The position numbers and the translations under genes were made by a program. This document shows, one piece after another, positions 1 to 64,000 of a stretch of DNA of 64,000 nucleotides. How positions within the stretch are numbered: position 1 is the first letter of the stretch; each line of letters begins with the position of its first letter. The notes under the pieces are model-generated. The model saw only the letters and a list, made by a program, of their open reading frames with translations. It was not told the DNA's origin and made no database searches. The stretch spans positions 1 through 64,000 of the forward strand of contig NZ_AOLP01000008.1 in NCBI RefSeq assembly GCF_000337795.1, given 5' to 3'. This DNA is from Haloferax denitrificans ATCC 35960 (GTDB taxonomy: Archaea; Halobacteriota; Halobacteria; Halobacteriales; Haloferacaceae).

Positions 1-555
1 TTTGAGGGCGTCGTAGCCGAGTTCGTCGACCACGCGCTCTGCCTCGTCGGCGCACGCTTCGGGGTCGGCCTCCTCTTCGGTGTGGCAGTCGCAGTAGACT
101 CGCACCTTGTCGCGGTACTTCCCGCCGAGAAGCTGATACGCGGGGATGTCGAGAATCTTGCCCGCGAGGTCGTGCAGCGCGATTTCGATGCCCGCGATGG
201 CAGTGACGGTGACGCCCTCGACGGAGCCCTCGCCGGACATTTTTTGGATGAGATGTTCGTACAGGCGGTCGATGTCGAGGGGGTTCTCGCCGATGACGAA
301 CGGCTTCATCCGCTCGATGAGTTCGGGCACGCCCGCACCCCAGTAGGCCTCGCCGGTGCCGACGACGCCCGCGTCAGTGTAGATTCGGACGAGCGTCCAC
401 GGGAAGTTGCCGTCGACCATCGTCGTCTGCACGTCGGTGATTTCGACGTCGCGGCCGCCGCCGCGCTTGGCCGTCACGCCCATCGTCTCCGCCGACAGCT
501 CTCGCATCGTGTACTCCGCGTTCGGATCGTGTAAATCCGCGTAGTTTACCGGCAT
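1..555 (-). CDS. Enolase-superfamily (mandelate racemase-type) sugar-acid dehydratase, C-terminus outside the window
   Basis: The gene runs off the left edge; 185 N-terminal residues are visible, starting MPVNYADLHDPNAEY at an ATG at 555. It has the enolase-superfamily N-terminal capping domain (DGNFPWTLVRIYTDAG, GTGEAYWGAG, GENPLDIDRLYEHL) and then the start of the barrel (ITGIEIALHDLAGKI, YQLLGGKYRDKVRVY). The N-terminus closely resembles haloarchaeal aldonate dehydratases of the XacD/gluconate dehydratase type, which turn pentonates or hexonates into 2-keto-3-deoxy acids. The metal-binding and catalytic residues lie in the missing part, so the exact substrate cannot be read. It is the last visible gene of the sugar ABC transporter operon, 105 bases after the phosphatase gene, which fits a cytoplasmic catabolic step on the imported sugar or sugar acid. 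Confidence 0.85.
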   Translation of the reverse strand, partial: MPVNYADLHDPNAEYTMRELSAETMGVTAKRGGGRDVEITDVQTTMVDGNFPWTLVRIYTDAGVVGTGEAYWGAGVPELIERMKPFVIGENPLDIDRLYEHLIQKMSGEGSVEGVTVTAIAGIEIALHDLAGKILDIPAYQLLGGKYRDKVRVYCDCHTEEEADPEACADEAERVVDELGYDALK

Positions 556-660
556 AGTCAATTCGTGCTACGCATGCGTAGTAAGTCCTTCTATCGGCGT
601 AATTTCATGGCCTCGTTGCAGACGCTATCTCAAAAGACACCCAGAAGCAGACTGCCCGTA

Positions 661-1482
661 TCAGTCGGTCGTCACGCGGTCGAGAACTTCGTCATGCGCC
701 TCGCCGTTGGACGCGACGAGGCCCTCACACCCGGGCACCCATTGGTTACCACGGATATCCGTCACAGTACCGCCAGCCCGCCTGACCAGAGAGACACCAG
801 CGATGGTGTCCCACGGATTGGGGTCGGGTTGCTCCGAGGCGGCGACATCTAGCGTTCCACAGGCGACCATCGCTAACGTCACCTGCGCACACCCCAGTCG
901 GCGCAGGTCCCCGAATCGAACGATAAGTCGCTTGAGGAGGTCGCCGAATTCGGCGTCGCGGTCGGGGCCGTAGCGCAGGATGGGAGCGACAACGAACTCA
1001 TCGAGGTCAGTCTTCGAACTAACTGTAATCGGGTTATCGTTCCGGGTCGTACCGTCTGGGGTCGCCGCATAGATGTCTCCGAGTGCTGGGGCGACGGTCG
1101 CAGCCGCCACAGTCTGGTGGTCTCGAACACTAGCGACAGTCGTCGTCCACAGCTGTGAGCCGTGGACGAAGTTGGTTGTCCCGTCGATGGGGTCGATGAC
1201 CCATGCGTCGCCGTCTTCGGGGACGGATTTGCGCTCGTCTTCCTCCTCACCGACGATGGTCGCGTCAGGGAACGACTCCCGGATGACCGAGATAGTCCGA
1301 CGCTGTGTCTCCGTATCTGCCTTCGTCACGAGGTCTAACGTCGACTGTTTAGTGTCGACGGCAAGGTCGGTTCTAAACAGTTCGTGTGCGACTTCGGAAC
1401 CCTCAGTCGCTGCGCGTCGTACGGTTTCGTATCGTGTCATTTCAGAGTACACCAGCGGCCTTGATTTGGCTTCGACTGACAT
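661..1482 (-). CDS. Inositol monophosphatase-family phosphatase (copy 1)
   Basis: A Mg-dependent sugar-phosphate phosphatase of the IMPase/FBPase/CysQ superfamily, 273 residues from the ATG at 1482. Visible motifs are the metal ligands GEEEDE, the signature DPIDGTTNFVHG and a C-terminal PWDTIAGVSLVRRAGG. An internal ATG at 1440 (MTRYETVRRAA) aligns better with the start of the paralogue at 20044, so the true protein may be about 259 residues. It lies 69 bases (or 111 from the inner start) after the ABC ATPase gene on the same strand, so it is probably the fifth gene of the uptake operon. Substrates in this family range from inositol phosphate to fructose-1,6-bisphosphate; the sequence does not decide between them. 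The paralogue shares GEE-DDE, DPIDGT and a similar length, suggesting duplication within this replicon. Confidence 0.85.
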   Translation of the reverse strand: MSVEAKSRPLVYSEMTRYETVRRAATEGSEVAHELFRTDLAVDTKQSTLDLVTKADTETQRRTISVIRESFPDATIVGEEEDERKSVPEDGDAWVIDPIDGTTNFVHGSQLWTTTVASVRDHQTVAAATVAPALGDIYAATPDGTTRNDNPITVSSKTDLDEFVVAPILRYGPDRDAEFGDLLKRLIVRFGDLRRLGCAQVTLAMVACGTLDVAASEQPDPNPWDTIAGVSLVRRAGGTVTDIRGNQWVPGCEGLVASNGEAHDEVLDRVTTD

Positions 1483-1551
1483 AGCTGTTTGTGTGCGCGC
1501 GAGGGATTCGAAGAGGGAGTGGTATTCGGGCGCTGACGTGGTACGCGGCGG

Positions 1552-2733
1552 TCAGACGATTCGCTCGCCGTGCTCGTCGAACAGCCACGCCTCGTCGGTC
1601 TGCATGGCCACACTAACCTCGTTTCGGTCACGGGAGACCTCCCCTTGCGGCGTCACCGCCGACAGAGACGTATCACCGGAGGTCAGATGGATGGCGTCCC
1701 GATCACCGAGCGGTTCGACGACGTCCAGCCGAGCGGTGAACTGTCCGCCGTCGTCGCGCATACTCAGATACTCCGGTCGGATACCGTAAACGACAGTCTG
1801 CCCGTCCTGTACTGCGGCGGCCTGTTCGTCGGTTGCGGGAATCCGGCAGAAGTCACTCGCGAACGTGACACCAGAGGCCGTTCGCTCGACGGTACACTCC
1901 ACGAGATTCGGCGACGGCGACCCGATGAAGTCGGCGACGAACCGGTTCGCTGGTTCGTTGTAAATCTCGTAGGGCGTTCCGATCTGCTGGACGTAACCGT
2001 CGTTCATCACGACGATTTTGTCGCCGAGCGTCATCGCCTCCTCCTGGTCGTGCGTGACGAACACCATCGCCGTTTCAAGGCGGCGCTGAATCTTTTTTAC
2101 CTCGACGCGCATGTGGTCGCGAAGGTTGGCGTCGAGCGCCGAGAACGGCTCGTCGAGGAGGAAGGCGGCGGGCTCCATCACCATCGCGCGACCGAGGGAA
2201 ACGCGCTGTTGCTGGCCGCCCGAGAGCGCCGCAGGCTTGCGGTCCAACGTCTCTTCGAGACCGAGTGTCTCGGCCGCCGATTCGACGCGCTCACGCTTTT
2301 CAGCTTTGGAGAGGTCGGTCTTCATGTCGAGGCCGAACCGGATGTTCTTCCGAACGCTCATGTGGGGGAACAGCGCGATACTTTGGAATACGAACGCCAA
2401 GTCCCGGTCTTTCGACTTCAGGCCGGTGATATCCTCGCCGTCGACGACGATTCGGCCCCCGTCCGGCTCTTCGAGGCCAGCGATACAGCGGAGCGTCGTC
2501 GTCTTGCCGCACCCCGACGGTCCGACGAGGACGACGAACTCACCGCCGTCCATGGAGATGTTCACATCGTCGCAGGCGACGATATCGCCGCCGTCGAACG
2601 TCTTTCTGACTCCTTCGAGGCGGATGTGGCCGCCCGAGCTGTCCGAGCTGTCAGTCTCAGACGAGGCGACGCTATCGGTCGCGTCTGCCGTCTGATCCGT
2701 CTCTTCCGTGGTCGCGTCTTCGAGTGCTGTCAT
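1552..2733 (-). CDS. Sugar ABC transporter ATP-binding protein (MalK/UgpC type)
   Basis: This 393-residue ATPase energises the importer encoded by the next three genes. After an acidic Ser/Asp/Thr-rich N-terminal extension of about 35 residues it has Walker A (VGPSGCGKTTTLR), the Q-loop (FVFQSIALFPHMSV), the signature LSGGQQQR, Walker B (AAFLLDEPFSALD) and the switch histidine (VFVTHDQEEAMTLGDK). The C-terminal third (about residues 270-393) is a TOBE/MOP regulatory domain typical of the MalK/UgpC/MsmK subfamily that serves carbohydrate importers. The start ATG at 2733 is 10 bases after the permease stop, consistent with one transcript. The acidic N-terminal extension is an oddity compared with bacterial MalK proteins, which begin close to the first strand. 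Confidence 0.93.
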   Translation of the reverse strand: MTALEDATTEETDQTADATDSVASSETDSSDSSGGHIRLEGVRKTFDGGDIVACDDVNISMDGGEFVVLVGPSGCGKTTTLRCIAGLEEPDGGRIVVDGEDITGLKSKDRDLAFVFQSIALFPHMSVRKNIRFGLDMKTDLSKAEKRERVESAAETLGLEETLDRKPAALSGGQQQRVSLGRAMVMEPAAFLLDEPFSALDANLRDHMRVEVKKIQRRLETAMVFVTHDQEEAMTLGDKIVVMNDGYVQQIGTPYEIYNEPANRFVADFIGSPSPNLVECTVERTASGVTFASDFCRIPATDEQAAAVQDGQTVVYGIRPEYLSMRDDGGQFTARLDVVEPLGDRDAIHLTSGDTSLSAVTPQGEVSRDRNEVSVAMQTDEAWLFDEHGERIV

Positions 2734-2743
2734 GGTGTTTGTA

Positions 2744-3577
2744 TCATACCGTGAATGCGTTTTCGAGGTAGTTGCGCGCGACGAGGTACAGTATCGTCGG
2801 CGGCGTCCCGATGATGAGCGTCTCAGCCATCAGTTTGCCCCAGTAGACCCGCTCGCCAGAGCCACCACCGATGGTGCCGTACAGGACCGGCACCGCTGGG
2901 ACCGGACCGGTCCCAGTCGTCAGCAGATTGGCGAACAAGAAATCGTTCCACCCGGTGAGGAACGCGAGGAAGCCGACCGCGACAATACCGGGTGTCGCGA
3001 GGGGGAGGATGACTCGCAGGAACGCCGTGAACTGGGTGCATCCGTACACCTGCGCGGCCTCCTCAATGTCTGTCGGGAGCTTTGCGAAGAAGTCCCGGAG
3101 AATCCAGATGGCGAACGGCGTCACGAACACCTGGTAAGCGATGATCATCCCCGGGATGGTGTTGTACAGCCCCAGGTCGTTCCAGAGGTCCATGATAGGG
3201 ATGACGAGCAGGATATACGGGAACATCATCGCCGAGATGATGGCGTAGAACCCAGCCCGCTTGCCGTAGAACTCCTTTCGGGCGAACGCGTACGCGCCGG
3301 GAATAGAGATTGCCAGCGCGACGACAGTCGTGCCGAGCCCGATGAGGAAGCTGTTGACGAGGTTGTCCTGTAGCTCTTCGAACCCGCTCGTCCACGCATC
3401 GAGCGTCGGGTTCTGCGGGATGATGTGCGGGGCACCGAAGAACTCGCTCGGGGGCATGAACGACACCGAGAAGATGAACGCCAACACGACGAGGTTGAAC
3501 AGGACGAGGAACGAGATGACCCCGTAAGTCGTCGCCTTGAGCGTCACCGCCGTCACGTCGAAGTCGTCGGTACTCAT
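2744..3577 (-). CDS. Carbohydrate ABC transporter permease (MalG/UgpE type)
   Basis: A 277-residue inner-membrane permease with about six hydrophobic segments. The cytoplasmic EAA loop that docks on the ATPase reads EEAAQVYGCTQFTAFLRVILPLATPG (about residues 190-215). Its partner is the permease encoded just upstream; the start ATG at 3577 overlaps the upstream stop in an ATGA (3574-3577), indicating translational coupling. With the lipoprotein and ATPase this completes a CUT1-type importer for oligosaccharides, polyols or sugar acids. The membrane sequence gives no substrate clue. Confidence 0.93.
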   Translation of the reverse strand: MSTDDFDVTAVTLKATTYGVISFLVLFNLVVLAFIFSVSFMPPSEFFGAPHIIPQNPTLDAWTSGFEELQDNLVNSFLIGLGTTVVALAISIPGAYAFARKEFYGKRAGFYAIISAMMFPYILLVIPIMDLWNDLGLYNTIPGMIIAYQVFVTPFAIWILRDFFAKLPTDIEEAAQVYGCTQFTAFLRVILPLATPGIVAVGFLAFLTGWNDFLFANLLTTGTGPVPAVPVLYGTIGGGSGERVYWGKLMAETLIIGTPPTILYLVARNYLENAFTV

Positions 3578-4500
3578 TGTGGGTCCTCACTTGTCCGCTC
3601 GAACTCGCGGATGAATATGAAGACGAATCCGATAGTCATGACCAGTAGGATGACGCCGACCGCGTAGGCGACACCCATCCGTCCTTGTCCGTAGGCGAAC
3701 CGGTACAACAACACCGCCAGTATGGAAGTGTCGTAGCCGGGGCCGCCGTTCGTCAGTTGCAGAACCTGCGAAATCTTGGTCATGTTCCAGATGATGCGGA
3801 TACTCAAGGCGACGAGGATGGCGCTTTTCAGTTGCGGGAGCGTCACTCTGAGGAACGTCTGGACGCGGCCCGCGCCGTACATCCGCGCGCTCTCGTACAG
3901 TTCTTCGGGAATGCTTTCGAGGCTCGCCGATATGATGAGGAACATGAACGGCCAGAACGTCCACGTCGTCACGAAGAGGATGACGCCGAGTGACGCACCG
4001 CCGTCGCTTCCCCAGTATATGGTCTCTTCGAGGAGCCCCCATTGCGTCAGGTAGCCGAATATCGGGCCGAGGTCCGGCTGGAGGAGGTACGCCCAGATAG
4101 TCCCCGTGACAAGTGGCGGAACCGTATACGAGATGAGGAACACGCCGGTGACGAAGCTCTTGCCGCGGCGAATCTCGCGCACCGCGAGCGCCGCCACGAG
4201 AGCGACGCCAAGTTGGAGGACCGTCGTGAGCGAGAAGACGAGCGTGGCTCTCAACGAGGTGTAAAACGGCTCCCAGTCGAAGAGGAACCGGTAGTTCTCC
4301 AGACCGACCCAGGCGGGTTCGCCGCCGAATGGCCAGTCGTTGAAGCTCATGTAGAACCCCTGCGCGAACGGGAGCCACATGAGAAGCACCAGGAAAGCGA
4401 GGACCGGAAGGATGAGCAGATACGCGAACCAGTTCTCAGAGAGAGTTTCGCGGTAGCTCGACGCCCAGCCCCCGAGGTCGAAGCGGTTCTGAGTTGACAT
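3574..4500 (-). CDS. Carbohydrate ABC transporter permease (MalF/UgpA type)
   Basis: A 308-residue permease beginning MSTQNRFDLGGW at the ATG at 4500. The frame stays open to 4647, but those extra codons overlap the end of the substrate-binding gene and lack permease character, so 4500 is chosen; it lies 5 bases after the lipoprotein stop. About six membrane segments are visible, starting near residue 20 (FAYLLILPVLAFLVLL), and an EAA loop (EELYESARMYGAGRVQTFLRVTLPQL) lies near residue 200. It forms the heterodimeric channel with the next permease, with which it shares an ATGA overlap. Subfamily: binding-protein-dependent transport inner membrane component, CUT1. Confidence 0.92.
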   Translation of the reverse strand: MSTQNRFDLGGWASSYRETLSENWFAYLLILPVLAFLVLLMWLPFAQGFYMSFNDWPFGGEPAWVGLENYRFLFDWEPFYTSLRATLVFSLTTVLQLGVALVAALAVREIRRGKSFVTGVFLISYTVPPLVTGTIWAYLLQPDLGPIFGYLTQWGLLEETIYWGSDGGASLGVILFVTTWTFWPFMFLIISASLESIPEELYESARMYGAGRVQTFLRVTLPQLKSAILVALSIRIIWNMTKISQVLQLTNGGPGYDTSILAVLLYRFAYGQGRMGVAYAVGVILLVMTIGFVFIFIREFERTSEDPQ

Positions 4501-4505
4501 CCTTC

Positions 4506-5909
4506 TCAGAGCTCTATCTGGTTGCGTATCTGTTCTGCGGCGCGCGTGCAGGCCTCTTCGGGTGCGAGTTCCCCGCGAACGGCCTCTTGGAACAGCGGGC
4601 CAGCGATGTTGTACTGGATGGCGTTCATCTTCGGGTGACTCGACCAACCGTGTTCCATGCCGTCGACCGTCGTTCGAAGGCTGGAGATGTAGTTACTCGT
4701 GCCCAGTGCCGGGTCTTCACTCAGACCGTCCCACACGTCGCGTCGGACGGGAAGGGTCGCCAACGAACGAGGGACCTCTTTTTGAAACTCCGATGAGAGG
4801 AGCTTGTTTATCCACTGAATCGCCAGTTCCTCCCGCTGGTCCCACGCGTCCTGCGAGACGCCATCTGGTTTGCGCATGAGAGCGACACACTGCGTGAAGA
4901 ACTCGCCGCGGTTCCCCGCCGCACCCTCCCACGGAGGTCCGAACACGATAGTCCCGTCTTCGAGCATCTCCGAGGCCCGGCTTCGGAACAGGCCGAGGTC
5001 TTTCGTACTGCCTTGATACATGCTCACCTTGCCCTGAATGAGCATCTGTGCGACGCCCTCGTTGGAGGCCGTCGGAGCCTTGTCCGACGAGAGGCCGTGT
5101 TTCTGGTAGAGGTCGACGTACTGTTTCGTGGCCGTCTTCCAGGCCTCGGAATCGTAGTTCACGTCGGACCAGTCCTCGTTCATGTACATCCCGTCGTAGC
5201 CGCCCTCGGACGCGGCCCAAGTCACGAGCGCCTCGTCGGTCACGTCACCCTGTGCGCCGTAAATCTGGAAGCCGTAGTCGCCGGGACCGTCATCCTGTAA
5301 CTGGGTCGCAATTTCGACGAGGTGGTCGTAGTCCTTCGGGGGGAAGTCCTCTTCGATAGAGAGCCCCGCCTCCTCGAAGTGGTCAGCGCGCGCGATGAAC
5401 GGTGCGCCGACTTCCATCCCGACAGGAATCTCGTAGAGGTCCTTCTCGAAGCCGCGGTAACAGCTCTGTGAGAGTTCCAGCGCCCACTCGATGTTCGAGA
5501 GCGCTTCGTCGTCGAGACGGTCTCGATACTCGCTGACCGGTTTCACCCACGAGGGGTCGATGAACTGCCCGTTGAGGGAGTTGGTCGAGTCGTAGATGAC
5601 CGGTCGGTTCCCGTTTTGGATATTATTCTTCCACTTGCCGCCGTTGATATCGTCCCAACTCGCCCAGTTCATCTTCATCTGGACGTCGCGTCCCTGTTGG
5701 AACTCCTCGACGGTCGACTTCATCAGCTCCTCTGCGACCTGAGACTGCGAGTGGAAGTACTCCCAGTATTCGAGCGTGTTCGCGGCCTCGCCCGAGCCAC
5801 CGGAGCCGCTGTTACTCCCGGTGACACTGCTGAGACATCCGGCCGATGCCGCAACGCCACCGAGCGCCGCTGCTTTGACAAACTGCCGTCTAGTGTGGTT
5901 GGTAGGCAT
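4506..5909 (-). CDS. Sugar ABC transporter substrate-binding lipoprotein (Tat-exported)
   Basis: A 467-residue extracellular solute-binding protein family 1 member. The N-terminus MPTNHTRRQFVKAAALGG carries a twin-arginine motif (R7-R8), and the lipobox SAGC places the lipidated cysteine at residue 25. A Ser/Gly-rich linker follows (SSVTGSNSGSGGSG), as is usual for haloarchaeal Tat lipoproteins. The mature part has the two-lobed SBP pattern (TLEYWEYFHSQSQVAEELM, then KVSMYQGSTKDLG and APEEACTRAAEQI near the end). It is the first gene of the minus-strand operon and captures the substrate for the two permeases. The sugar is not identifiable; the dehydratase at the operon end suggests an aldose, aldonate or similar compound. 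Confidence 0.92.
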   Translation of the reverse strand: MPTNHTRRQFVKAAALGGVAASAGCLSSVTGSNSGSGGSGEAANTLEYWEYFHSQSQVAEELMKSTVEEFQQGRDVQMKMNWASWDDINGGKWKNNIQNGNRPVIYDSTNSLNGQFIDPSWVKPVSEYRDRLDDEALSNIEWALELSQSCYRGFEKDLYEIPVGMEVGAPFIARADHFEEAGLSIEEDFPPKDYDHLVEIATQLQDDGPGDYGFQIYGAQGDVTDEALVTWAASEGGYDGMYMNEDWSDVNYDSEAWKTATKQYVDLYQKHGLSSDKAPTASNEGVAQMLIQGKVSMYQGSTKDLGLFRSRASEMLEDGTIVFGPPWEGAAGNRGEFFTQCVALMRKPDGVSQDAWDQREELAIQWINKLLSSEFQKEVPRSLATLPVRRDVWDGLSEDPALGTSNYISSLRTTVDGMEHGWSSHPKMNAIQYNIAGPLFQEAVRGELAPEEACTRAAEQIRNQIEL

Positions 5910-5929
5910 CCCCAGTCGTGGGAATGGAG

Positions 5930-6035
5930 GCGCGGCATATATAATTTAGGTCCATTAGGAATGTTGCGGTGTCGTCAGCCGGGGGAGACAGTCGGTAATA
6001 TAATCCTCAAAAGGACCACGTATATATCTCCCTCG
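5930..6035. promoter_or_regulatory. Divergent promoter region between transporter operon and dehydrogenase
   Basis: The 190-base gap between the lipoprotein gene (minus) and the dehydrogenase gene (plus) holds two TATA-like stretches. CATATATAATTTA at about 5936-5948 lies 27-39 bases before the lipoprotein start on the minus strand. GTATATATCTCC at about 6019-6030 faces the dehydrogenase, about 70 bases before its ATG. No copy of the operator that flanks the IclR gene is seen here. Transcription starts are inferred only. Confidence 0.55.
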
Positions 6036-6100
6036 GAAGCTATAGGCAACCGAGCGCTTGAGGAGACTCTCAGCCCTCGGGTCGAGAGGAAATTACAGTC

Positions 6101-7063
6101 ATGATCGGAAATCCAGACGTGGTCGTCTTACGGCAAGGAACACACGGACTCCCAGCGGAAGCGTACGTCGAGGAACTCCGCGAACGGTTGCCCGACCGCA
6201 CGGTCGCACTCGCCCGGACTCCCGCTGAGGAGCGCGAACTCATCAGTAACGCGACCGTTGCTTCCAGCGTCGAAATCGACGAAGACCTCCTATCAGAGGC
6301 GGAGAACCTCGAACTGTTCGCTGGAATCGCCGCCGGGTACGGGCACCTACCGCTCGACGTGTTCTCCGACATGGGCGTCGCCGTCACGACCGCCTCGGGC
6401 ATCCACGCGCCGAACATCGCCGAACAAGTCGTCGGCTACATCCTCGCGTCCACGCGACGTTTCAAAGAGGGGTGGCGCCGCGAACAGCGCCACGAATGGC
6501 GGCACTATCAGGCGGGTGAACTACGCGGGAGTACTGTCACAGTCGTCGGTCTCGGCTCCATCGGGACTGCAGTCGTCGACCGATTATCGGGCTTCGAGGT
6601 GGACACTATCGGTGTCAGGTACACCCCCGAGAAGGGCGGGCCGACCGACGAGGTCATCGGCTACGACGAGCGTGACTTCCACGACGCGCTCGCTCGAACG
6701 GACCATCTCGTCATCGCGTCGCCGCTCACGGACACCACTCGCGGGCTCGTCGGCGCGGCCGAACTGGAGACGCTCCCGCAACACGCGACTGTTACCAACG
6801 TTGGCCGTGGACAGATTATCGACACCGACGCACTCGTGCGGGCGATTCAGTCGAACGATATCGGCGACGTCTCGCTCGACGTGACAGACCCCGAACCGCT
6901 CCCGTCGGACCACCCCCTCTGGCAGTTCGAAAACGTGACAATCACGCCGCACAACGCGGGTCACACGCCGGCTCATTGGAGCCGCCTCGCGGACATCGTC
7001 GCCAGAAACGTAGCGGCTCTCGAAGAAGGCGACGACGAGCTCGAAAATCAGGTCGTCCCGTAA
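6101..7063 (+). CDS. D-2-hydroxyacid dehydrogenase, NAD(P)-dependent (copy 1)
   Basis: A 320-residue cytoplasmic oxidoreductase of the 2-hydroxyacid dehydrogenase family, interconverting a 2-oxo acid and a D-2-hydroxy acid. The Rossmann motif VVGLGSIG lies near residue 150. The catalytic Arg is in NVGRGQIIDT, the Glu in TDPEPLPSDHPLW and the His in PHNAGHTPAHW. It is read divergently from the transporter operon and followed by the IclR gene, so it probably reduces or oxidises an intermediate of the imported compound. The protein at 33239 is a clear paralogue (same length, shared YTP-KGGPTDEV and TDPEPLPSDHPLW). The ATG at 6101 gives the expected N-terminus; no Shine-Dalgarno sequence is obvious. 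Confidence 0.92.
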   Translation: MIGNPDVVVLRQGTHGLPAEAYVEELRERLPDRTVALARTPAEERELISNATVASSVEIDEDLLSEAENLELFAGIAAGYGHLPLDVFSDMGVAVTTASGIHAPNIAEQVVGYILASTRRFKEGWRREQRHEWRHYQAGELRGSTVTVVGLGSIGTAVVDRLSGFEVDTIGVRYTPEKGGPTDEVIGYDERDFHDALARTDHLVIASPLTDTTRGLVGAAELETLPQHATVTNVGRGQIIDTDALVRAIQSNDIGDVSLDVTDPEPLPSDHPLWQFENVTITPHNAGHTPAHWSRLADIVARNVAALEEGDDELENQVVP

Positions 7064-7103
7064 CCGACGTCGTACGAGCCGTTGCGAATTTTCGGGGACA
7101 CTT

Positions 7104-7120
7104 GTTCAACAGTATCGAAT
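7104..7120. promoter_or_regulatory. Candidate IclR operator, site 1
   Basis: GTTCAACAGTATCGAAT is an imperfect palindrome (GTTCAA...TYGAAY) 57 bases upstream of the IclR start at 7178. The reverse complement of the perfect palindrome at 8013-8029 is GTTCAACAGTATTGAAC, which differs only at two positions. Two copies flanking a single regulator gene suggest autoregulation; binding by this IclR protein is inference. Confidence 0.6.
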
Positions 7121-7177
7121 AGTTGCGTCTCTGAAGATGGCCGTACGCTTATTACGATGGGTCAGAGACGGAATCGT

Positions 7178-7960
7178 ATGGCTGGAAACCGCGGCGAAAA
7201 CGGGTCGGAAAACAGGATTAATTCTATTGAACGCGCGTTCAAGATAGTTGACTTTCTCGAGAGTGAGCGAGGCGCGACGGTGACAGAGACCGCTACTGCG
7301 CTCGACACCCCGAAAAGTACAGTTCACGTGTACCTGAAGACGCTCGAATCGCTCAACCTCGTCGTCCGGGACGGAGACAGCTACCGGCTGGGGTTCCGGT
7401 TCCTGAAGTACGGCGGCGGTGTCCGGAACCGGTCGAGGCTCTACCGAACGGCGAAACTGGAAGTCGACAAACTCGCGCGAGAAACGGGTGAAGTGGCCAA
7501 CCTCGGCATCGAGGAAAACGGCCTGCGCGTCCTCCTATACAAGTCCGAGGAAGCGGACGCAATCCACGATAACGCACCCATCGGTGAGTACACCAATATG
7601 CACTGGACCGCCCTCGGCAAGGCGATGCTGGCGCACTACCCCCCTGAGCGAGTCGAAGAAATCATCGACCAACACGGGCTCCCAGAAGCAAACGAGCACA
7701 CGATAACCACGCGCGAGGAACTCTACGAAGAACTCGAAGAGACGCGAGACCGCGGCTACTCGATAGAGGACCAAGACCGCCGTCAGGGCGTGCTCACCAT
7801 TGGCGTCCCGATTATGGATCAGCGTACGAACGAAGTGATAAGCGCAGTCTCGGTGTCCGGACCGGTAAGCCGCGTGCGCTCTCCTGAAACGATGGCAGAA
7901 CTGGCCGACGCCGTGAAGAGCACCGCCAACGTCATCGAACTGCGATACGCCCACTACTGA
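7178..7960 (+). CDS. IclR-family transcriptional regulator (copy 1)
   Basis: A 260-residue regulator: an N-terminal winged helix (NSIERAFKIVDFLESERGATVTETA, TPKSTVHVYLKTLESLNLV, about residues 10-75) and a C-terminal IclR effector-binding domain with GEYTNMHWTALGKAMLAHYP, a typical ligand-pocket segment. I chose the ATG at 7178 (MAGNRGENG...). The frame opens further upstream at 7082, but that would place operator-like DNA inside the gene. IclR proteins sense small acids or sugar derivatives and repress or activate catabolic operons. The position next to the dehydrogenase and transporter points to control of that locus. Palindromes at 7104-7120 and 8013-8029 are the likely binding sites. Confidence 0.9.
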   Translation: MAGNRGENGSENRINSIERAFKIVDFLESERGATVTETATALDTPKSTVHVYLKTLESLNLVVRDGDSYRLGFRFLKYGGGVRNRSRLYRTAKLEVDKLARETGEVANLGIEENGLRVLLYKSEEADAIHDNAPIGEYTNMHWTALGKAMLAHYPPERVEEIIDQHGLPEANEHTITTREELYEELEETRDRGYSIEDQDRRQGVLTIGVPIMDQRTNEVISAVSVSGPVSRVRSPETMAELADAVKSTANVIELRYAHY

Positions 7961-8012
7961 ACCCGAATCCGACTTCAAGTTCAGATACGTGACAGAAATC
8001 GACCGCGTTTTT

Positions 8013-8029
8013 GTTCAATACTGTTGAAC
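8013..8029. promoter_or_regulatory. Candidate IclR operator, site 2 (perfect palindrome)
   Basis: GTTCAATACTGTTGAAC has perfect 6-base arms (GTTCAA/TTGAAC) around a 5-base centre, 53 bases after the IclR stop. It matches site 1 in inverted orientation. The DNA beyond it has no intact gene, so it may have served a promoter of a now-lost neighbour, or it may work with site 1 across the gene. Confidence 0.6.
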
Positions 8030-9337
8030 GGTTCCTCGATTACCAATTTCACCTCACAGACAGCCACGCGGCCACTCACCCACCTCGACGTGCGACCTCT
8101 CGTTGGAGGGTTTCAAATTACAATCTTATCTTTGTAATTCTACTTCGGCGAAATCCAGAGCGGGTCGCATTCGGTCGACTTCGCCAGGTCGTCGCGCCTG
8201 CGTCGAAGACTCGTCGACGTTGTCCAGTCCGACCCCGCCGCGGCGGAGTACGTCGACCATCTCGATTGCCGTCTCGGTACCGACTTCGGCGCGCGGGCGA
8301 GTGGAAAGATGTCGAACACGGCTCGCGTCGCCCTCGGATTGCGGTGGTAGGGACGAGCCTGTCGACGGGGGACAATCTGTGCCGAGAGCGTCGACTCCGC
8401 GAGAAGCCGCGGCCGCGAACCAGACGTCGATGTGTCGTTTCGGTCTCGGTCGGTTTTCTATTTCAGTGGTTTTCTATTTCAGAACGAGATGGACTGACTT
8501 GCGCCGTATGATTACAAACGTACCCGTGTAATCCACACGTCCTCGCCGACGAATGCGCCGCGAGAGCGGTCGTTGCGGTCGGTTTCGAGGCATTCGATAT
8601 GTTGTTCCGGCATAGTGAATCGTGCCAAGAGTCGGGGGCTAAGTTGGTGAAAGTGAATTGGACAGCGTTGGCCGCACTCGGGGCCATTCCGAGGGTCTCC
8701 ATCGAAGTTCGTCGCCGCCGTCGCGACTACCCAGAGTCGAGAGACGAACCGTCCACAGAACAGTCAGAGTGCGTCGGAACGTTCGCCGCACGTCCGCCCT
8801 CTGTCGGAGTTGGTGATAAACTCGGACGAGCGGACGCCCGTATCCCGGCTCAGACACCATGGCGCGCGTTGTCCTCGGTTCCGGTATCGAGAACAACATC
8901 GTGGCCAGAGGGAACGGACAGAGCGAATATCACGGAGACCCGATAGACGCCAGTAGACTCACGGCTGGTTTGCGGCACGACTGGACACCGGCCGACGGAG
9001 GGTATCAAAACGCCGTTCAGGAGTTCTAACTCGGCACCAAAGTTTGCGGTGGCTCACTAAGTGAGGACAAAAATGATGGCAGCGGTGTGCTGAGCTCGAC
9101 GTGGGGTGCTGTCAGGTGTTCATGAGTTTCGGTCGGGACAGACCTACTCTTCGCGTAACGCCACGTCTATGACATGACTGACACGATTGTCTCACGTTGG
9201 TCGGTTACGCGATCGACCATTTGGGCCGACGGTTGAATTCCGTATTATCTTTGTGTTCTCTGCAAATCTTTACACCGGAACGAAACACGACGACTCACCG
9301 GGTGTTTCGACAACCGTCGTGATAAGGGTTAAGTGAC
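8030..9337. other. Gene-poor, decayed stretch
   Basis: About 1.3 kb without a convincing gene. There are only short open stretches, none with start, promoter and codon bias together. Two small frames look protein-like but lack support: minus 8613-8512 (33 codons, MPEQHIECLETDRND...) and plus 8859-9029 (56 codons, MARVVLGSGIENN..., DASRLTAGLRHDWTPADGG). They could be the stumps of former metabolic genes. An inverted repeat at 8116-8139 is listed separately. Codon-position GC bias is weak compared with the flanks. I read it as eroded coding DNA next to the catabolic locus. Confidence 0.5.
8116..8139. promoter_or_regulatory. Inverted repeat AATTACA-N10-TGTAATT
   Basis: The 7-base arms are perfect and separated by 10 bases; the shape is that of a dimeric regulator's binding site. 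A closely similar element (AATTACA-N10-TGTAAT) lies at 20914-20936 between the second phosphatase and the second IclR gene. Function unknown; a weak hairpin is the alternative. Confidence 0.4.
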
Positions 9338-9359
9338 TATCGAATAGTTGACGAAACGC

Positions 9360-9467
9360 ATGCGTTGCCCAAAGTGCGATCACAGCCTCGCTATCTACGA
9401 TTCGTTTTACGACGTCGCCTTCGTCTGCGACTCGTGTGGACACGTCCTTCCGCGGGGAGCAGATTGA
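9360..9467 (+). CDS. CPxCG-type zinc-finger microprotein (35 residues)
   Basis: The ATG at 9360 opens a 35-codon frame, MRCPKCDHSLAIYDSF...VCDSCGHVLPRGAD, ending at a TGA at 9465-9467. Two CxxC knuckles (CPKC near residues 3-6 and CDSC near residues 23-26) would bind one zinc, as in the small CPxCG zinc-finger proteins common in haloarchaea, several of which affect motility, biofilm or stress phenotypes. The upstream bases contain TATCGAATAGTTG (9338-9350), which also occurs at 7113-7125 beside the first operator site. It sits alone in a gene-poor region. The motif is clear; partner and role are unknown. Confidence 0.75.
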   Translation: MRCPKCDHSLAIYDSFYDVAFVCDSCGHVLPRGAD

Positions 9468-9713
9468 ACAGACAGCTGAACCGACAGCTGGTCAACCACG
9501 CCTGTTAGCTGAATCACGGTCGCGGACCAAAGCGCCGGGAGAGGAGTCACACCCTCGGACGGCGAGTGGTCCCACTGTTTCGGAGGATGGATTTGATGCG
9601 TGCCTTCTGTTCTTCCGAAGTCGCTATGACGAGGAGTTGTCTTGCGGTTCTAATTTCTATCACTCAAAAATGTTTTCTGAGCGGTATAACTGTGGTGGTC
9701 CACTAATCACCAG

Positions 9714-9854
9714 ATGAGAGCCTATCCATCTGGATCCAAGGTTAAAGTAAGGAACGCATTAAAAACCACACTCCGAGACTTTGTGACCGACCAAGAGATG
9801 GATATCGCAGTATATGATTTATCAGATTCGTGGGGCCCGTTCGATTGTGAGTAA
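9714..9854 (+). CDS. Small hypothetical protein (46 residues)
   Basis: A 47-codon frame from the ATG at 9714: MRAYPSGSKVKVRNALKTTL... ending DSWGPFDCE at a TAA at 9852-9854. It is a mixed-charge, probably soluble polypeptide of unknown function. Base composition is more AT-rich than the neighbourhood, which suggests foreign origin or weak selection. A possible TATA-like GGTATAAC (about 9684-9691) lies about 25 bases upstream. It could be a small accessory gene or the remnant of a longer one. Confidence 0.35.
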   Translation: MRAYPSGSKVKVRNALKTTLRDFVTDQEMDIAVYDLSDSWGPFDCE

Positions 9855-10486
9855 GCAGAGGAAGCGAACGCAAACCGATGAGCCGAGTGCGTAGAAACAC
9901 CGCATAGATGCTCAAACGGCAGTATCGGTGGACTCGGGCACAGCCGAGGCGGAATCAAGCGTCGGATTTGAAGCCGAAAGAGATCGTTCGACCACTCCCG
10001 AGTTGGACCGAGTTCACGATGCGAGCGGAGCGACCCCGAAGCAGTGAGTCTTCGAGTCGTGAAACCGGGGGTTGAACTCCCCAACCTCTGCGGATCGCCT
10101 CAAATCTGAATACCCGATTTTGACGAGCGTAACCAAATATATTGAATGCCTAAGTATACCACTTGTGTCGTTGTCTACTACAGACAATGAGTATTAGCAA
10201 AAAGCCACACTATACTCGAATCAATGAGATGAATCATATGCCGCGATATAAAATTCGCTTCAGAGCGAACCACGCACAGCGCTCAGAGAGTGACTGGAGC
10301 GCTGAGCTAAACACCGAGAACAGGCGGTACGCGAGTCCTGCTACTAAATGTGCGTTCCGACAAGCGTGGGGCAACTCGCGTATCGTCGATGAGAACCGTG
10401 AACGCATCCGTTCTGCGCACGAGACGTGAGAGACTGACTTCCGCATACACAATAGATAACATGTAACAGGTCGAACGTCACGACAC
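9855..10486 (+). other. Intergenic stretch with a weak 80-codon frame
   Basis: No recognised gene. A frame from an ATG at 10187 to 10429 (MSISKKPHYTRINEMNHMPRYK...) is open for 80 codons but has no known motif and unusual Asn/Arg content; it may be chance. DNA at about 9900-10080 has the look of the 3' end of a mobile-element gene, but no transposase motif can be shown. AT-rich DNA at 10110-10190 and 10430-10480 may hold the promoter of the acetamidase gene. Confidence 0.4.
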
Positions 10487-11791
10487 ATGTCTGAAAAACC
10501 AGCTGAAACACTCGAGGTAGACGAGTTCACGCTCGGACTCGTCGGGCCCGAACAGGAGTGGGCGGGAACGGTCCGCGACGGGGGGACGGTCAAGACGCAC
10601 ACGCCCGCCGGTTGCTGGGGGCCGATGATCACACCGTCGTTCCGCGGCGGACACGAGGTCACGCGACCGATTCGCGTCGAAAACGCCGAGCCGGGCGACG
10701 CGCTCGTCGTCCGAATCAAGGACGTCGAGGTGACGAGCGTCGCGACGAGCACCGGGAGCATGGCGGAGCGAGAGGGCGCGTTCGGCGACGACCCGTTCGT
10801 CGACCACCGCTGTCCGGAGTGCGGGACACCGTGGCCCGAGACCGTCGTCGAAGGGACGGGACCGGAGTCGATTCGCTGTGCGGAGTGTGGCGCTAACGCG
10901 TCGTCGTTCGGGTTCGAGTACGGTTACACCGTCGTCTTCGACGACGACCGAACCGTCGGCATCACCGTCGGCGCCGACGGTGCCCACCAGTTGGCCGAGC
11001 GCGCCGACGAGGCGATGGCGCTCCCCGAGAACTCGCGGCAACACCCGATTTTGCTGTACGAGCCCGACGAGATGCCCGGAGCGCTCGGTCGCCTGCGCCC
11101 GTTTATCGGAAACATCGGGACGACGCCGGCGGTCGAACTCCCCGACTCGCATAACGCGGGGGACTTCGGGCAGTTCCTCATCGGTGCCGAACACGACTGG
11201 GGGCTCCCGGACGAAGCGGCGCTCGAAGCGCGGACCGACGGCCACCTCGACTCGAACGAGGTGCGGCCCGGTGCGGTGCTCATCTGTCCCGTTCGGGTCG
11301 ACGGTGCCGGGCTGTACGTCGGCGACCTCCACGCCAACCAAGGAGACGGCGAACTCTCGCTCCACACGACGGACGTGAGCGGACGGACCGAACTCGAAGT
11401 GGAGGTCATCAAGGGCCTCGACCTCCCGGGGCCGCTCTTGCTCCCGAACGAAGCGGACCTCCCGCACATCGCGAAACCCTACACCGACGCCGAGCGTGAC
11501 GCCGGGGCGGCACTCGCGGACGAGTACGACGTCGAGACGCTTCACGACGCCCTGCCGCTTCAGGTTATCGGGTCGGGCGCGACCATCAACGACGCGACGG
11601 AGAACGCGTTCGCGAGGGCGAGTTCGCTGTTCGGTATCAGCGAGGGAGAAGTTCGGTCTCGCTGTACGTTCACCGGCGGCGTCGAAATCGCTCGCCTGCC
11701 GGGCGTCGTCCAGCTGTCGATGCTCGTTCCGATAGAACTCCTCGACGAAGTTGGCCTCACAGAGACGGTCCGCGAGCAGTACGGGGCGTAG
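10487..11791 (+). CDS. Acetamidase/formamidase-family amidohydrolase with zinc-knuckle insert
   Basis: A 434-residue FmdA/AmdA-family enzyme that would hydrolyse short amides such as formamide or acetamide to ammonia and an acid in the cytoplasm. Family features include HTPAGCWGPMITPSF, ENAEPGDALVVRIKDVEVTS, GNIGTTPAVELPDSHNAGDFG and a C-terminal IGSGATINDATENAFARASSL. Around residues 105-130 is an inserted pair of cysteine knuckles, CPECGTPWPE...IRCAECG, that would bind zinc and is not needed for the family's known chemistry. The ATG at 10487 is the first plausible start. A MoaD-like gene ends head-to-tail at 11792. It could supply nitrogen; no regulator or amide transporter is adjacent. Confidence 0.9.
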   Translation: MSEKPAETLEVDEFTLGLVGPEQEWAGTVRDGGTVKTHTPAGCWGPMITPSFRGGHEVTRPIRVENAEPGDALVVRIKDVEVTSVATSTGSMAEREGAFGDDPFVDHRCPECGTPWPETVVEGTGPESIRCAECGANASSFGFEYGYTVVFDDDRTVGITVGADGAHQLAERADEAMALPENSRQHPILLYEPDEMPGALGRLRPFIGNIGTTPAVELPDSHNAGDFGQFLIGAEHDWGLPDEAALEARTDGHLDSNEVRPGAVLICPVRVDGAGLYVGDLHANQGDGELSLHTTDVSGRTELEVEVIKGLDLPGPLLLPNEADLPHIAKPYTDAERDAGAALADEYDVETLHDALPLQVIGSGATINDATENAFARASSLFGISEGEVRSRCTFTGGVEIARLPGVVQLSMLVPIELLDEVGLTETVREQYGA

Positions 11792-12052
11792 TCAGCCGCC
11801 CCGCATCGCCGGAAAGAGCTTCACCGTTTCCCCGTCCGGTATCGCGTCGTCCAACGCCGCCTTGCGCGCTCCGACCATCACTCGGACACTCGGGCGGACG
11901 CCGCCGCTCTCGTCGTAGAGGTGTGTTTCCGCGTTCGGATGGCGTGCCACGAACGCGTCGAGCAGGTCTCGAACCGTCGCCCCGCTCGGTGCTACGTCGA
12001 CCGTCTTTCCACCTGCCGCGGACCGAAGCGGCCCGTAAACGGTAACCTGCAT
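11792..12052 (-). CDS. MoaD/ThiS-like ubiquitin-fold protein (SAMP-like)
   Basis: An 86-residue beta-grasp protein from the ATG at 12052 (MQVTVYGPLRSAAGG) ending in the diagnostic Gly-Gly (FPAMRGG). The C-terminal diglycine is adenylated by an E1-like enzyme so that the protein can carry sulfur for molybdopterin/tungstopterin synthesis or be conjugated to other proteins as a small archaeal modifier. Internal motifs are VRDLLDAFVARHP and DGETVKLFPAMRGG. It converges on the acetamidase gene with no gap. A tungstopterin enzyme is encoded at 22387-24054, so a sulfur-carrier role for its cofactor is possible but not shown. Confidence 0.85.
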   Translation of the reverse strand: MQVTVYGPLRSAAGGKTVDVAPSGATVRDLLDAFVARHPNAETHLYDESGGVRPSVRVMVGARKAALDDAIPDGETVKLFPAMRGG

Positions 12053-12219
12053 ACCGAGTGCAGGGAGGCAACGCACAAATCACTACGGATGCACAGAACA
12101 CGGCCTGAATCTGCCACAGCGACTCGCAGAAGCCGGTTGCGAGCGGCCTGAAGAATGTTCAACGTCCGTGCGAAGAGATATTATTCTCACGGAGACTGTA
12201 TCCTCGTGGGCGAACGCAC

Positions 12220-13245
12220 GTGGATAAATCAATACAACCCGGGGAACCCGGCAGGGTAGTCTCACTCGAAGATATTCCGCTTCACTCGACGAACCTCCTC
12301 TCGCTACTCGACGAAGACGGCGTTATCCGCTATCAGAGTCCCTCAGTCGAGCGCTTGCTCGGGTTCGACCAAGACGAACTGGTTGGCGTTTCGTGTACCG
12401 ACTGCTTCCATCCAGACGACCGCGAGAGAGTGTACGACGCGTTCAAAAACGTCGTCTCGCGTGACGAGTACGTCGTCGAGGCCATCGAGTACCGCCATCG
12501 ACAGGGCGACGACACCTACACGTGGGTCGAATCGGTCACGTCCTCGGAGCCGACCTCCGGCGGCTACTACGTCATCAACACGCGCGACATCTCCGAGCGA
12601 AAGCAGAAACAAAAGGAGCTCGAACGCGCCAACGAGCGCCTCAAGGAGTTCGCGGACATCGTCACCCACGACCTCCGAAACCCGCTCAGCGTCGCGATCG
12701 GGCGGCTCAAACGAGCGCGTAGAGAGTTCGAAAGCGAGGAGCTCGACGCGATGGTCGAGCCGCTCAATCGGATGTCGCGGATGATAACCGAACTTCGAAC
12801 GCTCACGATGGGCCGGCGCCAAGACGCGAAGACGATGCCGGTCTCGATAGCGTCGCACGCGAAGACGTCGTGGATGGTGACCGAGACGGGGGACAGCGAG
12901 CTACGGGTGGAGATAGACCCGGCGGTCGAGTACGAGGCGGACATCGGCCTCCTCGACCACATTTTCGAGAACCTGTTTCGGAACGCGGTCGCCCACAACC
13001 AAACCCCGGTGACGGTGACCGTGGGGGCGCTTGAGGGTCGGGCCGGCTTCTACGTGGCAGACGACGGGGACGGAATCCCGCCCGAGAAAGCCGACGACGT
13101 CCTCGAATACGGCTATTCGACCGCACGCGGCGGGACCGGGGTCGGTCTCACTATCGTCAGCGAGTTCGTGGCGGCCCACGGGTGGGAACTGGCGATCGAG
13201 AACGCCGAGGACGGCGGGGCGAGGTTCGAGATTCGCACGGAGTGA
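12220..13245 (+). CDS. PAS-domain sensor histidine kinase (soluble)
   Basis: A 341-residue cytoplasmic kinase starting at a GTG (12220). A PAS domain spans about residues 25-125 (DEDGVIRYQSPSVERLLGF, HPDDRERVYDAF, VINTRDISERK), followed by a short coiled coil. The HisKA box IVTHDLRNPLSV has phospho-acceptor H150. The HATPase domain has the N-box FENLFRNAVAHN, G1 DDGDGIPPEKADD and G2 GGTGVGLTIV. There are no membrane segments, so it senses an internal signal. No response regulator is adjacent; haloarchaeal kinases are often orphans. A TATA-like GATATTATTC lies at about 12176-12185. Confidence 0.9.
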   Translation: MDKSIQPGEPGRVVSLEDIPLHSTNLLSLLDEDGVIRYQSPSVERLLGFDQDELVGVSCTDCFHPDDRERVYDAFKNVVSRDEYVVEAIEYRHRQGDDTYTWVESVTSSEPTSGGYYVINTRDISERKQKQKELERANERLKEFADIVTHDLRNPLSVAIGRLKRARREFESEELDAMVEPLNRMSRMITELRTLTMGRRQDAKTMPVSIASHAKTSWMVTETGDSELRVEIDPAVEYEADIGLLDHIFENLFRNAVAHNQTPVTVTVGALEGRAGFYVADDGDGIPPEKADDVLEYGYSTARGGTGVGLTIVSEFVAAHGWELAIENAEDGGARFEIRTE

Positions 13246-13606
13246 CGGTCGTCTCGACGGACGTCTGTGGCGGCGACGGGGCCCGCTGAGCTCCCCGGAC
13301 GCGGCGCCAAGTGCTTTGTATCGGGTGGTCGGATGTCTCGACCGCGGGTACCCGACGGACGATTCTGGTGGCGCGCGAACGAGATGCAGAGCAGAGCGCC
13401 CCGCCGACGCGAAACTCACGGGAGTCGCACGTTTCGCCCGGTCCCACCTACGCGTTCTCGTGTGATTCAGGGGATAGATTCTGTCACGCATTTAAATAAT
13501 ACTTGTAAAATTGTATCTAATTTTAGAATAAACTACTAGAATATAACTGTTGTGGAGAGAGTATATGTCATCTCAACTCATATTGTCATGGTAACGCATA
13601 GCAATC
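13246..13606 (+). promoter_or_regulatory. Intergenic region with AT-rich promoter of the glycosyltransferase operon
   Basis: The first 230 bases are GC-rich with no gene seen. From about 13490 to 13590 the DNA turns sharply AT-rich (TTTAAATAATACTTGTAAAATTG, then AGAATATAAC at about 13538-13547), unlike its neighbours. Such a block is the usual setting of a haloarchaeal promoter; the TATA-like element lies about 60 bases before the GT2 start. Confidence 0.45.
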
Positions 13607-14407
13607 ATGAGCCAGCCCGAACCACACTACAGAGAGCCATCTCTCGGCACCCATACGGCCGCTCGCTCGGTTGGGCGGGAGGAAGCGACGTCCGCCGTTC
13701 CACGGGTGTCTGTCATTATTCCGACGTACAACGAAGCCGAGAACATCCTGGACGCAATCGACCGCTGTCACGACGCCCTCGCCGACCACACCTCCGAGAT
13801 TATCGTCGTCGACGACGACTCCCCGGACGGGACGTGGCGACTCGTCGAACGGCGGTACGACGCGACTGACAACGTTCGCGTCCTCCGGCGCGAGGGGGCG
13901 CGCGGGCTGGCGACCGCTGTCGCCTACGGGTTCGCTCACGCCACCGCCGACTCCTGTGCGGTCATCGACGCGGACCTACAGCACCCACCCGAGTTGCTAC
14001 CCGACCTCGTCGATACGGTCGCCAACGACGTCGACATCGCCATCGCCAGTCGGTACGTCTCCCGCGGCGGCGTCGCCTACTGGCCGTGGCACCGCCGGGT
14101 CGTCAGTCGCGGCGCGACAGTTCTCGCTCGGCTCTGTATCCCGTCGGCGAGGGGCGTCGCGGACCCGCTCAGCGGCTACTTCGTCGTCCGCCGCGACCTG
14201 CTCCGGGAGGCGACGCTCAGCCCGACCGGGTACAAAATCCTCTTAGAACTGCTCACGCGCTGTGACGGGGCGGAGGTCCGAGAGGTCCCGTACGTCTTCG
14301 AGGACCGGCGAAACGGCGACTCGAAGCTCTCGTCTCGGGAGTACCTCGAATATCTGTTGCACCTCGCGAAGCTGTCGTACCACAGTCGCCGGCGAGCGCT
14401 CGTATGA
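13607..14407 (+). CDS. Family 2 glycosyltransferase (dolichyl-phosphate mannose synthase-like)
   Basis: A 266-residue GT-A enzyme resembling polyprenyl/dolichyl-phosphate sugar synthases, which move a sugar from a nucleotide donor to a lipid phosphate on the cytoplasmic face. Motifs are SVIIPTYNEAENI (about residues 35-47), IIVVDDDSPDGTW, the DxD region CAVIDADLQHPPE, SRYV(S)RGGVAYWP and DPLSGYFVVRRDLL. There is no C-terminal membrane segment, unlike some family members. It is the first gene of a four-gene operon; its stop overlaps the next ATG (ATGA at 14404-14407). Lipid-linked sugar production fits the membrane and GT4 proteins that follow. Confidence 0.9.
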   Translation: MSQPEPHYREPSLGTHTAARSVGREEATSAVPRVSVIIPTYNEAENILDAIDRCHDALADHTSEIIVVDDDSPDGTWRLVERRYDATDNVRVLRREGARGLATAVAYGFAHATADSCAVIDADLQHPPELLPDLVDTVANDVDIAIASRYVSRGGVAYWPWHRRVVSRGATVLARLCIPSARGVADPLSGYFVVRRDLLREATLSPTGYKILLELLTRCDGAEVREVPYVFEDRRNGDSKLSSREYLEYLLHLAKLSYHSRRRALV

Positions 14408-15525
14408 CTGACTTCCGACCCGTCCCGTTCGGTGACGCCCACCGTGCGTCGCACGCGGCACCCCACACTCACCCCGCTCACGCGAACCCCTCCGAGAAGC
14501 GCGTTGCGCTCTGTCCGCACCTCTCGCTCGAACACTACCGCGGCGGCGAGAAGTGGACCGCCACCCTCGCGAACCGGCTCGCCGCCGACGGCGTGAACGT
14601 CGCCGTTCACGCGCTCCCGTACGCGCCCGGGAACACGCGCCGCGTCGCCGTCAGAGACGTTCTCGACGCGGCCGTCCCGTACCGCGAAGCGTGGCGACAC
14701 GACCTCTCGGCGTACGACACCGCGTACGTGTTCTACGCGCCGCTTTCCGAACTGTTCTTCACCGGAGCGAGTCGGGCCATCGCCGGCATTCACTCGTGGG
14801 TTTACGTCTCGCCGCGGCTGTTCGAGTCGCATTACGGACTGGTGCCGACGGTCGTGAAAGCGCTCTACCGAACCATCGGTGCGACCGACCTCAGACGGTA
14901 CGCCGCCGTTCACACCGTGACGCCCGCGTTCAGGTCGCCGCACCCGAACACGGTGTACATCCCCAACTTCGTCGACACCGACCGCTTCTGTCCCGGGCGG
15001 GCCCCGCTCGACGACGAGTTCACCGTGCTCGTCACCGCCGCGCGCATCCGCGAGAAGGGATGGGACACGGTGCGAGCAGTCGCCCGTCGCCTCCCGCCGA
15101 ACGTTCGGTTACTGGCGACCGGAACGGGGAGCGACCCGCACGTCACGGACCTCGGATTCCTGACGGAGGACGAACTCGCGGACGCGTACGCCCGAGCGCA
15201 CGTCGTCCTCCACGCGGCCCGCGTCGACACCGATAGCATGGTGATAAACGAGGCGTGCGCCTCCGGAACGCCGGTCGTCACCACGTCGCTACCGACCCAC
15301 GACGTCGAAAACGAGGCGGTTCTCCACCGGGACACACCCGACGAGATGCTCGGCGCGATAGCGATGCTGTACGACGAGTGGGAACGCGGCGACGGCTACG
15401 ACGAGCGGTGTCGCGTCGCGCGCCGCGAGGGCGAGACGCACGGGTTCGACGTCGTCTACCCGCAACTCAAGGGCTTACTGCTCGGGGAGTCGGTCCCGGC
15501 GTCGCGCGCGGAGGTGGTCGGATGA
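14404..15525 (+). CDS. Family 4 glycosyltransferase
   Basis: A 373-residue GT-B enzyme. The N-terminal half has LCPHLSLEHYRGGEKWTATLANRLAADG (acceptor domain). The C-terminal half has the donor-binding E-x7-E region TDSMVINEACASGTPVVTT and ARIREKGWDTVRAVARRLP. It probably extends or modifies a lipid-linked glycan using a nucleotide sugar. It overlaps both neighbours by four bases (ATGA at 14404 and at 15522), so the operon is translationally coupled. Acceptor and sugar cannot be told from sequence. Confidence 0.9.
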   Translation: MTDFRPVPFGDAHRASHAAPHTHPAHANPSEKRVALCPHLSLEHYRGGEKWTATLANRLAADGVNVAVHALPYAPGNTRRVAVRDVLDAAVPYREAWRHDLSAYDTAYVFYAPLSELFFTGASRAIAGIHSWVYVSPRLFESHYGLVPTVVKALYRTIGATDLRRYAAVHTVTPAFRSPHPNTVYIPNFVDTDRFCPGRAPLDDEFTVLVTAARIREKGWDTVRAVARRLPPNVRLLATGTGSDPHVTDLGFLTEDELADAYARAHVVLHAARVDTDSMVINEACASGTPVVTTSLPTHDVENEAVLHRDTPDEMLGAIAMLYDEWERGDGYDERCRVARREGETHGFDVVYPQLKGLLLGESVPASRAEVVG

Positions 15526-18272
15526 GCGGCGACCAATCGGTCGCCGACCGGCTCCGGTCGCTCCCGCTCACCGGGCGTAACAGGCGGTTCGTTCAGTACC
15601 TCATCGTCGGCCTCGTCGGCATCAGTATCAACGAGGGGTTACTGTTCCTCGTGAGCGGTGTCGGCGGCCTCTCGTACGTGATTGGGGGCACGGTCGGTCG
15701 GGTCGTGAGCACGTTCGCCAACTTCGTCATCAACGACCGCTGGACGTGGCGGTCCTACGGGGGCATCGGACACCGGCCGTGGGCGTGGCGGGCGACGAAA
15801 TACGGGATGACGCGGGTCGTCGGTATCGCCATCGGCGTCGTCGCGCTCGTCGCGTTCGTCGAACTCCTCGGACTGCACTACCTCGTGGCCAACGTCGCCG
15901 CTATCGGCGTCGGCGCGCTCTGGGGCTTCACCGCCAGCGACCGGTTCGTCTGGCAGGCGAATCGGGACGGCGCGGTCGTGAGCGACTTCGATTGGCCCGC
16001 GCTACAGGACCGACTGGCGAAAGTCGACAGACCGACGTGGTCCGTCGTGGCCGTCTCGGCCGGGGTGTTCGTCGTGTTCAGCCTCCTCACGGTCCAACTC
16101 TATCGGGGGTACTGGACGACGGGGTCCGACTTCGGCTCGTACGTCCACATGCTCTCGACGACCCTCGACGGACAGGGGTTTCTCATCCACGGGAAGTACC
16201 GCGTGAGTCACCCGGAAGGCTCCTACTGGGGTGCGCACTTCTCGTTGACGCTCCTGTTTTTCCTCCCGCTTTTCGCGGTCGTTCGGTCGCCGATGACGCT
16301 CCTCGTCGCGAAGTCGTTCCTCCTCGCGTCCAGCGTGCTGGTTCTCTGGTTCGTCGCCCGAACGCATATCAAGAGCGACCGTCTCGCCGGGGTGGTCGTC
16401 CTCTCGTACGTGCTCAACCCGTTCCTCTGGTCGGCGTGGTTGTTCGACTTCCAAGAGCAGTCGTTGCTCCCGGTGTTCATCTTCGGCGCGTACTACGCGT
16501 ACGCCCGCCGCCGATACGTCGCGTTCTTGGGCCTGCTCGCGCTCGTGCTCCTCACGAACGAGTTCGTCATATTCATCGTCATCGGCGCGCTCTCCGGCCT
16601 CGCTGTCGCGGCGTACCGCGGCGGCCGACTCGACGACGAGCGCTGGGTGCTCCTCGCCGGCTTCCTGTTCGTCCTGTTCGCGCACGTCCTCTCCGGGGCG
16701 GTCATGGACCGATTCAGCCTCTACGGCGGTATCCCGATGGCGTCCATCGCCGGCCCGCTCAAGCCGTACGTCGGTCCGCGGGTGGGCGTCGGCGAGCTAC
16801 TCGCGCTCGGCGTGAGCGACCCGACGCTCATCGTCAGCGCGTTCGGCGTGAACCTCTCCGACAAGTTGCTCTACTTCGTCGTCTTTCTCGTCCCCGTCGT
16901 CTTCCTCTCGCTGAACGACGAGGTGTCGCTCGGTGCGCTCGCTCCGTACCTCCTGTTTTCGTGGTTCTTCGCGGGGCGGTCGATTTACTACATGTTCGGC
17001 GCGCACTACCCGCTTTACCTCCTGCCGTTTCTCTACATCGGAGCCGTCCGCGTCGCGGGCCGGGGCGCGGTTTCGATACCGTCTCAGGAACTCCTGTTTC
17101 GGTTGTTCGCGACCGTCATCGCCATCAACATCGTCACGGGGGCCGTCGTCGGGTTCGACCTGAACGTCGTCCCGGTGCCGACGCAGAACGAACACACGGA
17201 GACGCTCGAACGGGCCATCGACGGCATTCCCGCCGACGCGTCGTTGCTCACGCAGAACGACATCTACCCCCACATCGCGATGCGACCGAACGCGACCTAC
17301 GTCGTTCGGCCGGACATGTTCCACCAGTACCAACGGGAGTACGGGGCTATCACGCCGGAGTACGTCCTCTACGATACCCGCCTCACCGGCCGGCCGTACG
17401 ACTGGTCGCAGGCCGTCCAAACGGCGTTCGGCGACCGCCTCGGAACCGAGTACGGTCTCTATCAGTACCAAGACGGCATCTACGTCTACAAACGGGGGTA
17501 CAGCGGGCGGGTTGCTCTCATCGACGACGCCTACGAGTTCGACGAGCGGTTCGACGCCGGCGAGTTCGAACTCAGTCAGGAGAACGCGCGGGTCGTCGAC
17601 GACGACATCGTCGGCGAGGGCGGCGGCGAGGGCAACTTCTGGTTCGGTCCCTATATCGAACTCCCGCCGGGGAACTACACCGCGACGTACCGCGTGAACG
17701 TCGAGAGCGCCGGCGACGACCCCGTGTTGCGGCTGAACGTCGGTGCGGGCCACAACAGCCGAGTCGTCGCCGAGCGGACCGTCGGCGCGACCGACGGCTG
17801 GGAGAACGTGACCCTCCCGTTCACGCTCGACCAACCCACCACGGGCGTCGAGTTCCGCGGGGCGGGGGCGGGCGGCAACGGGACGGTTCGGTTCGACGCC
17901 GTCCGCGTCGTGTATCAGTCGGCCGACGCCGACGCCGGCGGCTCGGAGAACGGAACGACCGCCGCGGGGGGCGCGGTCCCCCCCGAACTGTGGATGGAAC
18001 TGAACTCGGTCCCGACCGAGGACGACCCCGCTGTCGGCTCGAACGAAAGCGACACGCCTGCCGACTCGACCGAGCGGGACACCCCTATCGACGCGAACGA
18101 AAGCGACGCCGACACCGACGGTGCCGACCCCGCCGAGACAGGCGGGTTCGGCGTGGCGCGACTGGCGGCGTTTCCGGCGGACCTGACTATCGGTCCGCCG
18201 GTCGCCGCTACCACTCGGCCGTCACGAATCGACGGCGACCACGCACCGTCCGCCGAGGTGACCACCGAATGA
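15522..18272 (+). CDS. GtrA-domain / DUF2079 membrane protein fusion
   Basis: A 916-residue multi-domain membrane protein starting MSGDQSVADRLRSLPL at the ATG at 15522. Residues about 15-145 form a GtrA-like domain with four membrane segments (RFVQYLIVGLVGISINEGLLF, TFANFVINDRWTWRSYG), the family of proposed flippases for undecaprenyl-linked glucose. Residues about 170-610 are a DUF2079-type polytopic domain (GYWTTGSDFGSYVHML, HGKYRVSHPEGSYWGAHFS, LYLLPFLYIGAVR). An extracellular stretch follows with a beta-rich carbohydrate-binding-like section (LPPGNYTATYRVNVESAG), then a Ser/Thr/Asp/Glu-rich tail of about 90 residues. The fusion suggests that flipping and use of a lipid-linked sugar are joined in one polypeptide. 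Neighbours overlap by four bases on both sides. Confidence 0.85.
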   Translation: MSGDQSVADRLRSLPLTGRNRRFVQYLIVGLVGISINEGLLFLVSGVGGLSYVIGGTVGRVVSTFANFVINDRWTWRSYGGIGHRPWAWRATKYGMTRVVGIAIGVVALVAFVELLGLHYLVANVAAIGVGALWGFTASDRFVWQANRDGAVVSDFDWPALQDRLAKVDRPTWSVVAVSAGVFVVFSLLTVQLYRGYWTTGSDFGSYVHMLSTTLDGQGFLIHGKYRVSHPEGSYWGAHFSLTLLFFLPLFAVVRSPMTLLVAKSFLLASSVLVLWFVARTHIKSDRLAGVVVLSYVLNPFLWSAWLFDFQEQSLLPVFIFGAYYAYARRRYVAFLGLLALVLLTNEFVIFIVIGALSGLAVAAYRGGRLDDERWVLLAGFLFVLFAHVLSGAVMDRFSLYGGIPMASIAGPLKPYVGPRVGVGELLALGVSDPTLIVSAFGVNLSDKLLYFVVFLVPVVFLSLNDEVSLGALAPYLLFSWFFAGRSIYYMFGAHYPLYLLPFLYIGAVRVAGRGAVSIPSQELLFRLFATVIAINIVTGAVVGFDLNVVPVPTQNEHTETLERAIDGIPADASLLTQNDIYPHIAMRPNATYVVRPDMFHQYQREYGAITPEYVLYDTRLTGRPYDWSQAVQTAFGDRLGTEYGLYQYQDGIYVYKRGYSGRVALIDDAYEFDERFDAGEFELSQENARVVDDDIVGEGGGEGNFWFGPYIELPPGNYTATYRVNVESAGDDPVLRLNVGAGHNSRVVAERTVGATDGWENVTLPFTLDQPTTGVEFRGAGAGGNGTVRFDAVRVVYQSADADAGGSENGTTAAGGAVPPELWMELNSVPTEDDPAVGSNESDTPADSTERDTPIDANESDADTDGADPAETGGFGVARLAAFPADLTIGPPVAATTRPSRIDGDHAPSAEVTTE

Positions 18273-19621
18273 AAACGCTCCTCATCACCGTCGACGCGTG
18301 GCGCGCCAGCCACGCGTCGTTCATGCCGAACAGCACAGCGTCACGAACGCCGGCGTTGGAATCGCTCGCCGAACGCGGCGCGGTCTTCACGCAGGCCGTC
18401 AGTCACGGCCCGGCGACGCCGTACGCGTTTCCGGCGCTGTTGACATCGACGTATCCGCTCGATTTCGGGGGGTACGAACGGATTCGGGAGGACCGGACGC
18501 TCCTGAGCGAACGGCTCGCCGACGCCGGATACTCCTGTACGGGGATTCACGCGAACCCGTGGCTCGGCGAGAGATACGGCTACGCGCGCGGCTACGAGAC
18601 CTACCGCGATGTCGGGGCGTTCAGCTCCCCGACGCTCGATAGCGCCCGGGAGTTCCTTATCGACCGATTCGGCCTCGACCACCCGGTGTACCGGGCGGCA
18701 CAGTACCTGTTCCGGTTCGGCAGTGCCCCGCTGTATCGCCTTCGCGGCGGGGCCGACGAGGTGTCGCTGGCCCGGCGGGCGCTCACCGATGCGCCGGCGG
18801 ACAGTTTCGTCTGGGTCCATCTCCTCGACCCGCACGCTCCCTACGCGCCGCCGAAGCGACACCGCGAGGCCGTCGGCGTCCGGTTGGGTCGGTCGTCGGC
18901 GACCCAGTTGACGACGCGGGCGCAACACAGCCCGGACGGCCTCAGCGAACGCGAACGCGAGTCGGTACACAGACTCTACGACGCCTCGGTCCGGCACGCG
19001 GACGAGCGCGTCGGAGCGATTCTCTCGGCGGTCGGCGACGACGCGCTCGTCGTCGTCACGGCCGACCACGGCGAGGCGCTCTTCGAGCACGGACAGGTCG
19101 GTCACGAACCCGCGCTGTACGACGAGTTGGTTCACGTCCCGCTTTTGGTTCGGCCGCCCGCGAGCGAACTCGCCGGCCCGCTCGTCGTCGACACGCAGGT
19201 CAGGCACGTCGACATCGCGCCAACCGTCCTCGATTACGCCGGCGTCGACGCCCCGCCGTCGTTCAGGGGGCAGTCGCTCCGACCCGCAATCGAGGGGAGA
19301 GCGATTCCGGAACTGCCGGCCGTGACGGAAGTCGCGTCGACCCGGCAGACGCCGGGTCGCATCGACGAGTCCGCGTTACAGATCGGCGTCAGACTGCCCA
19401 CGCACAAACTCGTTTCGCGGGGAGACGAGCTGTACGGGTTCGACCTGCGGACCGACCCGGGTGAACTCGCCCCGGTTCCGAACCCCGAGGGTGCCGACTG
19501 GCGGCCGCTATACCGTCAGCTACGGGAGCGCCGCGACGCCATCGACTTCACCGGGGCGGTCGCCGCCGAGCGCGACGCGACCGTCGAGGAGCGACTCCGC
19601 GAACTCGGCTATCTCGATTAG
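18269..19621 (+). CDS. Sulfatase-fold (alkaline phosphatase superfamily) enzyme
   Basis: A 450-residue enzyme starting MKTLLITVDAWRASHASF. Metal-site motifs of the superfamily are present: TVDAWR near the N-terminus, LLDPHAPYAPP, TADHGEALFEHGQVGHEP and DIAPTVLDYAG. At the place of the sulfatase nucleophile motif (C/S-x-P-x-R) the sequence reads HGPATPYAFPALLTST, with no cysteine, so it is probably not a formylglycine sulfatase but a phosphotransferase or hydrolase using Thr or another residue. No signal peptide or membrane anchor is visible, hence probably cytoplasmic. It is the last gene of the glycan operon (ATGA overlap at 18269) and may add or remove sulfate, phosphate or phosphoglycerol on the glycan. 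Confidence 0.87.
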   Translation: MKTLLITVDAWRASHASFMPNSTASRTPALESLAERGAVFTQAVSHGPATPYAFPALLTSTYPLDFGGYERIREDRTLLSERLADAGYSCTGIHANPWLGERYGYARGYETYRDVGAFSSPTLDSAREFLIDRFGLDHPVYRAAQYLFRFGSAPLYRLRGGADEVSLARRALTDAPADSFVWVHLLDPHAPYAPPKRHREAVGVRLGRSSATQLTTRAQHSPDGLSERERESVHRLYDASVRHADERVGAILSAVGDDALVVVTADHGEALFEHGQVGHEPALYDELVHVPLLVRPPASELAGPLVVDTQVRHVDIAPTVLDYAGVDAPPSFRGQSLRPAIEGRAIPELPAVTEVASTRQTPGRIDESALQIGVRLPTHKLVSRGDELYGFDLRTDPGELAPVPNPEGADWRPLYRQLRERRDAIDFTGAVAAERDATVEERLRELGYLD

Positions 19622-20043
19622 GCCGCTGTGTGTCCTCGGCGTCGCCCGGCGAGCGCGTGGCGCGGTCCACGTTCGCCGACCCTATCCCGTGCGAATTCAC
19701 CGTCTCCATATCGTGCGAAAACGACGGTCACTCGTGGACTACACGAAATGTGGCATTTAGCCACCACTGAGAGTATTAACATTAAATTTATGCTGTGAAT
19801 ATGAGTTGCATCACGAGCACTCAGTTGTTGGATTGATGCTAAGGAATAATGTCGGATACGAATCTCGAACGTCGAAATTTTATAAAACACTAGTCGGAAC
19901 GTCAGGAGTAAAGACAGTATTATTGGCAGTTTGTGAAGGTGAGAGCGGTTCTACTCAAACGACCGTGGACAGCGATCCAACGGAGAGACAGAAGCGCTGT
20001 CCGCTGTCCGAGGCTTTTTCTCGCCGTGTAGTGCATAGCCGTC
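19622..20043 (+). promoter_or_regulatory. Intergenic region before the second phosphatase
   Basis: About 420 bases with no gene seen. The middle is AT-rich (TTAACATTAAATTTATG at about 19776-19792, and AAATTTTATAAAACAC at about 19877-19892), which could provide a promoter about 150 bases before the next gene. A second AT-rich run, AGACAGTATTATTGG, lies at 19912-19926. No inverted repeat stands out. Confidence 0.35.
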
Positions 20044-20847
20044 ATGGACGCAGACCCCCGCGAAGCAGTCGCAGTCGCCGCCGCGGAAGAGGGAGCCGAG
20101 CACGCGTCGGCGCGGTTCCGGACCCAACTGGACATCGAACAGAAAAGCGACGCAATCGACCTCGTGACCGAGGTCGACCGCGAGACACAACGGCGCGTCA
20201 TCGCGGCGATTCGAGAGCGGTTCCCCGACGACGCGGTCGTCGGCGAGGAGGACGACGAGCTGAAGACCGTCCCCGAGTCGGGCTACGCGTGGATTATCGA
20301 CCCCATCGACGGGACGCAGAACTACACGCGGGGGGCCCGCGAGTGGGTGACGAGCGTCGCCGTCGTCGAAGACCAGACGCCGATTGCGGCGGTGAACGTC
20401 TCCCCCGAGACGGGCGACACGTACGTCGCCACGGAGGCGCGAGTCGAGCGGAACGGACGGCCCATCTCGGTCAACGACGAACCGAACACCAGCGCGTTTC
20501 TCGTCTCCTCGACGCTCCGGTACCGGGAGGGCGACAGACCGGGAATCGAACGGCTCGCGGGAGACATCTTCGGCAGGTTCGGCGAGATGCGAAAGCTCGG
20601 GACGACGCAACTGACGCTCTCGCGGCTCGCCGACGGGTCGATAGACGCCGTCGTCGGACTCGACGAGCACCCGAACGCGTGGGACACCGTCGCCGGAGCC
20701 TACCTCGTCGAGCGCGCGGGCGGAACGGTGACCGATATTCACGGAAACGAGTGGGGGCCGGGACAGCCCGGCCTCGTCGCGTCCAACGGGCGCGCACACG
20801 ACGAGGTGCTCGACGCGGCGCAGGCGGCGTTCGAGGCGACGCGATAG
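20044..20847 (+). CDS. Inositol monophosphatase-family phosphatase (copy 2)
   Basis: A 267-residue IMPase-superfamily enzyme: metal motif GEEDDE, signature WIIDPIDGTQNYTRG and C-terminal NAWDTVAGAYLVERAGG. The start ATG at 20044 gives MDADPREAVAVAAAEEG, aligning with the first copy (661-1482), from which it differs mainly at the N-terminus and in surface loops. It stands alone on the plus strand, between the glycan operon and the second IclR regulator; AT-rich DNA lies on both sides. Sugar phosphates or inositol phosphate are possible substrates. Its closeness to the IclR gene mirrors the phosphatase/IclR pairing at 1-8 kb. Confidence 0.87.
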   Translation: MDADPREAVAVAAAEEGAEHASARFRTQLDIEQKSDAIDLVTEVDRETQRRVIAAIRERFPDDAVVGEEDDELKTVPESGYAWIIDPIDGTQNYTRGAREWVTSVAVVEDQTPIAAVNVSPETGDTYVATEARVERNGRPISVNDEPNTSAFLVSSTLRYREGDRPGIERLAGDIFGRFGEMRKLGTTQLTLSRLADGSIDAVVGLDEHPNAWDTVAGAYLVERAGGTVTDIHGNEWGPGQPGLVASNGRAHDEVLDAAQAAFEATR

Positions 20848-21535
20848 CGGCGTCGCCGGCCCGGTGTCTGCCGAGACGACTTGCAGTGGCGTGACTGTGA
20901 CTGTGACCCTCAAAATTACACAGTTATGCCTGTAATGAGAAGGCGCGTGCGACACCGACGACAGCGAGACCACAGCGACGGGCGGACGGCGACAGCGGGA
21001 AACAGTCAGCGACACGAACATATGTCAGTTTGAAGATGTATAGGGCGTTGGGGCCGCACGGCGGACCGACGACAAACGGGTATCACGACTCCGGCACGCC
21101 ATCGGGCGGTACGGCGAGCGAATCGGTCGCTTCCCCCGCTCCGACGAGCCTATTTAAACGTTCGCGCCTCCGAAAATCGAGTCGAAAGCGGACGTTTCAG
21201 ACCCTCGTTCGCCCGTGAGACCGAACCTCACGCGCCTCGGAGAGAGTCGGCGTTCCTCGCTTCCGAATACGTATAAAGAGATGCGGCGTTCACCCCGCCG
21301 AAGAACGGATAATTCCAACGAGGGGGCTCCGTAACCAGCTTAGAGAGCCATGTTAACTATTGCCAAATTCGAGTGTTTAACATAAAGGTTCGACTCTGCG
21401 GAACGGTTGGAACGCCCGTTCGTCGGGTGGTCGCTTCCAGTCGAGCGACCGGCGTCGCAGTTGCGGTCGCCGGCCGGCACGGCCGCACCAACAAACGGAG
21501 GTACATCTTTAACCTCGGACCGTGGATTCCTCTCC
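20848..21535 (+). promoter_or_regulatory. Long intergenic region with two inverted repeats before IclR gene 2
   Basis: About 690 bases with no recognised gene. An AATTACA-N10-TGTAAT repeat at 20914-20936 resembles the one at 8116-8139. Further on, TGTTAA (21351-21356) and TTAACA (21377-21382) form a 32-base inverted repeat 154 bases before the regulator start, a plausible IclR autoregulatory site. Stretches at 21140-21280 (TATTTAAACG, GTATAAAGAG) are TATA-like. A few short open frames here lack coding bias. Confidence 0.45.
20914..20936. promoter_or_regulatory. Inverted repeat AATTACA-N10-TGTAAT
   Basis: Arms of six to seven bases are separated by exactly 10 bases, as in the element at 8116-8139; the spacer sequences differ but both contain TTAT. 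This could be an operator for a dimeric regulator or a weak hairpin downstream of the phosphatase stop (67 bases away). Confidence 0.4.
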
Positions 21536-22333
21536 ATGAATAGACACGACCCGTCCGGCGTGCTCAAGACGACCGCCGCCTCGTTGGCGCTCGTCGACCA
21601 CATCCTCGAACTGGAGGGGGCGACGATGAGCGAGCTGGTCGAGGCGACGGACCTCGCGAAGAGCACGGTCCACGCCCACCTCAAGACGCTCGCGGAGTAC
21701 GGCTACGTCGTGAACGTCGACAACGAGTACCAGCTGGGAGCGAAGTTCTGTCACCTCGGCGACTACGTCAGAACGCGAAAGGACTACTACCGCGTCGCAC
21801 AGGAGACCGTCTCGTGGCTCGACAGCGAGTCCTCGATGGACGCGGACTTCGCGGTCGAAGAACACGGTCGCATCGTCTCGCTGTACGGCGACCTCGAGTT
21901 CGCGAACTCGCCGCGCTTCCTCATCGACGGCAGTCCGTTCCACGTCCACACGACGTGTTCCGGCAAGGCGATTATCGCCGAGTACCCGGAGACGCGAGTG
22001 CGGGACATCATCGACCGCTGGGGACTGCCGGCGGCGACGGACGACTCCATCACGACCGAAGAGGAGCTGTTCGCGGAGTTAGCGACCGTCCGCGAGCGGG
22101 GCTACGCCGAGAACAGCGGCGAGGCGGTCGAGGGGTTTTGGGCCATCGGGAAGGCCGTGAAGTCGCCGCGCGGCGAGGTGTACGGGTCGCTGAACCTGAG
22201 CGGTCCGGCGTACGTCGTCGACGAGGAGACGCGGGCGACGCAGGTCGAACTGCTCGAACGCGCCGCCGAGCGGTTCGAACAGGGCGTCGCGGAACTGTAT
22301 CAGACCCAAGCGAGCGAAACGAGCGAAGAGTGA
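21536..22333 (+). CDS. IclR-family transcriptional regulator (copy 2)
   Basis: A 265-residue regulator starting MNRHDPSGVLKTTAASLALVD at the ATG at 21536. The frame stays open upstream to 21407, but the upstream codons are not protein-like. A winged helix spans about residues 10-75 (LAKSTVHAHLKTLAEYGYVVN); the IclR effector domain follows with DGSPFHVHTTCSGKAIIAEYP and IGKAVKSPRGEVYGSLNLSGP. It faces the oxidoreductase gene across a 53-base convergent gap and is the only DNA-binding protein next to the 22-40 kb catabolic genes, so it is the best candidate for their regulator. In bacteria ectoine degradation is controlled by MocR/GabR- or AsnC-type proteins, so an IclR here would be a regulatory swap. 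Confidence 0.9.
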   Translation: MNRHDPSGVLKTTAASLALVDHILELEGATMSELVEATDLAKSTVHAHLKTLAEYGYVVNVDNEYQLGAKFCHLGDYVRTRKDYYRVAQETVSWLDSESSMDADFAVEEHGRIVSLYGDLEFANSPRFLIDGSPFHVHTTCSGKAIIAEYPETRVRDIIDRWGLPAATDDSITTEEELFAELATVRERGYAENSGEAVEGFWAIGKAVKSPRGEVYGSLNLSGPAYVVDEETRATQVELLERAAERFEQGVAELYQTQASETSEE

Positions 22334-22386
22334 GAATCGGGGATGAGACGTGAGAAATGAAAAGCGAGGAACGGTCGTCAGACGCG

Positions 22387-24054
22387 TTACGCCGGGACGT
22401 TTCCGGACGGGACGACCCCGTCGTCGGTCCAGCCGCGACGCTCGTAGTAGGCTTCGAGCGCCGCCTCGAACCCGTCTAACTCGTCGGCGTACGGGAGCGT
22501 GTCGTCGCCGCGGTCGAAGCCGCGCTGGTTGTTGAAGTGCCGTTCGAGCGTGACGATGCGGTCGCCGACGGCCAGCAGGTCCTCGAAGTCGGCACCGAAC
22601 AGCATCTCGTAGCGCTCGGGGGTCATGAAGTCCCGCGAGAACTTACAGACGATGCCGCTGTCGTTGAGCGCCATCTGGTTTTCCTTCTCGATGAGGCGCT
22701 TGGGCTTGCCCTCGAAGCCCTCCGGCGGGTAGGCGTCGTCCTTGCCGACGAGCGGGTACTCCTGCGAGTAGAACACCGCGTACATGTGGTCCGCGCCGCG
22801 GTTGGCGACGGCGTACGACAGGCCCTGCCCGTGGAGGACGCGGCCCTCGTGGGCGGCGAAGTCCATCCCCTTGACCGTCCAGTTCTCCACGCCGAGGTCG
22901 TCGTGGACGCGGGCGATGCCCTCGGCGAGGTCGTCGCCGACGCCCTCCCGGAGGGCGATTTTCTCCACGAGGTCGTGGATGAGGTCGGTGTTGCCGAACT
23001 CGTCTTCGCTGGCGAGGTAGGCCGCGACGGTGTTGCCGGCCGAGATGGCGTCGAGGCCGTAGCGGTCGCACAGCTCGTTCGACTTCATCACCTCGACGAT
23101 GTCGTCGACGCCGGAGTTCGACCCGAACGCCATGGTGACCTCGAACTCGGGTCCCTCTGTCTCGACGCCCGCCTCCTCGTCTCTCGTGGGGAGTTTGCAC
23201 GCGAACGCGCAAGCCGAACAGGTGCCCTTCTTGTACTTCTTTTTCTCGATGGCGTCGCCGTTGATGCCCTCCGCGCCCTCGAAGTGGCGCTCGGAGAAGT
23301 AGTACGACGGGAGGCCGTCCATCTCGTTTGCGAGGTCGAGGACGGCGACCGTCCCCTGTCGCTTCATGATGTGGTCGTCGGTGGCGGCCTCGCGGTGAAT
23401 CTCCATCTGCGACGCCGGAATCTCGATGTCGGGCGCGGAGTCGCCGCCGAAGGTGAGCGCCTTCACGTTCTTCGACCCGAGGACCGCGCCGAGGCCGCCG
23501 CGGCCGAACGCGCGCTCCTCGCTCGTCATGATGGAGGCGAAACGCACGAGGTTCTCGCCGGCGGGGCCGACGACCATCGTCCGGTCGGCCTCGATGCCGT
23601 GTTCGTCGTCGAGGTACGCGACCGTCTCGGGGACCGTCGCGCCGGCGAGGTCCGGGACGGCCTCGAACTCGACGCCCTCGTCGGTGACGTGGAGGACGAC
23701 CAACTCGTCGCTCGCGCCCGCGAGTTCGACCGCCGAGTAGCCCGCGTCCGCGAAGTTCCGCGAGACGAACCCGCCGGCGTTCGACGAGCAGAGACCGCCG
23801 GTCAAAGGCGAGACGCTGGTGCAGTTCGTCCGGCCGGTGAAGCTCATGTTCGACGCCTGCATCGGACCGGTGCTGAAGTAGACCCGGTTTTCCGGGCTAA
23901 ACGGGTCCACGTCGAAGGGAACGCGGTCGTGGGCGAGTCGGGTGGCGACCCCGCGCCCGCCGACGTAGGATTCGAGAATCCCGTCGATGTCTTCCGTCCG
24001 ACTCGTCTCGTCTCCCAAGTCGACCGTGAGAAGCGGACCTTTCGAGTGTAACAT
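22387..24054 (-). CDS. Aldehyde:ferredoxin oxidoreductase family protein (tungstopterin)
   Basis: A 555-residue AOR-family enzyme: oxidation of an aldehyde to its acid with ferredoxin as acceptor, using a tungsten bis-pterin and one [4Fe-4S] cluster. The N-terminal domain is visible (LTVDLGDETSR, YVGGRGVATRLAHD, FSTGPMQASNMSFTGRTNC, FGRGGLGAVLGSKNVKAL). The cluster motif GTCSACAFAC gives C279, C282 and C286, with a fourth cysteine in SGIVCKFSRDF near residue 470. It is slightly shorter than the roughly 600 residues of classical AORs. It is divergent from the class-III aminotransferase across a 158-base promoter region; removing the aldehyde produced by that transaminase is a reasonable role. 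Confidence 0.9.
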   Translation of the reverse strand: MLHSKGPLLTVDLGDETSRTEDIDGILESYVGGRGVATRLAHDRVPFDVDPFSPENRVYFSTGPMQASNMSFTGRTNCTSVSPLTGGLCSSNAGGFVSRNFADAGYSAVELAGASDELVVLHVTDEGVEFEAVPDLAGATVPETVAYLDDEHGIEADRTMVVGPAGENLVRFASIMTSEERAFGRGGLGAVLGSKNVKALTFGGDSAPDIEIPASQMEIHREAATDDHIMKRQGTVAVLDLANEMDGLPSYYFSERHFEGAEGINGDAIEKKKYKKGTCSACAFACKLPTRDEEAGVETEGPEFEVTMAFGSNSGVDDIVEVMKSNELCDRYGLDAISAGNTVAAYLASEDEFGNTDLIHDLVEKIALREGVGDDLAEGIARVHDDLGVENWTVKGMDFAAHEGRVLHGQGLSYAVANRGADHMYAVFYSQEYPLVGKDDAYPPEGFEGKPKRLIEKENQMALNDSGIVCKFSRDFMTPERYEMLFGADFEDLLAVGDRIVTLERHFNNQRGFDRGDDTLPYADELDGFEAALEAYYERRGWTDDGVVPSGNVPA

Positions 24055-24212
24055 TGGAAAAAGAAGGAGTTGCCTCGCACAAATCCATTGTGGTTACTGT
24101 TGCGTCGCTAACCAAATCACCACGGGAGGTCGGTTCCGAAACCGGATACTGTGTACGTTATCAATAGGAATCGTGGACAAATTATTTATGACTGTTCTGC
24201 ATGGGTTGAGGC
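24055..24212. promoter_or_regulatory. Divergent promoter between oxidoreductase and aminotransferase genes
   Basis: A TATA-like AAATTATTTATG at about 24179-24190 lies 25-35 bases before the aminotransferase start, a good archaeal spacing for a leaderless or short-leader message. For the minus-strand oxidoreductase no clean TATA is seen; AAATC at 24073-24120 is the only AT-rich part. The imperfect repeat CACAAATCCATTGTG at 24078-24092 is a possible operator. Confidence 0.45.
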
Positions 24213-25592
24213 ATGGTCGCAGGTCCACCGATTCACGAGTTGCACTTCGACGACGCGCCGAGCGTGGACGACGTTCCGGGGCCGAAGTCGACGCGACTCC
24301 TCGAAAAGCAACGGCGAATCGATAGTAGCGCCGTCTCGTACCCCGAAGACATCCCCATCGCGTTCGACAGCGGGAAGGGCGCGACGGTGCGCGACGCCGA
24401 CGGCAACACCTTCATCGACATGTTCGCCGGTATCGGCGTGCTGAACGTCGGGCACTCGAACCCGTACGTCCTCGACGCGGTTCACGAGCAGACCGACAAG
24501 TTCGTCCACACGGTCGACTTCCCGACGGAGGCCCGGCTCGACCTCATCGAGAAACTGGACGAAATCGCGCCCGAGGGACTGCGCGGGAACAACCGCGTCG
24601 TCTTCGGCGGCCCGACCGGGAGCGACGCCATCGAGGCTTCCATCAAACTCGCCAAGTACAACACCGGGGGGACCGGTCTCGTCGCCTTCCGCGGCGCGTA
24701 CCACGGCGCGACGAGCGGCGCGATGAGCCTCACCGGCAACAAGAAGTTCAAGGGCGACTACTCGCCGCTCCTCCCCGACGTGGTCCACGCGCCCTATCCG
24801 AACACCGTCGAGATGGGCAAGGGACCGCAGGAGGCGGTGGACCACTGTCTCGAAGAGGTCAAGGCCATCTTCGAGGACCCCTACGGCGGCCTCGCCAACC
24901 CGGCGGGCATCTTCGTCGAGCCGATTCAGGGCGAAGGCGGCGTCGTCACCCCGCCGAAGGGCTTCCTGAAGGGCCTCCGCGACATCGCCGACGACAACGA
25001 CGTGCCGCTCGTGTTCGACGAGATTCAGAGCGGTCTCGGCCGCACCGGCGAGTGGTGGGCCAACGAGTGGTACGGCGTCACGCCGGACGTGATGACCTCG
25101 GCGAAGGCGCTCGGCGGGACCGGCTTCCCGCTGTCGGCGACCATCTATCACGAGGACCTCGACACGTGGGGGTCGGGCGACCACGCGGGCACCTACCGCG
25201 GTCACGTCGTCGGGATGCGCGCCGGCACTCGCGCCATCGAGTACATCCAGGAACACGACCTCCTCGCGCACGCCCGCGACCTCGGCCAGTACATCCGCGG
25301 TCGGCTCTCGGAGGCCGCGGAGGACAACCCCCGAGTCGTGGACGTTCGCGGGAAGGGGCTGTTCATCGCCGCGGAGTTCGCCGACGCCGAGGGCGAACCC
25401 GACGGCGAGGCGGCCGACGCGCTCCAGCAGTACTGCTTCGAGCGCGGCGTGCTGGTCTGGAAGGCCGGCCGGCACGGCAACATCCTTCGCCTGCTCCCGC
25501 CGCTCGTGCTCACCCGCGACCTCGCGGAGACGGCGCTCGACGTCATCACCGACGGTATCGAGGCGGTCACGGCCGAGAAACAGCGGCTCTGA
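24213..25592 (+). CDS. Class-III aminotransferase, diaminobutyrate transaminase-like
   Basis: A 459-residue PLP enzyme of aminotransferase fold type I, class III. The PLP lysine is in [15 protein letters not shown]; the aspartate partner is in [17 protein letters not shown]. The cofactor-phosphate segment [16 protein letters not shown] closely matches the PTGT(N/D)AVEAALKLA pattern of 2,4-diaminobutyrate transaminases (EctB/DoeD) more than that of ornithine or GABA transaminases. In the ectoine-type pathway it would turn L-2,4-diaminobutyrate plus 2-oxoglutarate into aspartate semialdehyde plus glutamate. It is followed 60 bases later by RidA. The start is the ATG at 24213, just after a TATA-like box. 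A 4-aminobutyrate or acetylornithine transaminase remains possible. Confidence 0.9.
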
Positions 25593-25652
25593 GTCGCGCG
25601 CGCCGAGCGCACACCACGCGACTCACACCCGATACAATCACACTCACCAACG

Positions 25653-26039
25653 ATGCCACCGGAACGAGTCATCACGGACGACGCCCCGCGCACGGACAAC
25701 CCCTACTCGCAGGGCGTCGTCGCCGGCGACACGCTCTACGTCTCGGGCTACGGCCCGGTCGACCCCGAGACGGGCGAGGAGGTCGACGGCGATATCGAGG
25801 CACAGACCGACCGCGTGCTCGACAACATCGCGGCCGTCGTCTCCGAGGCCGGCGGCGACGGCCTCGACGACGCGGTGAAACTGACGGTGTACGTCGCCGA
25901 CCTCGACGACTACGAGCGGGTGAACGAGGCGTACGGCGCGCGGTTCGACGAGGTGCCGCCGGCCCGCGTCTGCGTCGAGGTCGCGCGACTGCCCGGCGAC
26001 GTGCGGGTCGAGATGGACGCGATAGCGTACCTCGGGTAG
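25653..26039 (+). CDS. RidA-family enamine/imine deaminase
   Basis: A 128-residue YjgF/YER057c/UK114-family protein that hydrolyses reactive 2-aminoacrylate-type enamines released by PLP enzymes. The active-site arginine lies in PPARVCVEVARLPGDVRVEMDAIAYLG; the front of the protein shows DNPYSQGVVAGDTLYVSG. It sits 60 bases behind the aminotransferase gene on the same strand. The threonine-dehydratase-like enzyme at 30498-31805 is the kind of PLP lyase whose product RidA clears, so presence in the same island is coherent. Confidence 0.93.
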   Translation: MPPERVITDDAPRTDNPYSQGVVAGDTLYVSGYGPVDPETGEEVDGDIEAQTDRVLDNIAAVVSEAGGDGLDDAVKLTVYVADLDDYERVNEAYGARFDEVPPARVCVEVARLPGDVRVEMDAIAYLG

Positions 26040-26111
26040 GTCGCGACGGGCGCACCCCCGCCGCGTCCCGGCCGCACGGCCGCCGTCCCATGGTGGCCGA
26101 CGAACCGCCGT

Positions 26112-26765
26112 TCAGTCGTTCAGGTCGTCGACTCTGCGGTCGCGCCGCTCGTTCGCGGCGTCGATTCGCTCGACGAACTCGGACATCTGCGCTTTCATGT
26201 CGGCGCGCAGGTCGGTCGCCGAGAAGTCGTCGGACTCGGCGAGGAGCCTGACGAACGCCTGTAGCTCCTCGTCGGTGAGCTGGTCGAACGCGCCGCGTTC
26301 GAGCTTGTCGATGACGGCGTCCACGTCGATTTGGCCGACGGGTTCGACGTTGAAATCGACCGTGACCATCCGGTAGTCGGAGCCGGCCAGCTCCTGTTCG
26401 GCCTTGTTGACGCCCTCGGCGAGCATGTCCTTGAACGGGGTGTAGTAGCCCATCGTCCCGAGGTGGAGGAAGGCGAGCATGTCGGTGATGCCCCGCGTGT
26501 ACGCCTCGCGGTCGGCGGCGTCGGGGTTGAACACCGTCTCGCGGTCGCGGTCTTCGAGCGACTCGAACAGGATGGTGAAATCGAGAATCGCGTTGCGGAG
26601 GCGGCGTCGAATCCGGTTTCGCTTCTGTTTCTTCGAGTGGTCGGTGTAGTCGGTCTTCCGGCCGAGCAGGAACTCGCGGTCGCTCGGGGTGAGGATGCCG
26701 CGGCCGCGGTCGGCGGCGTAGGCGAGGTCATCGGTGCCGTCCGTTCCGTCGGCGTCGTTTGCCAT
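26112..26765 (-). CDS. Conserved haloarchaeal protein of unknown function
   Basis: A 217-residue soluble protein from the ATG at 26765 (MANDADGTDGTDDLAYAADRGRG). It has an acidic start, a basic patch (TDHSKKQKRNRIRRRLRNAI, about residues 40-60), a mostly helical middle and a charged C-terminus (EFVERIDAANERRDRRVDD). No known motif is recognised. The central part, FLHLGTMGYYTPFKDMLAEGVNKAE, and the C-terminal GAFDQLTDEELQAFVRLLAESDDFS look like conserved domain segments rather than noise, and codon use is typical of the replicon. It is convergent with RidA and divergent from the BCCT transporter. It could be a regulator or nucleic-acid-associated protein given the basic helix. Confidence 0.7.
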   Translation of the reverse strand: MANDADGTDGTDDLAYAADRGRGILTPSDREFLLGRKTDYTDHSKKQKRNRIRRRLRNAILDFTILFESLEDRDRETVFNPDAADREAYTRGITDMLAFLHLGTMGYYTPFKDMLAEGVNKAEQELAGSDYRMVTVDFNVEPVGQIDVDAVIDKLERGAFDQLTDEELQAFVRLLAESDDFSATDLRADMKAQMSEFVERIDAANERRDRRVDDLND

Positions 26766-27230
26766 ATACAGAACGCGTGTACGAATTCGATTAAGCGTTA
26801 CGAACGGACCGAAAGTTCGGGCGAAACGGGCCGAAAATCCGGAAATTCTCGGAGTTCGTCTACAGTTCGTGTGAGCGCGCCGGGAGAACGCAAGCGAGGA
26901 GGCCACGGAGGAGCGAAGCGCCCGACTGCGACGTGACAATCCGCCGAAGGCGAAGCCGGCAGATTTTTCGACCGTTTGTAAACGGATTTCGTTCTCGGCG
27001 TCACCGATAACCACAAATTTTATGGTAATGTTTGCACTTGTCGTGATGTGAGACATCACGTAGCATGGTGTCCGTCGGAGCGATAGCATGACAGACCACA
27101 TTACAGCACGCGGGTGCAACGGTCATCGTGGCGCACAGTTCGGGGCGCGGGCCTCGACCAGTCAGTCGGGAGGTGGCGGTCCCGTTCGGACGGAGTCGAA
27201 CGGGGCGATTACGCACGGGGGGTGGCGGCG
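26766..27230 (+). promoter_or_regulatory. Intergenic region upstream of the BCCT transporter
   Basis: About 465 bases. A TATA-like ACAAATTTTATGG at about 27013-27025 probably drives the transporter gene, leaving a leader of up to about 180 bases. Inside that leader GTGATGTGAGACATCACG (27042-27059) has arms GTGATGT/ACATCAC, a hairpin or operator candidate. No gene is recognised, though GTG codons at 27114 and 27222 open the transporter frame earlier. Confidence 0.45.
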
Positions 27231-28856
27231 GTGAGTTCCTCGAACGGCGCGGTCAGCGAGTTCCTCGACGAGATCGAGCCGGTGATATTCGCGTTCGGCG
27301 CGGCGATAACCCTGCTCTTCGTCGGCGCGTTCAGCCTCAACCCCGATGCCTCCTACGAGTTCGTCCTCGGCATTCGCCGGTGGATTCTCGCCACGTTCAA
27401 CTGGTTCTTCCTGATAGCGATGCTCGGGTTCGTCCTGTTCTTGGGCTTCGTGATATTCGGGCCGTGGGGGAACCTGAAGCTCGGCGACGAGGACCCCGAG
27501 TACAGCTTCCTCTCGTACTTCGCGATGATGTACTCCGCCGGACTCGCGGCGGGCATCGTCTTCTGGGGGCCCGCCGAGGCGCTGTTCCACTACTCGACGG
27601 TCCCGCCGCTGTACGGGGCCGAGGCGCAGTCCGCGGCGGCGATGCCGCTCGCGGTCCAGTACTCCATCTTCCACTGGAGTCTGACCCAGTGGTCGTGTTT
27701 CACCGTGATGGGCCTCGCCATCGGCTACTTCGTCTACAACTACGACGCGCCGCTTCGCGTGTCGGCGGTCCTGACGCCGATTCTCGGCGCGGACAACGTC
27801 GACGGCGCAATCGGGAAAGTCGTCGATATCCTCGCCGTGTTCGCGACTCTCGGCGGCGTCGCCACCTCGCTGGGCTTCATCGGGAGCCAGTTCATCACCG
27901 GCCTGAACTTCCAGTGGGGCATCCAACTCGGCGACGTGGGGACCATCCTCGTCATCACCGGCATGGTGGTCATCTTCACCGTCTCGCTGGTGTTGGGCGT
28001 CGACAAGGGGATTCGCCGGCTCTCGAACTTCAACATGGTCGTGTTCGGCCTGCTGATGCTCGCGACGCTGATATTCGGGCCGACCTTCCGCATCCTCGAA
28101 CTCGGCACGCAGGCGACCGGCGGCTTCATCGGCGACTTCTTCCAGATGAGCCTGTTCACGCAGGCCACCGCGACCAGCGCCAGCAAGTGGGTCAACGCGT
28201 GGACCGTCTTCTACTGGCTCTGGCCGCTCGCGTGGTCGCCCTTCGCGGGGCTGTTCATCGCCCGCATCTCGCGCGGTCGGAGCGTCCGTGAGGTCGCGTT
28301 CGCCGGTATCGGTGCGACCTCGCTCGCGACGGTCCCGTGGTTCGCCATCGTCGGCGGCGCGGGCGTCATCATGCAACACAGCGGCGCGGCGAACGTGCTC
28401 GGGCCGGTCTCGGAGTACGGCGAGGCGGTCTCGGGGTACGTCCTCTTCGGCAACCTCCCCATCGCCGGGCCGCTCCTCCTGTTCGCGTTCCTCGTGCTCG
28501 TGACGACGTTCTTCGTCACCTCCGCCGACTCATCCACCCTCGCGGTGTCGATGATGACGACCGGCGGTAAAGAAGAGCCGTCCGCGCTCAACCGCGTCTT
28601 CTGGGCCGTCCTCCAGGGCGCGGTGGCGTCCATCCTGATGGTCGTCGGGGGCGTGAACGCCCTGCAGTCCGCGGCGATTATCACGGGCGCGCCGTTCGCC
28701 GTTATCTGCGTGATAGCGACGCTCGGACTCATCCGGACCTTCCAAGACGACTACGGGAGCCTCCTCCTCCAAGACGAGACGAGCCTCTGGGGGAGGTCGG
28801 AGTCGACCGGCGGGCAGTCGCCGGCCGCGAACGTCTCCAGCCACGACGACGACTGA
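27231..28856 (+). CDS. BCCT-family osmolyte/betaine transporter
   Basis: A betaine/carnitine/choline-type secondary transporter with 12 predicted membrane segments. Signature regions are MYSAGLAAGIVFWGPAEALFHY (aromatic box/Gly stretch) and WTVFYWLWPLAWSPFAGLFIARISRGRSVREV, the conserved segment of the family. The start is uncertain: GTG at 27231 (MSSSNGAVSEFLDEIEPV) gives a natural N-terminus of about 541 residues, while GTG codons at 27222 and 27114 are also in frame. BCCT carriers import quaternary or zwitterionic compounds such as glycine betaine, choline or ectoine with Na+ or H+. Placement among ectoine-type catabolic genes suggests uptake for use as carbon and nitrogen, although osmoprotection is possible too. 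Confidence 0.92.
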   Translation: MSSSNGAVSEFLDEIEPVIFAFGAAITLLFVGAFSLNPDASYEFVLGIRRWILATFNWFFLIAMLGFVLFLGFVIFGPWGNLKLGDEDPEYSFLSYFAMMYSAGLAAGIVFWGPAEALFHYSTVPPLYGAEAQSAAAMPLAVQYSIFHWSLTQWSCFTVMGLAIGYFVYNYDAPLRVSAVLTPILGADNVDGAIGKVVDILAVFATLGGVATSLGFIGSQFITGLNFQWGIQLGDVGTILVITGMVVIFTVSLVLGVDKGIRRLSNFNMVVFGLLMLATLIFGPTFRILELGTQATGGFIGDFFQMSLFTQATATSASKWVNAWTVFYWLWPLAWSPFAGLFIARISRGRSVREVAFAGIGATSLATVPWFAIVGGAGVIMQHSGAANVLGPVSEYGEAVSGYVLFGNLPIAGPLLLFAFLVLVTTFFVTSADSSTLAVSMMTTGGKEEPSALNRVFWAVLQGAVASILMVVGGVNALQSAAIITGAPFAVICVIATLGLIRTFQDDYGSLLLQDETSLWGRSESTGGQSPAANVSSHDDD

Positions 28857-29063
28857 CGCCGAATCCAGCCGAACGTCGTTCCGTCCCCGTCTCTGTCCCC
28901 GTCGCCGTCCGTCTCCGTTCTCTGCGGCCCGGTTCCGTCCGACCGCGAGCGTCGCCGTCGCGGCCGATGCGGCCGATGCGGCCGACGTAACCGTTGCGAA
29001 CGGACCCACACGGTCGTTCCTGAGATACCAAGTTTTAATGTACACCATTAACAAATCCTGTGT

Positions 29064-30422
29064 ATGGATAGGGATACCGCAGAGCCGGACGCAGCAGCGC
29101 TTCCCGGGCCAAACGCCGAGAAGTGGGTCGAGTTCCACCACGAGCACGCCGCGCCCAGCGAGTACTCCCACGAGTTCGTCTGGGACGTGACCGCCGAGGC
29201 CGACGGCCCGTTCGTCACCGACGTGGACGGCAACGTCCTCTTGGACTTCACCTGTCACATCGGGGCCGCCCCGCTCGGCTACAACAACGAGAAGGTGCTG
29301 TCGAAGCTCCGGGAGTTCGACCTCGTCGAGCCGATGAAAATCGCCGGGCAAGACATGTACTTCGGAGCCGGCCCAGACCCCGAGACCGCCGAGTTCCCCG
29401 GGTCGAGCCACCTGATGGACAAGCTCACCGACGTGTCCTCACACTACGGGATGGACACGGTGTTCCTGTCGAACTCCGGGGCCGAGGCCGTCGAGAACGC
29501 GATGAAGATAACCCACGACCGCAAGGCCCCCGCGAAGTACGGCTACGCCTTCGAGGGGAGCTTCCACGGGCGGACGCTCGGGACGCTCTCGCTCACGAAG
29601 TCGAAGGAGGTCTACACCCGCCACTACCCGGAGGTCGCGGGCATCGAGACGGTTCCGTTCTGCGCGGACTCGGGCTGTTCGGCGGACGCCTGCGACTGCG
29701 GCTTCTTCGCCGGCGGCGGCTCGCAGTTGCGGAACTCCCTGTCGCCGGAGGGCGGCCACGTCAACCCCGACGAGGTCGCGTTCGCGATTCTCGAACCGAT
29801 TCAGGGCGTCGGCGGCTACCGCTTCCCGAGCGAGGAGTTCATGGCCGAGGTGGGCGACGTCTGCGACACCTACGACATCCCGCTCGTCGTGGACGAGATT
29901 CAGTCGGGCGTCGGTCGTACCGGCGAGATGTGGGCGGCCGACCACTACCCCATCGAACCCGACGTCATCGCCAGCGCGAAGGGCCTCCGCGTCGGCGCGA
30001 CCGTCTCGCGGTCCGACGTCTTCCCGGCCGAGAAGAACCGCCTCGGGTCGACGTTCGGCGGCGGCGACCTGCTCGCGTCGATGCAGGGCGCACTCACCCT
30101 CGACGCCATCGAGGAGCACGACCTGCTCGACAACGCGACCGAGCGCGGCCGGCAGGCGAAGGAACTCCTCGCCGACGACGCGCCCGACCACGTGGTCGAC
30201 GTGCGCGGCAAGGGCCTCATGCTCGCCGTCGAGTTCGACACCAAACAGCGCCGCGACGCCGTCGTCGAGGCGGCGCTCGACCGCGGCCTGCTCACCCTCG
30301 GCTGTGGGAAGAAGACGATTCGCTTGCTCCCCCCGCTCGACTCCACCGAGCGCGAAATCGAACTGGGCGTGGGCATCTTCTGCGAGGCGATGGACGCCGT
30401 GGCGACCGAAGCGGTCGCGTGA
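29064..30422 (+). CDS. Class-III aminotransferase (second copy, cysteine-bearing insert)
   Basis: A 452-residue PLP aminotransferase: PLP lysine in VIASAKGLRVGATVS, aspartate partner in LVVDEIQSGVGRTGEMW, cofactor-binding SNSGAEAVENAMKITHD. Between about residues 190 and 225 is an insert with four clustered cysteines (CADSGCSADACDCGFFAGG) not usual in class-III enzymes, possibly a metal site. A TATA-like GTTTTAATG at about 29032-29040 is 24-32 bases before the ATG. The cofactor motif differs from the first copy, so the two probably act on different substrates, for example a 4-aminobutyrate- or hydroxy-diaminobutyrate-type amine. The small inverted repeat AATG-TACAC-CATT (29037-29049) overlaps the promoter. 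Confidence 0.9.
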   Translation: MDRDTAEPDAAALPGPNAEKWVEFHHEHAAPSEYSHEFVWDVTAEADGPFVTDVDGNVLLDFTCHIGAAPLGYNNEKVLSKLREFDLVEPMKIAGQDMYFGAGPDPETAEFPGSSHLMDKLTDVSSHYGMDTVFLSNSGAEAVENAMKITHDRKAPAKYGYAFEGSFHGRTLGTLSLTKSKEVYTRHYPEVAGIETVPFCADSGCSADACDCGFFAGGGSQLRNSLSPEGGHVNPDEVAFAILEPIQGVGGYRFPSEEFMAEVGDVCDTYDIPLVVDEIQSGVGRTGEMWAADHYPIEPDVIASAKGLRVGATVSRSDVFPAEKNRLGSTFGGGDLLASMQGALTLDAIEEHDLLDNATERGRQAKELLADDAPDHVVDVRGKGLMLAVEFDTKQRRDAVVEAALDRGLLTLGCGKKTIRLLPPLDSTEREIELGVGIFCEAMDAVATEAVA

Positions 30423-30497
30423 GCGTCGGAGGCCGAAGACGGACAGCACAGAAAAGACACAGACCCGAGACGGGCCGTTCCCGTTTTTCTGGACCCG

Positions 30498-31805
30498 TCA
30501 GGATGACTCGAACGACTCAGTAGACTCGCCGGCAGGCTTGTCCAGCGAGTGCGAGACGACGTCGACGCCGTCGAGCGCCGAAAGCGAGTCGAGCGCCTCC
30601 GCGAGGTGGTCCGGGCCGCTCCCGTCGAGTCGAATCTCGACCGGAACCCGGTTCGGCGCGTCCGCGGCGGTTCGGGCGGCGCGCTCGACGCTGTCGAGTT
30701 CGGCTCCCGCGTCGGCGACGGCCTCGGAGAGGTCGCCCAGCACCGCCGGCCAGCCGTCGAGTTCGAGGCGCGCTTCGACGGCGCGCCCGAGCACCTGCAT
30801 CCCGACGCGAGTCAGTTCGGCGTGTTCTGAGAGGCCGACGTTGCCGCCGGAGACGACGGCCGCGACGCGCTCGCCCTCGACGTCGACCGCGCCGGAGAGG
30901 AGCGCGGCGACCGGGGCCGCGCCGGCCGGTTCGGCGACCGTCTTCGCCCGCTCGGCGAGGACCGTCGCGGCGACCGCGAGGTCCGTATCGTCGACCGAGA
31001 CCACGTCGTCGACGCGGTCGCGGACGACCGCGAACGTCCGCTCTAACAGCCGCGCGTCGGCGATGCCTTCGGCGACGGTATCGACCTCCGAGAGCATTCG
31101 AATCTCGTCGGCCTCCAGCGAGGGCTTTGCGTGGGCCGCGCCCTCGGGTTGGACGCCAACGACGCGCACGTCGGGGTCCCGCGCCTTCATCGCGGTGGCG
31201 ATACCGGAGATGAGGCCGCCGCCGCCGATGGAGACGAGAACCGTGTCCGCGTCGGGCGCGTCCGCCGCGATTTCTCGTCCGACGGTTCCCTGCCCGGCGA
31301 TGACGGCCGCGTCGTCGAAGGGGTGGACGAACTCCAGCCCCTCCTCGTCGGCGAGTCGCAGGGCGTGTTCGTACGACTCCTCGTACAGGTCGCCCTCGAC
31401 GACCACGTCCGCGCCGTAGCCGCGGGTGGCGTCGATTTTGACCGCCGGCGTGATTTCGGGCACGACGATGGTCGTGTCGATGCCGAGCAGGTCGCCCGCG
31501 AGCGCGACGCCCTGCGCGTGGTTGCCGGCGCTGGAGGCGACGACGCCCCGCTCGCGCACCGACTCGGGGAGTTGCGCCATCGCGTTGTACGCGCCGCGAA
31601 TCTTGAACGACCCCGTCCGCTGGACGTTCTCCAGTTTGAGGTCGACCCGCTCGGCCCCACAGCGGTCGGCTATCGTCCGCGAGCTATCGAGCGGCGTCCG
31701 GTGGACCACGCCGTCGAGTCGCTCGTGGGCGTCCGCCACGTCGTCGGCGGTGACGACGTCCGACGCCGGGGGAGCCGACTCGCCGGTGACGCGCCCGTCG
31801 CTCAT
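30498..31805 (-). CDS. Threonine ammonia-lyase family PLP enzyme (EutB-like)
   Basis: A 435-residue fold-type II PLP enzyme starting MSDGRVTGESAPPAS at the ATG at 31805. The PLP lysine is in GSFKIRGAYNAM, with the substrate loop SSAGNHAQG and the phosphate loop SIGGGGLISG. The last 90 residues form an ACT-like regulatory domain (ELDGWPAVLGDLSEAVAD). It could be a biosynthetic or catabolic threonine dehydratase. In bacterial ectoine/hydroxyectoine gene sets the homologue EutB is thought to act on the hydroxylated intermediate. It overlaps the upstream amidohydrolase gene in an ATGA (31802-31805), tying the two into one transcript; RidA, encoded nearby, would clear its enamine product. Confidence 0.88.
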   Translation of the reverse strand: MSDGRVTGESAPPASDVVTADDVADAHERLDGVVHRTPLDSSRTIADRCGAERVDLKLENVQRTGSFKIRGAYNAMAQLPESVRERGVVASSAGNHAQGVALAGDLLGIDTTIVVPEITPAVKIDATRGYGADVVVEGDLYEESYEHALRLADEEGLEFVHPFDDAAVIAGQGTVGREIAADAPDADTVLVSIGGGGLISGIATAMKARDPDVRVVGVQPEGAAHAKPSLEADEIRMLSEVDTVAEGIADARLLERTFAVVRDRVDDVVSVDDTDLAVAATVLAERAKTVAEPAGAAPVAALLSGAVDVEGERVAAVVSGGNVGLSEHAELTRVGMQVLGRAVEARLELDGWPAVLGDLSEAVADAGAELDSVERAARTAADAPNRVPVEIRLDGSGPDHLAEALDSLSALDGVDVVSHSLDKPAGESTESFESS

Positions 31806-33109
31806 CGGTTCGCGCCCGCGAGTTCGGGGACCGACTCGACGCCGGCGACCGACAGAATCGACCGCGTGAGCACTTCGACGCCGGTTTCGAGGCTCCGCTC
31901 GTCCACGTCGAACGTCGCGGTGTGGTGGCTCGTCGGGTGGTCGGTGCCGACGATGGAGTAACACGCGAGGCCGCCGTCGCGCTGGACGCGCTCCATGAGA
32001 AACGTCGCGTCCTCGCTCGCGCCGAAGTCGGCGGTCTGGACGACGCGGTCGACGCCGGGGACGCCCTCGGCGGCGTCCGCGACCGTCTCCACGAGTTCGG
32101 GGTCGCTGTCGGCGCGGGGGCTCTCGCTGACCACGTCGACCGTCGCCTCGCACCCGTGCAGTTCGGCCGCCTTCTCGAACCGCCGGCGGAGTTCGGACTT
32201 CGCGTACTCCATGAGTTCGGTCGTCTCGCCGCGCGCCTCGGCGACGGCCTCGACCTCGTCGGCGATGACGTTACTCGCGGTGCCGCCTTCGACCCGACCG
32301 ACGTTGACGCGGGTCATCCCGTCGGAGTGCCGCGGGACCCCGTAGACGCTCTCTATGGCGGTGCCGAGCGCGTGGATGGCGTTCGCGCCGGCCTCCGGCT
32401 CCTTGCCGGCGTGGGCGGTCGTCCCCTCTATTTCCGCGTCGATGTGGCACATCGCGAGCGGTTTCTCGATGCCGGCGACGACCTCGCCCGTCGGGTGGTC
32501 GAGGCCGACGTGGACCGCGAAGAAGTAGTCGATGCCGGCGGCGTACTCGCTTTTCGCCATGGGCGCGCCGCCCCCCGAAATCTCCTCTGCCGGCTGGAAG
32601 AACACGACGAGCCGACCCGAGAACTCGCTGTCCTTGACGGCTTCGAGCGTCGCCAGCCCCCACGTCATGTGGGTGTCGTGGCCGCAGGCGTGCATCGTCT
32701 CGCCCGTCTCCGAGCGGAAGCCCTCGGCGGCGGGGTCGTGGCCCGCGTCGTCCGACTCCTCGATGAACAGCCCGTCGATGTCGACCCGGAGGCCGACCGT
32801 CGGCCCCTCGCCGCGGTCGAGGACGGCGACACAGCCAGTCGTCCCGCCGCGGAGGGGTTCGAGGAGGTCCGGGTCGACCCCGCGGTCGAGCGCCCGCTCG
32901 TACCACTCGTCGAGTCGGTCGTCGCTCGGGACGGCCATCCGGTCTGCGGGGTCGTAGGCGTCCGCGCCGACGGCGAGTTCGTCCACGCCGATGGCGCGGA
33001 GTTCCTCGACGAGCCGCGCGGTCGTCCGGAACTCGCACCAGCCCGGTTCGGGGTGGCGGTGGAGGTCTCTGCGAAGCTCCGCTAATCGCGCTCGAACGGC
33101 GTCAGCCAT
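31802..33109 (-). CDS. M20-family amidohydrolase / N-acyl amino acid deacylase (AbgB-like)
   Basis: A 435-residue (or 440, from an alternative ATG at 33124) zinc-dependent amidohydrolase. Metal-site motifs are HACGHDTHM, FQPAEEISGGG and DHPTSHHTATFDV; VGLRVDIDGLFIEES carries the N-terminal aspartates, and the dimerisation domain shows GTTAHAGKEPEAGANAI. The PADRMAVPSDDRLDEW segment and GGTTGCVAVLDRG resemble the p-aminobenzoyl-glutamate hydrolase branch. In context the likely job is removal of an acetyl group from an N-acetylated diamino acid, the step performed in bacteria by DoeB/EutE of a different (AstE/AspA) family. Operon with the EutB-like enzyme is shown by the ATGA overlap. Confidence 0.9.
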   Translation of the reverse strand: MADAVRARLAELRRDLHRHPEPGWCEFRTTARLVEELRAIGVDELAVGADAYDPADRMAVPSDDRLDEWYERALDRGVDPDLLEPLRGGTTGCVAVLDRGEGPTVGLRVDIDGLFIEESDDAGHDPAAEGFRSETGETMHACGHDTHMTWGLATLEAVKDSEFSGRLVVFFQPAEEISGGGAPMAKSEYAAGIDYFFAVHVGLDHPTGEVVAGIEKPLAMCHIDAEIEGTTAHAGKEPEAGANAIHALGTAIESVYGVPRHSDGMTRVNVGRVEGGTASNVIADEVEAVAEARGETTELMEYAKSELRRRFEKAAELHGCEATVDVVSESPRADSDPELVETVADAAEGVPGVDRVVQTADFGASEDATFLMERVQRDGGLACYSIVGTDHPTSHHTATFDVDERSLETGVEVLTRSILSVAGVESVPELAGANR

Positions 33110-33238
33110 GCGTACACGTACCATCCGCCACCCACTTAAGTATAAACGGTATCCGTGGACACCGGCTACACAAAAAGACTAAGGGAGCGTCACCCAATCG
33201 GTGAAGCAACCGCGCCCGCGACGCGCGCGACTCACATC

Positions 33239-34207
33239 ATGACCGAGACAGACATCGTCGTCCTCCGCGAGGGGACCGAGGGCCTTTCGATGGAATCGTA
33301 CGCGAACGCGCTCCGCGAGCGCCTCCCGGACCGGACCGTGACGCTCGCCCGGACGCCGAAACAGGAACGCGAACTCGTCGCCGACGCCCGCGTCGTCACG
33401 GGCATCACGATAGACGAGGACCTGCTCGACCGCGCCGACAGACTCGAACTGTTCGCCTGCACGTTCGCCGGAACCGACCACGTCCCGATGGACGCGCTCG
33501 CGGAACACGGCGTCGCGGTCACCAACGCCGGCGGCATCCACGCGCCCGGCATCGCCGAGCAGGCCATCGGCAACATGCTCGTGTTCGCCCGTCGCCTCCA
33601 CGAGGGCTGGCGGCGCAAGGAGCGCGCCGAGTGGCGACATTTCCAGTCCGGCGAGTTCACCGACAGCACGGTGACGATTATCGGCCTCGGCTCCATCGGG
33701 CAGGCCGTCGCCCAGCGGTTGCAGGGCTTCGAAGTCGAGACTATCGGCATCCGCTACACCCCGTCGAAAGGCGGCCCGACGGACGAAGTCGCCGGCTTCG
33801 AACCGGACGCGATTCACGACGCGCTCTCCCGGAGCGAGTACGTCGTGGTCGCGTGCCCGCTGAACGACCTGACTCGCGGACTCATCGGCGAGGCGGAGTT
33901 CGCCACGATGCCGACCGACGCGGTGCTCGTCAACGCCGCCCGCGGCGGCATCGTCGACACCGACGCGCTCGTGTCGGCGCTCCGGTCGAACAAGATTCGC
34001 GGGGCCGCCCTCGACGTGACCGACCCCGAACCCCTGCCCTCGGACCACCCGTTGTGGGGGCTGGAGAACTGCCTCATCACGCCTCACACGGGGGGCCACA
34101 CGCCCAAACACTGGGACCGCCTCGCCGACATCGTCGCCGGGAACCTCGGGCGGCTCGACGAGGGCGAGGAGTTGGAGAACCAAGTGCTGGCCGCCGAGTC
34201 GAACTGA
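33239..34207 (+). CDS. D-2-hydroxyacid dehydrogenase, NAD(P)-dependent (copy 2)
   Basis: A 322-residue paralogue of the enzyme at 6101, starting MTETDIVVLREGTEGLSME at the ATG at 33239. The Rossmann motif IIGLGSIGQ is near residue 145; the catalytic triad is Arg in NAARGGIVDT, Glu in TDPEPLPSDHPLW and His in PHTGGHTPKHW. The stop is only 6 bases before the flavin/Fe-S oxidoreductase gene, so the two form an operon handling a 2-hydroxy acid from two sides: an NAD-linked and a quinone- or electron-carrier-linked step. The divergent promoter with the M20 gene lies in the 129-base gap; TAAGTATAAACGG at about 33138-33150 is TATA-like. Confidence 0.92.
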   Translation: MTETDIVVLREGTEGLSMESYANALRERLPDRTVTLARTPKQERELVADARVVTGITIDEDLLDRADRLELFACTFAGTDHVPMDALAEHGVAVTNAGGIHAPGIAEQAIGNMLVFARRLHEGWRRKERAEWRHFQSGEFTDSTVTIIGLGSIGQAVAQRLQGFEVETIGIRYTPSKGGPTDEVAGFEPDAIHDALSRSEYVVVACPLNDLTRGLIGEAEFATMPTDAVLVNAARGGIVDTDALVSALRSNKIRGAALDVTDPEPLPSDHPLWGLENCLITPHTGGHTPKHWDRLADIVAGNLGRLDEGEELENQVLAAESN

Positions 34208-34213
34208 CCCCCG

Positions 34214-37200
34214 ATGGCGACGCAGGAACGCCCCGACGGCTCTCGCGGCGACCGGCAGGCCGACACGCGCGGCGACCAGCGTGCTGACCCCAGCGACGAC
34301 CCCCGCGCCGACTACGACTACGTCGGCGGCGACACCGACCGCGAGGCGCTCGTCTCCGACCTCGAACGCCTCGTCGACGGCGACGTGCGGTTCGACGAGT
34401 ACACCCGACAGCTGTACGCGACCGACGCCTCGGCGTACGAGGTGCTCCCCGTCGGCGTCGTCATGCCGACCTCGACCGCCGACGTGGCGGCCGTCGTGGA
34501 GTACTGCGCCGACCGCGAGATTCCCGTCCTCCCGCGCGGCGGCGGCACGAGCCTCGCCGGACAGGCCGTCAACGAGGCGGTCGTCCTCGACCTCTCGCGA
34601 CACATGGACGGAGTCGAATCGGTGGACGCCGAGGCGGCGACGGCGACCGCGCAGGCCGGGGTCACGCTCGCGGACCTCAATAACTCCGCGGCCGACCATG
34701 GTCTCACGTTCGGCCCTGACCCCGCGGCGGGCGACCGGAGCGTCCTCGGCGGCGCTATCGGCAACAACTCCACCGGCGCGCACTCGCTGAAGTACGGCAA
34801 GACCGACTACTACGTCGAGGAGTGCGAAGTCGTCCTCGCCGACGGGAGCGTCCACCGGTTCGGCGAGGTGCGCGTTGACGACCTCCGGGAGAGAGCCGAC
34901 CCCGAGAGCGACGCGTGGGGAGCCGACGGCCCGGAGAGTCCGCTTCTCCCCCGAATCTACGCCGAAGTCGTCCGCGTGCTCGACGAGGAGCGCGAGGAGA
35001 TAGACGCCCGCTACCCGGACCTCAAGCGCAACGTCTCGGGCTACAACCTCGACGCGCTGGTCGAGGAGGCCCGCGGAGAGCGCCCGCTTGCCGACGGGAC
35101 GGGCACCGACCCGGACTGCGAGGCGGGGACCGTGAACCTCGCGCGCCTGCTCGCCGGGAGCGAGGGGACCCTCGCCGTCGTGACCGAGGCGACCGTCTCG
35201 CTCGAACCGCTCCCGGAGACGAAGGCCGTCGCGCTCCTCACCTACGAGGACGTGTTCGACGCCGCCGCCGACGTGGCTCCCATCCTCGACCACGACCCGG
35301 CGGCGGTCGAACTCATCGACGACGTGCTCATCGACCTCGCGCTCGACACCGCGGAGTTCCACGACGTGGCCGCGTCGCTCCCCGACGGCACCCGTGCGGC
35401 CCTGCTGGTCGAGTTCTACGCCGACTCCGACGCCGAGGGCCGGCGGAAAGTCGCCGACCTGCTGACGGCTCGCGCCCCCTCGGTGACGCCGGAGGCGACA
35501 CCATCCGACGGCGTCGGCATTGCCGCCGACGCCCGCGCGTTCGACGCGCTCGAAGCCCACGACGAGGCGGCCCGCGCGGGGCTCTGGGAGATGCGCAAGG
35601 CCGCCGCGCCCATCCTGCTCTCGCGGACGACCGACGAAAAGCACATCTCGTTCATCGAGGACTGCGCCGTGCCGGCCGACGAGCTACCGGGGTACGTCGA
35701 GCGGTTCCGCGAGGTCATCGACGACCACGACGCCAACACGAGTTTCTACGCCCACGCGGGGCCGGGCGTGCTCCACGTCCGTCCGCTCGTCAACACGAAG
35801 ACGCTCGACGGCCTCGACTCGTTCGAGACCATCGCCGACGAGGTGACCGACTTCGTCGTCGAGGCCGGCGGGTCGGTGTCGGGCGAACACGGCGACGGCC
35901 GCGCGCGGACCCAGTGGAACCGCAAACTGTACGGCGACCGCCTCTGGAACGCCTTCCGCGACCTCAAGACGGCGTTCGACCCCGACTGGCTCCTGAACCC
36001 GGGGCAGGTCTGCGGCGACGTGTCGATGACCGAGAACCTCCGCTTTTCCCCCGACTACGAGTTCGACGCCGGCTTCGACCCCGAACTGAACTGGGACACC
36101 GAAAACGGCTTTCAGGGGATGGCGGAGCTCTGCCACGGCTGTGGCGGCTGTCGGGGCGACCAGTCGACCACCGGCGGCGTGATGTGTCCGACTTATCGCG
36201 CCACCGAAGAGGAAGGGCTGTCGACCCGCGGCCGGGCGAACATGCTCAGACAGGCGATGAGCGGCGACCTCGACGCCGACGCGACGGACACCGAGTTCAT
36301 GCGCGAGGTGCTGGACCTCTGTGTCGGCTGTAAGGGCTGTGCCCGCGACTGCCCGAGCGAGGTCGACATGGCGAAGCTCAAAGCCGAGGTCGAACACGCC
36401 CACCACGAGTCTCACGGCGCGAGCCTTCGGGACCGCCTGTTCGCCGAGGTGGACCGCCTGAACGCGCTGGGGTCGCGGCTCGCCCCGCTTTCGAACTGGG
36501 CGGCGAAGGTGCCGGGCGCGCGGACGATTATGGAGAAGACTGTCGGCATCGCCAAGGAGCGGTCGCTTCCGACGTTCCACCGCGAGTCGCTGGAAGACTG
36601 GTTCGAAGCGCGCGGCGGCGCTCGCGTCCCCGAGGCCGAGGCGACCGACAGGGTGCTTCTGTTCCCGGACAGCTACACCAACTACAACCACCCCGACGCG
36701 GGGAAGGCCGCGGTTCGCGTCCTCGAAGCCGCCGGCGTCCACGTCTCGATTCCGGACGACGTGACCGCGACCGGCCGCCCGGCCCACTCGAAGGGCTTTC
36801 TCGACCGCTCGCGGGCGCGCGCCGAGACGAACGTCGCCGCGCTCGCGCCCCGCGTCGAAGCCGGCTGGAGCGTCGTGCTCGTCGAACCCTCGGACGCAGT
36901 CATGCTCCAGTCGGACTACCTCGACCTGCTTTCGAGCGAGGCGGCCGAGACCGTCGCCGCCGAGACCTACGGCATCATGGAGTACCTCGACGCGAAGCGT
37001 CTCGTAGAGAGCCTCGACCGCGACGCGGCGGCGGGCGCGGACGACGAGACGCTGACGTACCACGGCCACTGCCACCAGAAGGCGATGCGGAAGGACCACC
37101 ACGCGGTGGGCGTGCTCAGGCGCGCCGGTTACGACGTGGACCCGCTCGATTCGGGCTGTTGCGGCATGGCCGGGAGCTTCGGCTACGAGGCCGAACACCA

Positions 37201-37372
37201 CTCGCTGTCGGAGGCCATCGGCGAAATCCTCGCCGACCAACTCGGCGAGAGCCGCGGCGACACCGTCGTCGCCCCCGGCGCGTCGTGTCGGACGCAACTC
37301 GAAGACATGGACGGCGCGGCCGACGACCCGCCGCACCCGATAGAGAAAGTCGCCGACGCGGTCGCTGACTGA
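34214..37372 (+). CDS. FAD-linked oxidase fused to Fe-S subunit (GlcD-GlcF type D-2-hydroxyacid dehydrogenase)
   Basis: A 1052-residue single-chain respiratory-type dehydrogenase. Residues about 75-270 are a VAO/PCMH-type FAD-binding domain (VLPRGGGTSLAGQAVNEAVVLDLSR; AGDRSVLGGAIGNNSTGAHS). Residues about 300-590 are the FAD-oxidase C-terminal domain, ending with SGEHGDGRARTQW. Then come two ferredoxin-like clusters (CHGCGGCRGDQSTTGGVMC and CVGCKGCARDCP) and a C-terminal CCG repeat (HCHQKAMRKDHH...LDSGCCGMAGSFG). Bacterial glycolate/D-lactate oxidases split these across GlcD and GlcF, but the fusion is seen in many archaea and in some bacterial Dld-like proteins. It oxidises a D-2-hydroxy acid and passes electrons onward. 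It lies 6 bases behind the NAD-dependent enzyme. Confidence 0.92.
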   Translation: MATQERPDGSRGDRQADTRGDQRADPSDDPRADYDYVGGDTDREALVSDLERLVDGDVRFDEYTRQLYATDASAYEVLPVGVVMPTSTADVAAVVEYCADREIPVLPRGGGTSLAGQAVNEAVVLDLSRHMDGVESVDAEAATATAQAGVTLADLNNSAADHGLTFGPDPAAGDRSVLGGAIGNNSTGAHSLKYGKTDYYVEECEVVLADGSVHRFGEVRVDDLRERADPESDAWGADGPESPLLPRIYAEVVRVLDEEREEIDARYPDLKRNVSGYNLDALVEEARGERPLADGTGTDPDCEAGTVNLARLLAGSEGTLAVVTEATVSLEPLPETKAVALLTYEDVFDAAADVAPILDHDPAAVELIDDVLIDLALDTAEFHDVAASLPDGTRAALLVEFYADSDAEGRRKVADLLTARAPSVTPEATPSDGVGIAADARAFDALEAHDEAARAGLWEMRKAAAPILLSRTTDEKHISFIEDCAVPADELPGYVERFREVIDDHDANTSFYAHAGPGVLHVRPLVNTKTLDGLDSFETIADEVTDFVVEAGGSVSGEHGDGRARTQWNRKLYGDRLWNAFRDLKTAFDPDWLLNPGQVCGDVSMTENLRFSPDYEFDAGFDPELNWDTENGFQGMAELCHGCGGCRGDQSTTGGVMCPTYRATEEEGLSTRGRANMLRQAMSGDLDADATDTEFMREVLDLCVGCKGCARDCPSEVDMAKLKAEVEHAHHESHGASLRDRLFAEVDRLNALGSRLAPLSNWAAKVPGARTIMEKTVGIAKERSLPTFHRESLEDWFEARGGARVPEAEATDRVLLFPDSYTNYNHPDAGKAAVRVLEAAGVHVSIPDDVTATGRPAHSKGFLDRSRARAETNVAALAPRVEAGWSVVLVEPSDAVMLQSDYLDLLSSEAAETVAAETYGIMEYLDAKRLVESLDRDAAAGADDETLTYHGHCHQKAMRKDHHAVGVLRRAGYDVDPLDSGCCGMAGSFGYEAEHHSLSEAIGEILADQLGESRGDTVVAPGASCRTQLEDMDGAADDPPHPIEKVADAVAD

Positions 37373-37429
37373 GAAGCGCGCCGAAAAAGAACCGCGAGTC
37401 GCTTCAGGTTTCGCTCGCCGCGCGGGCGC

Positions 37430-38734
37430 TCAGGGCCAGAGGCCCCGCGTCTCCTTCGCGCCGCCGATGCGAGAGAGCGCGACGACGTACGCCGCGTCGC
37501 GCCACGTCAGGTCGCGTTCTTCGACGTGTTCGCGGACCGCGTTCCACGCCTTGAGCATCTCCGCTTCGAGTTCCTCGTGGACGCGTTCGAGCGACCACTG
37601 GCGGCGGTTGATGTCCTGGAGCCACTCGAAGTACGAGACCGTCACGCCGCCGGCGTTGGCGAGGATGTCGGGGAGGACCGGAATCCCGCGCTCTTCGAGG
37701 ACGGCGTCGGCCGCGAACGTCGTCGGCCCGTTCGCGCCTTCGACGACCATGTCCGCCGAGATGGCGTCGACGTTCTCGGTCGTGATGACGTTCCCGATGG
37801 CCGCCGGGATGAGCACGTCCACGTCGAGTTCGAGCAGGTCCTCGTTCGAGAGCGACTCGGGGGCGTCGTAGCCCGACACCATGCCGGGGCGCTCGTCGTG
37901 GCCCTCGACGTCCTGCGTGTCGAGGCCGTCGGGGTCGTAGATAGCCCCGTCAACGTCGGAGACGGCGACGACCTTCGCGCCCCACTCGTCGAGGAGGCGG
38001 GCGGCGTTCGCGCCGACGGAACCGAACCCTTGGACCGCGACGGTGGTGTCTTCGATGTCCCAGTCGTAGAAGTCGATGGCCTCGCGGGTGACGATGGCGA
38101 CGGAGCGACCGGGGGCCTCCTCGCGGCCGTACGACCCGCCGATGACCGGCGGCTTACCCGTCACGACGCCGGGCGTCGTCTCGCCCTGTTGCATCGAGTA
38201 GGCGTCCATGAACCACGCCATCTCCTGCGGGCCGGTGCCCATGTCGGGCGCGGGAACGTCCTTCTTCGGCCCGACGACGTTCCGAATCTCCTCGGCGAAG
38301 CGGCGCGTGAGTCGCTCGCGCTCCTCGTCGGAGAGCGTCTTCGGGTCGACCGCGACGCCGCCCTTGCCGCCGCCGAAGGGCAGGTCCATCACGGCGCACT
38401 TCCACGTCATCCACATCGAGAGGCCGATGCACTCGTCGGCGGTCACTTCCGGGTGGTAACGGAGGCCGCCCTTGTACGGCCCGCGCACGTCGTCGTGCTG
38501 GGCGCGGAAGCCCGTGAACACGTCGAGGGAGCCGTCGTCGCGGCGGAGCGGGACCGACACCTGCTGGACTCGGGTCGGGTGCTTCAGTCGCGCGACGACG
38601 CCGTCGTCCACGTCGGCGTGGCTCGCCGCGCGTTCGAGCTGTCTGCGCGCCGTCGCCAGCGCCGTTTCGGGTTCGGACTCCGCGCCGCCGTCGGCGACCG
38701 CCTCGCCGTTTCGATTTTTGCCATCTTCGTTCAT
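37430..38734 (-). CDS. Glutamate dehydrogenase
   Basis: A 434-residue Glu/Leu/Phe/Val dehydrogenase: reversible oxidative deamination of glutamate to 2-oxoglutarate and ammonia. The start is the ATG at 38734 ([17 protein letters not shown]); the frame is open upstream but overlaps the next gene's coding sequence. The catalytic segment [11 protein letters not shown] (substrate-binding Lys) and the [15 protein letters not shown] region are in the N-terminal domain; the NAD(P) fold has [26 protein letters not shown]-like CCTAATTATGAC on the minus strand at about 38751-38762 supports its own promoter. Regenerating 2-oxoglutarate for the island's transaminases would be its role here. Confidence 0.93.
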
Positions 38735-38763
38735 TCTATTAGGGCTGTGACCCGGAGTCATAA

Positions 38764-39942
38764 TTAGGTTGTGAATAGTCGCCGGGGGAAGTCGGCCAGC
38801 GGCTCCGCCCCGTCGGACGTGACGACGAACGTCTCGCTGAGTTCGACGCCGAAGTCGTCGAACCAGAGGCCGGGGATGGTGTGGAACGTCATGTTCTCTT
38901 CGAGGACCGTCTCGTCGCCGGGGCGGAGGCTCGCCGTGTGCTCGCCCCAGTCCGGCGGGTAGCCCAGCCCCATCGAGTAGCCGATGCGGTCTTTCTTCTC
39001 GATGCCGTACTCGGCGATGGTGTCGCGCCACGCCTTCTCGACGGCCTCGCAGGTCACGCCGGGTTCGACCGCGTCGAGGGCGGCCTCCATCCCCTCGACG
39101 ACGATGTCGGCCCGCCGGGACAGCTCTTTGGGCGGGTCGCCGACGAACGTCGTCCGCGCGAGCGGCGAGTGGTAGCGGTGGCGACAGCCGGAGAGTTCGA
39201 TGATGACCGGGTCGCCGTCCTCGAACTCGCGGTCGGTCCACGTGAGGTGCGGCGTGCCCGTGTGGTCGCCCGAGGGCATCAGCGGGACGATAGACGGGTA
39301 GTCGCCGCCGTAGTCGTCGGTGCCCTCGATGAGCGCCGAGTAGATGGCCTCGGCGGCCTCGTACTCGGGGACGCCCTCGTCGATGACGTCGAGACCGGCC
39401 TGCATCGCGTTCTCGGAGATGCGGGCGGCCTCGCGCATGTAGTCGAGTTCGGCGTCGGACTTCTTGACGCGCACCCAGTTGACGAGGAGCGTGGTGTCCT
39501 CGAAACTCGCTTCGGGGAGATTCTTCTGCAGGCGCGTGTAGGACTTCGCGGTGAAGTAGTAGGCGTCCATTTCGAGGCCGACGCGGGCGTCGTCGACGCC
39601 GAGGTCCTCCAAGACGGCCGCGACGAAGTCCATCGGGTGGAGGTCGTGCGGCGACTGGACGTGGTCGTCGCTGTACGGTCGGATGCTCTCGTCGCTCAGC
39701 GTGGTCGTCGCGCGCGCGCCGTTGGCGTCCATGTCGCGGCCGACCCACACGGGTTCGTCGCGGTCCCGCGTCACCACGACGCCCTGATGGACGTAAAAGG
39801 ACCACCCGTCGTAGCCGGTGAGGTAGTTCATGTTCGCGGGGTCGCTCACGAAGAGCGCGTCCAGCCCCCGCTCGGCCATCCGCTCTTTCGTCCGGGCGAT
39901 GCGTCTGTCGTACTCGGCGCTGTCGAACACGGCTCTTGGCAT
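38764..39942 (-). CDS. DoeA/EutD-like ectoine hydrolase (M24 creatinase fold)
   Basis: A 392-residue pita-bread-fold protein starting [22 protein letters not shown] at the ATG at 39942. It matches bacterial ectoine hydrolase DoeA/EutD over its whole length in family-defining places: [59 protein letters not shown] and [14 protein letters not shown]. At the metal-ligand sites of true M24 peptidases it has [19 protein letters not shown] instead of the Asp-containing motif, as in the metal-free creatinase/DoeA branch. DoeA opens the ectoine ring to N-acetyl-diaminobutyrate. It is last in the minus-strand set, 29 bases upstream of the glutamate dehydrogenase start. Confidence 0.88.
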
Positions 39943-40281
39943 GGGAACCTCTATCGAACCATCGGATAGGTCCCGTAAAAATTTTTTGTGGACCTCGGAC
40001 ACGGATTCTGTGTAGCAGACAGCGTGGAAGAAGACATAGTTGTATAATATGTGCAAGAGCATATCCCAGATCGGATTATCAAAGAGATCTCTGCTCGGTA
40101 TCGCCAATAGAGTTGTTCTAACACTCGAACCGTCCGGAGTATTTGAATAATTCACGTAATCTAGATTTTTCAAATTATAGTGATGTTGTTTATAGACAAT
40201 CTCGGTGTCCGCGGCTCACCGAGAACAGTACGCGTCTGCTGGGAGCCCAATCGTTATTCCTCGCAGTCTCGGAGCGGGGGT
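39943..40281. promoter_or_regulatory. AT-rich divergent region upstream of DoeA-like and luciferase-like genes
   Basis: About 340 bases, strongly AT-rich from 39975 to 40210. AAAAATTTTTTG at 39977-39988 lies 35-46 bases before the DoeA-like start on the minus strand and would serve as its TATA region. CAAATTATAGTGATG (about 40171-40185) and TTTATAGAC (40190-40198) lie 80-110 bases before the flavin enzyme. No reading frame here looks coding. The contrast in composition with the GC-rich flanks suggests recruited or foreign promoter DNA. Confidence 0.45.
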
Positions 40282-41304
40282 ATGGACCTCTCTATCGTCG
40301 ACCTCTCGCCGGTCCCAGAGGGTGGGACCGCGACCGACGCGTACGCGAACACCGTCGAAACCGCCGCGCAGGCCGAGCGACTGGGCTACTCGCGCTTCTG
40401 GGTCGCCGAGCACCACGGCATGGCGAGCACCCTCGCGGGGACGACGCCCGAGGTGTTGCTCGGCCACCTCGCCGCCGAGACGGACTCGATTCGACTCGGT
40501 TCGGGTGCGGTGCTACTCAACCACTACAGCCCGTTCAAGGTCGCAGAACAGTTCGGCGCGCTCGACGGACTCGCGCCCGGTCGCATCGACGCCGGCCTCG
40601 GGCGGGCGAACGGGTCGCCCGCGTCGGACCAGGCGCTCGGAACGGACCGGCACGTCGAGGACCCCGACGGCGACCACGCCGAGAAGGTCGAGGCCGTCGT
40701 CAACCACCTCTACGACGACTACCCCGACGAACACCCCTACGCCGACCTCGAAATCCCGCGGGGGAGCGGCGACCCGCCGGTCCCGTGGGTGCTCGGGTCG
40801 AGCCCGTCGAGCGCGACCATCGCGGGCGAGCTCGGGTTGCCCTACTGCTTCGCGGGCTTCATCAGACCGCAGTTCGCCGTCCACTCCTTCGAGGAGTACC
40901 GCGAGAGCTTCCAGTCGTCGCCGCTGGCCGGCGGCATCGACGAGCCCCACGGCATGGTCGCGGTGAACGCCGTCTGCGCCGAGACCGACGAGGAGGCGGC
41001 GCGACTCCGCGCGGTGGCCGAGGCGACGTACAAGCGGATGCGACGCGGCGAGGTCGGCACGAGGCCGACCGTCGAGGAGGCGATAGACGAACTCGGCGGC
41101 GTCCCCGAGCCCACGCCCGCGACCCTCGGAGCGAACGAGTGGCCGCGCGCGATTTCCGGCAGTCCCGAGACGATTTCGGGGCTGTTGGACCAGCTCGCGG
41201 AGCGCGTCGGGGCCGACGAGATGATGATTCAGCACGTCGTCGGCGACCACGAAGACGGCCTCCGCTCGCACGAACTGCTCGCCGAGGGCGTCGGCCTCGT
41301 CTGA
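40282..41304 (+). CDS. LLM-class flavin-dependent oxidoreductase (luciferase-like)
   Basis: A 340-residue single-component luciferase-like monooxygenase starting MDLSIVDLSPVPEGGTATDAY at the ATG at 40282. Family motifs are AERLGYSRFWVAEHHGMAS, IRLGSGAVLLNHYSPFKVAEQF and GRIDAGLGRANG. It uses a reduced flavin (FMN or F420) to oxidise an unknown substrate. An AT-rich promoter lies upstream. It is read away from the DoeA-like gene, so it may act in the same compound's breakdown, but could be independent. Confidence 0.9.
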   Translation: MDLSIVDLSPVPEGGTATDAYANTVETAAQAERLGYSRFWVAEHHGMASTLAGTTPEVLLGHLAAETDSIRLGSGAVLLNHYSPFKVAEQFGALDGLAPGRIDAGLGRANGSPASDQALGTDRHVEDPDGDHAEKVEAVVNHLYDDYPDEHPYADLEIPRGSGDPPVPWVLGSSPSSATIAGELGLPYCFAGFIRPQFAVHSFEEYRESFQSSPLAGGIDEPHGMVAVNAVCAETDEEAARLRAVAEATYKRMRRGEVGTRPTVEEAIDELGGVPEPTPATLGANEWPRAISGSPETISGLLDQLAERVGADEMMIQHVVGDHEDGLRSHELLAEGVGLV

Positions 41305-41370
41305 CGCGTCCGTTTCCGCGACAGTCTGTCTGCCCGGATAATTCATATTGCAGTCCCCGGAATAGGGAGT

Positions 41371-41727
41371 GTGTCACGCTTACGGTATCTTCGGCTCAGG
41401 GACACGCCCTTCGAGGCCAGAGAGTTCTCACTGCTCTGGCTCATCGCGCTCGCCACCTACGGCGTCGGCGACATCGTCACGACGCTCACCCTCCTCTACT
41501 ACGAGCGTCGGTTCGACGAGGCGAACGCCCTCCTCGTGGCGAGCACGGACGCCCTCGGGCGATGGGGGCTCGTCCTCCCGAAGCTCGCCGTCTTCCTCCT
41601 CTGTCTCGGAATCTGCGTCTACGGCGCTCGCGTCGGCGACAAGGTGCTGTACTACCTGCCGCCGGTCGCGCTCTCGGTCATTGGGGCGTTTGCAACGGCG
41701 TTCAACCTCCGGCTCTTCGTCGGGTGA
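41371..41727 (+). CDS. Small membrane protein of unknown function
   Basis: A 118-residue protein starting at a GTG (41371), with three membrane segments at about residues 20-45 (FSLLWLIALATYGVGDIVTTLTLLY), 65-85 (LVLPKLAVFLLCLGICVYGARV) and 90-115. The pattern of a short polytopic protein with a GVGDIVTT motif is common in haloarchaea and not functionally assigned. It has its own TATA-like ATTCATATT at about 41341-41349. Its stop is 27 bases from the convergent end of the fibre operon. Confidence 0.7.
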   Translation: MSRLRYLRLRDTPFEAREFSLLWLIALATYGVGDIVTTLTLLYYERRFDEANALLVASTDALGRWGLVLPKLAVFLLCLGICVYGARVGDKVLYYLPPVALSVIGAFATAFNLRLFVG

Positions 41728-41754
41728 ACGGCGGAAAATCGGGGCGGAGCGCGC

Positions 41755-42447
41755 TCAGTCGGTCGCCTGTTCGAGCGTGAAGACGAACTCCACGTCGACG
41801 CTGTCGGTCTGTATCTCGTTGCCGGCCGACTCCCGAATCTGCCACTCGACGACGAGCGACAGGGACTCCCCGCCGTCGAGTCTGCCGAGCGAGACGGACT
41901 CGTTCCACACGTCGGCGAAGTCGAGATACGTCGTCTCGTTTCCGAGCACGTAGGTGCTCGTCCCGTTCGCCCGCTCGACGCGGAGTCGGACAGCGAGCGC
42001 CTCGTGGAGTTCGCCCTCGTCGGCTCCACCGGTCGAATCGACCGATAGTTCGGGACCGGAGCGACCGTTCTCGGCGGACTCGAACGGCATCGAATCCAAC
42101 GTCAACACGCCGGGGTCGCGCCCGCGATTGGCGAGCGTCCCCGTCGAGTTGCCCGCGGAGCCGGGCGCGACCGACTGCGTGTCGAGAAGCGAGACGCCCG
42201 CCCCGCCGGAGCCGAGTTCGAGGTCGACGCCCGCCGGGGCGCTCCCGGCGGTGTTCTCGACGGTCGCGTCGAACGACGCGGTCTCCTCGATTCGGGCGAC
42301 TTCGGTCGAGTCGCGGAACAACACCGCAGTCACGGAGACGTAGCCCGTCGTGACGGTCGTCTCGCCGTCGTCGGTGGCGGCGAAGCCGGCGGTTCGATTG
42401 CCGTCGGCGTAGGTCACGTCGGAGCCGAGCGCGGCGGCGATATCCAC
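41755..42447 (-). CDS. TasA/camelysin-like protein without a visible signal peptide
   Basis: A 230-residue acidic beta-rich protein beginning at a GTG at 42447. It shares the TasA/camelysin-type pattern with the two signal-bearing proteins of the operon: GSGGAGVSLLDTQSVAPGSAGNSTGTLANRG, then ETTYLDFADVWNESVSLGRLDGGESLSLVVEW and IRESAGNEIQTDSVDVEF. No hydrophobic signal sequence precedes it, so it is either a cytoplasmic relic, has lost its exporting N-terminus, or depends on an unseen start. The upstream gene ends only 4 bases before, so it is translated in the same operon. Nothing in the first 100 bases upstream in frame resembles a signal. Confidence 0.7.
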   Translation of the reverse strand: MDIAAALGSDVTYADGNRTAGFAATDDGETTVTTGYVSVTAVLFRDSTEVARIEETASFDATVENTAGSAPAGVDLELGSGGAGVSLLDTQSVAPGSAGNSTGTLANRGRDPGVLTLDSMPFESAENGRSGPELSVDSTGGADEGELHEALAVRLRVERANGTSTYVLGNETTYLDFADVWNESVSLGRLDGGESLSLVVEWQIRESAGNEIQTDSVDVEFVFTLEQATD

Positions 42448-42451
42448 GGGG

Positions 42452-43642
42452 CTACGGCTCCCGGAGCGTGACGCGGCGCTCCTCCTGCCAGCCGTCGTCG
42501 GGGACCCACGTGTTCACCACGAGCACGACGCTGTCGACCGTGCCGGTCCACGAGAGCGTCCCGGTCACGGGGCCGCTGAGCGACCCGACGGTCCCGTCGG
42601 CGCTTCGGACCGTCGGCGGGTCGGCGGCCTCGACCGAGAGCGTCGGGTCGGGCGACGCCGACGATGCGGCCGTGGTCGTCGTTTGACTGCCGCCCCCACC
42701 GCCCCCGCCACCCCCGCCGCCACCTCCTCCACCGCCCCCAACGCCACCGCCAGTGCCCGAGCGCGCCGTGGTGGTCGGCTCGGGACTGCTCGTCGGCGCT
42801 GGTGTCGACGTGGGCGTCGACGACGGGGTCGGGTTCGGCGTCGTGGTCTCGGTCGGCGTCGACGCGGGCGTCGGTGTGTCCGGGTCCTCGAACTGGTTCG
42901 TTTCCTCGGGCGGGGCATCCGGCGTCGGCGAGGGCGGCGTCACGGTGACGTCCGGCGGCGACGGCTCGGGGTCGCCGCCCCGGAGGTCCGAAATCGCGTC
43001 GTTGATGCCGCTGTCGTCGAGGAAACGGTCGATGCTTCCGGGAGCGGCGAAGCCGGTTCCGACCAGCACGATGCCGACGACCACGAAGACGACGAACACC
43101 CGACCGGCAATCTGCGAGAGCCGCGGCGAGAGCGTGCCGAGGAGCTTCGCCGAAAAGAGCGAGGCGAGCGACAGCGGAATCGGGAACAGCCCCGCCCGCG
43201 GCGGGCGGTACTCGACCACCAGCGCCGTCTCGGTCGGCCGGTCGCCGGGTTCGACCTCGTCGCCGACAGCGACCGAGTACTCGTCGGTACGGGGTTCGCC
43301 GTCCTCGTCGGGTGAGGGTCGCTCGCGTTCGACGAGCGCGGGTGCGGCGTCAGCTTCGGTGCCGGTGCCGACGAACGACGCCGACTGGGCGTCCCAGCGC
43401 CGGACCGCCCGGACGACCCCGTTGACGGGCAGGCGCTCGCCGGGAAGACAGAGGACGCGGTCGCCCCGTTCGAGACGCTCGAAGTCGACCTCCTCGAAGT
43501 CGTCTGCATTGTTGTCGTTCGCGTCGCTGTCGTCCGCGTCGACGTCAACGAGGCGTCGACACCGGGTCGCGTCGGCGAGCGCCAGTTCGGGCGACTGCTC
43601 GGGCGTCCAGTCGGGCGCGTTCGCGTCGTCCGGGGCGGTCAC
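42452..43642 (-). CDS. Single-pass membrane protein with Pro/Thr stalk and polyglycine tract
   Basis: A 396-residue protein. The N-terminal cytoplasmic part (about 1-165) has a DRVLCLPGERLPVNGVVR segment suggestive of a beta-rich domain. A membrane segment near residues 180-200 (VFVVFVVVGIVLVGTGFAAPG) is followed by an extracellular Pro/Thr/Ser/Glu-rich stalk, a run of at least 17 glycines (encoded by GGC-like codons, 42690-42750) and a small C-terminal beta domain (SLSGPVTGTLSWTGTVDSVVLVVNTWV). It lies between the signal peptidase and the third TasA-like gene with gaps of 7 and 4 bases. It could anchor or nucleate the fibre, a role analogous to TapA; that is inference from gene order. Confidence 0.7.
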   Translation of the reverse strand: MTAPDDANAPDWTPEQSPELALADATRCRRLVDVDADDSDANDNNADDFEEVDFERLERGDRVLCLPGERLPVNGVVRAVRRWDAQSASFVGTGTEADAAPALVERERPSPDEDGEPRTDEYSVAVGDEVEPGDRPTETALVVEYRPPRAGLFPIPLSLASLFSAKLLGTLSPRLSQIAGRVFVVFVVVGIVLVGTGFAAPGSIDRFLDDSGINDAISDLRGGDPEPSPPDVTVTPPSPTPDAPPEETNQFEDPDTPTPASTPTETTTPNPTPSSTPTSTPAPTSSPEPTTTARSGTGGGVGGGGGGGGGGGGGGGGGSQTTTTAASSASPDPTLSVEAADPPTVRSADGTVGSLSGPVTGTLSWTGTVDSVVLVVNTWVPDDGWQEERRVTLREP

Positions 43643-43649
43643 GAGGGAT

Positions 43650-44459
43650 TCACCGCCCGTCCCCGGAGGTCTCGTCGGTCGGCGCGTCAGAAGGGCAGTC
43701 GACGGGGTCGGTCACCCATTCCATGCCGTCGGCCGAGCCGGAGGGCGCGGCGTCGGACGGCGAGGGAGATGGGTCGACGACGGCGACGGGGTCCGAGAGG
43801 CGGACGCCCGTTCGCTCCGGGTAGAGCGTGACGCCACCGTCCGAGGCGCTGACGTAGCCAGTTCCGGTCTCGGACCCCACGTCGGGCGAACCGTCGCGTC
43901 CGGCGCTCCCGTCGGACTCGTCGGGGTCGACCTCGACGAGCGCGTCGGTGTACAGCGAGTAGAGCTCGGTCACGACGAGGAGCGCGCCGGGGAGGATGAC
44001 GAACAGGACCAACCCGAGTCCCGACTGGACGAACTGCGCGGCGAGCCCGAGATACGGCACGTGGAACCAGACGCGACCGACGACGCGGTCGGCGGTGACG
44101 GGGTCCGAGTCGACGTCCTCGTTGGCGTCGCCCTTCGTGCGGAACACCGGACTGTCGCCGCTTCGGTCCACCGCGACGACCCGGTGGGTCACGCGGTCGG
44201 TCCGCTCGTCGGTGATGGCGCTCCCGGCTTCCCGGTAGGTGATAATGTCGCCCTCCGAGATGTCCGCTGGCGGCACGTCGCGGACGACCACCACGTCGCC
44301 GGCGTCGAAGGTCGGCGACATGCTCCCGGAGAGGACGGTATAACTGGCGTCGGCACCGAAGGCCTGCGGCGCGGCGAGCACGACGACGAGCGCGACGGCG
44401 ACGAGGAGCACGACGCCGCCGAGGACGCGGGCCGCCGCGGCGAGGCGAGACCAGTTCAT
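43650..44459 (-). CDS. Signal peptidase I, SipW-like S/H/D type
   Basis: A 269-residue type I signal peptidase starting MNWSRLAAAARVLGG at the ATG at 44459. The N-terminal membrane helix is followed by the nucleophile serine in SYTVLSGSMSPTFDAGD (S46). The general base is histidine (RVTHRVVAV, H92) rather than lysine, as in archaeal, eukaryotic and SipW enzymes. An aspartate lies in FRTKGDANEDV (D111). A second membrane segment near 140-165 and a cytoplasmic Ser/Asp-rich tail follow. It sits between the TasA-like preproteins and the anchor-like protein, so it probably processes them outside the general pathway, as SipW does for TasA in Bacillus. Confidence 0.9.
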   Translation of the reverse strand: MNWSRLAAAARVLGGVVLLVAVALVVVLAAPQAFGADASYTVLSGSMSPTFDAGDVVVVRDVPPADISEGDIITYREAGSAITDERTDRVTHRVVAVDRSGDSPVFRTKGDANEDVDSDPVTADRVVGRVWFHVPYLGLAAQFVQSGLGLVLFVILPGALLVVTELYSLYTDALVEVDPDESDGSAGRDGSPDVGSETGTGYVSASDGGVTLYPERTGVRLSDPVAVVDPSPSPSDAAPSGSADGMEWVTDPVDCPSDAPTDETSGDGR

Positions 44460-44462
44460 CGG

Positions 44463-46136
44463 TCAGGCGCCCCCGTCGGCGTCGTCTCCGGTCCCGTCGT
44501 CACCGCTGGCGTTCTCGGGGGCGGCCGGTTCGGTTTCGGAGTCGGAGTCGGAGTCAACCGATTCGGTTTCGGAGCCGGGGTCAGCCACATCGGTTTCAGA
44601 GTCGGCGTCGGAATCGGTCGTTTCGTCGCTTCTCCCGACGTCATCGTCTTGGACGGCTTCACCGTCACCATCGTCTTGCTTGGATTCAGCTTCGTCGTCA
44701 TCACCGTCTCCGCCGTCTTGCTCGGATTCGGCTTCGGCGTCTTGCTCGGAATCGGATTCGGTGTCTTGGTCGTTCTCTCCGGCATCGTCCTCGACATCCG
44801 CTTTCTCGACGCCGTCGTCTTCTCCGTCCTCGGATTCGCCGTCTTCCTCGGTCGTCTCGACTTCGTTCGTTCTGACTGCGTTGCTCGTCTTGACGTCGAT
44901 GCGCATCACGAGGTCGTCGGGGTCGACGTGCGCGTGGTGGTGCCACGAGAACCGGAGCTTGCCGGTGAGCGAGAACGACCCGTCTATCTCGCGGGCGATG
45001 CGGACGTGGTTCGTGCCGGTCGCGTCGACCGAAACGTCGGCGAGGGCGCTCGTCCGGCCGTCGGCGGTGAGTTCGAGGTCCGAGACCGCGACCGACGTCC
45101 AGGCGGCCGAGGCGGAGACCGTGACGCCGAGCGCGACCACGTCGTTCGCGCCGACGCCCTGTCCCTTCCGCCCGTGTTTGTCCGGGTACTCGGTGCCGCC
45201 GACGGTCATCGTCACCTTACTGCCGTCGAAGTCGACGCGGAACGACTCGGTTCGGCCCGACCTCCACGCGTGTTGCCAGTCGTTGTTCTGCTTGTGGAGG
45301 CGCGTCTCGGAGCTTCCGGAGCGCTTCAGGACCGCGACTTCGTAGTTCTCCGGCTCCGAGTTGCCGTGAACGAAGCCGTCGTAGGGCTCGCCATAGCGGG
45401 CGAGCGTCGCCCAGTCCCAGCCGCCCATCGCGTCGCGGGCGTTGCCGGAGCCGGACGACGAATCCTCGTCGTCTCCGTCGTCGTCGGCCTCGCAGGTCGC
45501 GCCGCCGTCGTCGTCGGCCCGCTGGTCGAGCGCGAACCGGAGGTCGACGCCCGCGATATCCGAGGCGACTTCGTTGCCGGCGCTCGACGGGAGCCGCCAC
45601 GCGATGACGAAGTCGACCGACTCGCCGGACGCGAGTTCGTAATCGAGGTCGAACGTCTCGTCCGCGACGAAAATCGAGTCGAGGGTCGCGTAGTCGGAAC
45701 TCCCGCAGAGGTACGTCTTCGACCCGTCGGGGGCTTCGAGCCACGCGCGGACTTCGAGCACCTGCGCGAGTTCGCCGTCGCCGACGCGGGGGTCGTTCTG
45801 CGACGGAGGCTCCGACTGCCCGTTTTCGTCGTCAGTGACGCCGAGCACGTCGATGTCGAGGAAGCCGGTGAGCGACCCGCGGTTGCGAAGCGTCAGCGAC
45901 GCGGTGCCGCTGTCGCCGGGCGCGAGGGCCGACTCTTCGAGGAACGTGAGTTGCTCGTCGTCGCCGTCGACCGTCAGGTCGAGCGTGCCGACGCCGAACG
46001 ACGCGTCGGCGCGCTCGGCGTCTGAAAACGCGGAGTAGGTGCCGACGCCCGCGGCGGCGCTTCCGGCGCTAATCGTGAAGAGCCCGCCGAGGAATCGGCG
46101 TCGGGTGAGCGTCAGCGTTGGTGTCTGTTTCGGCAT
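44463..46136 (-). CDS. Large TasA/camelysin-like secreted protein with acidic tail
   Basis: A 557-residue exported protein starting MPKQTPTLTLTRRRFLGGLF. The signal has RRR at 12-14 and a SipW-type hydrophobic core (ISAGSAAAGVGTYSAFSDAERADASFGVGTLDL); the AFSDAE pattern after the core is diagnostic of TasA-class preproteins. A beta-sandwich follows (about 40-215: SLTLRNRGSLTGFLDIDVLG; LPSSAGNEVASDIAGVDLRF). A second domain (about 250-400) contains HLNG-type concanavalin-like sequence (AWTSVAVSDLELTADGRTS). The last 130 residues are extremely acidic Asp/Glu/Ser repeats. It is 156 bases downstream of the smaller family member and 3 bases from the signal peptidase start. Confidence 0.85.
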   Translation of the reverse strand: MPKQTPTLTLTRRRFLGGLFTISAGSAAAGVGTYSAFSDAERADASFGVGTLDLTVDGDDEQLTFLEESALAPGDSGTASLTLRNRGSLTGFLDIDVLGVTDDENGQSEPPSQNDPRVGDGELAQVLEVRAWLEAPDGSKTYLCGSSDYATLDSIFVADETFDLDYELASGESVDFVIAWRLPSSAGNEVASDIAGVDLRFALDQRADDDGGATCEADDDGDDEDSSSGSGNARDAMGGWDWATLARYGEPYDGFVHGNSEPENYEVAVLKRSGSSETRLHKQNNDWQHAWRSGRTESFRVDFDGSKVTMTVGGTEYPDKHGRKGQGVGANDVVALGVTVSASAAWTSVAVSDLELTADGRTSALADVSVDATGTNHVRIAREIDGSFSLTGKLRFSWHHHAHVDPDDLVMRIDVKTSNAVRTNEVETTEEDGESEDGEDDGVEKADVEDDAGENDQDTESDSEQDAEAESEQDGGDGDDDEAESKQDDGDGEAVQDDDVGRSDETTDSDADSETDVADPGSETESVDSDSDSETEPAAPENASGDDGTGDDADGGA

Positions 46137-46272
46137 CGAGAGGCGTGAAGTCGTCGTGCGCGTTCGGAGGGGCGGAACGAAAGAGCTGGACGCGGTCGGT
46201 TCGACCGGGTTGGTTCCGGGTCGAGTCGGCCGGGTCGCGTCGTCTGCGTCGCCCGCGAACGCGAGGTGTAAG

Positions 46273-46314
46273 TACTGGCTGTCCCGCTGGTTCTACTGGC
46301 TGTCCCGCTGGTTC
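46273..46314. repeat. 21-bp perfect tandem duplication at the end of the small TasA-like gene
   Basis: Two adjacent copies of the 21-base unit TACTGGCTGTCCCGCTGGTTC (46273-46293 and 46294-46314). One copy encodes the C-terminal NQRDSQ residues; the gene's stop codon (46293-46295, minus strand) spans the junction, so the second copy lies in the 3' flank. It is probably a recent replication slippage. Confidence 0.85.
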
Positions 46315-46916
46315 AGTTCGAAGTCGAACTGGATGTCGAGCCCGTCGGCTTGGAACTCGTTTCCGGCGCTCTCCTGCATCTCCAGCGCGAAGGAGAACGT
46401 CTTCGTCTCGCCAGACGCGAGGGCGATGTCCCGGACGTTGGAATCGTCGTCCTCGCCGTCGTTGTTGTCGACCACGTCGGCCAGCGTGGCCGAGCCACCG
46501 AATCGGTCGGCGAGCACGTCGAGGCTCCCGACTTCGAACGTCGTCACGTCGAGGACGCCCGCGAGGTCCGCCACCGAGGCGTCCGCGTCGCCGTCGTCGC
46601 CGGCCGTGGCGTCGCTGTCGTTTTCGGTCAGCGTGAGGTCGATATCGAGGCTCCCGTCGAGCGTGCCGTCGTTTTCGAGGTCGACCTCGAAGGTGTCGGT
46701 CTCGTCGCCGGGCGCGAGGCCCGTGGCGCTGAAGCTCGCGGAACTGGCTCCGTCGGCGAGGCTCAGCGTCCCCGCCTGAAGCGTGTTCTCGGTGCTCGAT
46801 TCGGTGTCGTTGAACAGGGCGAACGTGCCCACCCCGGCGGCGGCGCTTCCCGCACCAATCGTGAGGAGGCCTCCGAGGGCGCGGCGTCGTGTGAGTTTGA
46901 ATACTTTGTCTGCCAT
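46293..46916 (-). CDS. Small TasA/camelysin-like secreted fibre protein
   Basis: A 207-residue exported protein from the ATG at 46916 (MADKVFKLTRRRALGG). The signal contains RRR at 10-12 and the core LLTIGAGSAAAGVGTFALFNDTE, followed by the hallmark TLQAGTLSL. The mature protein is one beta-sandwich (FSATGLAPGDETDTFEVDLEN, DGTLDGSLDIDLTL, MQESAGNEFQADGLDIQF), all acidic. The homologous bacterial TasA and the archaeal bundling pili subunits form donor-strand-linked fibres, so this is the best candidate for the main fibre subunit. It is the promoter-proximal gene of the operon; a good TATA box is not obvious in the 211 bases upstream. Confidence 0.85.
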   Translation of the reverse strand: MADKVFKLTRRRALGGLLTIGAGSAAAGVGTFALFNDTESSTENTLQAGTLSLADGASSASFSATGLAPGDETDTFEVDLENDGTLDGSLDIDLTLTENDSDATAGDDGDADASVADLAGVLDVTTFEVGSLDVLADRFGGSATLADVVDNNDGEDDDSNVRDIALASGETKTFSFALEMQESAGNEFQADGLDIQFDFELNQRDSQ

Positions 46917-47127
46917 TTGATTTCTCCGTGCGGCCCACCGTACACCCACTCCCTTCCGTGATATTCTGGGTGGGGTGACCTTCAGATATCTCTACTCGAT
47001 TACGCGGGAATAACCCGATACCACCATTATGCGGTATCCGGCAAAAACCGAGCGACGTGGTAGCGCTCGGCACGAACTCAGCGGGACGAGCGCCACCCGG
47101 ACCGCCTCGGGTCGGCGACGCGCCGTC

Positions 47128-49170
47128 TCACTCGGCGTCGAACAGTTCGGCGAAGACCTTGCGCTGGGCCGCCCGGAGGTGTTGGGTGAACGTCGACCGC
47201 GAGACGCCGATGGCCTCGGCCACCTCGGCGGCGCTGTGGCGCTTCGGCCGCTCGAAGTAGCCCGTCCGGTACGCGACTTCGAGCGACTCGCGCTGGCGGT
47301 CGGTCAGTCCGTCCAACACGCTGGCACCGATATCGGACTCGACGGTGCGGTGGCTCCGCGCGGTCATGACGACGCTGTCGAAGGCCGCCGCGAGCGCCTC
47401 GACGAACGGGCCGGCCGGTCGCCGCCGGGGGAGGTCGACGACGACGGTCGCCTCGCCGTCCGCCACGACGACGCGGTGGAGGACGCCGCCCGCGTCGGCG
47501 ATGGTCGTCCCCAGCGAGGGCGCGGCCGTGTCGAACTGCGCCCGGACGACCCCGTCGCCGGCGGTCACGGCTCCGGGAGTCACGCCATCGAGACCGGCCA
47601 GCGCGTCTGTCACCGCGGCCTCGGACGCGCCGCGGACCGTCACGAAGTAGCGCTCCCTGTCGCCGCGGGGCAACACCGTGTGGACGACGACTTCCGCGTC
47701 GCGGCCGAGCGCGTCGCCGACCGCCAGAAGCCCCGCGTCGGCGTCGCGGACGCTGAGGCGGACACGGACGACCTCGTCTGCCACGAGCGCCTCGCGGCTC
47801 TCGGCGGTGCTGAGGGCGTAGCCGAGCGTCTCCGCCAGCTCTTCGAACCGGCGGCGCTCGCGGTCGTCGTCGGCACCGCGGCGGTACACGCCGAGGACGC
47901 CGTAGTCGACGCCGCCGTGCCGGAGCGCGACGGCGACCGCGGTTTCGATACCGTCGGCGGCCGCGGCCGCCATCCACCCGGCGTCGGGAGCGGTCGTCGG
48001 CGCGTCGGAGTCGATATCGGCATCGTCGGCGGTATCAGCGTCGGTGTCGGCGTCGGCATCGACGTCAGTGTCGGCATCGAGGCCGCCCGCGTCTCCGACG
48101 GCGCGGACGACCGTCGTCCCCTCGCGGAAGGCGGTCAGGCTCGGTTCGGTCGAGCCGCGCCGGACCGCCGCGTCGGCGTCGAAGACGCCCGCCGCCCGGA
48201 GGTACGACTCGTCGCCGACGACGGCGAGCGGGTCGAGTCCGCCGCCCGCGGTGCGCTCGCCCACCCACGCCGCGACGGTGTCGGGGTCGCTCCCGATGTA
48301 CCGACAGAACGACTCCGCGACTTCGACGCGCGACGACTGTCGGACGAGAATCTCCCGAATCGCCTCCTTCGTGTCGCGCTCGCGTTCGAGTCGGCGCTGG
48401 TGGTTGACCTGCGCCGTGATGTCCCGGAGGACGCCGATGGTTCCCGGCAGTCCGTCGTCGACGACGTGGTCGATATCGAGGATGCAGTGTCGCGTCTCGC
48501 CGCCGCGGTCGCGGATGCGGATGTCGAGCGACTGCGGGACCGACAGGTCGAGCGCGTCGCGGACGCGCCCCCGGTCGTCGGGGTGGACGACCGTCTCGAC
48601 GATGTCGCCGTCGGTGAGCGCCGCGCGGTCGTACCCGGTGAGCGTCGTCGCCGCCTCGTTGACGAGGACGACGCCGCCGTCGCGGGCGACGAAGATGGCG
48701 TCGCGGACGTTCTCGACCAGCGTCCGGTAGCGCGCCTCGCTCTCGGCGAGCGCGCGCTCCGTTCGGTGTTTGTCGACCGCCGTCCGAACGCGGGTGGCGA
48801 GCGCCGCGGCGCTGTCGTCGACGCTCGTCTTGACGATGTAGTCGTCAGCGCCGGCCGACAGCGCGCTACTGGCGAGCCCCTCGTTTCCGGCACCCGTAAA
48901 GAGGAGAAACGGGATGTCGGGTCGGACGTCGCGGACCGCCGCCAGCAGTTCGATTCCCGTCCGGCCGGGCATGTAGTAATCGCTGACGACGCACTCCACG
49001 TCGTCGGTGAGGCGGGCGAGCGCGCCCTCGGGGCTGTTGGCCTCGTACACGTCGAAGTCGGGAGCCACCTCGCGGAGTCGATGCACCACGAGCGTCAGCC
49101 AGTCGCGGTCGTCGTCGACGAGGAGAACCGTGACGGGGTCCGCGCTCGTTCGGTCTGTCGTCTCGGTCAC
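47128..49170 (-). CDS. Response-regulator, PAS, GAF and BAT-type transcription factor
   Basis: A 680-residue multidomain regulator starting at a GTG at 49170 (MTETTDRTSADPVTVLLVDDDRDW). The receiver (about 10-125) has a phospho-acceptor aspartate in CVVSDYYMPGRTG and a lysine in DDYIVKTSVDD. A PAS domain (about 140-260: ARYRTLVENVRDAIFVARDGG, VLRDITAQVNHQ), a GAF-like domain (about 275-440) with an internal Asp/Thr/Ala-rich low-complexity loop, a BAT domain (about 450-600) and a C-terminal HTH_10 (LTDRQRESLEVAYRTGYF, VSRSTFTQHLRAAQRKVFAELF) follow. It lies upstream of and in the same direction as the fibre operon, 211 bases away, and next to a divergent histidine kinase at 49370, so the pair may control fibre production. 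Confidence 0.88.
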   Translation of the reverse strand: MTETTDRTSADPVTVLLVDDDRDWLTLVVHRLREVAPDFDVYEANSPEGALARLTDDVECVVSDYYMPGRTGIELLAAVRDVRPDIPFLLFTGAGNEGLASSALSAGADDYIVKTSVDDSAAALATRVRTAVDKHRTERALAESEARYRTLVENVRDAIFVARDGGVVLVNEAATTLTGYDRAALTDGDIVETVVHPDDRGRVRDALDLSVPQSLDIRIRDRGGETRHCILDIDHVVDDGLPGTIGVLRDITAQVNHQRRLERERDTKEAIREILVRQSSRVEVAESFCRYIGSDPDTVAAWVGERTAGGGLDPLAVVGDESYLRAAGVFDADAAVRRGSTEPSLTAFREGTTVVRAVGDAGGLDADTDVDADADTDADTADDADIDSDAPTTAPDAGWMAAAAADGIETAVAVALRHGGVDYGVLGVYRRGADDDRERRRFEELAETLGYALSTAESREALVADEVVRVRLSVRDADAGLLAVGDALGRDAEVVVHTVLPRGDRERYFVTVRGASEAAVTDALAGLDGVTPGAVTAGDGVVRAQFDTAAPSLGTTIADAGGVLHRVVVADGEATVVVDLPRRRPAGPFVEALAAAFDSVVMTARSHRTVESDIGASVLDGLTDRQRESLEVAYRTGYFERPKRHSAAEVAEAIGVSRSTFTQHLRAAQRKVFAELFDAE

Positions 49171-49369
49171 GGCAGTTCGGCCGTCCGTGGCGCATCGACC
49201 GGCATAAACTGTTCGGGTGCGAACATCGGGGGCGCTCAAGGAACCCGGAACGCCGGTCCAGTTACGCCGACAGCGGGGCGGTGAGAGCGCTCGAACATAT
49301 AGTTTAAATACAAGAGTGAGCACAGAACACGCACCGATGGACGCGAACAGCGGTCGGGTGCAGTGAGCG

Positions 49370-51076
49370 ATGGGCTGGCAGTACACCGTCTTCGCGCTTC
49401 CGACGCTCTTTGCGATGATTACCGCGGCTCTCCTCGGCGTGTACAGCCTGCGGTACATGCGGGCCCACGGCCGGTCGTCCGAACTCGTGGCGTTCTTCGC
49501 CGTGAACGTCGGGCTCGTCCTCTGGACCGGCTTTTCGACCCTCAAGCTACTGCAGACGGACCCGTCGCTGAAGCTCCTGTTCTACCGGTTTCTCTACTTC
49601 GGCGTCGCCCCGCTCGGCGCGCTCGCGTTCCTCTTTACGCTCCTCCACACCGACCGAGTCAGCCGAATCACGCCCGGGCTGGTCGCGGCGGTCATGGCCG
49701 TCCCGGTCACCTTTCTGGCGCTCCTGTTTACGAACCCGAGCGGCCTCGCCATCGAGGCGACGCGCCTCGTCGAGACGGGCGGACTCGTCGTCATGCGGGT
49801 CGACGTCGGCCTCGGCCACGTGGTGTTGGAGTTGCTCTACAACGCGGTGCTCTGCGCGCTGGCCGTCGCGCTCATCCTCACCGAGGCGGGTCGACTGGGA
49901 CGACCGTACATTCCGCAGGCGGTTTTGGTGAGCGTCGGCCTCGTCGCCCCGTTCGTCTTCACGGCCTGCACCGCGCTCGGAATCCCACCGTTCGGGAGCG
50001 ACGGCGTGAATCTCGTGCCGACCTCGGCCGCGATCACGTCGGCCGCCATCGGCGTCGCGCTCTTTCGCTACCGGTTTCTCGACCTGCCGCCCATCGCCTA
50101 CACGACCGCGATGGAGGAGTCGCCCGACGGCGTGTTCGTCCTCGACGCCGACGAGCGAATCGTCCACGTCAACACCCGCGGCGCGGAGCTCTTAGAGCGC
50201 TTCGGCGCGGCCGTCGGCGACCCGGTCACGGCCGTCTCGTCGGACCTCGACCTGACGACCGAGAGCAACGACAGCGTCAGAACCACGCGAGCGGACGGCG
50301 AGACGGTGTATCTCAGCGCCCGGTCCCAGCGGCTCGAACGGGGCGACCAGACCGTCGGGTGGGTCATCGTCCTCCGCGACGTGACCGAGTTGCACCGTCA
50401 AAAACAGACCATCCTCTCCCGAAACGAGAAGCTCACGCTCCTCAACCAGATAATCCGCCACGACATCCGAAACGACGTGGCCGTCATCCTCGGCAACGCC
50501 CGGCTTATCGAGGAGTCGGTCGAAGACGAGGTGGTCCGCAAGCGTCTCAACACGATACTCAGAAACGGGGAACACGCCTCCGAGCTCACGGTGAACGTCC
50601 GGAACCTCATGGCGACGATGCTCGACGACGAGGAGACGACCCGGCCGACGGCGCTCGCCGGGCCGCTCTGGGCGGAGGCGAGCGCGGTCCGCGACGGCGC
50701 GTCCGACGCCGCGGTTTCGCTCCCCGACGAGCCGCCGGAGGTGACCGTCGTCGCCGACGACATGCTGGGGACCGTCTTCCGCAACCTCCTCACGAACGCG
50801 GTGCGACACAACGACGCCGGCCGGGCCGAAATCGACGTGTCGGTCGGGGTGCGAGACGACGACGCGCTCGTCCGCATCGCCGACAACGGACCGGGCGTCC
50901 CCGACGAGCGCAAAGAGGAGGTGTTCGGCCGCGGCGAGAAGGGCCTCGAAAGCCCCGGGACCGGCCTCGGGCTCTACCTCGTCGACACCATCGTCAGCGG
51001 CTACGGCGGCGACGTGTGGGTCGAAGACAACGACCCCCGCGGCGCGGTCTTCGTGGTCCGCCTGCGGAGAGCCTGA
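49370..51076 (+). CDS. Membrane sensor histidine kinase with 7TM input domain
   Basis: A 568-residue kinase. Seven membrane segments occupy about residues 5-235 (the histidine-kinase N-terminal 7TM family). A PAS domain follows (about 245-345: EESPDGVFVLDADERIVHVN, VLRDVTELHRQKQ). The phospho-acceptor histidine is H364 in NQIIRHDIRNDVAVI. The HATPase has FRNLLTNAVRHN, DNGPGVPDERKEEVF and GTGLGLYLV. It is divergent from the receiver-containing regulator at 47128-49170, separated by 199 bases that include a TATA-like ATATAGTTTAAATAC (49297-49311). The cognate response regulator may be that neighbour. Confidence 0.9.
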   Translation: MGWQYTVFALPTLFAMITAALLGVYSLRYMRAHGRSSELVAFFAVNVGLVLWTGFSTLKLLQTDPSLKLLFYRFLYFGVAPLGALAFLFTLLHTDRVSRITPGLVAAVMAVPVTFLALLFTNPSGLAIEATRLVETGGLVVMRVDVGLGHVVLELLYNAVLCALAVALILTEAGRLGRPYIPQAVLVSVGLVAPFVFTACTALGIPPFGSDGVNLVPTSAAITSAAIGVALFRYRFLDLPPIAYTTAMEESPDGVFVLDADERIVHVNTRGAELLERFGAAVGDPVTAVSSDLDLTTESNDSVRTTRADGETVYLSARSQRLERGDQTVGWVIVLRDVTELHRQKQTILSRNEKLTLLNQIIRHDIRNDVAVILGNARLIEESVEDEVVRKRLNTILRNGEHASELTVNVRNLMATMLDDEETTRPTALAGPLWAEASAVRDGASDAAVSLPDEPPEVTVVADDMLGTVFRNLLTNAVRHNDAGRAEIDVSVGVRDDDALVRIADNGPGVPDERKEEVFGRGEKGLESPGTGLGLYLVDTIVSGYGGDVWVEDNDPRGAVFVVRLRRA

Positions 51077-51131
51077 CGGGACGACCGAGCGCCCGAGCAC
51101 TCAAGTCATCAACACACAAACACGTCGAGCG

Positions 51132-51281
51132 ATGCCCTCCACCGTTCTGCCCGCCGGCGTCAGCCGGTGGCGAGTGGCCGTGTTCGCGGCCCTCGCGGCC
51201 GTCATCTCGGCGCTCGGTGTCGTCGTCGAGGCGTACAACTACCGGCACGGAACGAGCTATCTCCGGTTCGGTGTCGGATGA
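51132..51281 (+). CDS. Small single-pass membrane protein (49 residues)
   Basis: A 49-codon gene beginning MPSTVLPAGVSRWRVAV; one membrane segment, VAVFAALAAVISALGVVVEAY (residues about 15-35), then a charged C-terminus (NYRHGTSYLRFGVG). The stop overlaps the next ATG (ATGA at 51278-51281), a strong sign that both are translated together. Function unknown; a chaperone or regulatory subunit for the next protein is plausible. Confidence 0.65.
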   Translation: MPSTVLPAGVSRWRVAVFAALAAVISALGVVVEAYNYRHGTSYLRFGVG

Positions 51282-51676
51282 CGGGGGTGAGCGACACCGC
51301 CGTCGTCGGGGCGATAGCCGCCGCGTCGCTCATCGTGGGACTCGTCGTCGCCGTCGACGGCCCGCAGGTCGACCTCGCGGCCGGCGTCGTCTGGACCGGC
51401 GCGACCGGCATGGTCCTCCTGCGGGTTCGCGGATGGGTCCGCGAGGCTCGGAGCGACGAGCCGCCCGAACCGGGGCCGCTCGTGCGTCTGGCCGAACTCG
51501 ACTACGACCCGCGATACGACCGCTATCTCGGGGTCGCCCTGTTCCTCCTCGGTGTCGGGGCGTTCGCGTCGCTCCTCGTCGTCGACACGTCCGACTCGAA
51601 CGCGTTGTTCCTCGTCGGCGTCGGACACTTCTGTCTGATTGCCGCGCTCGGGGCGGTCGCGCTCGCCGAGAGATAG
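51278..51676 (+). CDS. Four-TM membrane protein of unknown function
   Basis: A 132-residue polytopic protein from the ATG at 51278 (MTGVSDTAVVGAIAAASLIVG). Membrane segments lie at about residues 7-25, 30-50, 80-100 and 108-130. Between segments 2 and 3 is a short cytoplasmic stretch, EARSDEPPEPGPLVRLAELDYD. No known motif is recognised. It overlaps the preceding tiny gene by four bases. Confidence 0.7.
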   Translation: MTGVSDTAVVGAIAAASLIVGLVVAVDGPQVDLAAGVVWTGATGMVLLRVRGWVREARSDEPPEPGPLVRLAELDYDPRYDRYLGVALFLLGVGAFASLLVVDTSDSNALFLVGVGHFCLIAALGAVALAER

Positions 51677-51944
51677 TGCGAACAAACGGAACGACCGCGC
51701 CGCCGTCCGCTGTTTTTTGAGAACCGGGCCAAAAAGACTACTTAGGGGGCTGACAATCTCCAGGTGTCCGCTCGATACTGTCTGGTCGGCGGACTTGTGA
51801 CATAACATCGCAGGCAGGCGGCCCATCCCGTGCCACCGGTACTCCGACCCTGCCCCCTCGGACTGCCGCCCGATGGTCCGCCCCTACATTTCTACCCTCT
51901 CACCGCGTGTTCCGCGAGCGACCGGTCCGCGACCGGTCCGCGAC

Positions 51945-52919
51945 TCAGTCGCGCCCCGGAGCGCCGGCCCCGTCGAGACCGGCCACGCGGGACTCGATTT
52001 TGCCGTAGGCTCGGGCGACCGTGCCGCGGAGCGACTCCGTCGCGAGGACGGCGAAGCCGGTGAAGATAGTCGCGAAGCCGACGACGGTGAGCGTCGAAAT
52101 CGACTCGCCGAGGAGCGCCGTTCCCCCGAGCGTCGCGACGATGGGCACGGCGTAGAAGACGAGGTTGCCGCGAATCGGGCCCACGTCGTCGAGGAAGCCG
52201 AAGTAGGTGAGGTAGGCCACCGCGCCGGCGAAGACGCCGACGTAGGCGAGCGCGAGGAGCGCCGTCGGCGACCACGTGGCCGCGGCGAGCGACTCGCCGG
52301 AAGCGACGCTCATCCCGTGGGTGAGCGCCGCGCTGACGGGGAGCGCCCACGCCGTGCGGACGGTGCTCGAAAGCGACGTGTCGGCCCAGCGGATGAGGAC
52401 GGTCCCGAGCGCGCCGCTGACCGCGCCGAGGAAGACGACGCCCTTCCAGAGCGCCTCGCCGCCGAGCAGGTTCGCGGGGTCGACGCCGACGACGAGGCCG
52501 ACGCCGAGGAGACCGATGAGCATCCCGAGCGCGCCACGGGTGGAGAGTCGTTCGTCGGCGAGGAGCGCCATGGCGAACACGGGCGTCAGAATCGGGTTGA
52601 GACTGAAGATAATCGACCCGACGCCGCTGGAGACGTGCTCCTGTCCGACGAACAGGAGGGCGTTGGCGAGGCCGATGACGAACACGCCGGTGGCGAGGAT
52701 GCCGACCACGTCGCGGACCGACCGCGGGAGCAGTTCGGCGCGGGGGCGGGTGGCGACGACGTAGCCGACGAGGAGCACCGCCGCGATGTCGAACCGGAGC
52801 GCGACGAACAGGAGCGGCGGCAGGTAGTCGAGACCCGCTTTCGCGGCGACGAACGTCCCGCCGAAGAAGAACGCCGTCAGGGCGAACAGGACGAACCGCC
52901 GGCGCGCCGCCGTCACCAT
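51945..52919 (-). CDS. EamA/DMT-family transporter
   Basis: A 324-residue drug/metabolite exporter with ten membrane segments in two repeated EamA halves. The start is the ATG at 52919 (MVTAARRRFVLFALTAFFFGG). Repeat motifs include FALTAFFFGGTFVAAKAGLDYLPPLLFVALRF (first half) and VYTYF-like LAYVGVFAGAVAYLTYFGFLDDVGP (second half), ending with an additional cytoplasmic tail. It is divergent from the wHTH regulator at 53116, whose palindrome at 53060-53074 could control both. Substrate unknown; amino acids and small metabolites are usual. Confidence 0.88.
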   Translation of the reverse strand: MVTAARRRFVLFALTAFFFGGTFVAAKAGLDYLPPLLFVALRFDIAAVLLVGYVVATRPRAELLPRSVRDVVGILATGVFVIGLANALLFVGQEHVSSGVGSIIFSLNPILTPVFAMALLADERLSTRGALGMLIGLLGVGLVVGVDPANLLGGEALWKGVVFLGAVSGALGTVLIRWADTSLSSTVRTAWALPVSAALTHGMSVASGESLAAATWSPTALLALAYVGVFAGAVAYLTYFGFLDDVGPIRGNLVFYAVPIVATLGGTALLGESISTLTVVGFATIFTGFAVLATESLRGTVARAYGKIESRVAGLDGAGAPGRD

Positions 52920-53059
52920 ACCGCACCTCCGACCGAGAGACCGAACGCAGAGTGAAGTGAACGCATCTTGGATACACGTACGACTCCCCCACGTATAGTT
53001 TGATTCAGAAATTAATTCAGGGTAAGAAAAAGGCGTGCGCGGCGAGCATGATTCATTAT

Positions 53060-53074
53060 GTGAAATTCTTTCAC
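53060..53074. promoter_or_regulatory. Perfect palindrome in the transporter/regulator intergenic region
   Basis: GTGAAATTCTTTCAC has perfect 6-base arms with a 3-base centre. It is 41 bases before the regulator start at 53116 and 140 bases from the transporter start, the classic place for autoregulation. GATTCAGAAATTAATTC at about 53002-53018 may hold the promoter of the transporter. Confidence 0.5.
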
Positions 53075-53115
53075 GACGCGAAAGACGTTTACCGGGGCAC
53101 GCACAACCCCGATGC

Positions 53116-53904
53116 ATGGAGTCGGCATTAGACGAGATAGAGTTCCTCGCGCTCTCGCAGAACCGCGTCGACGCGCTCAGATACCTCGCCGAGCGGCCGC
53201 ACTCCAGACGCGAACTGGTCGAGCGGACCGGGGCGTCACAGCCGACGATGGGCCGGATTCTCAGCGATTTCGAAGACCGGTCGTGGCTGGTCCGCGAGGA
53301 CGGCGCGTACCGGGCGACGGTGACGGGCGAACTCGTCTCTCGGGGCTTCGACGACCTCGTCGACATCCTCGACACCGACGCCAAGCTCCGGCCGGTCGTC
53401 GAGTGGCTCCCGACCGACGCCATCACGTTCGACCTCGAACACCTGACCGAGGCGACGATTACCACGCCGAGTCAGGTCCGACCGAACGCGCCGGTCAAGC
53501 GCGCCGTGACCCTTCTGAGCGAGGCCGAAGACGTGCGAATCTTCTCCTACGCCTTCAACGAGCAGAACCTCGACATCGTCAGGGAGCGGACCGCCGCCGG
53601 CGACCAGCGGTTCGAGGGCGTCTTCTCGTCGGCCGCCATCGACGCGCTCGCCCACGACTCCCAACTGCGCGAACAGCTCCGCGACCTCCTCGACGCCGAC
53701 GCGGCCGCCGTCCGCATCACCGACGAGCCGATTCCGATGGCGGCGACCATTGCCGACTCGACCGTTCATCTGTTCCTCCGCGACGACACCGGTATCCTTC
53801 AGGCCTCCATCGACGTGACCGAACCGGAGGTGCTCGCGTGGGCCGACGAACTGTTCGAGCGCTACTGGGAGGCGGCGGAGCCGCTCGACCTCGACCGGCT
53901 GTAA
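53116..53904 (+). CDS. Winged-helix transcriptional regulator (TrmB/ArsR-like haloarchaeal type)
   Basis: A 262-residue regulator from the ATG at 53116 (MESALDEIEFLALSQNRVDALRYLAERPHSR). The wHTH spans about residues 5-80 (RRELVERTGASQPTMGRILSDFE, SWLVREDGAYRAT). The C-terminal two thirds resemble a ligand-sensing domain (VKRAVTLLSEAEDVRIFSYAF, FSSAAIDALAHD, IPMAATIADSTVHLFLRDDTG). A divergent EamA transporter and the palindrome at 53060-53074 suggest that it regulates that exporter and itself. An upstream in-frame start at 53035 is less likely because it would include the palindrome. Confidence 0.82.
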   Translation: MESALDEIEFLALSQNRVDALRYLAERPHSRRELVERTGASQPTMGRILSDFEDRSWLVREDGAYRATVTGELVSRGFDDLVDILDTDAKLRPVVEWLPTDAITFDLEHLTEATITTPSQVRPNAPVKRAVTLLSEAEDVRIFSYAFNEQNLDIVRERTAAGDQRFEGVFSSAAIDALAHDSQLREQLRDLLDADAAAVRITDEPIPMAATIADSTVHLFLRDDTGILQASIDVTEPEVLAWADELFERYWEAAEPLDLDRL

Positions 53905-53988
53905 CGGGCGGGCGTCGCCGAGAGTACCCCCGTTGCCACCCGTCAGCCGACCCACAATACATATCGGCGACCTGCGAGAAGCCGACGT

Positions 53989-55179
53989 ATGCCCTCGCCT
54001 TCGTTCCCTCCCTCCAACGATTCTACTGACTCTCCCGCGAATCCCGACGCCGGCTCCGACTCCCCGTCGCGTCGCGCGTTTCTTGCCACCGCCGGCACCG
54101 CCCTCGTCGGCGGGCTCGCCGGCTGTTCGTCGCTTCGGCGGTTCCAGTCACCCGACGGGACGGACTGGTCCGCCTCCGTGCCCGAACCGAGCGTCCTCTC
54201 GCCGCCGTCGGCCACCGACGGGGTCGTCGCCGTCATCGGCCACCGGAGCGACGACATCGACGACGGGCGCGTCGTCGCGTTCGACCACGAGAGCGGCGAG
54301 CGCCTGTGGAGCCACGACTTCGGCCGGGCGACAGGCCTGCTCGCCGACGGCGGCTCGGTGTACGCGGGCGAGAGACTCGGGTCGGGTCGCGGTCGAATCT
54401 ACGCGTTCGACGCGGCCGACGGGAATCAACGATGGACCCAGACCGTCGGCAACATCGGCTCTTCGATGGCCATCGCGGGCGACACTCTCTACACGGCGAA
54501 CGGGACGCTCGCGGCGCTTTCGACCGACGACGGCGCGGTCCGCTGGGAACAATCCGAAGTCGACGGCGTCGGGTTTACCGTCGCCGTCGCCCCGCAGGAC
54601 CAGCTGTTCGCCGACGAGCGAGCGGTCTACTACGGCGACGACGAGGGCGTCTTCGCCATGTCGCCCGGCGACGGGAGCCTCCGGTGGGCGTGGCGGCCGG
54701 ACCGCTGGGACTGGGCCGACGTGGGCCCGGTTCCGGCCGGCGATAGCGTCTACGCCGGGAGCGCAGGCGATATCGCCATGCTCGACGCGGACGACGGGTC
54801 GCTCCGGTGGCGCACCTCGTTCGGGGACGACGCGCAGGTCGTCGGTGTCCACGAGCGGGGCTCGACGGTTCTGGTCGCGGAGGGGACCGACGAGTCGCCG
54901 TCGGACACCTTCGGAACGCTGTACGAACTCGCGGTTCGAGACGGGTCGGAGCGGTACGAAGTCCGCTTCGACAGCCCGGTCGAGCGAACCGCCTCGACCG
55001 ACGAGGCGTTCGTCGTCGGGACTCGCGCGGGGCGGATTCGGTGGTCCCGCGGCGCGTCGTTTTTCGAGCCGTTCGAGACGACGCTCTCGGCCGACGGCTA
55101 TCTCCTCGGCGCGGCCGGGACGCAGGCGTTCGCACAGACGGGCGAGGGGACGCTCTGGGCGCTCTCGCCGGACCGGTAG
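53989..55179 (+). CDS. PQQ-like beta-propeller lipoprotein (Tat-exported)
   Basis: A 396-residue exported protein. After a hydrophilic start the signal SPSRRAFLATAGTALVGGLAG has a twin-arginine motif, and a lipobox LAGC puts the lipidated cysteine at residue 46. The mature chain has repeated WD/PQQ-like blades (VVAFDHESGERLWSHDFG, IYAFDAADGNQRWTQTVG, ALSTDDGAVRWEQ, DADDGSLRWRTSFG). Such propellers are usually outer-surface binding or assembly scaffolds; the canonical PQQ-dehydrogenase catalytic residues are not evident. It is read away from the regulator at 53116 with a short gap. Confidence 0.88.
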   Translation: MPSPSFPPSNDSTDSPANPDAGSDSPSRRAFLATAGTALVGGLAGCSSLRRFQSPDGTDWSASVPEPSVLSPPSATDGVVAVIGHRSDDIDDGRVVAFDHESGERLWSHDFGRATGLLADGGSVYAGERLGSGRGRIYAFDAADGNQRWTQTVGNIGSSMAIAGDTLYTANGTLAALSTDDGAVRWEQSEVDGVGFTVAVAPQDQLFADERAVYYGDDEGVFAMSPGDGSLRWAWRPDRWDWADVGPVPAGDSVYAGSAGDIAMLDADDGSLRWRTSFGDDAQVVGVHERGSTVLVAEGTDESPSDTFGTLYELAVRDGSERYEVRFDSPVERTASTDEAFVVGTRAGRIRWSRGASFFEPFETTLSADGYLLGAAGTQAFAQTGEGTLWALSPDR

Positions 55180-55292
55180 AAGCAGAGCTCAGAGCTGTCG
55201 CCGTGAAAACGCTCGTCAGAACGAGCCGCGCCGTGCGCGCGGTGCGCCGGCGTCAGAAACCGCGACCGAGCGATGCCCTCGCTCCCCGCCCG

Positions 55293-55454
55293 TCACTCGA
55301 GGTCGTCGAACGAGTCGACCTCGTCCCAGCAGGAACACGGCAGGTCGTCCAGAGAGGTGACTTCGTCCGGGAGGCTCGTGATTGGAATCCCGGAGCCGGC
55401 CTCGTCGCAGTCCCGCTGATGAACGCTGAAGTCGTCGCTGGACATCGTGTACAT
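55293..55454 (-). CDS. Small acidic cysteine-containing protein (53 residues)
   Basis: A 53-codon frame starting MYTMSSDDFSVHQRDCDEAGSG at the ATG at 55454 (a second ATG at 55445 gives 50 residues), ending DEVDSFDDLE at a TGA. Cysteines at about residues 16, 41 and 43 (RDCDEAG...LPCSCWDEV) and the strongly acidic composition fit real haloarchaeal coding DNA rather than chance. No family is recognised. It is convergent with the beta-propeller gene and followed (upstream on the minus strand) by the methyltransferase. Confidence 0.5.
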   Translation of the reverse strand: MYTMSSDDFSVHQRDCDEAGSGIPITSLPDEVTSLDDLPCSCWDEVDSFDDLE

Positions 55455-55521
55455 GGTCAGCACACGCTGTTCGCCGGCTTCATTGAAACAGTTTGTGAGT
55501 GCGACAAGCGAGCGCGGGGCG

Positions 55522-56139
55522 TCAGAGAACCCGGAAGACGCGAACCGTGTCGCGCTTGCCCGGTTCGCAGAGCAGTTGCGCGAGACCGAGGTCGGAGAAC
55601 TCGTCTTTCCAGTTGCGGTGATACAGCGGGAAGTCGTCGTTGACGTAGCTCACCTCGGAGCCGGAGCGCCCGCGCGTCGGCCCGTTGCCCTCGTTTTCGG
55701 CGGTTATCACGAGGTCCGACGAGACGCGCGCGATCTCTTCGAACACCCACGTGTCGTCGGGGTGGACGTGCTGGAGCGTCTCGACGGAGTAGACCACGTC
55801 GAACTTGTCGTCGGGGAAGTCGGGGAGCAGGTCCTCGATTGCGCCGGTGAGGAACGTGCCGGTGTCGACGAGTTCGGGGAAGTACTCGGCCATCACCTCG
55901 AAGGAGTCGTCGTTGATGTCGATGCCGGTGATGTCCTCGTAGCCGCGGTCGTGGAGGTGCGCGAGGTGGCGACCGGAGCTACAGCCGAGTTCGAGAATCG
56001 ACGCGTCTTCCGCCGCGTAGTGCTCGAACACGGTCGCGAGCGTCTCGCTGACCTCGTTCGGGCCGATTTGGGCGTAGTACTCCGGCGAGAAGTCGCCGGA
56101 GCGCTCGGCCCACCCGCGGTGGTTGTCGTCTGCGTCCAT
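55522..56139 (-). CDS. Class I SAM-dependent methyltransferase
   Basis: A 205-residue enzyme with a Rossmann-type SAM fold. Motif I is ASILELGCSSGRHLAHL, the acidic loop TGIDINDD, then AIEDLLPDFPDDKFDVVYSVETLQHV and an acceptor-domain region SEVSYVNDDFPLYHRNW. It resembles haloarchaeal methyltransferases acting on small molecules; the substrate is not known. The ATG at 56139 is the first in-frame start. It is isolated from neighbours: 340 bases of G-rich DNA lie on one side and a 50-residue gene on the other. Confidence 0.87.
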   Translation of the reverse strand: MDADDNHRGWAERSGDFSPEYYAQIGPNEVSETLATVFEHYAAEDASILELGCSSGRHLAHLHDRGYEDITGIDINDDSFEVMAEYFPELVDTGTFLTGAIEDLLPDFPDDKFDVVYSVETLQHVHPDDTWVFEEIARVSSDLVITAENEGNGPTRGRSGSEVSYVNDDFPLYHRNWKDEFSDLGLAQLLCEPGKRDTVRVFRVL

Positions 56140-56479
56140 ACCCGGAGTAGCGAACGGGCGGGTAAATGTTCCGCGGAGTGCGCGCCGCCGGGGCGACGCG
56201 CGAGGAGAGTCGGAACATCCGGCGACTGCGCGGGGCTCGAGTGCGCTGGAGGGCGCGATGGGGACGTGCTGGAGGGCACGTCGGGGAGGTGTGCGTCAGG
56301 GGGACCGAACTGGAGGGTGCGTCAGGGGGATTCGGCGTCCCGCGAGGGGACAGGGTGCGAATGTGCCGTGGAGGGCTGGAGGGGGAGCGCCGCCGCGGGC
56401 ACGAGCAGTCGGGTGTACCAGTCGAGCGTGCCGGTGCCTCGCTCGCGGCGCGTGCGTCAGCGGGTCGTCGACCGCGGCC
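56140..56479 (+). other. G-rich region without a gene
   Basis: About 340 bases with no recognised gene. From 56240 to 56400 the plus strand has many runs of three to five G (GGAGGG, GGGGAGG, GTCAGGGGGA twice), with partial direct repeats GTGCGTCAGGGGGA at about 56290-56303 and 56319-56332. Such sequence can form G-quadruplexes on the plus strand; it could mark an eroded gene. An AT-rich promoter is absent here. Confidence 0.4.
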
Positions 56480-56875
56480 TCACATCGAGTCGTCGGTCGT
56501 CGTCTCGTTCTCGGTCGTCTCGTTCGCTGTCGTTTCGTTCGCTGTCGTCGTCTCTTCTTCTGTCGTCTCCATCTCAGTCGTCGTCTCGTCTTCCGACGTC
56601 TCGTCTTCTATCGTCTCCATCTCGGTCGTCGTCTCGTCTTCTTCAGTCGTTTCTTCTGTCGTCTCGTCTTCCGTCGTTGTCTCGTCCTCGGTCGTCGCCT
56701 CGATACCACCGGACTCCGCCGTCGTCTCGGTGTCGCCGACCGCGGGTTCGCCGTCCGTACCGTTCGTGCCGTTCACGGGACCACCACCACCGCCCGTGTC
56801 CGTACAGCCGGCGAGTGCGACGGTCGCTACCGCGACTCCGACACCGAACTGCCGTCGAGTGAGCGTTTCGCGCAT
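56480..56875 (-). CDS. Tat lipoprotein with Thr/Glu-rich repeats
   Basis: A 131-residue exported protein starting at the ATG at 56875 (MRETLTRRQFGVGVAVATVALAGCTDTGGGGG). The twin-arginine motif is at residues 7-8 and the lipobox ALAGC gives a lipidated C24. After a Gly-rich linker the remaining 90 residues are low-complexity Thr/Glu repeats (TTEDETTTEDETTEETTEEDET...). It could be a surface spacer or glycosylated stalk. The TTE repeats are written in near-identical codons, making this stretch a slippage-prone locus. Confidence 0.8.
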   Translation of the reverse strand: MRETLTRRQFGVGVAVATVALAGCTDTGGGGGPVNGTNGTDGEPAVGDTETTAESGGIEATTEDETTTEDETTEETTEEDETTTEMETIEDETSEDETTTEMETTEEETTTANETTANETTENETTTDDSM

Positions 56876-57328
56876 CGCAGTCAGCAGTCTCGCTCGGCGG
56901 ATGATAATGGGGGAGAGTCGTCCCGACCGTTCTCCCCGTGAACAACCGTTTCGACCGACTGTTTCGACCGTTTCAGTCGGATTAACGGAACGTTTGCCGG
57001 TCGTTCGCGGGCCGGCGAAGACGGCACGGTACGGCACAGTACGGCGATTATCACGCATCTACGGCGGGGACCGACGAGAAGCAACAGCGGGCAGTCACGA
57101 GCGGCGACCAGCGCCGTTCGAAGACGTCGAGACGCGACGTACCCGCCGCGAACCGCGGCGTCGACGACCGGAGGTGACGTCGAGCTCGCGCGCGCCGGAT
57201 GAGCGAATAAAATTTCTAATTTTGAAACATTCTCCGCATATTGACAGTCAAAAGAGTTGTAAAAATGTCTAACGAACAGATAAACAAAACATTATACACT
57301 AGCAGAGTCGACAAATAGAGAACGAACA
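56876..57328 (+). promoter_or_regulatory. Intergenic region with AT-rich promoter of the TSP3/wHTH gene
   Basis: About 450 bases. GC-rich DNA without a gene occupies 56876-57200; from about 57205 to 57320 the sequence is AT-rich (AATAAAATTTCTAATTTTGAAAC, AACAAAACATTATACACTAGC), forming the promoter of the split gene starting at 57329; ATTATACAC at about 57289-57297 lies 32-40 bases before the start. Confidence 0.45.
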
Positions 57329-58899
57329 ATGCCTGTCAAACGCATCTCTCCGTTCGTGTGGGCGCTCGTCGCGACGCTACTCGTCGTCGCGGGCGGCGTC
57401 TCGCCGGTCGTCGTCGCCGCGGACGGCGTCGAGGTGCGTGCGGTCGACCACACCGGCTCGGGCGTCGTCGCCACCGAGAACGGCCGGACGTACGTCGCCT
57501 CGTGGCGGCCCTCGACGGTTTCGGTGGCCGTCGCGGCGGACGGCGGCGACTACGAGGTCTGTCTCCGGACCGACCTCGACGACGGCTCGACGATGCAGTT
57601 GGGGTGCGAGCCGCTCGGGGCGGGGGCGAACGCGACCGGCGACCAGCGCGTCGACTTCGAGTTCGAAACGTGGCCGGCGAACGCGACCGGCGACCGCACC
57701 GTAACAGCCGTCGTCAGACCCGGCGGCGGCGAGCCGGTCGCGCAGGCGAGTCACGGCGTCACGGTGCTCGCGCCGGCCGGGGACGCCGACGGCGACGGTC
57801 TCGGCAACCGTGACGAACTCGACCGCGGCACGGACGTGCTCGTCGCCGACACCGACACCGATGGCGTGCCCGACGGCGAGGAAGTCAACCGCTACGAGAC
57901 CGACCCGACGAGCACTGACACCGACGGCGACGACCTCAGCGACGGCGTCGAAATCAACGAGCAGGGAGCAACCCGACCGAGACGGACACCGACGGCGACG
58001 GCCTCGACGACGGTGCGGAGGTGACGACCCACGGCACGGACCCGACGACCGCCGACACCGACGGCGACGGTCTCGACGACGGCGCGGAAGTCAACGACTA
58101 CGAGACCAACCCGACCGCCACCGACACCGACGGCGACGGTCTCGACGACGGGCCGGAGGTCAACGTCCACGAGACGAATCCCACCGCCGCCGACACCGAC
58201 GGCGACGGCCTCGACGACGGCGCGGAAGTCAACCGCTACGAGACGAACCCAACCGAGGCCGACACCGACGGCGACGGTCTCGACGACGGGCGCGAGGTCA
58301 ACGTCATCGGGACCGACCCGAACCGCGGCGACACCGACGGCGACGGGCGCGGGGACGGCGCGGAGGTCGAAGCGGGGACCGACCCGAGCGCCGCGCCGGG
58401 GTCGGTCGTCGGGTCGCTGGAACTCGGCGACGACGGCTGGTTGCTCGTGCTCGCGGTCGCGGCCGTCGCGGTCGCCCTGCTCGTCGTCGGCGCGCGAGTC
58501 CGGAGGACCGACGCGAGAGCGCGACTATCTGACGTTCGCTCGCTCGCGACCGACCGCGTCGACGAGGCCGCCGCCAACGGGGAGTCGGCGGACGGGGTTC
58601 GGACCGGCGGGAGCGGCGGCGCGGCGCGCCCGGAGTCGGCCGCCGACGGCTACCCCGACGCCGAAGAACTCCTCGACGACGAGACGCGCGTCCTCAGGCT
58701 CCTCGACGACAACGGCGGCCAACTCCGGCAGTCGAAGGTCGTCGAGGGCACGGGGTGGTCGAAGTCGAAGGTGAGCCGCGTCCTCTCGCGGATGGCCGAG
58801 GAGGGCACCGTCACGAAGATAAACCTCGGCCGGGAGAACCTCATCGCCCGCCCCGAGGACGTGCCCGAACACGCCCGGTCGCCGTTCGACGAGTCCTGA
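57329..58899 (+). pseudogene. Thrombospondin type-3 repeat/wHTH membrane protein, split by a one-base deletion
   Basis: Two frames join into one gene. Frame 1 (57329-58024) gives a signal peptide (RISPFVWALVATLLVVAGGVSPVVVAA), a beta domain and the first calcium-binding type-3 repeats (DTDTDGVPDGEEVNRYETDPTSTDTDGDD), then leaves frame after EINEQG. In the second frame the repeats continue (SNPTETDTDGDGLDDG...) from 57967 and run to a membrane segment (WLLVLAVAAVAVALLVV, about 58440-58490) and a C-terminal winged helix (RVLRLLDDNGGQLRQSKVVEGTGWSKSKVS). Restoring one base in the Gly codon at 57965-57966 rejoins the frames to a 523-residue protein: outside calcium-binding stalk, membrane segment, inside DNA-binding domain. 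It may be a real inactivation, a sequencing error or recoding. Confidence 0.78.
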
Positions 58900-58956
58900 G
58901 CGGGTCGCGGCGCGGCCGACGCGGCCCGCGAGTCTGAATCCCGAACCGCGGTCGGA

Positions 58957-58972
58957 GTTGGAACATACCAAC
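58957..58972. promoter_or_regulatory. Shared palindromic operator, copy 1 (HTH_10 gene)
   Basis: GTTGGAACATACCAAC, 5 bases before a TATA-like CTATAG (58978-58983) and 35 bases before the ATG at 59008. It is one of four copies of GTTGGAA-N2-T-N-CCAAC in 3.2 kb. The position directly upstream of the BRE/TATA suggests activator binding, or repression by occlusion. Confidence 0.75.
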
Positions 58973-59007
58973 CAAGGCTATAGGCCTCGGGCGACTAGGT
59001 GAGAGCC

Positions 59008-59781
59008 ATGCGAGAGTTCGTCTTCACGGTCGAGTACGAGCGGGGCGTCGACGAGGTGATGGACCTCTTCATCGAGAACCCGGACCTGCACTCCAAGACG
59101 ATGGCGATACACGCCACGAGCGAGTCGATGTGGCGGCTCGACCGCCTCACCGGACCGACGGAGGCGCTCGAAGCGTTCGACGAGGTCATAGAGCAGGCCA
59201 CCCGGTGCAACGGCGTCCTCGGGATGTGCGGCGCGCCGGTCGTCGAGTGGGACTACGAGGTGCTCTCGGAGACGCCGAACGGGCGCATCGTCTACTCCTG
59301 CCGCGAGGAGGGCGACGGGATTCAGTCGATTCCCCACGTCGCCGCGAAGCACATCGGCGACGGCCTCCTGATGCAGGCCGAACGCCGGGGCGCACAGAAC
59401 CAGTGGCGACTGCTCATCTCCGACGACGACACGGTGAGCGAGATTTACGAGGAAGTCAAAGACAGCCTCAGTGAGGGCCTCTCGCTGAGCGTCCAGCGCA
59501 TCAGCGAACCCGAGTGCTGGCTCGAAGAGGGCGTTTCGGCCGACGGGCTTCCGCCGGAACAGCAGGCCGCGCTCGAAGCCGCCGTCGAGTTCGGCTACTA
59601 CGAGACGCCGCGGCAACACACCGTCCAAGAGATTTCGGAGGAGCTCGACATCCCGAACTCGACGCTCCAGTACCGCCTGACCCGCGCCGAGGCGTGGCTG
59701 GCCCGGCAGTTCGTCACCGAGACGCTCGGCACCGAAGTCGAAGAGCGCGTCGACCCCGAAAAGCTCGAAGCGAGCGCCTGA
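59008..59781 (+). CDS. Bacterio-opsin activator-type (HTH_10) transcription regulator
   Basis: A 257-residue regulator, MREFVFTVEYERGVDEVMDLF..., from the ATG at 59008 (a GTG at 58999 is also in frame). An N-terminal BAT-like sensing domain (about residues 1-195) precedes a C-terminal HTH_10 (LPPEQQAALEAAVEFGYYETPRQHTVQEISEELDIPNST). It lacks receiver or PAS domains, so it probably senses directly. The palindrome at 58957-58972 is in its promoter, making it both a member and the most likely regulator of the four-gene set. Confidence 0.87.
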   Translation: MREFVFTVEYERGVDEVMDLFIENPDLHSKTMAIHATSESMWRLDRLTGPTEALEAFDEVIEQATRCNGVLGMCGAPVVEWDYEVLSETPNGRIVYSCREEGDGIQSIPHVAAKHIGDGLLMQAERRGAQNQWRLLISDDDTVSEIYEEVKDSLSEGLSLSVQRISEPECWLEEGVSADGLPPEQQAALEAAVEFGYYETPRQHTVQEISEELDIPNSTLQYRLTRAEAWLARQFVTETLGTEVEERVDPEKLEASA

Positions 59782-59827
59782 CCCGCGAACCGCGGCCGAA
59801 AGCCCGAGAGGACGCGTCCAAATCCGG

Positions 59828-59843
59828 GTTGGAATATTCCAAC
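59828..59843. promoter_or_regulatory. Shared palindromic operator, copy 2 (SUI1 gene)
   Basis: GTTGGAATATTCCAAC is a perfect 16-base palindrome, 7 bases before TGATATG (59851-59857) and 36 bases before the SUI1 start at 59880. Confidence 0.78.
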
Positions 59844-59879
59844 CACACCCTGATATGCCGTGGAAGCGTACGCAACGAC

Positions 59880-60182
59880 GTGGGAAAGGACACTTTCAGC
59901 GACATCACCGGCCTCCCGGACGACCTCGGAATCGGCGACGACCTCGCGCGGGCGGACCAGCGCGCGTCGATTCGCGTCGATACCCGACGGTACGGCAAGC
60001 CCGTGACGGTGGTCGACGGCCTCGACCTCCCGGCCGACGAACTGGACGCCCTCGCGTCGACCCTGAAGCGACGGCTCGCGGTCGGCGGGACCGTGACCGA
60101 CGGGCGCATCGAACTGCAGGGCGAACACGGCGAGCGCCTCGAAGCCGCGCTCCGCGACGAGGGCTTCGGCGTCGAGCGCTGA
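59880..60182 (+). CDS. SUI1/eIF1-family translation initiation factor
   Basis: A 100-residue protein starting at a GTG at 59880 (MGKDTFSDITGLPDDLGIGDDLAR). The SUI1 domain covers about residues 30-100: SIRVDTRRYGKPVTVVDGLDLPADELDALAS, TLKRRLAVGGTVTDGRIELQGEHGERLEAAL. Archaeal SUI1 monitors start-codon selection on the small ribosomal subunit. The palindrome at 59828-59843 puts it in the same regulon as the HTH_10 and TFB genes, suggesting that this copy is condition-specific rather than the housekeeping factor. Confidence 0.88.
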   Translation: MGKDTFSDITGLPDDLGIGDDLARADQRASIRVDTRRYGKPVTVVDGLDLPADELDALASTLKRRLAVGGTVTDGRIELQGEHGERLEAALRDEGFGVER

Positions 60183-60296
60183 CCTCGTTTTTCGTCCGCC
60201 CGATAGCTCTCGCGGCCGAAAGAGGCGGATAACTGACGCGGCGACCGACGAGCGAGCGGCCGGTGTCTCCCGGTCGCGCGCCCCGGTGGCGGACGC

Positions 60297-60314
60297 GTTT
60301 GGCATATTCCAAAC
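60297..60314. promoter_or_regulatory. Shared palindromic operator, copy 3 (TFB gene)
   Basis: GTTTGGCATATTCCAAAC, a variant with TTTGG/CCAAA arms extended to 18 bases; it lies 5 bases before the TATA-like CCCATTA (60320-60326) and 40 bases before the TFB start at 60355. The same TCCCATTA octamer follows copy 4 at similar spacing. Confidence 0.75.
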
Positions 60315-60354
60315 GAGGTCCCATTACCCTGTGTCCGGAATACACTGGTACTCA

Positions 60355-61389
60355 ATGGACACGAAACACGTCGACTGGCGTTCGATGCGAGAGGAGTCGG
60401 CACCGACGGCGGGGCCCGAGTCCCGACAGTCCGGCGACGAGCGCGTCGAGGACGAGGCCGAGGCCGAGGCGTCCGAGGCGGCGGTCGCGGAGCGGACCGA
60501 CCTCGTCTACGACGAGCAACACGGCGAGTGGGTCGACCCCGAGACGGGCGAGATTCTCCGCGAGGACGAAATCGACCACGGTCCCGAGTGGCGCGCGTTC
60601 GACGCCGCGGAGCGCGACCAGAAGTCCCGCGTCGGCGCGCCGACGACGACCATGATGCACGACAAGGGGCTGTCGACCAACATCGGCTGGCAGAACAAAG
60701 ACGCCTACGGCAACTCCCTGTCGACGGGCCAGCGCCAGAAGATGCAACGACTCCGGACGTGGAACGAGCGGTTCCGCACCCGCGACTCGAAAGAGCGCAA
60801 CCTCAAGCAGGCGCTCGGCGAAGTCGAGCGGATGGGCTCCGCGCTCGGCCTGCCGGACACGGTCCGCGAGACGGCCTCGGTCATCTACCGTCGCGCGCTC
60901 AACGAGGACCTACTGCCCGGTCGCTCTATCGAGGGCGTCGCCACGGCCGCCATCTACGCCGCCGCTCGACAGGCCGGCGTCCCCCGTTCCCTCGACGAGG
61001 TGCGGCGCGTCTCCCGCGTCGACAAGATGGAACTCACCCGGACGTACCGCTACGTCTCCCGCGAGCTGGGGCTGGACATGAAGCCGGCCGACCCGGCGCA
61101 GTACCTCCCGCGGTTCGTCTCCGAACTCGACGTGAGCGACGACGTGGAGCGCCGCGCCCGGTCGCTTCTCGACAACGCGAAGCGGCAGGGCATCCACAGC
61201 GGGAAAAGCCCGGTCGGGCTCGCGGCGGCGGCCATCTACGCCGGCGCGCTCCTCGCCGACGAGGAACTGACGCAGTCCGAGGTGAGCAACGTGACCGACA
61301 TCAGCGAAGTGACTATCAGGAACCGCTACCGCGAACTCCTCGAAGCGACCCAGAAGCCGGGCGAACGGACCGTCGGGTCGACCGCCTAA
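60355..61389 (+). CDS. Transcription initiation factor TFB with degenerate, cysteine-free zinc ribbon
   Basis: A 344-residue TFB paralogue. The core has two cyclin-like repeats (about 150-240: DTVRETASVIYRRALNEDLLPGRS, VATAAIYAAARQAGVPRSLDEV; about 245-335: YLPRFVSELDVSDDVERRARS, VGLAAAAIYAGALLADEELTQSEV) that contact TBP and BRE. The N-terminal ribbon keeps the family context (ERTDLVYDEQHGEWVDPETGEILREDEIDHGPEWRAF) but all four zinc-binding cysteines are gone, and the whole protein has no cysteine. The B-finger region SRVGAPTTTMMHDKGLSTNIG is kept. The ribbon normally docks on RNA polymerase, so recruitment may differ. The palindrome at 60297-60314 lies in its promoter. Confidence 0.9.
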   Translation: MDTKHVDWRSMREESAPTAGPESRQSGDERVEDEAEAEASEAAVAERTDLVYDEQHGEWVDPETGEILREDEIDHGPEWRAFDAAERDQKSRVGAPTTTMMHDKGLSTNIGWQNKDAYGNSLSTGQRQKMQRLRTWNERFRTRDSKERNLKQALGEVERMGSALGLPDTVRETASVIYRRALNEDLLPGRSIEGVATAAIYAAARQAGVPRSLDEVRRVSRVDKMELTRTYRYVSRELGLDMKPADPAQYLPRFVSELDVSDDVERRARSLLDNAKRQGIHSGKSPVGLAAAAIYAGALLADEELTQSEVSNVTDISEVTIRNRYRELLEATQKPGERTVGSTA

Positions 61390-61410
61390 GCCGGCGTTTC
61401 GGGCGCAAGA

Positions 61411-61450
61411 AGCAGTTTTTCTCTTCGATTCGGTTCGTTTTTGTTTTCGT
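61411..61450 (+). terminator. T-rich transcription terminator after TFB
   Basis: A run of T-rich clusters (AGTTTTTCTCTTCG, TTCGTTTTTGTTTTCG) begins about 20 bases after the TFB stop; T-tracts of this sort end transcription in archaea. Confidence 0.5.
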
Positions 61451-61518
61451 TTTCAGTCGCCCCGTCAGTGTCGCGAGCGACTCGGTGCCCAAGCGACGCG
61501 GCGACGGTCTCACGGCCG

Positions 61519-62067
61519 TCAGCGGTTGCACGAACACGTCGAGCGGGTCGCACCGTCGCGTCCCGGCCGAGCGTCGCGGACGCAGTCGAGGAGTTCGCTC
61601 GCGGTCTCGCGAACGGCGCGTCGGGCGCTCGATTCGGGGCGTCGCTCTCGGTAGTCGAGGTAGAGCGCCGTCGGCAGGAGAAGCGAGGCGTACACGCCGC
61701 TGACGGCGACGGCAATCTGCACCGGGTGGTCGGCGGGGACGACCGCCCACCCGACCGCGATGAGCGCCCACAGCCCGATTCCCTGTCGAACGGTCGGACG
61801 CCATCGGTTCGTTCGCGCCGACTGCGCCTGCACGTCGAGGCTGGGGTCAACGTCGACGGCGTCGGCGTCGATATCGATGTCGGCGTCGGCGTCGATATCG
61901 ATGTCGGCGTCGGCGTCGATATCGATGTCGGCGTCGGCGTCGATATCGATGTCGGCGTCGGTGTCGGCGTCATCGCCCGAGTCGGACGCCGAGCGGTCGA
62001 CTCGGCGGGGCTCGGTCCGCGTGTCGTCACGTGGAGAAGCGGCGTGACGGGACCTTTGTTCGGACAT
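61519..62067 (-). CDS. Membrane protein with DADADIDI repeat
   Basis: A 182-residue protein from the ATG at 62067 (MSEQRSRHAASPRDDTRTEP). After a charged start and an Asp/Ala/Ile repeat (four 8-residue units DADADIDI plus flanks, residues about 35-70) it has two membrane segments (about 95-135: GIGLWALIAVGWAVVP; HPVQIAVAVSGVYASLLLPTALYLDY) and a cytoplasmic tail ending in TRSTCSCNR. The palindrome at 62112-62127 lies 44 bases upstream of the start, so it is the fourth member of the set. Function unknown. Confidence 0.72.
   Translation of the reverse strand: MSEQRSRHAASPRDDTRTEPRRVDRSASDSGDDADTDADIDIDADADIDIDADADIDIDADADIDIDADAVDVDPSLDVQAQSARTNRWRPTVRQGIGLWALIAVGWAVVPADHPVQIAVAVSGVYASLLLPTALYLDYRERRPESSARRAVRETASELLDCVRDARPGRDGATRSTCSCNR
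61867..61962. repeat. Four 24-bp tandem repeats in the membrane protein gene
   Basis: Copies of GTCGATATCGATGTCGGCGTCGGC-type units at 61867-61890, 61891-61914, 61915-61938 and 61939-61962; the last ends GGT instead of GGC. On the minus strand they encode the DADADIDI repeat. The unit contains ATCGAT palindromes; copy number may vary between strains. Confidence 0.85.
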
Positions 62068-62111
62068 AGAGTGGTGTCGGCGGCTACGACTCCGAGCCTA
62101 ATGGGAACACG

Positions 62112-62127
62112 GTTGGAATGTGCCAAC
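62112..62127. promoter_or_regulatory. Shared palindromic operator, copy 4 (membrane protein gene)
   Basis: GTTGGAATGTGCCAAC, in the minus-strand promoter of the gene starting at 62067. Its TATA-like element, read on the minus strand, is CCCATTA (62099-62105), as in the TFB promoter. Confidence 0.72.
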
Positions 62128-62163
62128 CGAGGAAAGCAGAGCGCGGCGGTCGGCCGCGGGAAC

Positions 62164-62670
62164 TCAGTTACCGCTCGCGCCGTCGACCGGTTCCGCGAAC
62201 GCGACGGTCTGTTTCACGTCGGTGACTTCGACCTCGACGCGGTCGCCGGGGTCCGTGCCGGGGACGATGATGACGAAGCCGCGTTCGACCTTCGCGATGC
62301 CGTCGCCCTGGTCGCCGAGGGTGTCGATGATGACGGTCCGAACGTCGCCCTCCGCGACGGGGGGTTCTCGCGGCTGTGAGCGCGCGTCGCGAGGGTTCGA
62401 CGGCGAGTCGTCCGAGTCCCGGTCGTCGGAGCCGATGTCGCGGTCGTCCGCCGAAGTCGCCGAAGTCGTCGTCGCCGGCGTCGATTCGACCGGGGGCTCG
62501 GCCACCGACGCGGTGCCCGGACTCGAAAGCAGTGCGACGCGGTACAGCTCCCCCGCCGAAATCGACCCGCTTTCGACGAGTTCGCTCGGAATCGACACCA
62601 CGTAGCGGTCGCCGTCTCGCTCGACCGAAGTCTCGAAAAGGAGCCGAAGAGAATCTGAAATATCAGTCAC
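62164..62670 (-). CDS. TRAM-domain protein
   Basis: A 168-residue protein starting at a GTG at 62670 (MTDISDSLRLLFETSVERDGDRYV). An N-terminal domain of about 50 residues (YVVSIPSELVESGSISAGELYRVAL) and a Ser/Asp-rich linker precede the TRAM beta-barrel at about residues 110-160 (VRTVIIDTLGDQGDGIAKVERGFVIIVPG, VEVEVTDVKQTVAFAEPV). TRAM proteins bind RNA and in archaea have been linked to cold or stress RNA chaperoning. An earlier start at 62796 is possible but gives unsuitable sequence. It is downstream of the membrane-protein gene's promoter. Confidence 0.85.
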   Translation of the reverse strand: MTDISDSLRLLFETSVERDGDRYVVSIPSELVESGSISAGELYRVALLSSPGTASVAEPPVESTPATTTSATSADDRDIGSDDRDSDDSPSNPRDARSQPREPPVAEGDVRTVIIDTLGDQGDGIAKVERGFVIIVPGTDPGDRVEVEVTDVKQTVAFAEPVDGASGN

Positions 62671-62820
62671 TCCCGCTACTTCGTCTCGGACCAAATAAAA
62701 GGTGGTGAAACCGACACACCCGTCTCGGCCGACAACGACCGACAGAACCCGCCGAACACCGGTTCCGTCGGACCGCGGGCGCACCCGAAGACACATGACA
62801 GCTCGGTTTCTCTTTCCGGC

Positions 62821-63018
62821 ATGGCACGCGACACGCTCGTTTCGTGGCAGACGTTCGCGCTGTTCGTCCTGTTTCCGCCGGCGGCGCTCGTCGCGCTCGT
62901 GTTCTTTCCCGTGACGTTGCTCGTCTTCGGATGGCTGTACTACCGCGGCAAGTACGAGGCGGAACTGGAGTCCGACGACGAGCAGACGGATGTGAACTCG
63001 ACCGGCTCGGCCCCGTGA
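62821..63018 (+). CDS. Small membrane protein (65 residues)
   Basis: A 65-residue protein starting MARDTLVSWQTFALFVLFPP at the ATG at 62821. Two hydrophobic segments (FALFVLFPPAALVALVFFPVTLLVFGWLYY, about residues 12-42) are followed by an acidic tail (YEAELESDDEQTDVNST). Function unknown. It is convergent with the first tail-tube-like gene; the gap is only 24 bases. Confidence 0.6.
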   Translation: MARDTLVSWQTFALFVLFPPAALVALVFFPVTLLVFGWLYYRGKYEAELESDDEQTDVNSTGSAP

Positions 63019-63042
63019 GGCGACGCATCCCCGGGGGCGAAC

Positions 63043-63573
63043 TCAGTCGGCGCACTCGTCGAGGTCGGTCACGGCGTGGATTCCCTCGTGGGTCAGTTCG
63101 AGCGACTCCGTCGCCACGGCGGCCGCGTCGGCGACGAGGTGCGGGCCGGTCCACCTGACCGGCGTCGCCGCCCGGCACACCCATCCCCAAACCGGTTCGC
63201 CGGTCGCGTCGAGCAGGCAGATTCGAACGTCCTGCGGAGTCGTCTCGCCGTCGGCCCACGCCCGGAACCACGCCCACAGCGACCGGTCGTCGGTGACGCC
63301 CCGGCGGAGTTCGAGCGGCGGCGAACTGGTTTCTCGACGCGGCGGCGATGGCGGGCGTGGTCGCGGTCGACGTCGCGGCCCCGGTCGCTTCCGTGCGCGG
63401 CGGCCCCGGCCGTCGGTATCAGGCGGGCGCGGCTCGGACCCCGACTCGTCGTCGTTCGCGGACTCGACCGCCACGGAGAGCCCGCGGACCTCGGAGAAGC
63501 CGAGCTTCGGGAGCACGTCGCACCGCACCCGAAACCGGTGTGCGCCGTAGGGGTCAGACTCGGCGGCGGTCAC
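63043..63573 (-). CDS. Phage tail tube-like protein (contractile injection system type)
   Basis: A 176-residue protein starting at a GTG at 63573. The start SDPYGAHRFRVRCDVLPKLGFSEVRGLSVAVE and the end GEPVWGWVCRAATPVRWTGPHLVADAAAVATESLELTHEGI match the T4 gp19/Pvc1-like tail tube pattern (DPYxxxRFxVxxDG, GFSEVxGLxVxVE, RGVTDxxxLWxW, RFxxAxPxxxxGPxL, EVAxESLELxHEG). Between the halves is an Arg/Pro-rich insertion of about 35 residues (RGRRARKRPGPRRRPRPRP). It overlaps its neighbour by GTGA at 63570-63573, so they are expressed together. It is likely a component of an extracellular contractile injection system or a related tailed element. Confidence 0.8.
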   Translation of the reverse strand: MTAAESDPYGAHRFRVRCDVLPKLGFSEVRGLSVAVESANDDESGSEPRPPDTDGRGRRARKRPGPRRRPRPRPPSPPRRETSSPPLELRRGVTDDRSLWAWFRAWADGETTPQDVRICLLDATGEPVWGWVCRAATPVRWTGPHLVADAAAVATESLELTHEGIHAVTDLDECAD

Positions 63574-64000
63574 GTCTCGTCCGACGCCTCGTCGCCGGCG
63601 CGGGTCGCCTTCAGTCGCGGTTCGTCGATGCCCTGCGGCAGTCCCTCGCCGACCGGGAAGTCGAGGTCCGGAAGCGACGGGGTCGAACCGCCGTCGCGCT
63701 CGCTCTCGGGGTCGTCGGCGTCGTCGGTCTCGCCTTCCTCGTCCTCGTCCTCGCCCGTCTGGACCGCGATTCGCGCGAACCCCTCGTGGACGACGACGAG
63801 GCGCTCGACGGCGACTTCGGAGGCCATCGCGTCCAACCGGGGCGCGTCGTACCGCGAGGGCCACGCCTCGCGGAACACCCAGCGAGCGGCGGGGGTGCCC
63901 GTCGCGTCCAGCAACACGACCGCGGCGTCGCGCCGTGCCTCGTCCATCCGGCCCTGTTCGACGAGCGTTCGCCACTCGGACAGTTCGAGCGAGCGGTCGG
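63570..64000 (-). CDS. Second tail tube-like protein, N-terminus outside the window
   Basis: The visible 143 residues (about DRSLELSEWRTLVEQGRMDEARRDAAVVLLDATGTPAARWVFREAW... to the C-terminus) again follow the tail-tube end pattern: VVLLDATGTPAARWVFREAWPSRYDAPRLDAMASEVAVERLVVVHEGFARI, then an acidic tail (TGEDEDEEGETDDADD) and LPQGIDEPRLKATRAG. The upstream start lies beyond base 64000. Paired tail tube proteins of slightly different sequence (inner tube and adaptor) are typical of contractile injection systems. The remaining system would be expected just right of the window. Confidence 0.75.
   Translation of the reverse strand, partial: DRSLELSEWRTLVEQGRMDEARRDAAVVLLDATGTPAARWVFREAWPSRYDAPRLDAMASEVAVERLVVVHEGFARIAVQTGEDEDEEGETDDADDPESERDGGSTPSLPDLDFPVGEGLPQGIDEPRLKATRAGDEASDET

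Follow-up and report, generated by a model that had tools for sequence, protein, structure and literature searches.

Why haloarchaea keep so many TFBs is a long-asked question. The stretch of Haloferax denitrificans ATCC 35960 DNA analyzed here (64,000 nucleotides, referred to as the window) raises it for a TFB that carries no cysteines in its zinc ribbon, the part of TFIIB that docks on RNA polymerase. Can such a protein still act as an initiation factor, and if so, under which conditions would it be used?

A sequence-only reading had described the ribbon and the whole protein as free of cysteines and the B-finger and cyclin repeats as intact. Both descriptions held when the open reading frame and its translation were checked: the gene begins with an ATG that is kept among relatives, and its 344–amino acid product, which starts with MDTKHVDW, contains no cysteine at all. 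A Pfam search detected the TFIIB cyclin repeat twice (PF00382, E 7.9e-45). The match of residues 48-82 to PF08271, the zinc-ribbon model, reached 22 bits, which is under the cut-off of 29, and the NCBIfam model PRK00423 scored 382.4 against a cut-off of 384. The gene thus encodes a TFB-family protein that has the two cyclin repeats and lacks the two CxxC pairs of the family's zinc ribbon. The corresponding features are as follows.

60355..61389, + strand: type-B TFB, cysteine-free, 344 amino acids, two TFIIB repeats
60496..60600, + strand: ribbon region, spanning residues 48-82 and devoid of zinc cysteines (Pfam Zn_Ribbon_TF match under cut-off; dN/dS; AF2 strands)
60535..60549, + strand: DPETG in place of the second zinc knuckle CPECG, from alignment to human TFIIB and paralogues

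In the alignment, ..DMICPECGLVV.. of human TFIIB corresponds to ..EWVDPETGEIL.. of the window TFB, so that the second CxxC pair has become DPET, while the first knuckle, CPxCGG, is missing; the ribbon motif that is kept reads DLVYDEQHGEWVDPETGE. The B-reader and B-linker (GPEWRAF...KSRVGxPTT..MHD.GLST.I.W) are nearly invariant as compared to four-cysteine TFBs, and the B-reader, cyclin, and BRE-helix residues of the type-B protein are invariant. AF2 predicts a well-defined core with a disordered N-terminal tail and B-linker, and it places three short strands in the ribbon (50-53, 58-60, and 67-69) at a pLDDT of only 53-59, that is, with moderate confidence; the ribbon blocks of the second cysteine-free TFB type described below (type A) reach 63-71. 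A zinc-free ribbon would be consistent with this model but is not proven by it. A fold search of the PDB returned only the TFIIB core, as expected.

Of 15 Haloferax genomes, 11 carry an orthologue of the type-B TFB, as do three genomes outside the genus, one from another genus of Haloferacaceae (G213) and two from another family (G290 and G364). All 13 aligned orthologues lack the four cysteines, and they share the near-invariant motif (D/E)LVYDE(Q/R)HGEWV(D/N)(P/E)ETGE. The relatives fetched by similarity from other genera carry four cysteines, apart from one truncated locus that shows two. Among seven close Haloferax type-B sequences, dN/dS was 0.027 for the ribbon, 0.02-0.06 for the cyclin repeats, and 0.46 for the N-terminal tail. 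The cysteine-free ribbon is thus under strong purifying selection. Orthologue conservation and dN/dS together rule out a pseudogene, drift, or a sequencing accident as the origin of the window TFB.

The gene lies within a small module whose members share a palindrome. By aligning upstream regions, we found the sequence TTGGNAYRTNCCAA, which occurs four times in the 3.83-Mb genome, every time at the TFB locus; the shuffle expectation is 0.07 per window, even when one mismatch is allowed. In the list below, distances run from the first base of the palindrome to the start codon.

58958..58971, + strand: putative operator TTGGAACATACCAA upstream of the regulator, 50 bp to ATG
59008..59781, + strand: HVO_2928_N plus HTH_10 (Bat-type) regulator (Pfam HVO_2928_N E 3e-66, HTH_10 4.5e-13)
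59829..59842, + strand: putative operator TTGGAATATTCCAA upstream of the SUI1 paralogue, 51 bp to GTG
59880..60182, + strand: SUI1/aIF1 paralogue beginning with GTG, in which the zinc cysteines (CxxC...CxC) are missing (Pfam SUI1 3e-16; compared by alignment to the canonical aIF1 of the genome, CSTCGLPEELCVC)
60299..60312, + strand: putative operator TTGGCATATTCCAA upstream of the TFB, 56 bp to ATG, conserved before type-B TFBs in Haloferax
61519..62067, - strand: hypothetical protein whose C-terminal segment is hydrophobic; the gene converges with the TFB gene, is kept beside it in Haloferax, and is the fourth to bear an operator
62113..62126, - strand: putative operator TTGGCACATTCCAA upstream of the hypothetical gene, 59 bp to ATG

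The palindrome follows the type-B TFB across genomes. Other Haloferax with a type-B TFB carry 4, 4, 4, and 3 copies, all at the type-B locus, whereas Haloferax without this TFB have none. Outside the genus, an exact site precedes the TFB of G364, with a one-mismatch site before its regulator, and two-mismatch sites precede the TFBs of G290 and G213. The regulator, in which an HVO_2928_N domain is followed by HTH_10, likewise accompanies the type-B TFB in all genomes examined (G000, G002, G004, G010, G213, G290, and G364); the two genes point in the same direction in Haloferax and converge in G213, G290, and G364. Among Haloferax without the TFB, the regulator is absent from G005 and G006, is represented by only a distant homologue in G007, and has a broken N terminus in G012, where the 94 N-terminal residues of the copy (L216, G012:C543:3450-3938) are lost or replaced.

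Bat-type HTH_10 proteins are activators. The linked regulator resembles Bat, NarO, and DmsR, the HTH_10 activators of haloarchaea, in combining HTH_10 with a conserved N-terminal domain that bears cysteines. It differs from them in belonging to the HVO_2928_N subfamily, in putatively having a palindrome of its own (TTGG-N6-CCAA), and in having relatives that adjoin heavy-metal ATPases rather than respiration genes.

Between the regulator and the TFB, the SUI1 paralogue reads TFSDITGLPDDLGIGDD where the canonical aIF1 has VCSTCGLPEELCVCED, and all four zinc cysteines are gone; the canonical protein (L296) is retained elsewhere in the genome. Cysteine-free SUI1 paralogues also occur at other loci, in genomes that have neither a type-B TFB nor the operator, and a second SUI1/aIF1 copy without zinc cysteines (L303-L316) was seen in most haloarchaeal genomes checked.

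The TFB of the module similarly stands beside zinc-type originals. Of the nine complete, alignable TFBs of the genome, seven keep their ribbon cysteines: L002-L005, which align through the ribbon, and three divergent TFBs. The window TFB is 63-70% identical to the three closest four-cysteine proteins and thus coexists, as a ligand-free paralogue, with the retained originals L003-L005. Divergent TFBs of the genome (L013, L014, and L015) have extra cysteines directly before the ribbon (DESCGKSCG...CPECGG). With archaeal TFB/TFIIB, putatively the TfbB/D/F-like haloarchaeal paralogues (PMC4230888, PMC5861453), the window TFB has the cyclin repeats, the B-reader/B-linker, and the BRE-recognition helix in common; it differs from them in the absence of zinc cysteines and in its position in a dedicated, operator-defined module.

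What might such a module respond to? The operator shared by its members is evident from sequence, and its putative link to metal comes from the same operator at heavy-metal ATPase genes. In G021 and G041, the nearest homologues of the regulator (37 and 33% identity, respectively) immediately precede a ZntA/Cd-type P1B ATPase, and a TTGG-N6-CCAA site is found between the two genes; the G021 ATPase scores above the NCBIfam cut-offs for both the heavy-metal and the cadmium families. When 243 haloarchaeal genomes were searched with the extended operator TTGGNAYRTNCCAANCNAGG, it was found in 19 places in 13 genomes. Eleven of these are at Haloferax type-B modules, and the remaining eight (in G017, G089, G168, G193, G230, G021, G172, and G197) are each located 51 bp ahead of the start codon of a heavy-metal (ZntA-type P1B) ATPase with an MDCPSC domain. 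Apart from the type-B module and these ATPases, no gene type was found behind the extended operator in the 243 genomes. In six of the eight ATPase cases, an HVO_2928_N regulator with the motif C-x5-C...C is located directly upstream. The conserved 20-base operator, the HVO_2928_N/HTH_10 regulator, and the ZntA-type ATPase (L317-L320 and L326-L329) form a candidate metal-responsive regulatory unit in their own right.

Because the same operator precedes ZntA-type ATPases elsewhere, the module of the window is probably induced by metal stress. The ATPase-side regulators are only 33-37% identical to the regulator at the window locus, and the family cysteine motif is partly eroded in Haloferax regulators; thus, the signal may have changed at the type-B module. 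The suggestion of the sequence-only reading that the protein is a factor specific to stress and unaffected by the loss of zinc or by thiol oxidation gains strong circumstantial support, both from the operator held in common with heavy-metal ATPases and from the cysteine-free aIF1 within the four-operator module.

Together, the motifs and gene neighborhoods suggest that the window TFB is probably a working, zinc-independent TFB within a metal-responsive module of zinc-free initiation factors. Replacement of the CPECG knuckle by a zinc-free DPETG turn would make the ribbon independent of zinc, and the ribbon would still recruit RNA polymerase. The HVO_2928_N-type HTH_10 regulator would bind TTGG-N6-CCAA, just upstream of the BRE/TATA position, before its own gene and those for the window TFB, the cysteine-free aIF1/SUI1 paralogue, and the small hypothetical protein. 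Given the Bat-type HTH_10 domain and this location of the site, it would be expected to activate rather than repress. The inducer may be metal stress in the form of toxic thiophilic metals or a disturbed zinc supply, and with the zinc-containing initiation factors poisoned or unloaded, the module would provide metal-blind substitutes for both transcription and translation. That the TFB is the transcription arm of a metal-stress–induced, four-operator regulon, working without zinc alongside a cysteine-free aIF1, is the reading toward which we lean, with modest confidence. We are more tentative about the fuller version, which is possible: upon metal stress, a dedicated HTH_10 regulator, with the four operators as its complete regulon, might swap the zinc TFB and aIF1 for zinc-free paralogues, which would parallel, in archaea, the zinc-free ribosomal-protein switch of bacteria.

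Loss of the ribbon cysteines is real in the window TFB but not unique to it. The alignment of the genome's TFBs revealed that a second protein, L001 (G000:C17:16372-17286), also lacks all four. A scan for TFBs without the second CxxC pair was positive in 93 of 392 haloarchaeal genomes from 22 genera, nearly all of them Haloferacaceae; with this count, and two of nine TFBs affected here, haloarchaeal TFBs do not lack these cysteines in general. Most of the positives form a separate clade, type A, characterized by VRTADGELIHE(E/P)TG (L001 and loci L132-L182). It spans nearly all Haloferacaceae and is 85-88% identical to orthologues from other families that still have all four cysteines. In a tree built without the ribbon columns, type B formed one clade (support 100/99) nested among four-cysteine TFBs. 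An AU test rejected a single clade of types A and B (p 3.5e-74), with the two separated by a long, fully supported distance, which rules out one origin for all cysteine-free TFBs. Type A lost the same four cysteines as type B, independently. Because type A is so similar to its four-cysteine orthologue, a cysteine-less ribbon is compatible with an otherwise ordinary TFB.

A comparable change is seen in another basal factor. In Haloferax TFE-alpha (L229, G000:C19:49238; L227), CPECG has become CPETG, the same cysteine-to-threonine swap as in the window TFB knuckle. One cysteine is left in both Haloferax genomes tested, as compared to three or four in other families and genera, including other Haloferacaceae. 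Because type A spans the whole family and the TFE-alpha loss does not, the two losses were not synchronous; a coordinated loss in TFB and TFE-alpha is ruled out, as the reduction of TFE-alpha to one cysteine was found only in Haloferax among the genomes tested. For Haloferax volcanii TFE-alpha, a degenerate ribbon with low-affinity zinc binding has been measured, and haloarchaea generally tend toward cysteine loss (PMC5861453). The H. volcanii TFE-alpha/beta system with its lost metal centers (PMC5861453) thus resembles the window TFB as a basal factor with a degenerate ribbon and, in Haloferax TFE-alpha, the CPECG-to-CPETG change. TFE-alpha, however, is a sole copy with one cysteine left, whereas the window TFB has several paralogues and no cysteine.

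The independent loss in type A and the change in TFE-alpha mean that cysteine loss alone is not the surprise. They also speak for a rival explanation, in which the window protein is an ordinary promoter-selective TFB that shed its cysteines neutrally in a lineage prone to losing cysteines and metal centers, with no connection to zinc or metal: both the family-wide, 85-88% identical type A and the TFE-alpha ribbon missing three of its four cysteines (PMC5861453) fit it. Neutral loss would nevertheless leave unexplained why the operator is held in common exclusively with heavy-metal ATPases and why an aIF1 paralogue without zinc cysteines lies inside the four-operator set, and we regard it as rather unlikely.

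The sequence-only reading had also proposed a competitor or anti-TFB, which would hold TBP-promoter complexes with a broken ribbon unable to engage RNA polymerase and so stop ordinary initiation under stress. The cyclin repeats that bind TBP and DNA are indeed intact, the altered ribbon is the polymerase-docking part, and a stress-induced repressor would also fit the operator. A dead ribbon should drift, however, yet among close relatives this one is constrained like the cyclin repeats (dN/dS 0.027), and the BRE helix is conserved, as is the B-reader, the part that works within RNA polymerase. With a cysteine-free type A so close to a normal four-cysteine orthologue, the proposal found no support, and we consider it quite improbable. 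Weak metal binding by the ribbon through Asp, Glu, and His residues (D53, H56, E58, D61, and E63), analogous to binding by the degenerate TFE-alpha through its single cysteine, would have a precedent in the low-affinity zinc measured for that protein (PMC5861453) but is very improbable, as the ribbon retains no cysteine at all and has no first knuckle, the residues at the turn match an ordinary beta turn, and the type-A pattern differs (HEETG or HEPTG).

A zinc-independent TFB in a metal-responsive module would be loosely analogous to the bacterial zinc-independent (C-) ribosomal-protein paralogues under Zur (PMC5912738, PMC8000910). In both cases, cysteine-less paralogues of gene-expression proteins exist beside zinc-binding originals; they are grouped under one metal-linked regulator in bacteria and putatively so in the module. 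The module differs in being archaeal, in comprising transcription and translation initiation factors instead of ribosomal proteins, in having an HTH_10 regulator instead of Zur, and in a trigger that is possibly metal excess rather than starvation. In H. volcanii, hypochlorite raises Tfb1 and Tfb2 (PMC10294847), and iron starvation lowers them (PMC11349517); the type-B TFB may or may not be among them, but these responses indicate that TFB levels respond to redox and metal conditions. In the open literature, we found no paper on cysteine-free TFB ribbons, on the palindrome, or on the function of HVO_2928_N regulators. What is new here is the setting of the cysteine-free TFB: its operator set, its cysteine-free aIF1, and the company of heavy-metal ATPases. 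For one haloarchaeal TFB, this setting offers a concrete, testable answer to why it is kept, namely as a metal-proof initiation factor coregulated with a metal-proof translation factor. If true, the zinc-free-paralogue strategy of bacterial ribosomes would also apply to general transcription and translation initiation in archaea, the TFIIB ribbon would be shown to be able to work without zinc, and the metal-linked haloarchaeal operator and regulator family could be used as a reporter.

Two neighboring genes deserve brief mention. The hypothetical protein at 61519-62067 has no Pfam match and gives weak matches in G290 and G364 as well; within its gene, a tandem repeat of 24-bp units (61857-61966, 98% matches) encodes DADIDIDA repeats. 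The N-terminal part of the protein differs from species to species. On the other side of the module, 57329-58899 encodes a TSP3-repeat protein with a signal-peptide–like start and a C-terminal DUF7343 winged helix; its coding sequence appears to be divided between two overlapping frames within 69-bp repeats, and a frameshift may be the reason.
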